Assembly: GCA_009663185.1 (NCBI GenBank)
Contig: VJZX01000027.1
Span: 1-40,003 of the forward strand
Direction of reading: 5' to 3'
DNA length: 40,003 nt
Source of the DNA: Isoptericola halalbus
GTDB lineage: Bacteria; Actinomycetota; Actinomycetes; Actinomycetales; Cellulomonadaceae
The notes under the pieces are model-generated. The model searched no databases and was not told the origin of the DNA. It saw nothing but the letters and a program-made list of their open reading frames with translations. This document shows, in pieces, positions 1 through 40,003 of the stretch. Made by a program: the position numbers and the translations under genes. Each line of letters opens with the position of its first letter. Positions within the stretch are counted from its first letter, which is position 1.

Positions 1-85
1 GCAGAGCGAACCTGCCTACAGGTTGTAGGCCGGGGAGGGCGGGGGCCCTTTCATGGCCCCGGTGGGTGACAACTGCGGTGTTCAT
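1..85 (-). CDS. Unknown protein, N-terminal part only (runs off left edge)
   Basis: Only the first 28 codons lie inside the window. The ATG at 85-83 is preceded by a near-perfect Shine-Dalgarno sequence, AAGGAGG at 98-92, with a 6-nt spacer, which is the main reason to call a gene. The peptide begins MNTAVVTHRGHERAPALPGL and shows no signal peptide or recognisable domain in the visible part. I do not recognise it and cannot assign a role. It is divergent from the purine-side genes. Confidence 0.5.
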   Translation of the reverse strand, partial: MNTAVVTHRGHERAPALPGLQPVGRFAL

Positions 86-371
86 GACGCACCTCCTTGC
101 GCTACTCGGGCAACGTGTTGACGAGAGCCCGTCCAAGACTGGCCGGGCATGACGTCAAGAAGGCAGACCTATCAAGGCCATCGTGGGCCGCCGAGGAACG
201 CCGAGGACGTGGCGGAAGTCCCCGGATGCCGGGACTTTGGGACCTGGGTGCCGAGCCGAAGTGCGCCACGACTGGACTCAAGGTCACGAGCCGTCCACGG
301 CTGACCTGCGCGACGTACATAGGGGTAGGGCAATGAACGGTGCCGCTCGACCTCGCAAGAGCCGGCGCTGA
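86..371. other. Intergenic stretch, no convincing gene
   Basis: Between the left-edge minus-strand gene and the RDD remnant there are only short overlapping open frames with arginine/proline-rich translations typical of high-GC shadow frames. None has a Shine-Dalgarno sequence or a recognisable domain. The fragment LWDLG...TTGLKVTS around 230-290 might be a further decayed piece of the RDD gene, but this is too weak to annotate. Confidence 0.4.
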
Positions 372-533
372 GGCTCATCGTTTCTCGTTCCCGTCGCCGG
401 TGGGATCGTGTCGGGTGTCGCAATGCTCGTGGCAGTCCTGACGATCGCCGTGACCCTTGAGAAGGACGCCGCCGCCCGACAGGGGTGGCACGACCGCGTG
501 TCGGGCGGCACCAGGGTTGTCAAGGTCGGCTAG
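372..533 (+). pseudogene. RDD-family membrane protein, C-terminal remnant
   Basis: The frame from 372 to the TAG at 531-533 encodes one hydrophobic segment (FLVPVAGGIVSGVAMLVAVL) followed by [18 protein letters not shown]. The 'RQGWHDrv.GT.VV' ending is the typical C-terminus of RDD-family membrane proteins. An in-frame TGA at 369-371 closes the frame upstream. No start codon with a ribosome binding site and no N-terminal RDD helix can be found in 100-370, so this looks like a decayed 3' end. RDD proteins normally have three or more helices; only the last is left. The family match is from memory of the motif, so a chance open frame remains possible. Confidence 0.45.
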
Positions 534-562
534 CCCTCCGAACCCGGGCCTGCCAGGTCGGT

Positions 563-568
563 TACGGT
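563..568 (+). promoter_or_regulatory. -10 box of leaderless promoter for the sterol-carrier-like gene
   Basis: TACGGT is followed by 6 nt and then the ATG at 575, with no Shine-Dalgarno sequence. This is the TANNNT-N6-start arrangement of leaderless actinobacterial transcripts, and it supports the 575 start over the upstream GTG at 485. Confidence 0.5.
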
Positions 569-574
569 GCGGGC

Positions 575-949
575 ATGGCTGCACGACGACGGACCGACCC
601 GGTCGCGGGTCGGGCGGCGGTCGCCGCGTGGTTGCGCGGCGAGGCGGCGCGCATCGACGTGACGACGGCGGTCCGGTTCACGCTCGAGGAGCTCGCAGCC
701 GTCGCGCCGGGCAACGCGGTCGAGGTCCGCGTGCCGCCTGCGGGTGCGGTGCAGGCCGTCGCGGGCCCGCGGCACACGCGCGGGACGCCGCCCAACGTCG
801 TCGAGACCGACGTCGAGACGTGGCTGGCGCTCGTGACCGGGCGTATGCCGTGGGCCGACGCCGTCGCCGACGGTCGGGTCCGCGCGTCGGGCGAGCGCTC
901 CGACCTGTCGGGGCTGCTGCCCCTGCAGGCGACGCGCGAGCGCGGCTGA
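575..949 (+). CDS. Sterol carrier (SCP2-like) family protein
   Basis: A 124-residue soluble protein resembling the small actinobacterial SCP2-like proteins (MaoC/DinB-type sterol-carrier superfamily). The C-terminal half holds the conserved [21 protein letters not shown] block and then the [16 protein letters not shown] strand-helix ending. These proteins have a hydrophobic pocket and are presumed to bind a lipid or other ligand; the real ligand is unknown. The gene lies just upstream of the secreted nuclease and the purF-purM cluster. As I recall, a small protein of this size also precedes purF in mycobacteria, which suggests conserved synteny rather than a purine function. Start 575 is chosen because of the adjacent -10-like TACGGT; the longer frame from 485 adds a low-complexity N-terminus. 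Confidence 0.75.
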
Positions 950-1113
950 CCCCGCACGGAGTGTCGCCGGGCGGAGGTGTCGGCGCCCTCGGCTAGCCTC
1001 GGCGCACACGGTCGGTACCACCCGCCATCGGCCCGTGACCTGCGGTTCAACGGCAGTTCACGCGCGCCTGATGGGGTGGGCGTACCCATCGCCATCCTGC
1101 CGAAGGAGCCAGC

Positions 1114-3804
1114 GTGAGCACCACGCACCTGTTCCCCGGGCGCCCGAGCGGAGCGGCCACCGCCGCCCTGCTCGCGGCGCTCGCCCTGCCCACGTCCGCC
1201 GCGCTGGCGGGCCCGGCCCTGGCCGCGCCCTCGCCCGACGCACCGGTCGTCATCGAGGAGGTCTACGGGGGCGGCGGCAACAGCGGCGCTGCGTTCAACC
1301 GGGACTTCGTCGAGCTCCACAACCCGACCGACGAGCTGGTGTCGCTGGACGGCTGGTCGATCCAGTACGCCTCCGCCACGGGCACGTGGGCCGGCGGCGG
1401 GCAGACGAACCTGACCGGGGTGATCCCCGCGGGCGGCTCGTTCCTGGTGGGCCAGGCCTTCGGTGCCAACACGTCGCTTCCCGCGTTGCCGACGCCGGAC
1501 GTCGAGGGCACGATCGCGATGTCCGGCACGGGCGCGAAGGTCGCGCTCGTGAGCTCGACCCAGCGCCTGGCGTGCAGCGGCGCGGCGTGCGCCGAGGCGG
1601 CCGACGTCATCGACCTCGTCGGCTGGGGTGCCACGGCGAACACGTTCCTCGGGTCCGGGCCCGCCCCGGGAACGAGCAACGCGACCTCCGTGGCGCGCGT
1701 CGGGCACGCCAACACCGTGGACAACGCCGCCGACTTCGTCGCGGGCACGCCGACGCCGGCGGGCAGCGGCGCGGGCGGCGAGGACCCTGACCCCGACCCG
1801 GAGCCGGGCGAGGTCGTGCCGATCGCCGAGATCCAGGGCACGGGCGCCACGTCGCCGCTCGTCGGCCAGACCGTCACGGCGCGGGGCGTCGTCACCGCGG
1901 CCTACCCGACAGGCGGCCTCAACGGCCTCTACCTGCAGACCGACGGCACGGGCGGGGACCCGGCGAGCGACGCCACGCCGGGCGCCTCGGACGCGGTCTT
2001 CGTCTACTCGGCGGCGGCCGCAGCCCAGGTGCAGATCGGCGACCACCTCGAGGTCACCGGGCAGGTTGCCGAGTACTTCGGCCTCACCCAGGTCGCGGCG
2101 TCGAGCTGGACCGTGCTCGCCGAGCCGGCTCAGGAGGTCAAGCCGACCACGACCACCTGGCCGGCGTCCGACGCCGGCCGCGAGGCGCTCGAGGGCATGC
2201 TGCTCGCGCCCCAGGGCGACTTCACCGTGACCGACAACTACTCGACGAACGTCTACGGCACGATCGGTCTCGCTGCCGGCACGACGCCGCTGGTCCAGCC
2301 GACGACGGTCGGCCGGCCGCTCTCGGTCGAGTACCACGCCCAGGTCGCGGACAACGCGGCACGCGCGGTGCTGCTCGACGACGGCGCCACGACCAGCTAC
2401 AGCTCTGCGTCGAACACCTCGAAGCCGCTGCCGTGGCTCACGGGCGGCAGCCCCGTGCGCGTGGGCGCGGCCGTGACGTTCACGACGCCGGTCATCCTCG
2501 ACTACCGCTTCGAGGAATGGGGCTTCCAGCCGCTCACGCACCTGACGCCCGACGTCGCCGGCACGGTGCAGCCCGCCACCTTCGAGAACACGCGCACCGA
2601 GCGGCCGCGGGATGTCGGCGGCAACCTGCAGGTCGGCACGTTCAACGTGCTCAACTACTTCACCACCACGGGCGACCAGCTCGCCGGCTGCACCTACTAC
2701 ACCGACCGCCAGGGCAACCCGATCACCGTCCGCGGCGGCTGCCTCGCGCGCGGCGCGGCGAACGCCGAGAACCTCGAGCGGCAGGAGGCCAAGATCGTGG
2801 CGGCGATCTCGGGCCTCGGCGCCGACGTCGTAGCGCTCGAGGAGATCGAGAACTCGGCCAGTTTCGGCAAGCCGCGCGACCAGGCGCTCTCCGGCCTCGT
2901 CGACGCGCTGAACGCCCGCGACGGCGCGGGCACCTGGGAGTACGTCCCGTCGCCTGCGCAGGTGCCGGCGGACGAGGACGTCATCCGCAACGCGTTCGTC
3001 TACCGGACGGCCACGGCCGAGCCGGTCGGTGAGTCCCGGATCCTCATCGGCTCGGAGGCGTTCGGCAACGCGCGCGAGCCGCTCGCGCAGGTGTTCCAGC
3101 CGGCCGGCGGCGTCGACGCCGACACGGGCGACGACGTGCTCGTCATCACGAACCACTTCAAGTCGAAGGGCTCCGCCGGGCCGTGGCCGGGCGACGCCGA
3201 CCAGGGTGACGGCCAGGGCGCGTCCAACGAGTCGCGCGTCCGGCAGGCGACCGCCCTCGTGGCGTTCGCGGACGACGTCGCGGCCGACGCCGGGACCGAC
3301 CAGGTGCTGCTCGTGGGCGACTTCAACGCCTACGAGAAGGAGGACCCGATCGTCGTGGTGACCGACGCCGGATACACCGACCTCGGTCCGGCCACGGGCG
3401 AGCACACGTACTCGTTCGGCGGCCAGGTCGGCTCCCTCGACCACGTGCTCGCCTCGCCCGCCGCGGCAGGGATCGTCACGGGCGCCGACATCTGGAACAT
3501 CAACGCGTACGAGCCCGTCGCCAACGAGTACAGCCGCTACAACTACAACGTCACGCTGCTGTATGACACGACGCCGTTCCGGTCGTCGGACCACGACCCG
3601 TTCCTCGTAGGCCTCGCCCTGGCGCCGTCGGCGCCCGCGTGGGACGCGGGCACCGTGTACTCGGCGGGCGACCGCGTGGTGCACGACGGCACGCTCTACG
3701 AGGCGGTGCGCCGCACGCAGGGCAAGGAGCCCGGCGCCAAGAGGAACGGACCGTGGACGGAGATCGGTGCGCAGGTGGCGGACGGCGGCCGGCCGGGCTC
3801 CTGA
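1114..3804 (+). CDS. Secreted ExeM/NucH-type extracellular endonuclease with chitin-binding-like tail
   Basis: An 896-residue exported nuclease. A Sec signal peptide covers about 1-38 (hydrophobic ATAALLAALALPTSAALAG, ending ALAA). Next comes a lamin-tail-type β domain (about 44-190, VVIEEVYGGGGNSG...RDFVELHNP), a Pro/Asp linker, and an OB-fold nucleic-acid-binding region (about 230-480). An endonuclease/exonuclease/phosphatase domain starts at LQVGTFNVLNYF near 504 and shows EEIEN, NHFKSKG, LLVGDFNAYEKED and a terminal SDHDPF near 825. A small module at about 842-885 (PAWDAGTVYSAGDRVVHDGT) resembles carbohydrate-binding modules of families 5/12. The family cleaves extracellular DNA for nutrient release or biofilm remodelling. 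GTG start at 1114, with AAGGAG at 1103-1108. A TAGCCT box at 993-998 could be its -10. Confidence 0.9.
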   Translation: MSTTHLFPGRPSGAATAALLAALALPTSAALAGPALAAPSPDAPVVIEEVYGGGGNSGAAFNRDFVELHNPTDELVSLDGWSIQYASATGTWAGGGQTNLTGVIPAGGSFLVGQAFGANTSLPALPTPDVEGTIAMSGTGAKVALVSSTQRLACSGAACAEAADVIDLVGWGATANTFLGSGPAPGTSNATSVARVGHANTVDNAADFVAGTPTPAGSGAGGEDPDPDPEPGEVVPIAEIQGTGATSPLVGQTVTARGVVTAAYPTGGLNGLYLQTDGTGGDPASDATPGASDAVFVYSAAAAAQVQIGDHLEVTGQVAEYFGLTQVAASSWTVLAEPAQEVKPTTTTWPASDAGREALEGMLLAPQGDFTVTDNYSTNVYGTIGLAAGTTPLVQPTTVGRPLSVEYHAQVADNAARAVLLDDGATTSYSSASNTSKPLPWLTGGSPVRVGAAVTFTTPVILDYRFEEWGFQPLTHLTPDVAGTVQPATFENTRTERPRDVGGNLQVGTFNVLNYFTTTGDQLAGCTYYTDRQGNPITVRGGCLARGAANAENLERQEAKIVAAISGLGADVVALEEIENSASFGKPRDQALSGLVDALNARDGAGTWEYVPSPAQVPADEDVIRNAFVYRTATAEPVGESRILIGSEAFGNAREPLAQVFQPAGGVDADTGDDVLVITNHFKSKGSAGPWPGDADQGDGQGASNESRVRQATALVAFADDVAADAGTDQVLLVGDFNAYEKEDPIVVVTDAGYTDLGPATGEHTYSFGGQVGSLDHVLASPAAAGIVTGADIWNINAYEPVANEYSRYNYNVTLLYDTTPFRSSDHDPFLVGLALAPSAPAWDAGTVYSAGDRVVHDGTLYEAVRRTQGKEPGAKRNGPWTEIGAQVADGGRPGS

Positions 3805-3814
3805 CCCGCGCGGG

Positions 3815-3820
3815 TAGGCT
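3815..3820 (+). promoter_or_regulatory. -10 box of leaderless promoter
   Basis: TAGGCT, 6 nt before the GTG at 3827, with no Shine-Dalgarno sequence. It probably starts a leaderless transcript for the small membrane protein in front of purF. Confidence 0.5.
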
Positions 3821-3826
3821 CGTCGG

Positions 3827-4237
3827 GTGAGCAGCACGACGCCGGACCAGCCCACCGAGCCGACGCCCGAGGGCGCCCAGACCCCGGCCCCGACGCCGGA
3901 GGTCTCGGCGACGCCGGACGGGGCGGCCGGCGACCAGGATTCTGGTGAGCCCGAGGCCGGCGAGCCGGAGGAGCACGTCCTCGTCGACCCCGCCCGCGTG
4001 CGCCGTGCGCCGAAGTACGGGGCATTCCTCACGGTGGGCGCGATCCTCGGCATCGTCGTCGGCCTGTGGTTCGGCACGTGGCTCGTGGACCAGGTCGATC
4101 CCCGGCGTGGCGACATCGCCCTCCTCAAGCCGGGCGTGTTCATCATCGTGATCATCGCGGCGACGACGACCGTCACGGTGCTCCTCGCCGGGCTCCTGGC
4201 CCTGATCGCCGACCGGCGCAGCCTGCGCGGTCGCTGA
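3827..4237 (+). CDS. Two-helix membrane protein of unknown function, upstream of purF
   Basis: 136 residues. The first 60 are acidic and Pro/Thr/Glu-rich and look disordered. Two hydrophobic helices follow at about 64-87 (YGAFLTVGAILGIVVGLWFG) and 104-127, separated by a short DQVDPRRGD loop, with a basic C-terminus. Small proteins of this form are a regular companion of purF in Actinobacteria, but no function is established and I do not claim one. The start is the GTG directly behind TAGGCT-N6. purF begins 60 nt downstream with its own -10-like box, so the two may be transcribed separately. Confidence 0.75.
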   Translation: MSSTTPDQPTEPTPEGAQTPAPTPEVSATPDGAAGDQDSGEPEAGEPEEHVLVDPARVRRAPKYGAFLTVGAILGIVVGLWFGTWLVDQVDPRRGDIALLKPGVFIIVIIAATTTVTVLLAGLLALIADRRSLRGR

Positions 4238-4285
4238 GGCGTCTCCACGGCCGGGACGCCGGGCCGCGGGCCAGAGCCCCTGTGG

Positions 4286-4291
4286 GATACT
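4286..4291 (+). promoter_or_regulatory. -10-like box of leaderless promoter for purF
   Basis: GATACT, 6 nt before the purF ATG at 4298, with no Shine-Dalgarno sequence in the gap. It fits the same leaderless spacing seen at several other genes in this window. Confidence 0.45.
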
Positions 4292-4297
4292 CGACGC

Positions 4298-5845
4298 ATG
4301 CCCCTGCGCCCCGACGGCCGCCTCAACCACGACCTGATGCCCGGTGAGAAGGGCCCCCAGGACGCATGCGGCGTCTTCGGTGTCTGGGCGCCGGGCGAAG
4401 AGGTCGCGAAGCTGGCGTACTTCGGCCTGTACGCCCTGCAGCACCGCGGCCAGGAGTCCGCGGGCATCGCCACGAGCAACGGCGACCAGATCCTCGTCTA
4501 CAAGGACATGGGCCTCGTCTCGCAGGTCTTCGACGAGACCGCGCTCAACGCCCTGACAGGCCACATCGCCGTCGGGCACTGCCGCTACTCGACGACGGGC
4601 GGCGTCACGTGGGAGAACGCCCAGCCGACGCTCGGTGCCACCGCGGCCGGCACCGTCGCGCTCGGGCACAACGGCAACCTCACCAACTCGGCCGACCTCG
4701 TCAACCTCGTCGCCGAGCGGTACGGTGCCCAGCGCCGCGGCGAGCTCGCGCGCGGCAACACGACCGACACGGCCCTCGTCACCGCTCTGCTCGCCGGGGA
4801 CGCCGACCACACGCTCGAGCAGACGGCGCTCGAGGTGCTGCCTCAGCTGCGCGGCGCCTTCTCGCTCGTCTTCATGGACGAGCGCACGCTCTACGCCGCG
4901 CGCGACCCGCAGGGCGTCCGCCCGCTCGTGCTCGGCCGCCTCCAGCGGGGCTGGGTCGTCGCGTCCGAGACGCCGGCGCTCGACATCGTCGGCGCGTCCT
5001 ACGTGCGCGACGTCGAGCCGGGCGAGCTCATCTGCATCGACGCCGACGGGCTGCGCTCGACCAGGTTCGCCGAGCCCGAGCGTGCCGGCTGCGTGTTCGA
5101 GTACGTCTACCTCGCCCGCCCGGACAACACGATCAACGGCCGCTCGGTGCACGCAGCCCGCGTCGAGATGGGTCGGGTGCTCGCGCGCGAGCACCCGGTC
5201 GACGCGGACCTGGTCATCCCGACGCCCGAGTCCGGCACCCCCGCCGCCGTCGGGTACGCGGCCGAGTCCGGCATCCCCTTCGGCCAGGGCCTGACCAAGA
5301 ACGCCTACGTGGGCCGCACGTTCATCCAGCCCTCGGACACCCTGCGCCAGCTCGGCATCCGCCTGAAGCTGAACCCGCTCAGGGAGGTCATCCGCGGCAA
5401 GCGGCTCGTCGTCGTGGACGACTCGATCGTGCGCGGCAACACGCAGCGCGCGCTCATCCGCATGCTTCGCGAGGCCGGCGCCGCGGAGGTGCACGTGCGC
5501 ATCTCGTCGCCGCCCGTCAAGTGGCCCTGCTTCTACGGCATCGACTTCGCGTCGCGCGCCGAGCTCATCGCCAACGGCCTCGCGGTCGAGGAGATCGGCC
5601 AGTCGCTGGGCGCCGACTCGCTCGGCTACATCTCCCTCGAGGGCATGATCGCGGCGACCGAGCAGCCGTCCTCGCAGCTGTGCGCGGCGTGCTTCACCGG
5701 CAAGTACCCGATCGAGCTGCCGTCGGCCGACCAGCTGGGCAAGCACCTGCTCGAGCAGGCGGAGCTCCCGCTCGGCGCACCGGAGGACGGACTGACCCAG
5801 CTGTCCGTGGCCGCCGGCGCGACGACCGCGCTCGACCACCCCTGA
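4298..5845 (+). CDS. purF: Amidophosphoribosyltransferase
   Basis: 515 residues, the normal length. PurF makes 5-phosphoribosylamine from PRPP and glutamine, the first committed step of de novo purine synthesis, in the cytosol. A short propeptide ends before Cys24 in DACGVFG, the N-terminal nucleophile of the class II glutaminase domain. YALQHRGQESAGIA follows. The phosphoribosyltransferase domain has the PRPP loop VVVDDSIVRGNT near 370-382. Cysteines in CVFEYVYLARPD, WPCFYGIDFA and LCAACFTGKYP fit the [4Fe-4S] class of PurF. purM follows after 59 nt on the same strand and the two end at a shared terminator, so they form an operon. Confidence 0.97.
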   Translation: MPLRPDGRLNHDLMPGEKGPQDACGVFGVWAPGEEVAKLAYFGLYALQHRGQESAGIATSNGDQILVYKDMGLVSQVFDETALNALTGHIAVGHCRYSTTGGVTWENAQPTLGATAAGTVALGHNGNLTNSADLVNLVAERYGAQRRGELARGNTTDTALVTALLAGDADHTLEQTALEVLPQLRGAFSLVFMDERTLYAARDPQGVRPLVLGRLQRGWVVASETPALDIVGASYVRDVEPGELICIDADGLRSTRFAEPERAGCVFEYVYLARPDNTINGRSVHAARVEMGRVLAREHPVDADLVIPTPESGTPAAVGYAAESGIPFGQGLTKNAYVGRTFIQPSDTLRQLGIRLKLNPLREVIRGKRLVVVDDSIVRGNTQRALIRMLREAGAAEVHVRISSPPVKWPCFYGIDFASRAELIANGLAVEEIGQSLGADSLGYISLEGMIAATEQPSSQLCAACFTGKYPIELPSADQLGKHLLEQAELPLGAPEDGLTQLSVAAGATTALDHP

Positions 5846-5904
5846 GCACCCCCGGCGGGACCCCGGGTCCGGCCGCGAACGACCGAGACGCAGGAGCCGA
5901 GCAC

Positions 5905-7011
5905 GTGACTTCCGAACCACTCACCTATGCCGCCGCCGGGGTCGACACCGAGGCGGGTGACAAGGCCGTCGAGCTGATGAAGGACGCCGTGCGGCGTACC
6001 CACGGCCCGGCCGTGCTCGGGGGAGTGGGCGGCTTCGCCGGTCTCTACGACCTGTCCGCGTTCCGGCACTACCGCCACCCGTTGCTCGCGACGTCGACCG
6101 ACGGCGTCGGCACCAAGGTGGCGATCGCCCAGGCGATGGACGTGCACGACACCATCGGCTTCGACCTCGTCGGCATGGTCGTCGACGACATCGTCGTCGT
6201 GGGCGCCGAGCCGCTGTTCATGACCGACTACATCGCGACCGGCAAGGTCGTTCCCGAGCGGATCGCCGACGTCGTGCGCGGCATCGCCCGCGCGTGCGAG
6301 GTCGCGGGCACCGCGCTTGTGGGCGGCGAGACCGCCGAGCACCCTGGGCTCCTCGCGCCCGACGAGTACGACGTGGCGGGTGCGGCGACGGGCATCGTCG
6401 AGGCCGACTCGGTGCTCGGCCCTGAGCGGGTGCGCCCGGGCGACGTGCTCGTCGCGATGGCCTCGAGCGGCCTGCACTCCAACGGGTACTCGCTCGTGCG
6501 GGCCGTGGTGAAGCACGCCGGCTGGCAGCTCGACCGGCACGTCGAGGAGTTCGGCCGGACGCTCGGCGAAGAGCTGCTCGAGCCGACCCGCGTGTACGCG
6601 AGCGATGTCCTGGCGCTCGCGCGCGACGAGGCCGCGCAGGTGCACGCGTTCACGCACGTGACCGGCGGTGGGCTCGCCGCCAACCTGGCCCGCGTCCTGC
6701 CCGAGGGCACCGTGGCGACCGTCGACCGCGCGTCGTGGGAGGTGCCGCCTGTCTTCCGCGTGGTGCGCGAGCTGGGCGGGGTGCCCCGCGGCGACCTCGA
6801 GAACACGCTCAACCTCGGCGCCGGCATGGTCGCGGTGGTCGGCGCGGAGGGCGTCGACGCCTCGCTCGAGCGCCTCGAGCGCCTCGGCGTGCCCGCCTGG
6901 ACGCTCGGCACGGTGGACGTGCTCGACGATCAGGCGGCGGGCGAGAACCTTGTTGCGGGGACCAAGGGCGTGCACGGCGGCGCCGTACGGCTGGTGAACG
7001 ACTACCGGTAG
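5905..7011 (+). CDS. purM: Phosphoribosylformylglycinamidine cyclo-ligase (AIR synthetase)
   Basis: 368 residues. PurM closes the imidazole ring: FGAM plus ATP gives AIR, the fifth step of purine synthesis. The order of motifs is that of the family: GGVGGFAGLYDL, STDGVGTKVAIA, DDIVVVGAEPLF, GGETAEHPG, ASSGLHSNGYSLVR and THVTGGGLAANLAR, which form the ATP-binding AIRS N- and C-domains. GTG start at 5905 with CAGGAG at 5891-5896. The open frame extends far upstream through purF in another frame, but only the part from 5905 is PurM-like. It is co-directional with purF and ends just before a 15-bp hairpin terminator. Confidence 0.97.
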   Translation: MTSEPLTYAAAGVDTEAGDKAVELMKDAVRRTHGPAVLGGVGGFAGLYDLSAFRHYRHPLLATSTDGVGTKVAIAQAMDVHDTIGFDLVGMVVDDIVVVGAEPLFMTDYIATGKVVPERIADVVRGIARACEVAGTALVGGETAEHPGLLAPDEYDVAGAATGIVEADSVLGPERVRPGDVLVAMASSGLHSNGYSLVRAVVKHAGWQLDRHVEEFGRTLGEELLEPTRVYASDVLALARDEAAQVHAFTHVTGGGLAANLARVLPEGTVATVDRASWEVPPVFRVVRELGGVPRGDLENTLNLGAGMVAVVGAEGVDASLERLERLGVPAWTLGTVDVLDDQAAGENLVAGTKGVHGGAVRLVNDYR

Positions 7012-7020
7012 AGCACGAAC

Positions 7021-7053
7021 GAGGGGCCGGACGGCATCGCCGTCCGGCCCCTC
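7021..7053 (+). terminator. Terminator of purF-purM
   Basis: A perfect 15-bp stem (GAGGGGCCGGACGGC / GCCGTCCGGCCCCTC) with a 3-nt ATC loop begins 10 nt after the purM stop and is followed by a T-rich CGTCGTTTGTG. It may also serve the convergent DUF3073 gene. Confidence 0.9.
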
Positions 7054-7093
7054 GTCGTTTGTGTTCAGTTGTGCTCGCGGGACGCGTGCGAGA

Positions 7094-7303
7094 TCAGCGC
7101 TTCTCGTCGTCCCACACGGGGTACTGGTTGTCGTACTCCGCCTCGTCACCGGCGGCCCAGCGGTCGTCGGTGACGAGGTCGGTCCCGCCGCTGCGACCAC
7201 CCTTGAGCTCTTGCTCCAGCGCGTGGTAGTTCGTCTCGGGGCTGTAGTACTTCAGCGCACGAGCGACCTTGGTCTGCTTTGCCTTCTGACGGCCGCGGCC
7301 CAT
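7094..7303 (-). CDS. DUF3073 family protein
   Basis: A 69-residue charged protein starting MGRGRQKAKQTKVARALKYY and then SPETNYHALEQEL, the hallmark N-terminus of the actinobacterial DUF3073 family; the tail DNQYPVWDDEKR is acidic. No enzymatic role is known. The very basic first 20 residues suggest nucleic-acid contact, but that is inference. The gene converges on purM; purF-purM-DUF3073 is a conserved neighbourhood in Actinobacteria, including mycobacteria. The ATG at 7303 has GGAG a few bases upstream. Confidence 0.85.
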   Translation of the reverse strand: MGRGRQKAKQTKVARALKYYSPETNYHALEQELKGGRSGGTDLVTDDRWAAGDEAEYDNQYPVWDDEKR

Positions 7304-7687
7304 GGCTCCGACCCCCTCAACGTAGGAGCGGGGCGGCGACGTTCTCTGACGCGCGGCCCCGGAGAAAGTTTCGTCTGTTCAGAGTCCAACGGTACATGGT
7401 CGCGAGCCATTCCCTCCACTCCGGGTCGCGTGGCGAACAGATCTGATCGGCGCTGACGGGGTGCGACGTCGAGCATCGCCCCGGCCGGCGTGAGCGGTCT
7501 CACACGGCGATCGACGAGATCTGGACACTCGGGACGGACCAGCCTTACTGGGTGTTGGCCGCGAAAGGGGCGCGAACTCATCGGCGCTCAAGTCGCCTCA
7601 ATCCCACTTTCCGCCCACAATGGAACGACGGGACCGAGTCGGAAGCGGGCGCCGCCCGCGTCCGGTCCCACGCAGGGAGGTGCAGGG
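7304..7687. other. Divergent intergenic region between DUF3073 and bldC
   Basis: 384 bp with no supported gene. It must hold the promoters of both divergent genes. A possible bldC promoter is TGGACA (7522-7527), 18 nt, TACTGG (7546-7551), which is weak. The bldC Shine-Dalgarno sequence GGAGG lies at 7676-7680. No riboswitch or hairpin stands out. Confidence 0.4.
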
Positions 7688-7900
7688 ATGACGCTCCACC
7701 ACGGAGAATCCGAGGTACTGCTCACGCCTGCAGAGGTGGCCAGCCTGTTCCGGGTCGACCCGAAGACGGTCACCCGCTGGGCGAAGGCCGGCAAGCTGTC
7801 CTCGATCCGCACGCTCGGGGGGCACCGCCGGTACAAGGAGTCCGAGGTTCGCGCGCTCCTTGGTGCCGCTTCGGAGGAGGCCGAGACGCGGGACAAGTGA
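7688..7900 (+). CDS. bldC: BldC-type MerR-like transcriptional regulator
   Basis: A 70-residue single-domain DNA-binding protein. The core LLTPAEVASLFRVDPKTVTRWAKAGKL followed by SSIRTLGGHRRYKESEVRALL is nearly identical to Streptomyces BldC, as I recall that sequence. It is a winged-HTH of the MerR type without an effector or dimerisation domain. BldC binds DNA cooperatively as head-to-tail multimers and controls entry into development in Streptomyces; in non-sporulating actinobacteria its regulon is unknown. The ATG at 7688 has GGAGG at 7676-7680. The longer frame from 7490 adds an unrelated N-terminus. A hairpin follows directly after the stop. Confidence 0.93.
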   Translation: MTLHHGESEVLLTPAEVASLFRVDPKTVTRWAKAGKLSSIRTLGGHRRYKESEVRALLGAASEEAETRDK

Positions 7901-7925
7901 CGTCGTCGGGTGCGCCCCGACGACG
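7901..7925 (+). terminator. Terminator after bldC
   Basis: CGTCGTCGGG / CCCGACGACG forms a 10-bp stem with a 5-nt loop starting at the base after the bldC stop codon. There is no U-tract, as is common in actinobacterial terminators. Confidence 0.6.
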
Positions 7926-7985
7926 ACGCCGCGCGTCGCGACGACGGCGCGCAGAAGGGCGTGCGCTCCGCGGCGGATCGCGCCC

Positions 7986-8315
7986 TCAGCGGCGGGTCGC
8001 GCGTGTCACGGCCACCGCGAGCACGGTGGCGGTGAGCGCGACGACGCCGATCAGGATCTTGGCGTTCCGCGCGCGCTGCGAGTCTCCGGCGGGCATGCCG
8101 CCACCGCTGACGAACGAGCCCGCGTCCCTCGCCGCCCGGCGCGCGCTCTGTGCGAGCTGCGACGCCTGGTACGACGGCGAGAGCCGGGTCGTGAGCTGGT
8201 CGAGGGTGGAGCGGAGCTCGGCACGGCTGCGCACGACCTCGGCCTCGAGCTCCCGGCGGGACAGCGGCTGGCGCTCCGGCGTGGTCGCGTCCTGTGGCTG
8301 GGTCTGGTCCGTCAC
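7986..8315 (-). CDS. DUF3618 family membrane protein
   Basis: 109 residues starting (V)TDQTQPQD. A polar region with REL EAEVVRSRAELRSTLDQL forms a predicted amphipathic helix, the DUF3618 signature (E...R.eL..tld.L..rl.P). One C-terminal transmembrane helix follows (ILIGVVALTATVLAVAVTR). The GTG start overlaps the stop of the upstream holin-like gene (GTGA), so the two are translationally coupled. The pair is common in Actinobacteria and is presumed to act at the membrane; the function is unknown. Confidence 0.75.
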   Translation of the reverse strand: MTDQTQPQDATTPERQPLSRRELEAEVVRSRAELRSTLDQLTTRLSPSYQASQLAQSARRAARDAGSFVSGGGMPAGDSQRARNAKILIGVVALTATVLAVAVTRATRR

Positions 8316-8731
8316 CGGTGCATCCCCTCCTTGATGGCCGCGACGTCGTCCTTGACGCGGTCGATCGTCTCGGGCTGCTGCGTGGCGCGCTTGAGGAGCT
8401 TGGAGCCGGCGAACGCGAGGCCGCCCGCGACCAGCATGAGGACCACACCGATCACGAGCGCCGACAGCCACAGCGGCCAGGCCTCGGCCAGCCCGATGAT
8501 CGCGGCCCAGATCAGGACCCCGACGGCGTACAGGACGATGACGGCGGCGGCGGCGAACAGACCCATGCCGATGCCCGACCGCTTCGCCTTGTCGCTGAGC
8601 TCCGCCTTGGCGAGCGCGATCTCCGCGCGGACGAGGCGCGTCGCCTGCTCGGACAGCTGCTCGACCAGTCGCCCCATGCCGGGCGGCCGGTCGGCGGACG
8701 TCGTGGTGCGCCCGTCGTCCCAGTCGGTCAT
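8312..8731 (-). CDS. Phage-holin-superfamily-III-like membrane protein
   Basis: 139 residues from the ATG at 8731, which has GGAG six bases upstream; the frame can be extended to 8770 but that start lacks a ribosome binding site. An amphipathic region (LVEQLSEQATRLVRAEIALAKAEL) precedes two transmembrane segments at about 53-80 and 85-108. This is the layout of the 'actinobacterial Holin-X' family: housekeeping membrane proteins paired with DUF3618, not evidence of a prophage. It is the first gene of a two-gene operon with the downstream DUF3618 protein (4-nt overlap). Confidence 0.75.
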   Translation of the reverse strand: MTDWDDGRTTTSADRPPGMGRLVEQLSEQATRLVRAEIALAKAELSDKAKRSGIGMGLFAAAAVIVLYAVGVLIWAAIIGLAEAWPLWLSALVIGVVLMLVAGGLAFAGSKLLKRATQQPETIDRVKDDVAAIKEGMHR

Positions 8732-8831
8732 CCGATGCTCCGATCCCGAGGTGGTCCTTGTGCGGTCCACTCAACCCGTACCTGCTGGTACAGGCAATTC
8801 CTGAGCGCGAATCGGTCGGTCGAGCACGACG

Positions 8832-8858
8832 AAACCCCCGGGCGATGCCCGGGGGTTT
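8832..8858 (-). terminator. Terminator downstream of the tRNA-Phe/Asp/Glu group
   Basis: AAACCCCCGGGC / GCCCGGGGGTTT forms a 12-bp stem with a GAT loop. Read on the minus strand it ends in a short T stretch. It lies 8 nt beyond the tRNA-Phe 3' end and probably closes the tRNA transcript. Confidence 0.8.
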
Positions 8859-8865
8859 CTTCAGG

Positions 8866-8938
8866 TGGCTCCGACCGGCGTCGATCCGGTGACCTTTCGA
8901 TTTTCAGTCGAACGCTCTACCAACTGAGCTACAGAGCC
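8866..8938 (-). tRNA. tRNA-Phe (GAA)
   Basis: A 73-nt cloverleaf on the minus strand. The acceptor is GGCTCTG/CGGAGCC, the anticodon stem-loop CGACTGAAAATCG carries anticodon GAA, and the discriminator is A. CCA is not encoded (ACCT follows). It is the last of three tRNA genes read in the same direction. Confidence 0.95.
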
Positions 8939-8989
8939 GTGACACGAACGCCCGGGGCGCCGTTTCCGACGTACCGGGCGCGTCATGCG

Positions 8990-9063
8990 CGACCCTGACG
9001 GGACTTGAACCCGCGACCTCCGCCGTGACAGGGCGGCGCGCTAACCAACTGCGCTACAGGGCC
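8990..9063 (-). tRNA. tRNA-Asp (GTC)
   Basis: 74 nt on the minus strand. The acceptor is GGCCCTG/CAGGGTC, the discriminator is G, and the anticodon loop CTGTCAC gives anticodon GTC within the CCGCC/GGCGG stem. CCA is not encoded. It lies 51 nt upstream of tRNA-Phe. Confidence 0.95.
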
Positions 9064-9197
9064 ATGATCGGAGAACCTCCCGACCGGAGGGGCTCGCTCG
9101 AGCCGAGAAGAAGCGTACCCCATGGTCGGCGGGATCCTAAAATCGAATCCTGACCAGGACAAGCGCCCCATTCTGGGGCGCCGGAGCGCCCACGGAG

Positions 9198-9270
9198 TAC
9201 CCCCAACGGGATTCGAACCCGTGCTACCGCCGTGAAAGGGCGGGGTCCTAGGCCGCTAGACGATGGGGGC
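9198..9270 (-). tRNA. tRNA-Glu (TTC)
   Basis: 73 nt on the minus strand. The acceptor is GCCCCCA/TGGGGGT with a G·T first pair, the anticodon loop CTTTCAC gives anticodon TTC, and the discriminator is A. CCA is not encoded. It is the first tRNA of the three-gene group. Confidence 0.95.
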
Positions 9271-9328
9271 CGGACGTCGGCAAGCATACCGGGAGCGGGC
9301 GCCGGTACGGCTGGGGCAGGATTGCCGC

Positions 9329-9682
9329 GTGGTGGAGATGAGTCGCGCCGAGTTCGAGGACGCGGTCCGCGACGGCCTGGACCAGGTCCCGCCGGACCTG
9401 ACCGCACTCATGGACAACGTCGTGGTGCTCGTCGAGGACGAGGCGCCGGCGGACGACCCGGAGCTGCTCGGCCTGTACGAGGGCGTGCCGCTCACCGAGC
9501 GCGGCCAGTTCTGGGCAGCCGGGTCCCTGCCGGACCGCATCACGATCTTCCGCAACCCGACGCTCGCGATCTGCGATACCCGGGAGGACGTCGTCGAGGA
9601 GGTGGCGATCACCGTCGTGCACGAGATCGCGCACCATTTCGGCATCGACGACGAGCGGCTCCACGACCTCGGCTGGGCGTGA
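9329..9682 (+). CDS. Minigluzincin-type metallopeptidase family protein
   Basis: A 117-residue cytosolic protein of the small zincin-like family (MMP-like, often labelled 'metallopeptidase family protein'). The zinc-binding signature VVHEIAHHFGIDDERL HDLGW near the C-terminus has HExxH plus a distal Asp/Glu region; upstream are LLGLYEGVPLTER and DRITIFRNPTLAIC. Substrates are unknown. The start is placed at the GTG at 9329 (giving MVEMSRAEFEDAV); the in-frame ATG at 9338 is an alternative, and the frame from 9263 runs into the tRNA-Glu gene and is rejected. It is divergent from the tRNA group. Confidence 0.75.
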   Translation: MVEMSRAEFEDAVRDGLDQVPPDLTALMDNVVVLVEDEAPADDPELLGLYEGVPLTERGQFWAAGSLPDRITIFRNPTLAICDTREDVVEEVAITVVHEIAHHFGIDDERLHDLGWA

Positions 9683-9688
9683 CGCCGC

Positions 9689-10786
9689 TCAGGAGCCGAG
9701 CGGGGTGTACTCCCAGTGCCAGGCCTCGGGCTTCGACCCGCCGGGGCGGGCCCAGTCGGGGTTGTCCCAGCCGAAAGCCGGGGCGTTGTCGCGCAGCCAC
9801 TCGTAGCGGGCGGTGCCGAAGCTCTGGACGCCGTCCCCGAGGTCGATCGCCACACCCCAACCGTGGTTGGAGTAGCCGGGCACCGCGGCGAGATAGCCCC
9901 TCGTCGCGCGGGTCGCGACCTGCGACTCGTACGACCGGTAGGAGTCCACGATCTCGAGGTGCTCGCCGAACCGGACCTTGTACGCGGCGTCGAGGCGCTC
10001 GAGCTGCTCGGCGGCGTCGCACCGCAGGGCCTGGCCCGGCGCGAAGGGGAGCTCGCACAGGGCGGCGGCCGGGATGCGCCCGTTGGCATAGCCCGCGGTG
10101 TCCCGGGTGTGCGCCGCGAGGGACGCGGCAGCGGCCTTGGCCGCCTGCTTCTGCTGAGCGATGAGCTCGGCGGGCGTCGGGGGTGCGGCCTCGATGTCGA
10201 CGGCGGACGCCGCGGTCTTGTCGAGCAGCGCGCGCAGGTCCTCGGTCGCGCTCGAGAGGTCCGCGGACAGGTCGGTCCCGGGCTTCGCGGCCGTCGTCGC
10301 GAGCGGCGCGCGCTCGCCCGAGCGGGACGCCGCACCGCCGTCCTCGCGGGACGCGATCAGCGCGCGCACGGCGGCGGCCTGCTCCTCGATCTTCGCGGCC
10401 TGCTTGGCCGAGATGGTCAGTGAGTCGTCGGTCAGGAGCGACGCGCGCTGCAGCGCAGCCTGTGCGGCCGCTAGCGTCTTGCCGTCCACGCCGGGGGTCT
10501 CGGGGAGGGCGCTCGCCTTCGGGGCGGTGCTCGGGGCGCCAGTCGGGGTACCGGCGGTTGCCGCGGCGGTCACCGCGCGCGTGATGCTGGGGGCCGACGG
10601 CCCGGCCGCGGCGCTGACACTGGTCGCCAGACCGGTCGTCAGGGCCATGAGGCCGAGCGCTGCGGGAACGCCGAAGCGTGCGCTGCGCCCGTTGGCGCGA
10701 CGCGCGGGGGTGCGCGATGCCCGGCTCGACGGCCGGTGGATGTCACGGCGCCGCCGGAGCGGCGTCGACTCGTGGTGTACGGTCAC
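9689..10786 (-). CDS. Exported M15-family D-Ala-D-Ala carboxypeptidase (VanY-like)
   Basis: 365 residues. A basic N-terminus is followed by a hydrophobic segment at about 38-58 (FGVPAALGLMALTTGLATSV) acting as a signal or anchor. A long Ala-rich, partly helical stalk (about 60-260) precedes the C-terminal peptidase domain. That domain shows VDSYRSYESQVATRATRGYL, then GYSNHGWGVAIDLG (the SxHxxGxAxD zinc motif) and AWHWEYTPLGS, which supplies the catalytic Glu and third zinc His. The family trims D-Ala from peptidoglycan stem peptides outside the cell. GTG start at 10786 with AGAGGA upstream. It converges closely on the metallopeptidase gene (6-nt gap). Confidence 0.87.
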   Translation of the reverse strand: MTVHHESTPLRRRRDIHRPSSRASRTPARRANGRSARFGVPAALGLMALTTGLATSVSAAAGPSAPSITRAVTAAATAGTPTGAPSTAPKASALPETPGVDGKTLAAAQAALQRASLLTDDSLTISAKQAAKIEEQAAAVRALIASREDGGAASRSGERAPLATTAAKPGTDLSADLSSATEDLRALLDKTAASAVDIEAAPPTPAELIAQQKQAAKAAAASLAAHTRDTAGYANGRIPAAALCELPFAPGQALRCDAAEQLERLDAAYKVRFGEHLEIVDSYRSYESQVATRATRGYLAAVPGYSNHGWGVAIDLGDGVQSFGTARYEWLRDNAPAFGWDNPDWARPGGSKPEAWHWEYTPLGS

Positions 10787-11071
10787 GCAGAAGTCCTCTG
10801 GGGTTCGCTTCAGGTGGACAGGGGCCTCGGTGATCGAACGGCCCAATCCAGCGTGGGCTACCCGCCCGAGTGCTCCTGACCATCCAGCTGACGATCGGAC
10901 GCGAATCCCGTGCGGGGTCTGCGGACGGGCTGTGAAGACCAGGACAAGCTGCGCGTGTGGACGCGCTCCCAAATAACGATTCGGTATCAACGGGTCCGCA
11001 TCCTGGACCGGTGCGTCCCACTGACCGTGGCGGGGGCCCTCGACCGCGCTCCGCCGTCGAACACTGCTCCG

Positions 11072-11659
11072 ATGAGCAGTGCACCGGTCACCGTGTCGAT
11101 CCACCGTGCGGTCAGTCCCGAGCGTGTCCCCGAGGTGACCGCCTGGGTCCAGGCGGGTGTCCGGCTGGCGAACCGCTGGGACGGCTTCCTCGGCTCGGGG
11201 TGGATCCGCGCGACCGAGGGGTCGAGCGACTGGTTCATGCTCTACCGCTTCGCCGACGCCGAGCGGCTCGAGGCGTGGGAGAGCTCGCAGGACCGCGAGC
11301 GATGGCTCGCGCAGGGCGCGGGACTCGTCACCGAGCGGCGGGTCGAGAAGCGCACCGGCATCGAGGGGTGGTTCGACGCCCCGAGCCGACAGGACGAGCC
11401 GTCGGGCCTCCCGCTGCTGCCCGCGCCACCGCGGTGGAAGCAGTCGGTCGCGATCTGGCTCGGCTTCTTCCCCGTCAACCTGGTGTTCACGGTGCTGGTG
11501 GGCTGGCTCGTGCCGCCGTTCGGCGACCTTCCCGTCGTGCTGCGCGTGCTGGTCTCGACGGCGGTCCTCACGCCGGTCATGTCGTTCTGGGTCCTTCCCT
11601 GGGTCACCGCGCGCCTCACGGGCTGGCTGCACGCGCCGCCGCGCTCTCGACGGTGGTGA
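11072..11659 (+). CDS. Antibiotic-biosynthesis-monooxygenase-like domain fused to two membrane helices
   Basis: 195 residues. The N-terminal ~95 form an ABM-type dimeric α/β barrel (VTVSIHRAVSPERVPEVTAW...GFLGSGWIRA...DWFMLYRFADAERLEAWESS). Two transmembrane helices follow (SVAIWLGFFPVNLVFTVLVG and LVSTAVLTPVMSFWVLPWV) before a basic tail. The ABM-plus-two-TM layout recurs in bacteria and is of unknown function; catalysis is not implied. ATG at 11072; the frame extends to 10910 but the added N-terminus is low-complexity. It is followed after 52 nt by the MscS channel gene, which has its own promoter-like box. Confidence 0.75.
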   Translation: MSSAPVTVSIHRAVSPERVPEVTAWVQAGVRLANRWDGFLGSGWIRATEGSSDWFMLYRFADAERLEAWESSQDRERWLAQGAGLVTERRVEKRTGIEGWFDAPSRQDEPSGLPLLPAPPRWKQSVAIWLGFFPVNLVFTVLVGWLVPPFGDLPVVLRVLVSTAVLTPVMSFWVLPWVTARLTGWLHAPPRSRRW

Positions 11660-11699
11660 TCTGCCGCGCGCTCACAGCGCCCGCTCAGGCTTGTCTCCC

Positions 11700-11705
11700 T
11701 ACTGT
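11700..11705 (+). promoter_or_regulatory. -10 box of leaderless promoter for the MscS-type channel
   Basis: TACTGT, exactly 6 nt before the ATG at 11712, with no Shine-Dalgarno sequence. It fits the leaderless pattern repeated in this window. Confidence 0.5.
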
Positions 11706-11711
11706 GGTGGC

Positions 11712-13358
11712 ATGCTCACACCCGCCGACACCGACCTGGGGGAGATCCCAGAGGCAACCGCCAGCTTCGCGGTGACGCTCGCATGGGCGGCCGGAGCCGT
11801 CGTGGCCGCCTTCATGCTCGCCACGGTGCTGTCCGTCGTCGTGCGGATGCTCGGGCGCCGCAACCCGCTCCTGCGCGACCTGTCGGTGCACATGCGCCGG
11901 CCCATGCGTGCCGTGCTCATGCTCGTCGCGGTGTGGCTCGCGGTGCGCTTCTCCGCGCACGCCGACGACCTGTGGTTCCCCGTCGTCGAGCACGCCCTGC
12001 TCATCGTGACGATCATCGCGATCGCGTGGCTCGTGGGCGCGACGGCGTTCGTCGTCGAGGAGCGCGTGCTCGACCGGTACAGCGGTGAGCACGTCGACGA
12101 CGGGCACGCGCGCCGCGTCCGCACGCAGGTCACGCTCGTGCGGCGCATCACCGTGGCCGTGCTGGTGGTGTGCGCCGTCGCCGCGGTCCTCCTGACGTTC
12201 GAGGGCGCGCGCACCGTGGGCGCGAGCCTCCTTGCCTCGGCCGGCGTGCTGTCGATCGTCGCCGGCCTCGCCGCGCAGTCGACGCTCGCCAGCACGTTCG
12301 CCGGCATGCAGATCGCGTTCACCGACGCGATCCGGGTCGACGACGTCGTGGTGCTCGACGGCGAGTTCGGCCGCATCGAGGAGATCACCCTCACCTACGT
12401 GGTGGTCCACGTGTGGGACGACCGCCGCCTCATCCTGCCGTGCACCTACTTCACCTCCACGCCGTTCGAGAACTGGACGCGGCGTGCCGCGGACCTCCTG
12501 GGCACGGTCGAGATCGACCTGGACTTTCGCGTCCCGCTCGCCGAGCTGCGGGCAGAGCTCGACCGGCTGCTCGAGTCGTCGTCGCTGTGGGACCGGCGCA
12601 CGGGCGTGCTGCAGGTGACCGACGCCGTCGGCGGCAACGTGCGCGTGCGGGCCCTGGTCAGCGCCCCGGACGCGCCGACGCTGTGGGACCTGCGCTGCTA
12701 CGTGCGCGAGGGTCTCGTCGAGTGGCTCCAGCGCGAGGCGCCCGGCGCGTTGCCGCGCACCCGGCTCGAGGGCCCGGGTGCGGACCAGTTTGCCGCCGGT
12801 TCGGCCGCCCGCGACGAGGGCGACCTCGCCGGGCGCGACGACGCGACGTCCGGACCGCCGTCGGACGCGGCTCCGGACGGCGGGGTCGAGGGCAAGCCGA
12901 AGCGCACGGGACGCGGCAGGGTCCCGGCACCGGCGCTCGTGCCGGAGCGCGCGCCCGTGCGCGAGCGCGACCTGCCAGCACCGGCACCGTCGACGGTGCG
13001 GGCCGCGTCACGCACCGACCCGACCGTCGCCCTCGGGTCCGTCCGGCCCGAGCCGGCAGGCGCCGGCGAGACCCGGGTCATGTCCGCCGCGGAGGCCGAG
13101 GGCGTGCGGAGGAACGGTGCGGAGGCATCCGCCCTGTTCAGCGGTAGCGCCGAGGCCGAGGCGCGCGCGGGGCGGTTCCACGGCCCGGGCCGGGAGGCCA
13201 TCGAGGAGCGCGAGCAGACCGCCGAGCGCAAGCTCGGGCAGACGGACGAGATCGCGGTGGGCGGGTCAGGGCGCGACCGCGGTGTGGCGCCCGACTCGGG
13301 TGAGGGCGGCCCGACCAGAGGGCCAGGAGAGAACGGCGACGCCGACGGCGACGGTTAG
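11712..13358 (+). CDS. MscS-family mechanosensitive ion channel with long disordered tail
   Basis: 548 residues. Four hydrophobic segments lie in the first 170. The pore-lining region GASLLASAGVLSIVAGLAAQ is followed by the β-domain signature (DDVVVLDGEFGRIEEITLTY...ILPCTYFTSTPFENWTR). This is the MscS fold, which releases solutes through the cytoplasmic membrane during hypo-osmotic shock. From about residue 345 to the end (some 200 residues) the protein is Ala/Gly/Arg/Glu-rich without hydrophobic runs and looks disordered, well beyond the ~290 residues of a minimal channel. The 3' end overlaps the convergent glycerophosphodiesterase gene by 4 nt. Start 11712 sits directly behind TACTGT-N6. 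Confidence 0.88.
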   Translation: MLTPADTDLGEIPEATASFAVTLAWAAGAVVAAFMLATVLSVVVRMLGRRNPLLRDLSVHMRRPMRAVLMLVAVWLAVRFSAHADDLWFPVVEHALLIVTIIAIAWLVGATAFVVEERVLDRYSGEHVDDGHARRVRTQVTLVRRITVAVLVVCAVAAVLLTFEGARTVGASLLASAGVLSIVAGLAAQSTLASTFAGMQIAFTDAIRVDDVVVLDGEFGRIEEITLTYVVVHVWDDRRLILPCTYFTSTPFENWTRRAADLLGTVEIDLDFRVPLAELRAELDRLLESSSLWDRRTGVLQVTDAVGGNVRVRALVSAPDAPTLWDLRCYVREGLVEWLQREAPGALPRTRLEGPGADQFAAGSAARDEGDLAGRDDATSGPPSDAAPDGGVEGKPKRTGRGRVPAPALVPERAPVRERDLPAPAPSTVRAASRTDPTVALGSVRPEPAGAGETRVMSAAEAEGVRRNGAEASALFSGSAEAEARAGRFHGPGREAIEEREQTAERKLGQTDEIAVGGSGRDRGVAPDSGEGGPTRGPGENGDADGDG

Positions 13359-14161
13359 GGCGACCGCGGGGACACGCGGCGCCTGGAGTCGGCGAGCCAG
13401 CCGCGCAGGTGCTCAGGCCGGTCGGTGATGATCGCGTCGACGCGCGCATCGACCAGGTCGGTCCACCCGGCCGGGTCGTTCTCGGTCCAGACCATGACGC
13501 GGCGGCCGCCGTCGTGCAGGCGCCGCACGAGGCCGGGCTCGGCTCGGACCGCCTCCGTCGAGGGATTGACCGTGACGACGCCGAGGTCGTCGGCGAGATC
13601 GAGCGCCTCGCGCAGATCGCCGTCGACGAGCAGTCCCCGCGGCAGGTCGGGAGCAGCCTCGCGCAAGGCCGCGACCGTCGGGGGCGTGAAGCTCTGGGCC
13701 ACGGTGCGGTGCCGCACGCCGGCCGCGTCGATGGACGCGACCGTCAGCGCGACCTCCTCAGGCGTCCAGGTGCCCTTGTACTCGAGCAGCAGCCCGAGCC
13801 CTGGCCGCGACGTCGCGTAACGGAGGACCTCGTCCAGCCGGGGGATCGGCTGGCCCGCGAAGGCGGGCGAGAACCATGATCCGGCGTCGAGCGTGCGCAG
13901 CGCCGCGAAGGTGAGGAGCCCGACGGCACCGGACCCGTCGGTCGTGGCGTCCACGGTGTCGTCGTGGATCACGACGACGATCCCGTCGGCCGTGAGCTGG
14001 AGGTCGAGCTCGATCACGTCGGCGCCCGCGCGCCAGGCGGCGTCGAAGGCCGCGAGCGTGTTCTCCGGCGCGGCGGCGCTCGCGCCGCGGTGCCCGACGA
14101 CGCAGGGGCGGCCGGCGGGCAGGAAGGCCGCGGGCAGCGGCCGGGCCGTGACCGGGGTCAT
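13355..14161 (-). CDS. Glycerophosphodiester phosphodiesterase
   Basis: 268 residues, single GDPD domain of the cytosolic UgpQ type; no signal peptide. It hydrolyses glycerophosphodiesters to glycerol-3-phosphate and an alcohol. Catalytic motifs are in order: VVGHRGASAAAPENTLAAF (HRG and ENT), GADVIELDLQLTADG (metal-binding E-x-D) and VVVIHDDTVDATT (second catalytic His), with LLLEYKG and VWTENDP further on and the closing VDAIITDRPEHL. It converges on the MscS gene with a 4-nt overlap and is divergent from the lipoprotein gene. Confidence 0.92.
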   Translation of the reverse strand: MTPVTARPLPAAFLPAGRPCVVGHRGASAAAPENTLAAFDAAWRAGADVIELDLQLTADGIVVVIHDDTVDATTDGSGAVGLLTFAALRTLDAGSWFSPAFAGQPIPRLDEVLRYATSRPGLGLLLEYKGTWTPEEVALTVASIDAAGVRHRTVAQSFTPPTVAALREAAPDLPRGLLVDGDLREALDLADDLGVVTVNPSTEAVRAEPGLVRRLHDGGRRVMVWTENDPAGWTDLVDARVDAIITDRPEHLRGWLADSRRRVSPRSP

Positions 14162-14230
14162 CGCGTGCTCCTCCCAGCGCGGGGTTGCCCGATGCTACGT
14201 GGCGCGGGACGGGGTGCGAGGCTGTGCACC

Positions 14231-14725
14231 ATGACTGCGCGCATCACCAGCCTCTCGCGTGCCCGGTTCGCCGCGACCGTCGCCGCCGTCGCGACCGGCG
14301 CACTCATGCTCGCCGCGTGCGCAGGGCCCGAAGACGCACCTGCCGCCGGCCCGGCGCCGTCGGCCAGCCCGTCCGCCTCGCAGGGCAGCACGGTGCCCGA
14401 CGCCGGACCGCTCGACCGCGACCAGGCCTGCGCCGCGATGTACGTCAGCGGCGAGCCGCCGCTCGAGCGGCGCGTCGGCGACGCGCTCGTGGACGCGAGC
14501 GAGGGCTTCGACACGGCTGCCGCGGCCGAGATGCACGACCTCGCCCGCGACCTCGGCAGGCTGCAGGAGCGCGTGCCCGACGACCTCGCCTCCGCGCTGG
14601 ACAAGGTCCGCGTCCCGTTCGTGCAGATGCAGGAGCACCTCGACACCGGAGGCAGCGGGAGCATCGAGCTCGACGTCGCGTCCGCCGTCGCCGGGCTCAA
14701 GGAGTACCGTACGCTCTGCTCGTGA
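14231..14725 (+). CDS. Putative lipoprotein of unknown function
   Basis: 164 residues. The signal peptide RFAATVAAVATGALMLAAC ends in a lipobox with Cys30, so the mature protein should be lipid-anchored on the outer face of the membrane. A Pro/Ala/Ser linker follows, then a helical region with two further cysteines (DQACAAMYV and the C-terminal TLCS), which could form a disulfide. No domain is recognised. The ATG at 14231 is 69 nt from the divergent GDPD start, so the two probably share a promoter region. Confidence 0.75.
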   Translation: MTARITSLSRARFAATVAAVATGALMLAACAGPEDAPAAGPAPSASPSASQGSTVPDAGPLDRDQACAAMYVSGEPPLERRVGDALVDASEGFDTAAAAEMHDLARDLGRLQERVPDDLASALDKVRVPFVQMQEHLDTGGSGSIELDVASAVAGLKEYRTLCS

Positions 14726-14745
14726 GGCGCGGTGCGGTCGCGAGC

Positions 14746-15362
14746 TCAGGACGGGCCCGGGAACGCACCGACCGCGGGCTCCCCGGCCGACCGGTAGGTG
14801 GTGAGCAGGACGCCCGAGTCGCTAGTCCGCGACGAGACGAGCTCGAGCCCGCGGGGGACCTGGCCTTCGGGGAAGAGGCGGATCCCCGCGCCGAGCACCA
14901 CGGGGAAGATCGCGAGGCGGTACTCGTCGACGAGGTCGAGCGCGGCGAGCTGGTTGACCAGCGACGGGCTGCCGTGCACCTGCACCTCGTCCCCCGGCTC
15001 GGCCTTGAGCTGCTCGACGGCGGTGCGCAGGTCGCCGTGGAACGTCGTCGGTGCCCAGTCCGACGTCGTGCGTGTGCGGGACACGACGTGCTTGGGGTTG
15101 CGGTTGAGGCCCCCGGCGACGACGGGTCCGCCTCGACGTCGGCGTGCGGCCAGTAGGCCTCGAAGATGTCGAACGTCCGCCGGCCCAGGAGGTAGGCGTC
15201 GCCGTGGCGGAACGACTCGTCGACGAACGACCCGACGTCGTCGTCGAAGAGCGGCACCAGCCAGCCGCCGTACCTGAAGCCCCCCGACGTGTCCTCGCTC
15301 GGTGCGCCCGGCGCCTGCGCGACGCCGTCGAGCGTGATGAACGTGGTGGTCGTGAGTCGCAT
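14746..15362 (-). pseudogene. Dihydrofolate-reductase-family protein (RibD C-terminal type), frameshifted
   Basis: The first part starts at the ATG at 15362 (MRLTTTTFITLDGVAQAPGA...LLGRRTFDIFEAYWPHADVEADP). The second part is in another frame (VVAGGLNRNPKHVVSRT...HGSPSLVNQL...YRLAIFPVVLGAGIRLFP) and ends at 14746. The two join perfectly if one G is added near 15123-15126 (GACCC-GTCGTC on the minus strand), so a single-base deletion or a sequencing error splits the gene. The family is NADPH-dependent reductases related to RibD and DHFR; the small-molecule substrate is generally unknown. The rest of the domain is intact, which argues for a recent lesion or an error. Confidence 0.8.
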
Positions 15363-15444
15363 GGTGGTCTCCGTGTCCGGTGTCCTGCACCGGTAGACGC
15401 GCCGGCCGGCGGCGACTCATCGGTCGGCGCGCGTCCACGAGTGG

Positions 15445-15517
15445 TGGCCCCCCAGGGGATCGAACCCTGAACCCGCGGATTAAAAGTCCGCTGCTCTGCC
15501 AATTGAGCTAGAGGGCC
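15445..15517 (-). tRNA. tRNA-Lys (TTT)
   Basis: 73 nt on the minus strand. The acceptor is GGCCCTC/GGGGGCC, the anticodon stem GCGGA/TCCGC encloses a loop with anticodon TTT, and the discriminator is A. Unlike the other three tRNA genes in this window, CCA is encoded (15444-15442). Confidence 0.95.
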
Positions 15518-15598
15518 TCGACGAGACCCCGTTGCGCGGCCCGACGTCGCCAGGGACAGGCTACCCGTGAGCGCAGGCGCATCCTCCCAGCTGCGACG

Positions 15599-16294
15599 TC
15601 ACACCCAGATCGCGGTGGGCCACCCGTCGCTGAACACCTCGGGCGGGTCCGGGATGGAGTGGGCCTGGCCCTCGGCGACGCGACGTGCCGTCCAGGCCGC
15701 CGCGCCGGCGTCGAGCACGTCGTCGACGCCGGCGTCCAGGCTCGTGCGGCCGAGGTCGCCGGACAGCGGGATGCCGCGCTCCGCGAGCAGCCGCCTCCTG
15801 AGCTCGACGCCGGCCCACGTCGTCTTGCGCACCCCGAGCGGCTTTCCGAGCATGCGCGCGAAGCAGACCTCCGGGTGGACCTCGACCACAGTCAGGTCTG
15901 TGGTCTGGGCGAAGGCCTCGACCTCGAGGATCCTCCTCCGGAGCCCGTAGGCCTGCTTCGAGACACCCTCACCGGCGAGCTCGCGGTTGAGCGCGACCGC
16001 CGTCGGGTGGTCGGGTGCCTCGAGCGCAGCTCGGACCGGCGTCATGAACACGGACGAGCGACGGGCCCCGATCGTCGACCGTGCACGCACGTCGGCCGAC
16101 CGTCGACCGGTGTCCGGGAGCCCGATGGGGATGTCGATCGCCACGACGCTCGGCGGGCCGTCCGCACCCGCCTGCTCGACGAGTCTCGTGATCGACGACG
16201 CGAGGTACGCCTGTGGCCCGCCGGTCCCCAGTGCGATGCCCACCCAGCCGGCCGCGCACCCGTCGACGCCGAGGACGCGCTTCCTCGCTCTCAT
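15599..16294 (-). CDS. DUF429 family protein (RNase H-like fold)
   Basis: 231 residues. It begins RVLGVDGCAAGWVGIALGTG, the DUF429 opening with a conserved Asp in a strand-turn like the RNase H/actin-like nucleases. VVAIDIPIGLPD then supplies a second conserved Asp, followed by RRSSVFMTPVR, and VEVHPEVCFARM holds the family's HPE motif. The C-terminal DAGVDDVLDAGAAAWTA gives further acidic residues. The predicted activity is nuclease-like but is unproven for the family. It is a stand-alone gene downstream of tRNA-Lys on the same strand. Confidence 0.82.
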   Translation of the reverse strand: MRARKRVLGVDGCAAGWVGIALGTGGPQAYLASSITRLVEQAGADGPPSVVAIDIPIGLPDTGRRSADVRARSTIGARRSSVFMTPVRAALEAPDHPTAVALNRELAGEGVSKQAYGLRRRILEVEAFAQTTDLTVVEVHPEVCFARMLGKPLGVRKTTWAGVELRRRLLAERGIPLSGDLGRTSLDAGVDDVLDAGAAAWTARRVAEGQAHSIPDPPEVFSDGWPTAIWV

Positions 16295-16520
16295 GGTCCA
16301 TCCGTAGCCGCTCGTGGTCGAGCGCGCAGCCCGGTGCAGGCGCCACCTGTGAACAAGGTCACGAATCGGTTACGGAGGGCAACCTATAAGCCACTGGCGG
16401 CGATGTCATCTGGAGTCTCATCCACCGGGAGATTTCGGCTTCATTGCGTCTCATCGTTGCCTTCGTGTCCGTGGGCTGTTTCGGTGGAGGTGTTCGGATG
16501 AACCGACGAGAGGAGCGCCC

Positions 16521-16805
16521 ATGCTCACCGTGACCGACAGTGCCCGGAACGCCGTCGAGGATCTTGCCCAGCAGGCGGGCGTTCCCGCGGAGGGTGGCCT
16601 GCGCATCGCGCAGTCCACCGGTCAGCCCGGAAACTTCGAGCTGGCCCTTGTGCCTGCGCCGCAGCCCGACGACCAGGTCGTCGACGACTCCGGTGCGACG
16701 CACGTCTTCGTCGACGCCGAGGCGGCGCCGGCTCTCGAGACGCTGACGCTTGACACCGACCCGGCCGCCCAGGGCCCGGGATTCGTCCTCACGCCCCAGG
16801 CGTGA
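16521..16805 (+). CDS. HesB/IscA-like (Fe-S biosynthesis fold) protein lacking cysteines
   Basis: 94 residues starting MLTVTDSARNAVEDLAQQAG, with GGLRIAQ and ATHVFVDAEAAPALETLTLD and the closing GFVLTPQ. The length and the T..A...ie.l / gLRi / vDa.s...L pattern follow the HesB/IscA A-type carrier fold. However, the three metal-binding cysteines of A-type carriers are absent; the protein contains no cysteine at all. It therefore cannot be an Fe-S carrier in the usual way. Similar cysteine-free versions are common in Actinobacteria and have no known role. GAGGAG lies 10 nt before the ATG. A strong hairpin follows. Confidence 0.75.
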   Translation: MLTVTDSARNAVEDLAQQAGVPAEGGLRIAQSTGQPGNFELALVPAPQPDDQVVDDSGATHVFVDAEAAPALETLTLDTDPAAQGPGFVLTPQA

Positions 16806-16842
16806 CATCGCGCCGGACACCCCGGCGTCCCCAGAACTGCCG

Positions 16843-16878
16843 CGACGGGCCGTTCCCTTCCGAGGGAGCGGCCCGTCG
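16843..16878 (+). terminator. Terminator after the HesB-like gene
   Basis: CGACGGGCCG-T-TCCCT pairs with AGGGA-G-CGGCCCGTCG in a 16-bp stem (one G·U) with a 4-nt TCCG loop, 38 nt after the stop codon. No U-tract. Confidence 0.8.
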
Positions 16879-16932
16879 TCGTGCGCTCGGTCCTCGCTCG
16901 TGGGGACGCCTTCCACACCCGGCGATGTCCGG

Positions 16933-16960
16933 TTGTGGTTGGCGGTCGCCGCACTATGAT
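16933..16960 (+). promoter_or_regulatory. Promoter reading into the inserted elements
   Basis: TTGTGG (16933-16938), 16 nt, TATGAT (16955-16960), the best sigma-70-like promoter I found in the window. The -10 runs straight into the LexA-box core, so transcription would start inside the box, as in SOS promoters. It originally faced the gene now displaced to 20611 and now faces the mccF-like gene at 17024. Confidence 0.6.
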
Positions 16961-16973
16961 CGAACGTATGTTC
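16960..16973. promoter_or_regulatory. Left part of split LexA (SOS) box
   Basis: TCGAACGTATGTTC. The actinobacterial SOS box is TCGAAC-N4-GTTCGA. The last two bases are replaced by the element end (CTGGG). Joining this with 20601-20602 restores a perfect 16-bp box. It contains the 8-bp duplication ACGTATGT (16964-16971), repeated exactly at 20591-20598. Confidence 0.7.
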
Positions 16974-16998
16974 TGGGTATCTGCTTGAGCGAAGTAGC
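16974..16998 (+). repeat. Terminal inverted repeat, left end of left element
   Basis: Begins TGGGTATCTGCTTGAGCGAA. Matches 18468-18492 in the same orientation and 20564-20588 and 18431-18455 in inverted orientation. Confidence 0.85.
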
Positions 16999-17023
16999 GT
17001 CGATCTGTGGGAGGCTTCGGCGC

Positions 17024-18055
17024 ATGCGATACCCACGACTCCTGGAGCCTGGTGACCGGATCGGCGTGACCTCACCGTCGAGTGGCGTCCCAGCCCGGTT
17101 CGAGGGTCGCCTGCAGTTTGCCGTGTCGTGGCTCCGTGAACGGGGCTTCGACGTCGAGGTGGGGCGTTGTATGGATGGCGCGTCGCACGTCAGCGGCACT
17201 GCGCAGGAGCGTGCTAACGAACTGATGGCGATGCTGCTCGATCCGCGGGTTCGGGCCGTCATCCCGCCGTGGGGTGGTGAGACGGCGATCGACCTGGTTC
17301 CGTTCCTTGACTTTGGCAAGCTGCGTGATGCTGAGCCGACGTGGGTTGTGGGCTTCTCGGACATCTCCACGCTGTTGACCCCGCTGACTCTGGTCTCCGG
17401 CTGGGCGACGGTGCACGGTGCCAACCTCATGGACTTCCCGTACGAGCAGGCGAGCGGCCTGCTGCATCCGCTCGACGTGATCGCCGGCAATGAGCGCTCA
17501 CTTCGAGAGATCCAGCAGCGGCCCGCCGGGGTCCATCGAGTCGCGGCGTGGGATGACTGGGAGAACGACCCCACGCCGACCCGGTACCAGTGGAACGGTG
17601 CGGGGACGTGGCGGCGGCTCGATGGCGGCCGTGACGGCATCGACGTCACGGGTCGACTCATCGGCGGGTGCATCGAGACACTCAGTCACCTGGCTGGGAC
17701 GCCTTACGCGGACACGTCCGCGCTGCGTCGGTCCCACGGCAACGAGTCGTTGATCGTCTTCGTGGAAGCGGCCGAGGACAACGCCTTCAACATCTGCCGC
17801 GGCCTGCACGGCATGCGACTGAATGGGTTCTTCGACGGCGCGTCAGCGATTCTGGTCGGCCGCACGTCGGCACCTGACGCGCCGACGCTCACCCAGGACG
17901 AGGCGGTGCTTGATGCGCTCGGGAGCCTAGGCATCCCGATCATCGCCAACGTCGACTGTGGCCACATCCCGCCGCACATGACCCTGGTCAACGGTGCGAT
18001 CGGGCACCTCACCCACGACAACTCTGGTTCGCTTCTGGAGACACGGCTGGCCTGA
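17024..18055 (+). CDS. S66 family LD-carboxypeptidase, MccF-like
   Basis: 343 residues, the full family length. S66 serine peptidases include the LD-carboxypeptidases of peptidoglycan recycling and MccF, which cleaves the amide bond in microcin C and gives immunity. Visible motifs: PGDRIGVTSPSSG at the N-terminus, PPWGGETA (oxyanion region), the nucleophile elbow GFSDIS with Ser112, GGCIETLSHLAGT with Glu218, and DCGHIPPHMTLVNG with His314. These form the Ser-Glu-His triad. The PPWGG and RLIGG...IETL pattern is closer to MccF than to LdcA by eye. ATG at 17024 with GGGAGG at 17009-17014. It lies about 60 nt downstream of an SOS-type promoter and is the main passenger of the left mobile element. 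Confidence 0.88.
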   Translation: MRYPRLLEPGDRIGVTSPSSGVPARFEGRLQFAVSWLRERGFDVEVGRCMDGASHVSGTAQERANELMAMLLDPRVRAVIPPWGGETAIDLVPFLDFGKLRDAEPTWVVGFSDISTLLTPLTLVSGWATVHGANLMDFPYEQASGLLHPLDVIAGNERSLREIQQRPAGVHRVAAWDDWENDPTPTRYQWNGAGTWRRLDGGRDGIDVTGRLIGGCIETLSHLAGTPYADTSALRRSHGNESLIVFVEAAEDNAFNICRGLHGMRLNGFFDGASAILVGRTSAPDAPTLTQDEAVLDALGSLGIPIIANVDCGHIPPHMTLVNGAIGHLTHDNSGSLLETRLA

Positions 18056-18102
18056 TGCTGGCCCGGAGTCGCCGAACAGGGCGCGACTCGAGACGGGACA
18101 AC

Positions 18103-18333
18103 CTAGTCGGAGCCGCCAGGTGGCCGATCGAGTACGAGCTCCTTGAGGCTGCCTCGGGGCTTGCATCCAGCACACCGACGCAGTGCTCCCGGGGGACGAC
18201 GAGCGTATGGCCGGGCGCAAGCGCACCCCCCGGGAAGCGGCAAGAACGCGACAGCGTCCCCTTCTCGCGCAACCCAAACTCCATCCCCGGACTCAATCAG
18301 CCTGCAGAACACACAGGTCGTCGAATCATCCAC
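18103..18333 (-). pseudogene. HIT-family hydrolase remnant (N-terminal half, frameshifted)
   Basis: From the GTG at 18333 the frame reads MDDSTTCVFCRLIESGDG...AVAFLPLP, the start of a HIT protein (CxFC zinc pair, then the vAFl strand). At the run of six C at 18227-18232 the frame is lost, but removing one base gives GGALAPGHTLVVPREHCVGVLDASPEA, the textbook continuation. The original frame resumes at SLKELVLDRPP and stops at 18103. The catalytic His-x-His-x-His motif in the second half is missing, so it should be inactive. It is convergent with the mccF-like gene inside the same element. Confidence 0.7.
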
Positions 18334-18430
18334 TCCGCTGCCTCCACTTCCGCGCCGCCTGACTGGTCGGCCACGGGGATTGTGGCGGGCCCCTTGGCAC
18401 GCGCCGCACCAGTTCGACCATCTCGATCCC
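18334..18430. other. Non-coding end of left element
   Basis: No supported gene. Short frames here run across the element boundary and have no ribosome binding site. Confidence 0.35.
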
Positions 18431-18455
18431 GAGACTTCACGTAAGTAGGCACCCA
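18431..18455 (-). repeat. Terminal inverted repeat, right end of left element
   Basis: On the minus strand it reads TGGGTGCCTACTTACGTGAA and so on. It shares the TTACGTGAAGT block with the right end of the second element (20564-20588). Confidence 0.8.
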
Positions 18456-18467
18456 GAACATACGTTC
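18456..18467. repeat. Junction copy of the GAAC-N4-GTTC core
   Basis: GAACATACGTTC lies between the two elements. It is the exact reverse complement of the outer copies GAACGTATGTTC at 16962-16973 and 20589-20600. It keeps the LexA core but not the outer TC/GA. Confidence 0.8.
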
Positions 18468-18492
18468 CGGGAATCTGCTTGAGTGAAGTCGT
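18468..18492 (+). repeat. Terminal inverted repeat, left end of right element
   Basis: CGGGAATCTGCTTGAGTGAA and so on. It shares the TTGAGYGAAGT block with the left end of the first element. Confidence 0.85.
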
Positions 18493-18674
18493 CTAGCCCG
18501 TAGACAGACGCTCGGCGTGTTCGTCACGGTTTGGAGCATCCTCGCCTTGACCTAAGACAGGCTTGAGACCGCCCGCCTTCCTCCTGCCCGGACAGGCCCC
18601 CAAAGATAGTCGGCCGGACCGGGCCAGCCGCGGACGGGACCTGCCCGGCGAGGCGGCAACCCGAGGCCAACGAC

Positions 18675-18680
18675 TACGTT
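18675..18680 (+). promoter_or_regulatory. -10 box of leaderless promoter for the methyltransferase
   Basis: TACGTT, 6 nt before the GTG at 18687, with no Shine-Dalgarno sequence. The passenger therefore carries its own host-type promoter. Confidence 0.5.
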
Positions 18681-18686
18681 TGCTCC

Positions 18687-19466
18687 GTGGTGGTTTCTGA
18701 CGATTCTCAGAAGACGACGAGCGCTCACCGGCCGGGCGGTACTTCTAGCCAGCCGTGGCTAGAGCTCGCTCCGGACTACGAGCGGGCCCGAGCCAAGGAG
18801 GACTCGCTGGATCGGCTGGTGGAGTGGCCTGCGCAGCGAGACCTCCTAGGTGACATCACTGGACGCTCGGTGCTCGATGTCGGCTGCGGCAACGGTGCCA
18901 AGCTCGCCGAGCTGGTGCGAGACGGTGCGGCCGCCTCTGTCGGTGTCGACATCAGCGGCAACTTCACCGCTGCCTGGCCGCCTGGCCTGGAACTCATCCG
19001 AGGTGACCTCTCCGATCTGGACTCAGTGCACGGTCTTGCCGGTCGGACGTTCGACCGGATTCTGTTCCTGCAGTCCTTCGGCTACGCGAAGGATCCTGTC
19101 CGCACCTTGCAGGCGGCGCGGGCGATGCTGGCCGACGATGGATTCATCCTGCTGACCAGGACCCAACCGATCCGCTACGCCGTCGAACGGGCGGAACAGA
19201 ACGGGACCTCCCTGGGCGAGGAGTACTTCTCCGCCGGTACTTTCACCTACCGCAGCGGCTGGAATGACCAGATCGCCCTCACGAAACGCACCTACACCAT
19301 CTCCGACCTGATCAACGTGTTCAGTACGGCCGGGCTGTGGATCGAGACCGCTATCGAGCCCCAGCTGTCCGAGGACGCCCGACGCCGCTACCCGCACAAG
19401 CAGGCGTGGATGAACAAGTACCTCGGGATCCTGATCTTCAAGCTCCGACCCCATCCCAGCCAGTAG
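18687..19466 (+). CDS. Class I SAM-dependent methyltransferase (IS passenger)
   Basis: 259 residues. SAM-binding motif I is VLDVGCGNG at 62-70, motif II VGVDIS lies about 25 residues on, then GDLSDLDSV and the motif IV-like FDRILFLQSFGY, and LADDGFILLTRT for the post-motif region. This is a Methyltransf_11/25-type Rossmann fold. The C-terminal third (YFSAGTFTYRSGW...TISDLINVFSTAGLWIETAIEP) resembles small-molecule methyltransferases. The substrate cannot be read from the sequence; modification of an antibiotic or its target is one guess from the context. It is convergent with the transposase. GTG start chosen because TACGTT-N6 precedes it. Confidence 0.85.
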   Translation: MVVSDDSQKTTSAHRPGGTSSQPWLELAPDYERARAKEDSLDRLVEWPAQRDLLGDITGRSVLDVGCGNGAKLAELVRDGAAASVGVDISGNFTAAWPPGLELIRGDLSDLDSVHGLAGRTFDRILFLQSFGYAKDPVRTLQAARAMLADDGFILLTRTQPIRYAVERAEQNGTSLGEEYFSAGTFTYRSGWNDQIALTKRTYTISDLINVFSTAGLWIETAIEPQLSEDARRRYPHKQAWMNKYLGILIFKLRPHPSQ

Positions 19467-19575
19467 ACGAACCCGGTCGCTAGGCAGTCCGCAGCGACAC
19501 GATAATCGCAGCCAGAACGGACCCCGCGAGGGTAGGTGCAAGTCCGCCTGGGAATTGTGAGACCCGAACGAGCCG

Positions 19576-19605
19576 CTCGGCCGGCCGGCACCTCGGCTGG
19601 CTGAG
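19576..19605. terminator. Possible bidirectional terminator between methyltransferase and transposase
   Basis: CTCGGCCGGCC (19576-19586) can pair with GGCTGGCTGAG (19595-19605), an 11-bp stem including two G·U pairs with an 8-nt loop. It ends one base before the transposase stop codon. Confidence 0.4.
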
Positions 19606-19606
19606 G

Positions 19607-20554
19607 TCAGTTCGCGGACAGAGTCAGGTCCTTCAGTGGGTGCGGAGCGGAGGCTACGGCCTGTTGGAGAAGCCGGTAGAACAGCAGGCCGCGGGAGCGG
19701 GAGTCGCGGCGGTTGAACCGGAACGTGTACTCGTCGAGGTAGTAGGGCAGGTGCTCAGTGGCGATGCCGTAGTGCAGCGTTCCGATCATCCATCGCTTGA
19801 GCAGCGAGGCGACCATGTGCAGACCCGGCAACAGGGTCTCCTTGTCGGCGGTGCGCATCGCGACGGTGCGCCGATGGATGTAGCCCATGTCGGCCAGCCG
19901 GCGGAACATCTGCGCCCCGTCGGTGTGGACCTCGCTGCCGGACGCGATGACGGCCTGCGCGAATTCGAGGATTTCGATCGTGCCAGGCCGGGTGGCGACC
20001 TGTGCCCGCATCCGGCCAATCTTGCGGCCGTTCTTCTCCACGGCGAGCATCACGCACGCCTTGTCGGTGCTGGCGCCGTAGCCGCCGCGCGAGACGCCGC
20101 CGATGAACGTCTCGTCGAGCTCGACCACCACACCAGGACCGCCGAGCAGGTCCCGACCCGGGCGGACCATCGCCCGGCGCAGCTTGTGCAACCACGCCCA
20201 GGCCGTCTCATACGAGCCGAACCCGAGCACACGCTGCAGCCCCAGCGCCGAGACCCCGCCCTTCTGCGACGTCACGAACCACACCGCGGCGAACCACGTC
20301 GCCAACGGCGTGCGCGTGCGATGAAAGATCGTGCCCGCAGTCACCGACGTGCGCCGCGCGCAGGCCTTGCACATCCACTGGCCCCTGCCCGTCTTCCAAA
20401 AACCGTCAGCACCGCACGCCGGGCAGCGGAACCCGGCCGGCCAGCGCAAGCCGGCCAAGTACTCCAGACACGCATCGTCGTCAGGAAACCACGCGAGCAG
20501 ATCCGCGTAGGTCCGCGGATAATCGATCCCCGCCTCGGGATGGCCGTCCTTCAT
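19607..20554 (-). CDS. IS1595-family transposase
   Basis: 315 residues. An N-terminal zinc ribbon (FRCPACGADGFWKT...WMCKACARRTS; Cys44, 47, 62, 65) is followed by TAGTIFHRTRTPLATWFAAVW and the DDE-type ISXO2/IS1595 domain. VVVELDETFIGG holds Asp147 and SEVHTDGAQMF holds Asp212. LPGLHMVASLLKRWMIGT carries the region of the third catalytic residue, where I see His246 rather than a clear Glu or Asn. The ending HLPYYLDEYTFRFNRRDSRSRGLLFYRLLQQAV is typical of the actinobacterial branch. Full length with no frameshift, so probably active. The start ATG is about 10 nt inside the right terminal repeat, with at best a weak Shine-Dalgarno sequence. Confidence 0.93.
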   Translation of the reverse strand: MKDGHPEAGIDYPRTYADLLAWFPDDDACLEYLAGLRWPAGFRCPACGADGFWKTGRGQWMCKACARRTSVTAGTIFHRTRTPLATWFAAVWFVTSQKGGVSALGLQRVLGFGSYETAWAWLHKLRRAMVRPGRDLLGGPGVVVELDETFIGGVSRGGYGASTDKACVMLAVEKNGRKIGRMRAQVATRPGTIEILEFAQAVIASGSEVHTDGAQMFRRLADMGYIHRRTVAMRTADKETLLPGLHMVASLLKRWMIGTLHYGIATEHLPYYLDEYTFRFNRRDSRSRGLLFYRLLQQAVASAPHPLKDLTLSAN

Positions 20555-20563
20555 CCGTCCGAG

Positions 20564-20588
20564 GCTACTTCACGTAAGCAGATACCCA
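20564..20588 (-). repeat. Terminal inverted repeat, right end of right element
   Basis: On the minus strand TGGGTATCTGCTTACGTGAA and so on. It is nearly identical to the left end of the first element for 13 bases, then differs in the AC/GA position that separates right from left ends. Confidence 0.85.
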
Positions 20589-20602
20589 GAACGTATGTTC
20601 GA
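20589..20602. promoter_or_regulatory. Right part of split LexA (SOS) box
   Basis: GAACGTATGTTCGA. With TCGAAC from 16960-16965 it restores TCGAACGTATGTTCGA. It carries the second copy of the 8-bp duplication ACGTATGT (20591-20598). Confidence 0.7.
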
Positions 20603-20610
20603 GTCTGACC

Positions 20611-20919
20611 ATGCTCTACACCGCGGTCGCCAGGCGGCCGCAGGTGTGTCGCGGGCTCGGACGGGTGGTCCCGGCTCGGCCAGTGCCCCGGCTTGGTCGG
20701 GACCCCGTCTCCCGCGACCCCGCCACCGGGGTGACGCGATGGACGGCCCCGACCGGGCACCGGCACGACCGGCCACTCACCATCGCCGATCCCGGCCGCG
20801 ACCCGGTCCGCGACCCGAGCCAACCGATCGGCGACCCGAGCCATCACCCGGCCATGGGCGGTGACGAACGCCCGCCCGGAGGTGTCGCGCCGCCGAGCAG
20901 CGATCTACCGCCGTTCTGA
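20611..20919 (+). pseudogene. Probable remnant of a DUF222/HNH endonuclease (13E12-type) gene
   Basis: The ATG at 20611 lies 8 nt beyond the restored SOS box. About 35 codons in, the frame reads VSRDPATGVTRWTAPTGHRHDRPLT, which resembles the C-terminal tail of DUF222/HNH proteins, where a tryptophan-rich strand follows the HNH motif. The ~400 residues that should precede it, including DUF222 and the HNH Cys/His residues, are absent, so this would be an internal-deletion remnant. In mycobacteria, genes of this family carry LexA boxes, which agrees with the promoter found at 16933-16973. The tail match is from memory and the frame could be fortuitous. Confidence 0.4.
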
Positions 20920-20946
20920 CCGGTGCGCCCGCCGGTGCAGGCCTCG

Positions 20947-21693
20947 TCAGGCGGCGGGCTCGACGATCCAGCCTCCGCCGAGCACGAGGCAGCCCACGGT
21001 CACGGCGAGGAACACGACGACCCACACGATCCCGGGCGTCCCGGTGAGACGCCCGAGCTGGTCGGCGTCCGAGGTGCGCGCCCGGCGGCGCGAGCGCTGC
21101 GACTGCAGCTCGAGCACCGGGCGCACGGCGCCGAGCAGGAGGAACCACGTCACGGAGTACGCCACGGCGGACTGGGCCGGCTCGTCGAGCCACCACGAGA
21201 CGCCGACGAGCGCCGCACCGCTCAACAGCACGGACCACAGGCCGAACCAGTTGCGGATCTTCAGGAGCAGCAGCGCGAGCAGCGCGACGAGCAGCCAGAG
21301 CAACCCGACGGCGTAGCCCTGGCGCAGCAGCCACGCCGCGCCCAGCCCGACGATGCCCGGGCCCACGTACCCGCAGAACGCCGTGAGGATCATGCCGAAC
21401 CCGCGCGGGCGTCCCGCCGACACCGTGAGTCCCGAGGTGTCGGAGTGGAGCCGGATGCCGTCCAGCCGCCGGCCCGTGAGCACCGCCGCGACGGCGTGTG
21501 CGCCCTCGTGCGCGATCGTGATGACGTGCCGCGCGACCCGCCACACGGGGGTCACGAGCACGACGGCGAGCGCCACGAGCCCGGCGGCGAGCACCACGGC
21601 CTGCGACGGCGGGTCTACCGGTGTGGTCGCCGCGGTCCAGATCCGCGCCAGAACGTCGCCGGTGGTTGCGAGAGAGTCGTCCACGGCGGACAT
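20947..21693 (-). CDS. M50-family metallopeptidase-like membrane protein
   Basis: 248 residues with six or so hydrophobic segments. The zinc motif HEGAH (HExxH) sits in VARHVITIAHEGAHAVAAVLTGRRL after the first transmembrane helix, followed by GIRLHSDTSGLTVS and FCGYVGPGIVGLGAAWLL, the pattern of the small M50B-like actinobacterial peptidases. It is predicted to cleave membrane-embedded substrates, unidentified. ATG at 21693; the longer frame to 22356 is antisense to the helicase. It is divergent from the DEAD-box gene with 133 nt between them. Confidence 0.82.
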   Translation of the reverse strand: MSAVDDSLATTGDVLARIWTAATTPVDPPSQAVVLAAGLVALAVVLVTPVWRVARHVITIAHEGAHAVAAVLTGRRLDGIRLHSDTSGLTVSAGRPRGFGMILTAFCGYVGPGIVGLGAAWLLRQGYAVGLLWLLVALLALLLLKIRNWFGLWSVLLSGAALVGVSWWLDEPAQSAVAYSVTWFLLLGAVRPVLELQSQRSRRRARTSDADQLGRLTGTPGIVWVVVFLAVTVGCLVLGGGWIVEPAA

Positions 21694-21826
21694 TCCACCA
21701 CGACGTGAGAGACTGCTACCGAAGGGCGGCGCGACCCCGCGCGCCCGAGCGTCGTGGAGATCCCCCCGGATTGCGTGCGGCGGACCCCGACCCGACGTCC
21801 CTGACGTCCTGCCCCGAGAGGCTCTA

Positions 21827-23173
21827 GTGACCACCTTCGCCGATTTCGGCCTGCCTGCCCCGATCGTCCGCACGCTCGCGGACCAGAGCATCACGACCCC
21901 GTTCCCCATCCAGTCCGCGTCGCTTCCCGACTCGCTCGCCGGCACTGACGTGCTCGGCCGTGGCCGCACCGGCTCGGGCAAGACGCTCGCGTTCTCGCTG
22001 CCCGTCGTCACCCGCCTCGCGGCGAGCGGCCGACGCGCTCGCGCCAAGGCTCCACGCGCGCTCGTGCTGTGCCCCACGCGCGAGCTCGCCAACCAGATCG
22101 ATGCGACCATGAAGCCGCTCGCGCAGATCATGGGCCTGCGCACGACGACGGTGTTCGGCGGCGTGGCGCAGTCGCGCCAGGTCGCCGCGCTCGACGCCGG
22201 CGTCGACGTCGTCATCGCGTGCCCGGGCCGGCTCGAGGACCTGCTCGGCCAGCGCCACCTGACGCTCGACCACGTCGAGATCACGGTCCTCGACGAGGCC
22301 GACCACATGGCCGACCTCGGCTTTCTGCCTGGCGTCAAGCGAATCATGGACCGCACGCCGCGGACCGGTCAGCGGCTGCTGTTCTCCGCGACGCTCGACA
22401 ACGGCGTCGACGTGCTCGTCCAGCGCTACCTCAAGAAGCCGGTGACCCACTCGGTCGACGAGGCCGCCGCCCCGCCGCCCCAGATGACGCACCACATCCT
22501 CGCCGTCGCCGACGTGGAGGCGAAGAGGCGCATCGTGCACGAGCTGGCCGGCGGCACCGGGCGGCGCGTGCTGTTCACGCGCACCAAGCACCAGGCGAAG
22601 AAGCTCGCGAAGCAGCTCACCGGAGCGGGCGTGCCCGCGGTCGACCTGCACGGCAACCTCGGCCAGGGAGCGCGCGAGCGTAACCTCGCCGCGTTCTCCT
22701 CCGGGGACGTCAAGGTGCTCGTCGCCACCGACATCGCCGCGCGCGGCATCCACGTCGACGACGTCGAGCTGGTCGTCCACGTCGATCCGCCGGCCGAGCA
22801 CAAGGCGTACCTGCACCGATCGGGCCGCACGGCCCGGGCGGGATCGGGCGGCGACGTCGTGACCGTCATGCTGCCCGAGCAGCGTGGCGACATGCGGGAC
22901 CTGACGCGCAAGGCGCGGATCTCGGCGACGCCGCAGCCGGTCGCACCCGGCGACGCGACCGTCATGGCCCTTGTCGGAAAGGTCGCCGCGTACGTCGAGC
23001 CCACGCCGGCGACGCCGCCGCAGCGCAAGCTTGCTTCGGCCGCTCCCGGTGCGCCGTCGTCGGGCTCCGCACAGCGCCGTCGCCGCCGTCGCCGCGGTGG
23101 CTCGGGTCAGGGCTCCGCCGGACGTGGCGGGAACGCCCGCCCAGCGGAACAGCGCACCGCGCGGGGGCGTTGA
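21827..23173 (+). CDS. DEAD-box ATP-dependent RNA helicase
   Basis: 448 residues. All core motifs are present: Q motif [17 protein letters not shown] with TTPFPIQ, motif I GRTGSGKT, Ia [10 protein letters not shown] (VFGGVAQ), Ib [43 protein letters not shown] and [15 protein letters not shown], and [12 protein letters not shown]. The C-terminal ~50 residues are Arg/Gly/Ser-rich (a run of eight arginines, then [12 protein letters not shown]), a typical RNA-binding tail. It probably acts in rRNA maturation or mRNA remodelling. GTG start at 21827 with GAGAGG at 21815-21820. Confidence 0.95.
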
Positions 23174-23219
23174 GCCTGGCGTCACCGGGCGTCGCGCCCG
23201 GGGTAACGGAGGTATGACG

Positions 23220-23624
23220 ATGACGTACGAGGTCAACAAGACGGACGACCAGTGGCGGACCGAGCTCTCGCCTCAGGAGTACGCGGTCCTCCGGCAGGCG
23301 GGCACCGAGCGCGCGTGGACGGGCGAGCTCCTCGACGAGAAGCGCGTCGGGGTCTACCGCTGTCGTGCGTGCGGCAACGAGCTGTTCCGCTCGGAGACCA
23401 AGTTCGACTCGCACTGCGGGTGGCCGTCGTTCTTCAGCCCGCTCGCCGGTGACCGGGTCGAGCTGCTCGAGGACCGCTCGCTCGGCATGGTGCGCATCGA
23501 GGTGCGGTGCGCACGCTGCGGCTCGCACCTGGGTCACGTGTTCGACGACGCGCCGCAGACGCCGACGGGCGACCGCTACTGCATGAACTCGGTGAGCCTG
23601 ACGTTCGAGCCGGTCGAGGACTGA
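23220..23624 (+). CDS. msrB: Peptide-methionine (R)-S-oxide reductase
   Basis: 134 residues. It reduces methionine-R-sulfoxide in proteins, repairing oxidative damage in the cytosol. It shows [27 protein letters not shown] and [16 protein letters not shown], two CxxC pairs binding structural zinc, and the catalytic Cys in [11 protein letters not shown]. Of two in-frame ATGs (23214 and 23220), the second has GGAGG (23208-23212) at the right 7-nt distance; the first is only 1 nt from it. It follows the helicase on the same strand with a 46-nt gap. Confidence 0.95.
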
Positions 23625-23660
23625 CCGCCCGACACGGCGGAGAGGTGCGGCGCGGGGTCC

Positions 23661-24143
23661 TCAGGACCGCGTGTCGCGCCACCGGACGAACGACTCCGAG
23701 TACTGCCGCAGCAGCGTGGCGAGCTCGGTGACGTTCTTGCGGTCCCAGTCCGCGAGGATCTCGTGGAGCATCTCGACCCGCGCGGCGCGGGCATGCTCGA
23801 AGCGGGTGGCCCCGTCCTCGGTGAGCGTGATGCGCTGGCCCCGGGTGTCCTCCGGGTCGACCTCGCGTCGCACGAGCCCCAGCGCGACGAGCCGGCTGAG
23901 CTGCCGTGAGACGGTGGCACGCCCGATGCCGAAGTGCGCGGCGAGGTCCGACCCGCGGGTCCCAGGGTGCGCCGAGATGTGCGCCAGGAGCGGATAGGCG
24001 GACGCCTCGAGCTCGGGATGGACCCGTCGCGCCGTCTCGGCCGCAGCCGACTGTGCGCGTCGGATGAGGAGGCGCAGCTCGAGCTCCAACGCGTCGAACG
24101 GGTCGGACGCGGTGTCGGCGATCGGCGGGGCTAGGTCGTACAT
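23661..24143 (-). CDS. MarR-family transcriptional regulator
   Basis: 160 residues, the usual length. The winged helix-turn-helix spans about 55-125: YPLLAHISAHPGTRGSDLAAHFGIGRATVSRQLSRLVALGLVRREVDPEDTRGQRITLTEDG, with the recognition helix IGRATVSRQLSRL and the wing at DPEDTRGQ. Helices at both ends form the dimer interface. It is divergent from the aldo/keto reductase gene and separated from it by an operator-like near-palindrome, so local repression is likely. The ligand is unknown. Confidence 0.88.
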   Translation of the reverse strand: MYDLAPPIADTASDPFDALELELRLLIRRAQSAAAETARRVHPELEASAYPLLAHISAHPGTRGSDLAAHFGIGRATVSRQLSRLVALGLVRREVDPEDTRGQRITLTEDGATRFEHARAARVEMLHEILADWDRKNVTELATLLRQYSESFVRWRDTRS

Positions 24144-24197
24144 GCGCCCATCATGGAGTCTGGAGGACCCCCTTAGGTGCGCCCGGACGTCACGGTT

Positions 24198-24211
24198 TCG
24201 TATGTAAACGA
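24198..24211. promoter_or_regulatory. Candidate MarR operator
   Basis: TCGTATGTAAACGA, a 14-bp near-palindrome (TCGTWT/AWACGA arms, one mismatch), lies between the divergent marR-like and aldo/keto reductase genes in an AT-rich patch that stands out in this GC-rich sequence. Confidence 0.4.
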
Positions 24212-24274
24212 TTCGATGCGGGTGAAATGCGGCGGGATGACGCTTCCCGGTCTGCGGGATTACGCTTCCCAGCC

Positions 24275-25291
24275 ATGGACAGGACACCGACGCCCGTGCC
24301 TTCACCCACCCCCGGAGACCCCGGCTGGATGCGTCCGTTGGGACCCACCGGCCTGACGGTGAGCGCCGTCTGCGCCGGCGGCGGACCGCTCGGCTCGATG
24401 CCCGGTCTGTTCGGGTACGACGTCGGGACGGACCAGGCGGTCGAGACCGTGCTCGCGGTTCTCGACAGCGACATCCGGTTCATCGACACGTCCAACGGCT
24501 ACAGCGACGGCGAGAGCGAGCGTCGCGTCGGCGCGGCACTCGCCGCGTATCGCGAGCGCCACGGGGCGCTCCCCGAGGACCTTGTCGTGGAGACCAAGGT
24601 CGACCCGCGCGACGGCGACTACTCGGGCGACCGCGTGCGGCGCTCGGTCGACGAGAGCCGCGAGCGCCTCGGCATCGACGCGCTCCCGCTCGTGCACCTG
24701 CACGACCCGGAGAACTTCCCGTTCGAGGAGATCTCCGCCCCTGGCGGCGCGGTCGACGCCCTGGTCGCGCTGCGCGACGCGGGCGAGGTGGGGTCGATCG
24801 GCCTCGCGGGCGGTCCCATGCCCGAGATGCGGCGCTACCTCGAGCTCGGCGTGTTCGACGTCCTGCTGGTGCACAACCGCTGGACCCTCGTCGACCGCTC
24901 CGCCGGGTCGCTCGTGGCCGCCGCGGCCGAGCGGGGGATGGGCGTGCTCAACGCGGCCGTCTACGGCGGCGGGATCCTGGCTCAGCAGACGGCGTCAGAC
25001 CGGCCGACCGCACGCACGTACGGGTACCGGCCCGCTCCGCCCGAGACGATGGCCGCCGTCGAGGCGCTGCGCGCGCTGTGCGACCGGTACGGCACGACGC
25101 TCGGGACGGCGGCGCTGCAGTTCTCCCTGCGGGACCCGCGTGTCGCCTCGACGATCGTGGGCGTCTCGCGCCCGGAGCGCGTGCGGCAGACGCTCGACGC
25201 GTGCCGCGCGCCCCTGCCGGAGGACTTCTGGGCCGAGGCCGAGAACCTGGTGCCGCCGGCCCGCGCGTGGCTGGACCCCGTGCCCGCCTGA
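24275..25291 (+). CDS. Aldo/keto reductase
   Basis: 338 residues, TIM-barrel NADPH-dependent oxidoreductase. The catalytic tetrad is visible as Asp and Tyr in FIDTSNGYSDGESE, Lys in VVETKVDP and His in LVHLHDPE. The C-terminal cofactor-binding part shows ALQFSLRDPRVASTIVGVSRPERV. Close relatives include D-threo-aldose dehydrogenase-type enzymes acting on sugars, but the substrate cannot be fixed. ATG at 24275, preceded by TACGCT-N8; an internal ATG at 24329 (MRPLGPTGLTV), nearer the usual family start, is possible. It is divergent from marR. Confidence 0.9.
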   Translation: MDRTPTPVPSPTPGDPGWMRPLGPTGLTVSAVCAGGGPLGSMPGLFGYDVGTDQAVETVLAVLDSDIRFIDTSNGYSDGESERRVGAALAAYRERHGALPEDLVVETKVDPRDGDYSGDRVRRSVDESRERLGIDALPLVHLHDPENFPFEEISAPGGAVDALVALRDAGEVGSIGLAGGPMPEMRRYLELGVFDVLLVHNRWTLVDRSAGSLVAAAAERGMGVLNAAVYGGGILAQQTASDRPTARTYGYRPAPPETMAAVEALRALCDRYGTTLGTAALQFSLRDPRVASTIVGVSRPERVRQTLDACRAPLPEDFWAEAENLVPPARAWLDPVPA

Positions 25292-25324
25292 CGAACCGGC
25301 AGGCTGAACCGGCACACTGGACCT

Positions 25325-25966
25325 GTGAGCGACCCACTCGGACCCCGAAGGCCTCGCAGACCGGCGATGCTCGACCCGCGCGACGCCGAGAAGCTGCCCG
25401 GCTCGCTCGACCCTGCGCTGCGCGACGAGGTCGCGCACACGACCGCGCGTGCGGTCGTGCACCGGGCGCGCGCGTCGGAGGACCCCGAGGTGGTCGAACG
25501 GCTCGTGCGGCTGGTCGAGTCCGAGGGGCTCGACGTCGTGGCCGCGCTCTGGTCCGACGCCGCGCCCGCGAGCCTGCCCGGCGCGTTGTGGCGGCTGTAC
25601 GTCCTGCGCGAGTGGGTGCGGCGCGACCCGCAGACCGTGACCCTGCGGTACCGGCTCGGCGTCGACGCCGCGCCCGTGCACGAGGCGGTCGCCGGCGTCC
25701 CGCGCCCGCCGTCTCCCGAGGACCTGCGGACGCTCGCCGACGACGTGCTGTCTGGCGTCTACGCGGGCGACCTGGGTGTGGCGCTCGAGCGGGCGGCGTC
25801 CTTCTGCCGGATCCTCGCGACGGGTGCGGCGTTCGACGCGGACGCGCGCGAGGTCGCCGACCCGGAGGGTGCGGTGCGCATGACGCGCGGCGCCGCGGAC
25901 CTGCAGCGCACCGCTTCCGAGCTCGAGCATGGTGCGGGGATGTGGCGCTCGGGGACGCTCGACTAG
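25325..25966 (+). CDS. Conserved hypothetical protein
   Basis: 213 residues, soluble, acidic and helical, with no cysteine cluster, signal or membrane segment. Distinct blocks are LPGSLDPALRDEVAHTTARAVVHRAR, VVAALWSDAAPASLPGALWRLYVLREWVRRDP and LADDVLSGVYAGDLGVALERAASFCRILATG. I do not recognise a characterised family; this kind of protein is widespread in Micrococcales beside phosphate transport genes. The GTG at 25325 lies 6 nt behind CACACT, consistent with a leaderless start. The reading frame has consistent codon use, so I believe it is real. Confidence 0.7.
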   Translation: MSDPLGPRRPRRPAMLDPRDAEKLPGSLDPALRDEVAHTTARAVVHRARASEDPEVVERLVRLVESEGLDVVAALWSDAAPASLPGALWRLYVLREWVRRDPQTVTLRYRLGVDAAPVHEAVAGVPRPPSPEDLRTLADDVLSGVYAGDLGVALERAASFCRILATGAAFDADAREVADPEGAVRMTRGAADLQRTASELEHGAGMWRSGTLD

Positions 25967-26122
25967 GATGAGCGGGCGACGTCGGACCGCGGTAGCCCCG
26001 GGCTCCACCTTCAGCCGCTGCGAGCGGCCACGCGCCGAGAGGCGCTCCCGGTCCGGCGTCGCTCATCGTCCCGGCACCCCGCGAGACCGCGGGCCGGTTC
26101 GTCGCCACGACGCCGCTGGCCC

Positions 26123-26128
26123 TAGTCT
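26123..26128 (+). promoter_or_regulatory. Possible -10 box for the DUF47-pit operon
   Basis: TAGTCT, 37 nt before the GTG at 26166, in a 199-bp gap with no gene. A Shine-Dalgarno AGGAG lies at 26154-26158, so this transcript would have a leader. No clear -35 element. Confidence 0.3.
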
Positions 26129-26165
26129 GTGAAGGTCTCAGCGTCCTTCTCACCAGGAGCATCAC

Positions 26166-26786
26166 GTGCGCCTGCGCCTGACACCGCGCGACACCACCTT
26201 CTTCGACCTGTTGGCGGCTCTCGCACAGCACAACGTGACCGGAGCGAACCTCCTCGCCGAGCTGCTCGGCACCCCTCGGGTCGACCGTGAGGACGTCGCA
26301 AAGCGCATGGCGGAGGCGGAGCACGTCGCCGACGACGCGACGCACTCGATCATGCGGCGGCTCAACCAGACGTTCGTCACGCCGTTCGACCGGGACGACA
26401 TCTATGCTCTGGCCTCCGCGCTCGACGACTGCATGGACGAGATGGAGGAGGCGGCCGACCTCATCGTCCTGTACCGCATCGACGAGCTGCCGCTGCGTGT
26501 CTCCGAGCAGGTGCAGGTGCTCCAGCGCTGCGCCGAGCTCACGGCCGAGGCGATGCCGCACCTGCGCTCGCTCGACAAGCTCGAGGACTACTGGGTCGAG
26601 ATCAACCGGCTCGAGAACCAGGGCGACAAGGTCCACCGCAAGCTCATCGCGCAGCTCTTCGACGAGGTCACCGACCCAGTGGAGCTCATGAAGCTCAAGG
26701 AGATCGTCGACGTCCTGGAGGACGCCGCCGACGCCTTCGAGCACGTGGCCAACATCGTCGAGACCATCGCCCTCAAGGAGTCCTGA
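26166..26786 (+). CDS. DUF47 (PhoU-like) phosphate transport regulator
   Basis: 206 residues, all-helical PhoU-like fold. It shows FFDLLAALAQHNVTGANLLAELL, EAEHVADDATHSIMRRLNQTFVTPFDRDDIYALASALDDCMDEMEEAADLI and a C-terminal EGDK-like ENQGDKVHRKLIAQLF plus LKEIVDVLEDAADAFEHVANIVETI. These proteins sit beside PiT transporters and modulate their activity. The pit gene starts 2 nt after the stop, so they form a tight operon. GTG start with AGGAG 7 nt upstream. Confidence 0.93.
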   Translation: MRLRLTPRDTTFFDLLAALAQHNVTGANLLAELLGTPRVDREDVAKRMAEAEHVADDATHSIMRRLNQTFVTPFDRDDIYALASALDDCMDEMEEAADLIVLYRIDELPLRVSEQVQVLQRCAELTAEAMPHLRSLDKLEDYWVEINRLENQGDKVHRKLIAQLFDEVTDPVELMKLKEIVDVLEDAADAFEHVANIVETIALKES

Positions 26787-26788
26787 GG

Positions 26789-27793
26789 GTGGAGGCGGCT
26801 CTCGTCGTCTTCGTCGTCGCGCTCGCGCTCGGCTTCGACTACACCAACGGGTTCCACGACGCGGCGAACGCCATCGCGACGTCGGTCTCCACGCGCGCGC
26901 TCACGCCGCGCGTCGCGCTGGTGATGGCCGCGGCCATGAACTTCGTGGGAGCGCTGCTCGGGACCGAGGTGGCCGAGACCATCGCGACGTCGATCGTGGA
27001 CCTGGGTGACACGTCCAACCGGACGGCGCTGACGGTGGTGCTGGGCGGGCTCGTCGGTGCCATCGTGTGGAACCTCATCACCTGGTGGTTCGGGCTGCCG
27101 TCGTCGTCGACGCACGCGCTCATCGGCGGACTGGTCGGGGCCGGCCTCGCGGCGGGGCAGCCGATCTACGGGGCGGCGATCGTCGACAAGGTCGTCCTGC
27201 CCATGATCGTCTCGCCGCTGGTGGGCTTCCTGTCTGCGTACCTGGTCATGGTCGCGGTGCTGTGGGCGTTCCGGAACGCGGCGCCGTCTCGCGTCACGCG
27301 ACGGTTCCGGATCGCGCAGACCGCCTCGGCCGCGGCGATGGCGCTTGGCCACGGCCTGCAGGACGCGCAGAAGACGATGGGCGTCATCTTCCTGGCCCTG
27401 CTGACGGTGGGCTGGGGCGAGCGGGAGGACGGGATCCCGCTGTGGGTCAAGCTGTCCGCCGCTGCCGCGATCTCGCTGGGCACGTACTCCGGTGGCTGGC
27501 GGATCATGCGCACGCTCGGTCGGCGCATCATCGAGCTGGACCCGGCGCGTGGGTTCGTCGCGGAGTCGGTGTCGGCGCTGGTGCTCTACGTCAACGCGTT
27601 CGCGCTGCACGCGCCGGTGTCGACGACGCACACGATCACCTCGGCGATCATGGGGGTCGGCGCGTCGAGGCGGCTGTCCGCGGTGCGCTGGGGCGTGGCG
27701 AAGAACATCGGCGCCGCCTGGGTGCTGACGATCCCCGCCGCCGCCACGGTCGGCGCCGTCGCGACGTGGGTGCTGCACCCGTTCCTGGGCTGA
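26789..27793 (+). CDS. PiT-family inorganic phosphate transporter
   Basis: 334 residues, about ten transmembrane helices, low-affinity phosphate/cation symporter in the cytoplasmic membrane. The two inverted family signatures are clear: GFDYTNGFHDAANAIATSVS at the N-terminus and VSTTHTITSAIMGVGASRR in the second half, with LPSSSTHALIGGLVGAGLA between. This is the shorter actinobacterial form of PiT rather than the ~490-residue E. coli PitA. The GTG start lies 2 nt after the DUF47 stop. Convergent with the mutT1-like gene. Confidence 0.94.
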   Translation: MEAALVVFVVALALGFDYTNGFHDAANAIATSVSTRALTPRVALVMAAAMNFVGALLGTEVAETIATSIVDLGDTSNRTALTVVLGGLVGAIVWNLITWWFGLPSSSTHALIGGLVGAGLAAGQPIYGAAIVDKVVLPMIVSPLVGFLSAYLVMVAVLWAFRNAAPSRVTRRFRIAQTASAAAMALGHGLQDAQKTMGVIFLALLTVGWGEREDGIPLWVKLSAAAAISLGTYSGGWRIMRTLGRRIIELDPARGFVAESVSALVLYVNAFALHAPVSTTHTITSAIMGVGASRRLSAVRWGVAKNIGAAWVLTIPAAATVGAVATWVLHPFLG

Positions 27794-27817
27794 GGTCTTG
27801 AGGTCGGCCGACGCCCG

Positions 27818-28831
27818 TCAGTAGATCGGCGGGTTGACCTTCTCCACGGCGACGACGCGCGGACCCTTGCCGGTCACGGCGACGTGCGCCATCAGGATCT
27901 CCCCGGGCTCGAGGAACGGGTCGCGGCTCGGCAGCACGCTGGCGACGGCGCGCCGCGAGTGCTGGCCGAGCACGTCCAGCACGGTCGGGAGCACCGGCCG
28001 GTGCGTGCACAGCACCGACGAGCGCCGGGACTCGAGCAGGTCCCGTACCGTCGCGGCCACACGCGAGGGGGAGCGCTCGTGCTGCGCCTCGCTGAGGTTG
28101 TCGCTGTACTCGGGGCGCAGGCCCGACGCGCGGACGTACGGGTCGATCGTCGTGGCGCAACGCTCCCAGCGGCTGCTGACCACCATGCTCACGCCGTACG
28201 CGGCCAGGACGGGCACCGCGGCGGACGCCTGCGCGTGGCCGAGCGGCGTCAGCGGGCGGTCCTGCTCGGCGCCGGACCACGCCGCACGCGCGACGGCCCG
28301 GCCGTGCCGCACGATCGCGACGACGTGCGTCGGCAGCCAGCCCTGCTCGTGCGCCTCGACGAGGGCGTCGAGCGGGCCTCGGTCCGTGGCGCGGGTCAGC
28401 TTGCGCGCGGCGTCGGAGGCCGTGAGCCACACCTGCTTGTCGACCTCGTCGCGCGACACGGGCGGCACGGGCGCGCGGGCTGCGAGCGCGCGGGCGTCCG
28501 TGTCGCGGCGCGCCCGCCGCACGGCCCAGTAGTGCACGCGCTTCACGCGGCCCTCGGGCGTGAGGTACTGCAGCCCCGGCAGCGGAACGCCGAGCACCAC
28601 GGCCTTGCCCGTCTCCTCGGCGACCTCGCGCACCGCGGTCGCCGGCAGCGCCTCGCCGTCGTCGGCCTTGCCCTTGGGCCAGGACCAGTCGTCGTACTTG
28701 GGCCGGTGCACGAGCTGCACCTGCAGGGCACCGTCGCGCACGCGCCACGAGAGGCCGCCGGCGGTCTCGATGACCGGGGCGTGCTGCACCGGCGTCGCGC
28801 CGAGGGGGTCCACGAGCGGTGCGGTCGTCAT
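27818..28831 (-). CDS. Nudix hydrolase with C-terminal histidine phosphatase domain (MutT1-like)
   Basis: 337 residues. N-terminal Nudix domain with the full box GKADDGEALPATAVREVAEETG (G-x5-E-x7-RE-xx-EE-x-G). C-terminal histidine phosphatase domain with VAIVRHGRAVAR, RPLTPLGHAQA, VVSSRWERCATT and VLCTHRPVLP. The same two-domain layout is mycobacterial MutT1, which degrades 8-oxo-(d)GTP and related nucleotides and lies next to ppk1; here too ppk1 is the neighbour. The role would be cleaning oxidised or signalling nucleotides. ATG at 28831; the frame continues upstream across ppk1 as an artefact of GC-rich sequence. Confidence 0.92.
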   Translation of the reverse strand: MTTAPLVDPLGATPVQHAPVIETAGGLSWRVRDGALQVQLVHRPKYDDWSWPKGKADDGEALPATAVREVAEETGKAVVLGVPLPGLQYLTPEGRVKRVHYWAVRRARRDTDARALAARAPVPPVSRDEVDKQVWLTASDAARKLTRATDRGPLDALVEAHEQGWLPTHVVAIVRHGRAVARAAWSGAEQDRPLTPLGHAQASAAVPVLAAYGVSMVVSSRWERCATTIDPYVRASGLRPEYSDNLSEAQHERSPSRVAATVRDLLESRRSSVLCTHRPVLPTVLDVLGQHSRRAVASVLPSRDPFLEPGEILMAHVAVTGKGPRVVAVEKVNPPIY

Positions 28832-28872
28832 CGCACCGTTGCGTCGAGCGGCCCCGGCGCGTGCCGGCCCGC

Positions 28873-31260
28873 TCACCGGCCCCGCTCGGGCCGACGCCGG
28901 TGCCGCCGCACGAGGTGCTCCTGCAGGTCGCGCAGGGGCTCGCCGTCGGGCCCGACCGCGTGGCGCACCCAGCTGCCGTCGGGCTGCAGGTGCCAGCTCT
29001 CGGTCTCGTCCGACATCGACAGGTCCATGAGCTCGAGGAGCTCCGCGACCTGACCCTCGTCCGAGATCCGCACGAGCGCCTCGACGCGGCGGTCGAGGTT
29101 GCGGTGCATGAGGTCGGCCGACCCGATGAACACCTCCGCGCCCGACTCGGGACCCTCGGCGATGGCGGGTCCCGCCGAGTTCGCGAACGCGTAGATGCGC
29201 GAGTGCTCGAGGAACCGGCCCAGGATCGAGCGCACCCGGATGTTGTCGCTCAGGCCGGGGACGCCGGGGCGCAGCGCGCAGATGCCGCGCACCACCAGGT
29301 CGACGTCGACCCCGGCCTGCGACGCCCGGTACAGCGCGTCGATCGTGGCCTCGTCGACGGCGGAGTTCACCTTGATCTTGACCCACGCCTCGTGCCCCGC
29401 GCGTGCGGCGTCGGCCTCGCGCTCGATTCGCTCGATGAGCCCGCTGCGCACGGTCCGCGGAGCCACCAGCAGCCGGTGGAACCGCGACTGCGGCGCGTAC
29501 CCCGACAGCTGGTTGAACAGGCGCGTGAGGTCCTGCCCGACGTCGGGGTCGCACGTCAGGAGCCCGTGGTCGGTGTACAGGCGCGCGGTCTTGGGATGGT
29601 AGTTGCCCGTGCCGACGTGGCAGTAGCGGACCAGCCCGTCGGACTCCTGGCGGACCACGAGCGAGAGCTTGCAGTGGGTCTTGAGGCCGACGATGCCGTA
29701 CACGACGTGCACGCCCGCCTCCTCGAGCTTGCGCGCCCAGGAGATGTTGGCCTGCTCGTCGAAGCGCGCCTTGATCTCGACGAGCGCGAGCACCTGCTTG
29801 CCCGCCTCGGCCGCGTCGATGAGCGCGTCGACGATGGGCGAGTCGCCCGACGTGCGGTACAGGGTCTGCTTGATCGCCAGCACGTTCCGGTCGGCGGCCG
29901 CCTGCTCGAGGAACGTCTGGACCGACGTCGAGAACGAGTCGTACGGGTGGTGCAGCAGCACGTCGCGCTCGCGGATCGCGGCGAAGACGTTGCGGGGCGT
30001 GGCGGACTCGACCTCGGCGAGCTGACGGTGCGTCGTCGGGACGAACGACGGGAAGTGCAGCGACGCGCGGTCGATGTCGGCGATGACGTTGAGGCCCGTC
30101 AGGTCGAGCGGCGCGGGCAGCTCGTAGACCTCGTCCTCGTCGACGCCGAGCTCGCGCACGAGCAGCGCCCGGATGCGCGGCGAGATCCCGTCGGCGAGCT
30201 CGAGGCGCACCGGAGGGCCGAAGCGGCGCCGCAGGAGCTCCTTCTCCATCGCCTGCAGAAGGTTCTCGGCGTCGTCCTCCTCGACCTCCACGTCCTCGTT
30301 GCGCGTGACGCGGAACGTGTGGTGCTCGCGTACCTCCATGCCGGGGAAGAGGTGGTCGAGGTGCTGGGCGATGACCTCCTCGAGCGGAACGAACGACCGC
30401 TGGGTGCCGCCCTTCTGCGTGGGCGTCGGGGCGCTGGGCCGGCCGCGCTCGTCGACCGCGATGAAGCGCGGCAGCAGCGGCGGCACCTTGACCCGCGCGA
30501 AGTGCTCCTTGCCCGTAAGCGGATTGGCGACGACGACCGCGAGGTTGAGCGACAGGCCCGAGATGTACGGGAACGGGTGCGCCGGGTCGACCGCGAGCGG
30601 CGTGAGGACCGGGAAGATCTGCTTGCGGAAGAACTTGTGCAGGCGCGCCTGCTCGCGCTCCTCGAGCTTGTCCCAGTGCACGATCGTGATGCCCTCGGCC
30701 GCGAGGGCCGGCTGCACGTCGTCGCGGAACACCTGCGCGTGGCGCGTGGCCAGCTTGTGTGCGGCCTCGCTGATGCCCTCGAGGACCTGGCGGGGGCTCA
30801 GCCCCGACGCCGCGGTGACCGCGATGCCCGTCGCGATGCGCCGCTTGAGACCGGCGACCCGCACCATGAAGAACTCGTCCAGGTTGGACGCGAAGATCGC
30901 CAGGTACCGCACGCGCTCGAGCAGCGGCAGCGACTCGTCCGCGGCGAGCTCGAGGACCCGCTGGTTGAACGAGAGCCAGCTGAGCTCCCGGTCGGCGAAA
31001 CGGTCGGCGGGCAGCGGCTCGCCGGCCCCCGCGATCTCGTGCAGCTCGTCCGGCTCCTCGGCGATGTGCTCGGCGATGTGGGCCGCCAGCTGTGGGTCCA
31101 TGGACGGACGCCCGGGCCTGGTGTCGTCGTCGTCGGGCGCCTTGGCCGTGGCGCGCTCGCGCGCCCCGACCGTCGTGGCAGGGGCAGCAGGGGCCGAGAA
31201 CCGGCCGCGGGAGTCGCGGGTCCGATCCTTGCGCGGGGACGACGCACTCATGGGTCCCAT
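28873..31260 (-). CDS. ppk1: Polyphosphate kinase 1
   Basis: 795 residues, longer than E. coli Ppk (688) because of a ~90-residue basic, Ala/Pro-rich N-terminus. It polymerises inorganic polyphosphate reversibly from ATP. The four-domain PPK1 layout is visible: [16 protein letters not shown] and [18 protein letters not shown] (N-domain), the head domain, then [19 protein letters not shown] and the catalytic-histidine segment [21 protein letters not shown], and [20 protein letters not shown] in the C-terminal domain. It forms a phosphate-related neighbourhood with DUF47-pit and the mutT1-like gene. ATG at 31260; the second ATG at 31251 is equally plausible. Confidence 0.96.
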
Positions 31261-31305
31261 CGTGGCATCGTTCGGTGAACTGCGTGTGGCTCAACTACAT
31301 CTTGA

Positions 31306-32247
31306 CTACATCCTGGCGTACTGGACGTCGATCGCGGCGCGCTCGAAACCGGCCCGTTCGTAGGTGCGCACGGCCCGCTCGTTGTCCCCGTCGACGTAGA
31401 GCACGGCCCGCGTGCACCCCACCGCGGCCAGGTGCGCCAGCCCGACGGCGGTGAGCGGTCCGGCGAGGCCGCGCCCCTGCGCCTCCGGATCGATCCCGAG
31501 CGCGTACACCTCGCCGTCGACGACGGCGCCGTCAGGCTGGCCCGGCTCCACCTTGGTCCAGTGGTACGCGACGAGGCGTCCGGTGGCGTCGGTGAGCAGG
31601 AAGAGGCCCGCCGGGTCGAACCAGGGCTCGCCCTGGCGGCGGCGCAGGTCGGACAGCGTGAGCCTGCCCTGCTCGGGGTGCGACGCGAACGCGCGGGCGT
31701 TGAGCGCGACCCACGCCTCGTCGTCGGCCCCGGGCACGAACGTGCGGACCGTGTAGCCAGCCGGCGGCTCGGGTACGGACGGCACGCCGTCGAGCGGGCG
31801 GGCGAGCAGGAGCAGCTCGCGCACGACGGCGTAGCCCCGGGCGGTCGCGAACGCACGGGCAGCGGGCAGGTCGCCGTGCGCCCAGACGCGCAGCGGCTTG
31901 GCACGCTGGTCGGGCGCCCCCGAGCGGCTCGGCAGACGCGCGTCACGCTCCGCCGTCCGCAGCAGGATGCTGCCCGTGCCGTTGCGACGGCGGTCGGGGT
32001 GCACGACGAGCTCGGCGCTCGCGTGCTCGCCGCCCCGGTCGACCTGCAGGTAGCCGATCGCGGCGCCGTGCTTGTCGTGCGCGACGACGTGGGTCAGCCA
32101 GTCGGCGTCCGCGTCGAGACGCAGCAGCGGTTGCTCCGACAGGGGAGCGACGCCGTCCGCCCGCTCGGCGGCAGCGGCGAGCGCGCGAACGGCGTCCTGG
32201 GCGGCGGGGGCGAGCGGGCCGATCTCGAGCGGGGGAGCGATGCGCAT
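31306..32247 (-). CDS. mshD: Mycothiol synthase
   Basis: 313 residues, two tandem GNAT acetyltransferase domains. MshD acetylates Cys-GlcN-Ins with acetyl-CoA, the last step of mycothiol synthesis. The first (degenerate) GNAT half carries [18 protein letters not shown]; the second has [20 protein letters not shown] and [20 protein letters not shown], the acetyl-CoA loop and the C-terminal GNAT strand. Mycothiol is specific to Actinobacteria, which supports the taxonomic call. ATG at 32247 ([10 protein letters not shown]); the extension to 32397 is low-complexity and out of line with the family. Confidence 0.93.
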
Positions 32248-32309
32248 GGTCCATTGTGGACCGGCTCGTCCGGCCGACGGTCGCCGGCCGGACGAGCCCG
32301 CCGGCGGCC

Positions 32310-32468
32310 TCAGCGCGCTCGCCTTCGCGAGATCCGCATCCGGCGGCGAGGCTTGTCGACGTGGCCGAGCCGGTCGAGCCGGTCGAGCCGTCGCCACTCG
32401 GCCTCCTCCCGCGTCCAGCTCTCGTGAAGGTCCCAGAGCTGCGGTGCGATCCAGATCGGGTAGAACAT
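32310..32468 (-). CDS. 52-residue basic small protein, unknown
   Basis: It starts [20 protein letters not shown] and then turns very basic ([15 protein letters not shown]), with a predicted amphipathic helix [20 protein letters not shown] in between. The ATG at 32468 has an excellent Shine-Dalgarno sequence (GAGGAGGGG, spacer about 6). The hydrophobic aromatic start could insert at a membrane interface. No family recognised. It lies upstream of mshD on the same strand (62-nt gap). Confidence 0.6.
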
Positions 32469-32848
32469 GACCCCTCCTCGGGTAGTCGGTCGATGACCCG
32501 AGACTCCCCGCGCTGCCTTCCCGGAACCTTCCCCGGCCCGGGTCCGTGCGGATGGTTGCGGGAAGGCAGCGACGCGCACGGCCCTCGTGTGCGCGACCTC
32601 GCGCGTCCCACGGTTTCGAGATCCGTGCTCTCGGCTCGAGCAGGGCTGGCAGTCCGATAACCCGCGGCTCGCCAGAGTGGTGGCTCCGGATCCATCAGAC
32701 CAGGGGAGACATCTGAAGAAGCATTCGGTCGTCGTGGCAGGAGCCGCGCTGTCGGCCATCGCGTTCGGCGCACCGGCCGCGGTGGGCACGGCCGTGGCGT
32801 CCACGTCGTCGCACGCCGGCACCGCCCACCACGCGCAGGTGGCGACCC
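32469..32848. other. Intergenic region containing an out-of-frame signal peptide
   Basis: From 32713 a plus-strand frame reads (L)KKHSVVVAGAALSAIAFG, then APAAVGTAVAS, a good Sec signal peptide, but its start codon would be CTG (32713-32715) after GGGGAG at 32703-32708, and it is one frame away from the NTF2-like domain at 32849. The rest (32469-32700) shows no supported gene. Confidence 0.45.
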
Positions 32849-33238
32849 GTGCCGAGCGAGGCTCCGATCTCGGCACTCTTCGACGAGTGGAACGCCGCGG
32901 TGGAGTCCGGCGACGCCGAGAAGGTCGCCGACCTCTACGCCCCGGACGCGGTGCTGCTGCCCACGCTCTCGCCCGAGGTGCGGACGACTCGCGCCGGGAT
33001 CGTGGACTACCTCGAGCACTTCCTGGCACGCAACCCGAGCGGGGAGCGGCTCCGCTCCGTGGTGAAGGTGCTCGACGAGCGCTCGGCGATCGACACCGGT
33101 CTGTACCGCTTCACGTCCACGAACGCGGACGGCACGACGGACTACGCAGACGCGCGCTACACGTTCGTGTACGAGAAGGTCCACGGGGAGTGGATGATCA
33201 TCAACCACCACTCCTCTCTGCTGCCGGCCGCCAGCTGA
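32849..33238 (+). CDS. SnoaL/SgcJ-type NTF2-like domain protein
   Basis: 129 residues forming one α+β cone domain of the NTF2/SgcJ-EcaC type. ISALFDEWNAAVESGDAEKVADLYAPDAVLLPT is the classic opening, followed by SPEVRTTRAGIVDYLEHFL and YTFVYEKVHGEWMIINHHSSLLPAA at the end. Such domains bind or isomerise small molecules or act as adaptors. The GTG at 32849 is the first in-frame start. The signal peptide just upstream in a different frame suggests the native protein was exported and that a one-base change separates the two parts; as it stands the domain would stay in the cytosol or not be made. Confidence 0.72.
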   Translation: MPSEAPISALFDEWNAAVESGDAEKVADLYAPDAVLLPTLSPEVRTTRAGIVDYLEHFLARNPSGERLRSVVKVLDERSAIDTGLYRFTSTNADGTTDYADARYTFVYEKVHGEWMIINHHSSLLPAAS

Positions 33239-34517
33239 GCCGCACGCACAGGCCACCGGTGGAGGCCTCGGCGAGCTCGACGCTCCCACCGTCGTCGGTG
33301 ACCAGCTGCCTGACGATCGCCAGGCCGAGCCCGGAGCCCGCCTGGCCGGTGTGGCCCGGACCGCGCCAGAACCGGTCGAACGCCCGGGACCTCTCCGCAG
33401 CCGTCATGCCCGGGCCCTCGTCGCGCACCTCGAGCACGACGCCGTCGCTGGTGACCTGCACCTCGACCGTGATGGTCGCTCCGTCGGGCGAGACGGCCAG
33501 CGCGTTCGAGAGCACGTTGTCGAGGACCTGCTCCACGTGGCCGGGGCTCGCCAGGACCACCGGCTCGACCACCGGCTCGACCACCGGCTCGACCACCGGC
33601 TCGGCCTCCGACGCTCCGGTGAGCTCGAACCGGACACCGCGCTCGTCACCTTCGAGACCCCACAGAGCGAGCCGCCGCTCGATCTCGCGGGCCAGGCTCA
33701 CGGGCTCCGTGGCGCCGGTCCGGGCCTCGGCGCGGGCGAGCACGAGCAGCCCGTCGACCAGGCGGCTCATCCGGACCACCTCACGGGTCGCCCGTTCGAC
33801 GTCGTCCCGGACCGCCACGTCGTCGACCCCGTCGCCGATGTTGTCCAGCGACAGCCGGAGCGCGGTGAGCGGCGTCCGCAGCTGGTGGGAGGCGTCGGCC
33901 ACGAACACCCGCTGGGCCGCGATCAGGGTCTCCAGGCGCTCGGCACCGGAGTTCAGCGCACGGGCCAGGGTCTGCGTCTCCGGTGGGCCCGTGACGGCGC
34001 AGCGGGCCGCCAGGTCGCCGTCGCTGAGCCTGCTGGCCATCGCGTACAGGTCGCCCAGCGGCCTGGTCAGGCGGCGCACCGCCACCGCGCCGAGGCCCGT
34101 CGCCACCGCCAGGATCCCGACCGCCAGCAGGGCCCGGAGCGTCCAGGTCTCCCAGACCCGTTCGTCCAGAGCGCTGGTCGGGTAGCTGATCCGCACGGCG
34201 CCGTGCGGAGGACCCGGGACGGTCACCACCAGCGCGGCGTCGCTCCACTCGGCCGTGGTGCCTCCGCTCCACGCCGGCAGCACGTCCACGGTGCCAGGCG
34301 TCTGGAGCTCGTATGCCCGCATCGTGGCGGTCAGGGACTCGAGCGCCGCGGCGTCCCCGTTCGCCAGCAGCAGCGCCATCGTCGTGGCGTCTCGCTGCAC
34401 GGTCGTCTCGGTGTCGTCCCGCAGGTGCGCGCTGACGGTGACCGAGACCGGCACCTTGAAGGCCAGGAGCGCCGCCGCGACCAGGACCACGTAGCTGACG
34501 ATCAGCCGCCGGATCAT
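33201..34517 (-). CDS. Sensor histidine kinase
   Basis: 438 residues. TM1 at about 6-24, an extracytoplasmic sensor region to about 125, TM2 at about 127-147, HAMP (RRLTRPLGDLYAMASRLSDGDLA), then the H-box VADASHQLRTPLTALRL with phospho-acceptor His211. The ATPase domain has N-box VLDNVLSNAL, G1 VRDEGPGM, F-box FDRFWRG and G2 GSGLGLAIV. Between the dimerisation domain and the N-box, four tandem EPVV units (residues 307-322) are encoded by a 12-bp DNA repeat. The start overlaps the response-regulator stop (ATGA). Its 3' end overlaps the convergent NTF2-like gene by 38 nt. Confidence 0.92.
   Translation of the reverse strand: MIRRLIVSYVVLVAAALLAFKVPVSVTVSAHLRDDTETTVQRDATTMALLLANGDAAALESLTATMRAYELQTPGTVDVLPAWSGGTTAEWSDAALVVTVPGPPHGAVRISYPTSALDERVWETWTLRALLAVGILAVATGLGAVAVRRLTRPLGDLYAMASRLSDGDLAARCAVTGPPETQTLARALNSGAERLETLIAAQRVFVADASHQLRTPLTALRLSLDNIGDGVDDVAVRDDVERATREVVRMSRLVDGLLVLARAEARTGATEPVSLAREIERRLALWGLEGDERGVRFELTGASEAEPVVEPVVEPVVEPVVLASPGHVEQVLDNVLSNALAVSPDGATITVEVQVTSDGVVLEVRDEGPGMTAAERSRAFDRFWRGPGHTGQAGSGLGLAIVRQLVTDDGGSVELAEASTGGLCVRLSWRPAAERSGG
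33555..33602. repeat. 12-bp tandem repeat, four copies, inside the histidine kinase
   Basis: GACCACCGGCTC repeated four times without a mismatch. In the kinase frame it encodes a VVEP/EPVV repeat. The unit length is a multiple of three, so copy-number changes keep the frame. Confidence 0.9.
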
Positions 34518-35194
34518 GGCGTGGCGGCATCCACGACAGCATCGACGACGAGGCGGAAACCGACGCCCCGCACCGCCTCGACGGTCAGCGCGCCCGCGAA
34601 CTTGCGCCGCAGCGCGGAGACGTGGACGTCGAGCGTCTTCGTGGGACCGAACCAGTTCGCGTCCCAGACCGCCTCCATGATCTGTTCGCGGGTCATCAGC
34701 GCCCCGGGCTCCTCGGTCAGGAAGGCGAGGAGCTCGTACTCCTTGCGGGCCAGCTGCACCTCGACGTCGTCGAGGAACACCCGCGCCGCTCTCCGGTCGA
34801 TCGTGACCCGTCCGTAGCGTCCGGCGTCCGCCGACCCCCGGTCGGGGTGGTAGCGCCGCAGCACCGCCCGGATCCGGGCGATCACCTCGCGGACCCCGAA
34901 CGGCTTGGACACGTAGTCGTCGGCACCGAGCTCGAGTCCCGCCACCCGGTCGACCTCGTCGCTGCGCGCGCTGATCACGATGATCGGCACGTCGCTCCGC
35001 GCCCGCAACGACCGGCACACGTCCAGACCGTCGGTGTCCGGCAGCCCCAGGTCCAGCAGCACGAGGTCGGCCGGCGGTGCCTGCAGGGCTTCAGCACCGG
35101 TCGGCACCCACTCGACGTCGTACCCGTACCGGACCAGCCCGCGCGTCAACGACATCGCGACCGGCTCGTCGTCATCCACCAGCAGCACTCGCAC
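34514..35194 (-). CDS. OmpR/PhoB-family response regulator
   Basis: 226 residues. Receiver domain: VLLVDDDEP (acidic pair), phospho-acceptor Asp48 in LVLLDLGLPDTDGLD, the conserved IIVISAR and KPFG lysine. The C-terminal winged helix shows RKEYELLAFLTEEPGALMTREQIMEAVWD and TLDVHVSALRRKF...VRGVGFRLV. GTG start at 35194 is chosen because TAGTGT lies 7 nt upstream and the receiver begins at once (MRVLLVDDD); the longer frame from 35221 adds nine residues. It is cotranscribed with the kinase (4-nt overlap). Confidence 0.93.
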   Translation of the reverse strand: MRVLLVDDDEPVAMSLTRGLVRYGYDVEWVPTGAEALQAPPADLVLLDLGLPDTDGLDVCRSLRARSDVPIIVISARSDEVDRVAGLELGADDYVSKPFGVREVIARIRAVLRRYHPDRGSADAGRYGRVTIDRRAARVFLDDVEVQLARKEYELLAFLTEEPGALMTREQIMEAVWDANWFGPTKTLDVHVSALRRKFAGALTVEAVRGVGFRLVVDAVVDAATP

Positions 35195-35201
35195 AACGAG
35201 A

Positions 35202-35207
35202 ACACTA
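35202..35207 (-). promoter_or_regulatory. -10 box of leaderless promoter for the two-component operon
   Basis: TAGTGT on the minus strand, 7 nt before the GTG of the response regulator, no Shine-Dalgarno sequence. Confidence 0.5.
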
Positions 35208-35308
35208 GGCGTCCGTGTCACGCCTCTTGACCTGGGTCACGCGGCGGCGGAGTGTGAGTACAGACGGCAGCGCCGTCCAGGTACTGCCCCGAGCACAGGG
35301 AGTCCGTC

Positions 35309-35929
35309 ATGTACGTACGCACCACCGAAGTCCGGGGAGACCCCTCGAAGATCGACGACGGCCTGAGGCTCGTCCGCGAGGAGATCTACCCGGCAGTCAC
35401 CGACATGGACGGCTGTATCGGGATGTCGTTGCTGGTCGACCGGCAGACCGGCCGTTGCGTCGCCACGACCGCGTGGCAGTCCGAGGACGCGATGCGGGCG
35501 AGCGCCGACGCCGTGCGACCGCTGCGCGACCGGGCGGAAGAAGCCCTGGGAGGCAGTGGCAGCGACGTCCACCAGTGGGAGGTCGCCGTCGTCCACCGCG
35601 ATCACGCCGCACCGGACGGGGCGTGCGCCCGCCTCACCTGGTTGAGCGGCGACCGGAGCATGGTCGATCACGCCGTCGACCTCTACCGGATGGTCGTCCT
35701 GCCGCAGATCCAGGAGATGGACGGATTCTGCAGCGCCAGCCTGATGGTCGACCGTGAGGCCGGCAGGGTCGTCGGCACGGCCGCCTTCGAGACCCGTGAA
35801 GCCCTCGAGGCCACCCGTGACGCCGCTGCACGCATCCGCACCGGCATCATCCGCGAGCTCGGCGCCACGGCGAACGCGGAGGAGATGGAGATCGCGTTCG
35901 CGCACCTCCACGTGCCCGAGATGGTCTGA
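35309..35929 (+). CDS. Tandem ABM-like dimeric α/β barrel protein
   Basis: 206 residues with two homologous halves. First: MYVRTTEVRGDPSKIDDGLR...DMDGCIGMSLLVDRQTGRCVATTAWQSEDAMRAS. Second: CARLTWLSGDRSMVDHAVDL...EMDGFCSASLMVDREAGRVVGTAAFETREALEAT. The shared 'MDG..s.SLlVDR.tGR.V.T.aw.s.eA..a' pattern is an internal duplication of an ABM-type ferredoxin-like domain, giving an intramolecular barrel. No heme or catalytic residues are evident and the function is unknown. It is divergent from the two-component operon (114 nt apart), so it could be a target of that system. A strong hairpin follows. Confidence 0.75.
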   Translation: MYVRTTEVRGDPSKIDDGLRLVREEIYPAVTDMDGCIGMSLLVDRQTGRCVATTAWQSEDAMRASADAVRPLRDRAEEALGGSGSDVHQWEVAVVHRDHAAPDGACARLTWLSGDRSMVDHAVDLYRMVVLPQIQEMDGFCSASLMVDREAGRVVGTAAFETREALEATRDAAARIRTGIIRELGATANAEEMEIAFAHLHVPEMV

Positions 35930-35949
35930 CGCCGGCTCGAACCGCGATC

Positions 35950-35988
35950 CGCAGGCCACGAGCGCCGCGCCAGCGGTCGTGGCCTGCG
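35950..35988. terminator. Bidirectional terminator between the ABM-like gene and acs
   Basis: CGCAGGCCACGA (35950-35961) pairs with TCGTGGCCTGCG (35977-35988), a 12-bp perfect stem with a further CCGC/GCGG inner stem. It lies between two convergent stop codons (35929 and 36001). Confidence 0.75.
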
Positions 35989-36000
35989 AGGGGGCTGTGG

Positions 36001-38028
<2,028 letters not shown>

Positions 38029-38101
38029 AAAGGCCTCCGTGCGCGTCGTCGCGAGTCGTCCTGGTGGCGGCCGGCGCACGCCGGGCGCCACCACCTCCGG
38101 G

Positions 38102-38107
38102 AGTGTA
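38102..38107 (-). promoter_or_regulatory. Candidate -10 box of acs promoter
   Basis: TACACT on the minus strand, 73 nt before the acs GTG, next to the palindrome at 38117-38130. There is no convincing -35, as is frequent in activator-dependent promoters. Confidence 0.4.
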
Positions 38108-38116
38108 GCGCCGCGG

Positions 38117-38130
38117 GTGACCCGCATCAC
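38117..38130. promoter_or_regulatory. Candidate CRP/GlxR-type operator upstream of acs
   Basis: GTGACCCGCATCAC: GTGA-N6-TCAC with both half-sites perfect for the core of the CRP/GlxR consensus. Placed just upstream of the acs -10 candidate. The position, centred near -29, overlaps the promoter and would suit repression, or activation of a slightly different start. Confidence 0.45.
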
Positions 38131-38466
38131 GTGGCCGAGGGCGGTCCTCGTGCCAGCGGTCGGCCTCGCGTCGCGAGCGGTCGCCACCGCGGACGAGCGG
38201 TCCTCGGTGGGGTCGCGTGATGCCGTGGCACACGAGTGCGGCGCTCGGAAGTCAGGTCGATCGAGCGCCGCGCTCGCCGGCCGGGGCGCGGGTATCAGGC
38301 GCGAGGGTCCGATCACTACGCAGGGACAGGCCCCGCGCAGTGGGTCCTCAACCGTGGACTTCCTTTGCGTGGGTCCCGCAGCCCCGGCCGTTCAGTTCCC
38401 ATCGAACGCCGCCTCGGACGGGAGCGCAAGAGGTGGCTCAGGGGCGCGCCCGGCTCGAACCAGCGC
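38131..38466. other. Intergenic stretch, no gene supported
   Basis: 336 bp between the acs promoter region and the 3' end of the HAD gene. Only shadow frames are present. Several tRNA-like words occur, but no cloverleaf can be folded. Confidence 0.4.
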
Positions 38467-39297
38467 TCAGCGCGCCGCGCGCCGCCAGATCCGCCAGGCG
38501 ACCCACACCGCAAGGCCGGCCGCGAGCACTCCCGCCGCGGCGAGCACCGGCGTCGGGGGCCGCAGCGCCGAGCGCAGCGCGACCGGGCGCATGAACGTCA
38601 GGATGCCCCAGCCGTTGTCGGCCGCCACGCGCCGCAGCGTGCGGTCGGGGTTGACGGCGAACGCGTGACCGACCGTGGCGAGCATGGGCGCGTCGGTGAC
38701 CGAGTCGGAGTAGGCGTAGCAGCGCTCGAGTGCGTATCCGCGGGTCTGCGCGAGCTCGCGCATCGCCGCCGCCTTCTGCTCGCCGTAGGCGTAGAAGTCG
38801 ATCGCACCGGTGTAGCGGCCGTCCTCGACCGCCATGCGCGAGGAGATGACGTGGTCGGCCCCCAGCACCGTGGCGATCGGCTCGACGAGCTCGGCGCCGG
38901 AGGCCGAGACGATGACGACGTCGTGCCCCAGGTCGTGGTGCTCGGCAATGAGGTTGACCGCCTCGGCGTACACGTAGGGGTCGATGAGCTCGTGCACCGT
39001 CTCGGCGACGATCTGCTGGACCTTGCTCACGTCCCAGCCGGTGACGAGCTCCGACAGGTGCCGGCGCATGCGCTCGGTCTGGTCCTCGTCGGCGCTGCCG
39101 ACGAGGAAGAGGAAGTGCGCGTACGCGCTGCGCAGCACGTCGCCGCGCGTGATGAGGCCGCCCGCGTAGAACGGCTTGGAGAACACGCCCGACGAGCTCG
39201 TCGCGATGATCGTCTTGTCGAGGTCGAAGAACGCCGCGACCCGGCCACGCCCGGCGGGCGACGGCGGCGCGGGCGTCTCCTGCGGCTCGGCGGTCAC
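38467..39297 (-). CDS. HAD-IB family (SerB-like) phosphatase, membrane-anchored
   Basis: 276 residues. HAD motif I AAFFDLDKTIIATSSS (nucleophile and acid Asp), motif II VVIVSASGAELV, and motif III/IV YAYSDSVTDAPML after a lysine-bearing EQKAAAMREL. The domain with SSSGVFSKPFYAGGLITRGDVL is the actinobacterial SerB-related HAD-IB type. A C-terminal hydrophobic helix (PVLAAAGVLAAGLAVWVAW) and basic tail probably anchor it in the membrane. Substrate unknown; phosphoserine is not certain. It is divergent from the ssd-like gene, a conserved pairing that in mycobacteria also lies near acs, as I recall. GTG start at 39297, 7 nt behind TAGGCT, so probably leaderless. Confidence 0.88.
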   Translation of the reverse strand: MTAEPQETPAPPSPAGRGRVAAFFDLDKTIIATSSSGVFSKPFYAGGLITRGDVLRSAYAHFLFLVGSADEDQTERMRRHLSELVTGWDVSKVQQIVAETVHELIDPYVYAEAVNLIAEHHDLGHDVVIVSASGAELVEPIATVLGADHVISSRMAVEDGRYTGAIDFYAYGEQKAAAMRELAQTRGYALERCYAYSDSVTDAPMLATVGHAFAVNPDRTLRRVAADNGWGILTFMRPVALRSALRPPTPVLAAAGVLAAGLAVWVAWRIWRRAAR

Positions 39298-39304
39298 ACG
39301 CCCG

Positions 39305-39310
39305 AGCCTA
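39305..39310 (-). promoter_or_regulatory. -10 box of leaderless promoter for the HAD phosphatase
   Basis: TAGGCT on the minus strand, 7 nt before the GTG at 39297. It is the same hexamer and nearly the same spacing as at 3815. Confidence 0.5.
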
Positions 39311-39475
39311 GCGGGCGGGCACCGTCGGAGGTCTGGGCACGAGGGCGTGCGTGTCGGTGCCTGCGACGTCGCCGCGTGCGTGGACCGTCCGCCGACACCG
39401 CCCCCAAGGGGCGGCAGTCCACAGGGGCGCCGACCGGGCCCGCACGGCGGCGGGCCGCCCCGCCAGCCTGACGCC

Positions 39476-40003
39476 ATGGACATCGGGACTCTCCGGACGA
39501 GGGCCGGCGGCAGCCGGGTCGTCGTCGCCGTCGGGGCGTGCGGCGGCGCGGGGACGAGTACGTTCGCCGGCGCGCTCGGGCGTGCCATGCGCCGTGCCGG
39601 CGAGCCGACGACGCTCGTCGACCTGTCCGTGCCCGGCGCGGGCATCGACGTGCTTCTCGGCATCGAGGACGAGCCCGGTGCCCGCTGGCCCGAGCTCGCC
39701 GCCGCACGCGGCGAGGTGGACGGCGCCGGGCTGCTCGCGGCGCTGCCGCGCTGGGGTGCGGTGCCGGTGCTCTCCGGGTCGCGGCTGCACACCGAGCGGC
39801 CCGACGACGCCGTCGTGCTCGACGTCTGCACCGCGCTGCTGCGCGCGGGTGAGTCCGTCGTGCTCGACCTGCCGCTGCCGGGTGCGTGGTCGCCGGCCGC
39901 GACGTCGCTCGTCGGCGCGGCCGACGTCGTGCTGCTGCTCGCGCCGCTCACCGCGCCCGCGGCGGCGGGGGCGGGTGCGGTGGCCCGGACACTGGGTGCC
40001 GCG
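39476..40003 (+). CDS. Septum-site-determining protein Ssd / CpaE-like ATPase (partial, runs off right edge)
   Basis: The first 176 codons. After MDIGTLRTRAGGSRVVVAVG comes a deviant P-loop ACGGAGTSTFAGALGRA, then TTLVDLSVPGAGIDVLLGIE, equivalent to the switch region of MinD/ParA-type ATPases, and LLAALPRWGAVPVLSGSRL, the usual Ssd pattern; VVLDLPLPG supplies the Walker B-like strand. The receiver domain found at the start of CpaE is absent here. Ssd proteins in Actinobacteria begin the tad/flp pilus gene cluster and affect septation in mycobacteria. I expect tadA- and tadB-like genes just beyond the window. Confidence 0.75.
   Translation, partial: MDIGTLRTRAGGSRVVVAVGACGGAGTSTFAGALGRAMRRAGEPTTLVDLSVPGAGIDVLLGIEDEPGARWPELAAARGEVDGAGLLAALPRWGAVPVLSGSRLHTERPDDAVVLDVCTALLRAGESVVLDLPLPGAWSPAATSLVGAADVVLLLAPLTAPAAAGAGAVARTLGAA

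Follow-up and report, generated by a model that had tools for sequence, protein, structure and literature searches.

Insertion sequences of the IS1595 family, as listed in ISfinder, have a zinc ribbon and DDE transposase, short inverted repeats, 8-bp target duplications and passenger genes in common, and the lineage described here shares these features. IS elements are said to target REP palindromes, which resembles the present case in that a conserved palindrome is entered. However, REPs are repeats rather than a stress regulator's operator, and their motif is not known to change with a host regulator. LexA reportedly regulates the integron integrase and Tn5 transposase genes. These mobile elements are also linked to the SOS response, but there LexA regulates the expression of the element, whereas in the present lineage the LexA operator is the insertion target.

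The Mutator-type transposases of TnGBS, ISLre2 and ISKra4 were reported to insert 15–17 bp upstream of the -35 box of sigmaA promoters (PMC3942029). Like the present elements, they are DDE lineages aimed in a clade-specific manner at a regulatory DNA feature, with genes spared. They target general promoters, whereas the elements in the window (the whole 40,003-nt stretch of Isoptericola halalbus DNA analysed here) belong to a lineage found exactly at the centre of symmetry of a single repressor's operator, whose motif differs by host phylum. The transposase family is also another one, as the window transposase is of the IS1595 and not of the Mutator (IS256-like) type. Within the IS1595 family, ISApl4 is reported to have AT-rich 8-bp repeats (PMC12561309), in contrast to the LexA operator found here. 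A full-text literature search gave no description of LexA-operator targeting by the IS1595 family among the matches listed. Many of the box-targeting copies are only about 1.0–1.1 kb long, and the transposase gene nearly fills them; judged from this length, they carry no separate target-selecting protein of the Tn7-like kind.

Materials and Methods

Element ends were defined by the inverted repeats and the 8-bp duplication, without use of the box, and were regarded as clear when the inverted repeats matched at at least 19/22 and the duplication at at least 7/8 positions. The box scores take only the duplication and the bases outside the element, which rules out an artefact of GAAC supplied by the element. 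The 61 clear-ended insertions comprised 44 from the 80 relatives of the first search (the other 36, without clear ends, were left out), 16 from further searches and the window. They were compared as an actinobacterial clade (25, including the window), a gamma-/betaproteobacterial clade (11) and outside IS1595 relatives (25). This grouping was drawn up once the sites were known, and it contains every clear-ended member of both clades.

Loci whose ends were not found (L129, L131, L132, L133, L138, L139, L098, L100, L103) were left out, and L101 and L125 were also left out of the site comparison. L097 is the same place as L020, and L104–L121, L123, L124, L126 and L127 are at places that had been counted or tried before. 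The clade tree included members without clear ends from the actinobacterial (L024, L028, L029, L033, L042, L043, L046, L098) and the proteobacterial clade (L070, L133, L139); L044, L059 and L138 were omitted from it. L055 and L056 have common flanks and represent one event, and L021 and L048, from the same genome, have one flank in common. The outside loci L068, L069, L072 and L078 are from one genome, and L142 and L144–L146 are likewise from one genome. Neighbouring genes were chosen as open frames near the site, and some frames may be wrong.

Results

Positions 16972–20590 of the window are taken up by two adjoining elements of the IS1595 type, A followed by B, which interrupt an exact SOS box, TCGA[ACGTATGT]TCGA, standing before a DUF222/HNH gene relic (Table 1). 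The first-pass annotation had proposed such a tandem pair, and the terminal repeats and transposase profile matches bear it out. The outer 43-nt inverted arms of the insert are 86% complementary. The transposase scored 87.2 bits against the IS1595 DDE domain PF12762 (cut-off 27), 184.5 bits against NF033547 (IS1595, cut-off 75) and 51.3 bits against the N-terminal zinc ribbon PF12760 (cut-off 25.4), and the terminal inverted repeats and 8-bp target duplication of the family are present. No second copy of this transposase was found in the genome. The S66 peptidase carried by element A is presumably MccF-like.

Table 1. Features of the interrupted SOS box and its insert (window coordinates).
Feature	Position	Strand	Basis or remark
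Putative promoter-like pair, TTGTGG / 16 bp / TATGAT, pointing into box and insert	16933-16938 / 16955-16960	+	consensus match only
Left part of split SOS box, TCGA[ACGTATGT]TC = TCGAACGTATGTTC	16960..16973	.	direct reading
Left 8-bp duplication	16964-16971		direct reading
Element A, IS1595-type ends, without transposase	16972..18457	+	terminal repeats D1, D2, I1-I3
S66 peptidase (LD-carboxypeptidase), passenger of A	17024..18055	+	Pfam PF02016 6.4e-30, PF17676 1.2e-23
Middle box core, GAAC[ATAC]GTTC	18456..18467	.	direct reading
Element B, IS1595-type, carries transposase	18466..20590	-	terminal repeats and transposase profile matches
Methyltransferase, passenger of B	18687..19466	+	Pfam PF13489 6e-12
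IS1595 transposase, zinc ribbon and DDE domain	19607..20554	-	PF12762 1.5e-24, PF12760 1.1e-13
Right part of split SOS box, GA[ACGTATGT]TCGA	20589..20602	.	direct reading
Right 8-bp duplication	20591-20598		direct reading
DUF222/HNH gene relic, once served by the box	20599..20814	+	start and end retained, middle gone

Excision of 16972–20590 together with one copy of ACGTATGT yields TCGAACGTATGTTCGA, so that the SOS box is restored as had been predicted, and this empty site matches the actinobacterial LexA operator motif, TCGAAC-N4-GTTCGA, at 12/12 positions. The restored box would lie behind the promoter-like TTGTGG-N16-TATGAT, which was read at 16933–16960 as originally described and is a candidate by its match to the consensus, and before the DUF222/HNH relic. 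The core GAAC-N4-GTTC was found exactly at the three places noted before (16962, 18456 and 20589); the chance expectation for the window is 0.43, and three occurrences were reached in 0/100 shuffles. The middle 8-mer (18458–18465) reads ACATACGT; rather than a third direct copy, it is the outer ACGTATGT in reverse complement.

The relic gave a two-block alignment to L189 and L190 spanning the junction. A protein match of 68% was found at 20692–20814. In the two nearest relatives (G778 and G791), both flanks of the window site align, but the intervening part with the box and DUF222 does not; at empty boxes elsewhere in these genomes (L189, L190 and L191), the alignment runs across the window junction. 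Near-matches of the actinobacterial type stand before SOS genes of the window genome, namely ACGAACATCTGTTCGA at recA and TCGAACAGATGTTTGA at lexA, and GAAC-N4-GTTC occurs 34 times in this genome versus 8 for the reversed control.

The first-pass annotation had proposed that the LexA operator palindrome is selected as the target, and that the flanks of other copies should reveal it. When this comparison was run on transposase relatives, 24 of the 25 clear insertions of the actinobacterial clade matched TCGAAC-N4-GTTCGA at at least 9/12 positions (mean 10.6), against 105 of 126,727 background positions, which supports the proposal. Copies at palindrome-free sites, named beforehand as contrary evidence, amount at most to L034 (7/12) and L128 (8/12, with a half box CTGG...ACAG). 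Stronger evidence came from a second clade that had not been foreseen. The LexA operator motif of the gamma/beta type is TACTGT-N8-ACAGTA, and 10 of the 11 gamma-/betaproteobacterial sites matched it at at least 9/12 positions (mean 10.8, 6/11 at 12/12; background 13/51,909). None of the 25 sites of outside IS1595 relatives exceeded 5/12 for either LexA motif, and these sites are AT-rich. The majority-rule consensus of insertion sites contains TCGAACAnATGTTCGA and TACTGTATATATATACAGTA, and the mean score did not exceed 4.3 at any other offset from -6 to +6.

The points of strand transfer lie 4 bp from the dyad axis on each side, and the 8-bp duplication is thus AC-N4-GT in the actinobacterial box or exactly the 8-bp spacer of CTGT-N8-ACAG in the proteobacterial box. 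Both insertion orientations were seen, and related elements can come to lie next to each other at these sites. The earlier statement that each insertion keeps a 12-bp core is valid for copies with TC/GA ends, seen in the window and in 10 of the 24 other actinobacterial loci, and does not apply to the clade overall. AA/TT ends were found in 8/11 proteobacterial-clade loci, which leaves only half an operator per side.

Among loci with one-sided or mismatched-duplication evidence, half boxes were found in L024, L028, L029, L033, L043, L070, L133 and L139; the half box was poor in L046, and none was found for L042, L059 and L098. L044, L207 and L208 belong to a divergent group with similar flanks and no clear ends. 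Three plasmids hold end remnants of the ISCsp2 type, of which L212 and L213 share the half box of L133 and L214 has none. A prediction for new genomes, set beforehand, received partial support (n = 3): L206 and L208 showed one full or partial half-box with a nearby DUF222-like gene, and L207 gave no clear answer. Two more searches, of 6 and 5 genomes, added nothing new, and a pattern scan of viral contigs with two queries yielded no confirmed relative. Phage records gave 3 distant matches of about 30% identity. The Enterobacter element matched 23 records of E. coli genomes, none spanning most of the element, and the 20 matches listed correspond to a 37-base match at its flank.

In the clade tree, each clade was placed on one branch (support 100/99 and 100/95), and the transposases of the two clades share about 50% identity. 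The window, Marinomonas and ISCsp2 transposases were all assigned to NF033547 (IS1595), and the named family member ISCsp2, labelled as such in annotations, falls within the proteobacterial clade. A single origin of box targeting in both clades was neither rejected (p-AU 0.46, 49 rows) nor shown. As judged by eye, most actinobacterial copies have a -10-like TAnnnT in a consistent position behind the left end, and in 4/12 copies of the proteobacterial clade, all from the ISCsp2/L141 branch, CTG-N10-CAG occurs near the transposase start.

A DUF222 or DUF222/HNH gene lies beside 15 of the 25 actinobacterial insertions. None was found beside the other 10, among which only the AlkB-like neighbour of L020 hints at DNA repair; L020, L031 and L134, the last on a Sinomonas plasmid, have no DUF222 match, and there too the insertion is centred on the box. 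The proteobacterial loci gave no DUF222 match either, and only 3/11 have a canonical SOS gene, or one resembling it, as a neighbour: L141, with the LexA gene itself about 20 bp from the insertion site, L060, with a UmuD-type S24 peptidase, and L122, whose umuD-type flank is similar to that of L060 in opposite orientation. L055, L056, L057 and L140 have other neighbours, and nothing telling was seen at L058, L128, L130 and L143. At loci without clear ends, the neighbour of L139 is annotated umuD and that of L133 is SRAP.

Discussion

Taken together, these sequence comparisons indicate, with a probability of about 0.92, that a lineage of IS1595 transposases inserts into LexA operators and that the window is one case of it. 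The original proposal is confirmed and extended in that insertion appears to be centred on the dyad of the host LexA operator, whose motif differs between host groups. This points to the DNA-damage control circuit itself as the probable target of the element.

A transposase dimer may recognise the symmetrical operator. We see about an even chance that the transposase reads the operator half-sites directly, its recognition surface having followed the host LexA motif. Host LexA bound at the operator could also recruit the transposase, and the motif would then shift with the host while the DNA reading of the transposase stayed unchanged. This would explain why each clade uses the LexA motif of its own hosts despite the divergence of the transposases; insertion centred on the LexA dimer axis and the single origin left standing by the AU test are in line with it. 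We nevertheless consider such guidance possible but rather doubtful, as the cuts fall inside the LexA footprint, where LexA, when bound, might hinder insertion instead of directing it, and no nearly identical transposases from hosts that differ in their LexA motif were found among the collected relatives. That neither direct reading nor LexA guidance but something else is at work is unlikely.

Weakly symmetrical targets are common among DDE transposases, and the outside IS1595 relatives use AT-rich sites, so a plain preference for palindromes might match the SOS box merely by coincidence. We regard this as very improbable and rejected a preference for any palindrome, since two coincidences would be required, each clade matching the different LexA motif of its hosts; moreover, some targets precede lexA, umuD-type and SRAP genes, and many adjoin DUF222 genes. 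Chance palindromes were ruled out by the window shuffles, the clade site scores, and the background and offset control. If DUF222/HNH cassettes were the target, for example at breaks made by their nuclease, the SOS box would be incidental and the frequent DUF222 neighbours of the actinobacterial insertions would be expected; however, the proteobacterial loci without DUF222 match, whose sites include lexA and umuD-type operators, rule this out to a very high degree, and the three box-centred insertions with no such match (L020, L031, L134) also argue against it. Insertions upstream of dispensable genes are tolerated, but random insertion with survival of only harmless promoter insertions is hardly credible when 34/36 loci show a match of at least 9/12 that is base-pair-exact on the dyad and none such occurs at other offsets.

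Insertion into LexA operators would offer the element a landing place found in most hosts, before often dispensable damage genes and not inside essential ones. The TC/GA element ends would rebuild a LexA box beside the transposase start, and transposition could come under SOS control; LexA may control the transposase gene. In the window, two such elements would have accumulated at the box of the DUF222/HNH gene, and the inverted middle box may be the result of recombination between the outer inverted repeats, or of the pair having inserted the other way round. More speculatively, the LexA-operator system might serve as an address, the transposase docking on LexA at the operator or acting when LexA leaves during damage. 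It would then find the right sites across phyla with different LexA motifs, its jumps would be timed to SOS, and the rebuilt boxes would lead to stacking and cassette-like arrays. We hold this idea only tentatively.

Insertion sequences are usually viewed as having near-random or simple-motif targets, whereas this lineage appears to aim at the operator of the DNA-damage master repressor. The target motif varies with LexA from one host phylum to another, which would tie transposition directly to SOS. The insertions can cut the operators of lexA, umuD or repair genes and may reshape mutagenesis, and cargo such as methyltransferase, S66 peptidase, Imm8 and rhodanese genes is parked at SOS promoters. 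The insertions would also mark LexA operators naturally in bacteria not yet studied, and the lineage would provide a clean system in which to ask how the binding site of a regulator is located by a DDE transposase.

Results

When the insert is removed, the window reads TCGAACGTATGTTCGA, an exact SOS box of the actinobacterial type (TCGAAC-N4-GTTCGA), which is immediately preceded by TTGTGG-N16-TATGAT. The insert consists of two elements, A and B, and the ends of both are related. In the whole window, the core GAAC-N4-GTTC occurs only at 16962, 18456 and 20589; 0.43 occurrences are expected by chance, and three were never reached in 100 shuffles. The first-pass annotation had described two tandem IS1595-like elements in a LexA box, and this description was right. 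The 8-mer between the elements is the reverse complement of both outer 8-mers. Inversion of the whole insert via its 43-nt outer inverted repeats explains this without extra assumptions, and TIR-TIR inversions have been reported in other insertion sequences (PMC3004938).

Coordinates of features in the window and in other loci carrying transposase relatives
Location	Position	Strand	Feature
Window	from 16960		SOS box, split by the insert
Window	16972-18457		element A; S66 peptidase gene as cargo, without transposase
Window	18466-20590	minus (transposase)	element B; methyltransferase gene and IS1595 transposase
Window	20692-20814		gene relic, 68% match to L190 protein
L034	5007-5852		Mutator-family transposase gene
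L037	3942-6912		two stacked elements
L050	1760-2820		related insertion sequence
L134	3087-3446		Imm8 immunity gene
L206	4340-7257		termini of three neighbouring IS1595-type elements

Across the restored junction, the sequence to the right of the insert can be aligned with boxes from the two nearest relatives, which belong to the same genus (genome G778 with L189 and L190, genome G791 with L191). Behind the L190 box lies a 535-aa reading frame that matches DUF222 proteins of other loci and whose end, judged by eye, resembles an HNH motif. This DUF222/HNH-type gene aligns in L189 at both ends and in L191 at the start only, and the window keeps only its start and end. The orthologous locus of G778 and G791 can be aligned on either flank, but not over the box and the relic, so it does not serve as an empty site. 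Boxes of the same type precede recA (ACGAACATCTGTTCGA) and lexA (TCGAACAGATGTTTGA) in the window's genome (4.1 Mb), which contains GAAC-N4-GTTC 34 times versus 8 for the backwards control.

Because this genome holds a single copy of the transposase, relatives were gathered from elsewhere: species genomes were scanned and the 80 best loci taken, and searches of genomes and plasmids supplied others. The ends were defined solely by 22-base inverted repeats and the 8-bp duplication, and all rows with an inverted repeat of at least 19/22 and a duplication of at least 7/8 were scored. The score covers the duplication and 12 outside bases per side, and therefore the element letters contribute nothing. 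In the actinobacterial clade, 24 of 25 rows reached at least 9/12 to TCGAAC-N4-GTTCGA (the exception, L034, had 7), while 10 of 11 gamma/beta rows did so to TACTGT-N8-ACAGTA (L128 had 8). None of the 25 rows of outside relatives exceeded 5/12 for either LexA motif. In neighbouring host DNA, at least 9/12 was found at 105 of 126,727 positions with the actinobacterial motif and at 13 of 51,909 positions with the gamma/beta motif. Shifting the motif 1 to 6 bases off the duplication lowered the means from 10.6 (actinobacterial) and 10.8 (gamma/beta) to 4.3 or less. The consensus built from the sites alone contains TCGAACAnATGTTCGA and TACTGTATATATATACAGTA, which are the established LexA boxes of the actinobacteria and of E. 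coli, respectively. These data suggest, with a probability of about 0.9, that an IS1595 transposase lineage targets LexA operators. The earlier proposal that the element selects the operator palindrome was supported by the flanks of other copies and is widened by a second clade on the gamma/beta box.

It was predicted beforehand that further copies of the clade would lie at boxes. Of three new genomes, two have a DUF222-like gene nearby: in L206 the left half box is partial (TAGA[ATATATGT]), and in L208 the half box TCGA is present on the right. The L207 site could not be resolved. The half boxes in L206 and L208 back the prediction weakly.

The actinobacterial rows include Xylanimicrobium, Actinotalea, Jiangella, Humibacillus, Agromyces, Geodermatophilus, Mycobacterium, Rhodococcus, Arthrobacter, Sinomonas and others. 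DUF222 or DUF222/HNH matches adjoin 15 of the 25 rows (Pfam 8, tblastn 7), the match at L026 being to the distal end of a gene at a distance of 1.7 kb. With the window excluded, 10 rows have the DUF222 gene to the left of the transposase and 4 have it to the right; thus, both insertion orientations occur. The Jiangella copy (L020) neighbours an AlkB-type 2OG-Fe(II) oxygenase gene. In the gamma/beta clade, the L141 insertion lies ~20 bp upstream of the probable start codon of lexA itself (TIGR00498, 222.7 bits; cut-off 110.95). That of L060 precedes a UmuD-type S24 peptidase, and a flank of L122 is 77% similar to the L060 flank, with the insertion in the opposite orientation. The Marinomonas loci L055 and L056 are one orthologous site upstream of a topoisomerase gene. 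L139, at the beginning of a gene annotated as umuD, and L133, adjoining an SRAP gene, are without clear ends and stand outside the counts. Among the other proteobacterial copies, L057 and L140 lie next to genes with no obvious function in the SOS response, and nothing telling was found among the neighbours of L058, L128, L130 and L143. The Imm8 gene is a passenger of a Sinomonas plasmid copy (L134) and, together with the S66 gene of the window, hints at self-immunity cargo.

Stacked elements were found in the window and in Sinomonas L037 (spacer ACACATGT), two in each; we explain the stacking by the boxes being rebuilt or half-kept. L206, also stacked, is a cassette-like array in which only the 8-bp box-like spacers ATATATGT and ATATAGAT separate the elements; a right end was not detected for its third element. 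L024, L033 and L133 have half boxes on both flanks with unlike 8-mers (ACACATGT versus TCAGGTGT in L033), as though recombination had taken place between copies at two boxes. The Mutator-family gene of L034, within a long Arthrobacter element, is probably a nested insertion. In L050, from a PVC-group MAG, GCAATT and AATTGC flank the insertion sequence, and the 8-bp duplication is imperfect (6/8); this long palindrome is possibly an operator of a different kind.

Discussion

A maximum-likelihood analysis of 93 transposases placed each clade on a single branch, with values of 100/99 and 100/95. The three group labels on 56 rows required the minimum possible number of changes. A tree uniting both clades was not rejected (p-AU 0.46, 49 rows). 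Targeting of the operator could have a single origin, with the motif changing later, or two origins. A divergent transposase group from three genomes (L044, L207, L208), which has similar flanks beside the gene and lacks clear ends, possibly represents a fixed or domesticated copy.

In the sequences, the staggered cuts lie 4 bp either side of the operator dyad axis, in either orientation of the element. A transposase dimer would recognise the operator half-sites, or LexA bound there. Simple docking of the transposase on LexA could account for a target that tracks the host LexA motif in both phyla despite the clades having just about half of their residues in common; however, the cuts fall inside the LexA footprint. 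With the operator as target, TC/GA-ended copies, including the window, carry a rebuilt GAAC-N4-GTTC at both ends, and -10-like bases were seen by eye at a fixed distance inside the element end. The rebuilt box and these bases would set a putative LexA box beside the transposase start. In the first 60 element bases of the ISCsp2/L141 branch (L141, L130, L133, L139), CTG-N10-CAG (CTGGATGGAAACCCAG or similar) stands directly before the transposase start and resembles a weak LexA box.

The IS1595 family was reportedly described by Siguier and colleagues in 2009. In a full-text literature search, mostly of papers outside subscription, insertion sequences aimed at LexA boxes were absent among the matches listed, and those combining IS1595 with LexA appeared unrelated. 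The nearest kind are the transposases of TnGBS, ISLre2 and ISKra4, which target sigmaA promoters (PMC3942029). For ISApl4, which belongs to the IS1016 group of IS1595 elements, AT-rich 8-bp repeats are reported (PMC12561309); these resemble many outside-relative sites in our data. As targets of a known IS family, LexA operators represent a new class.
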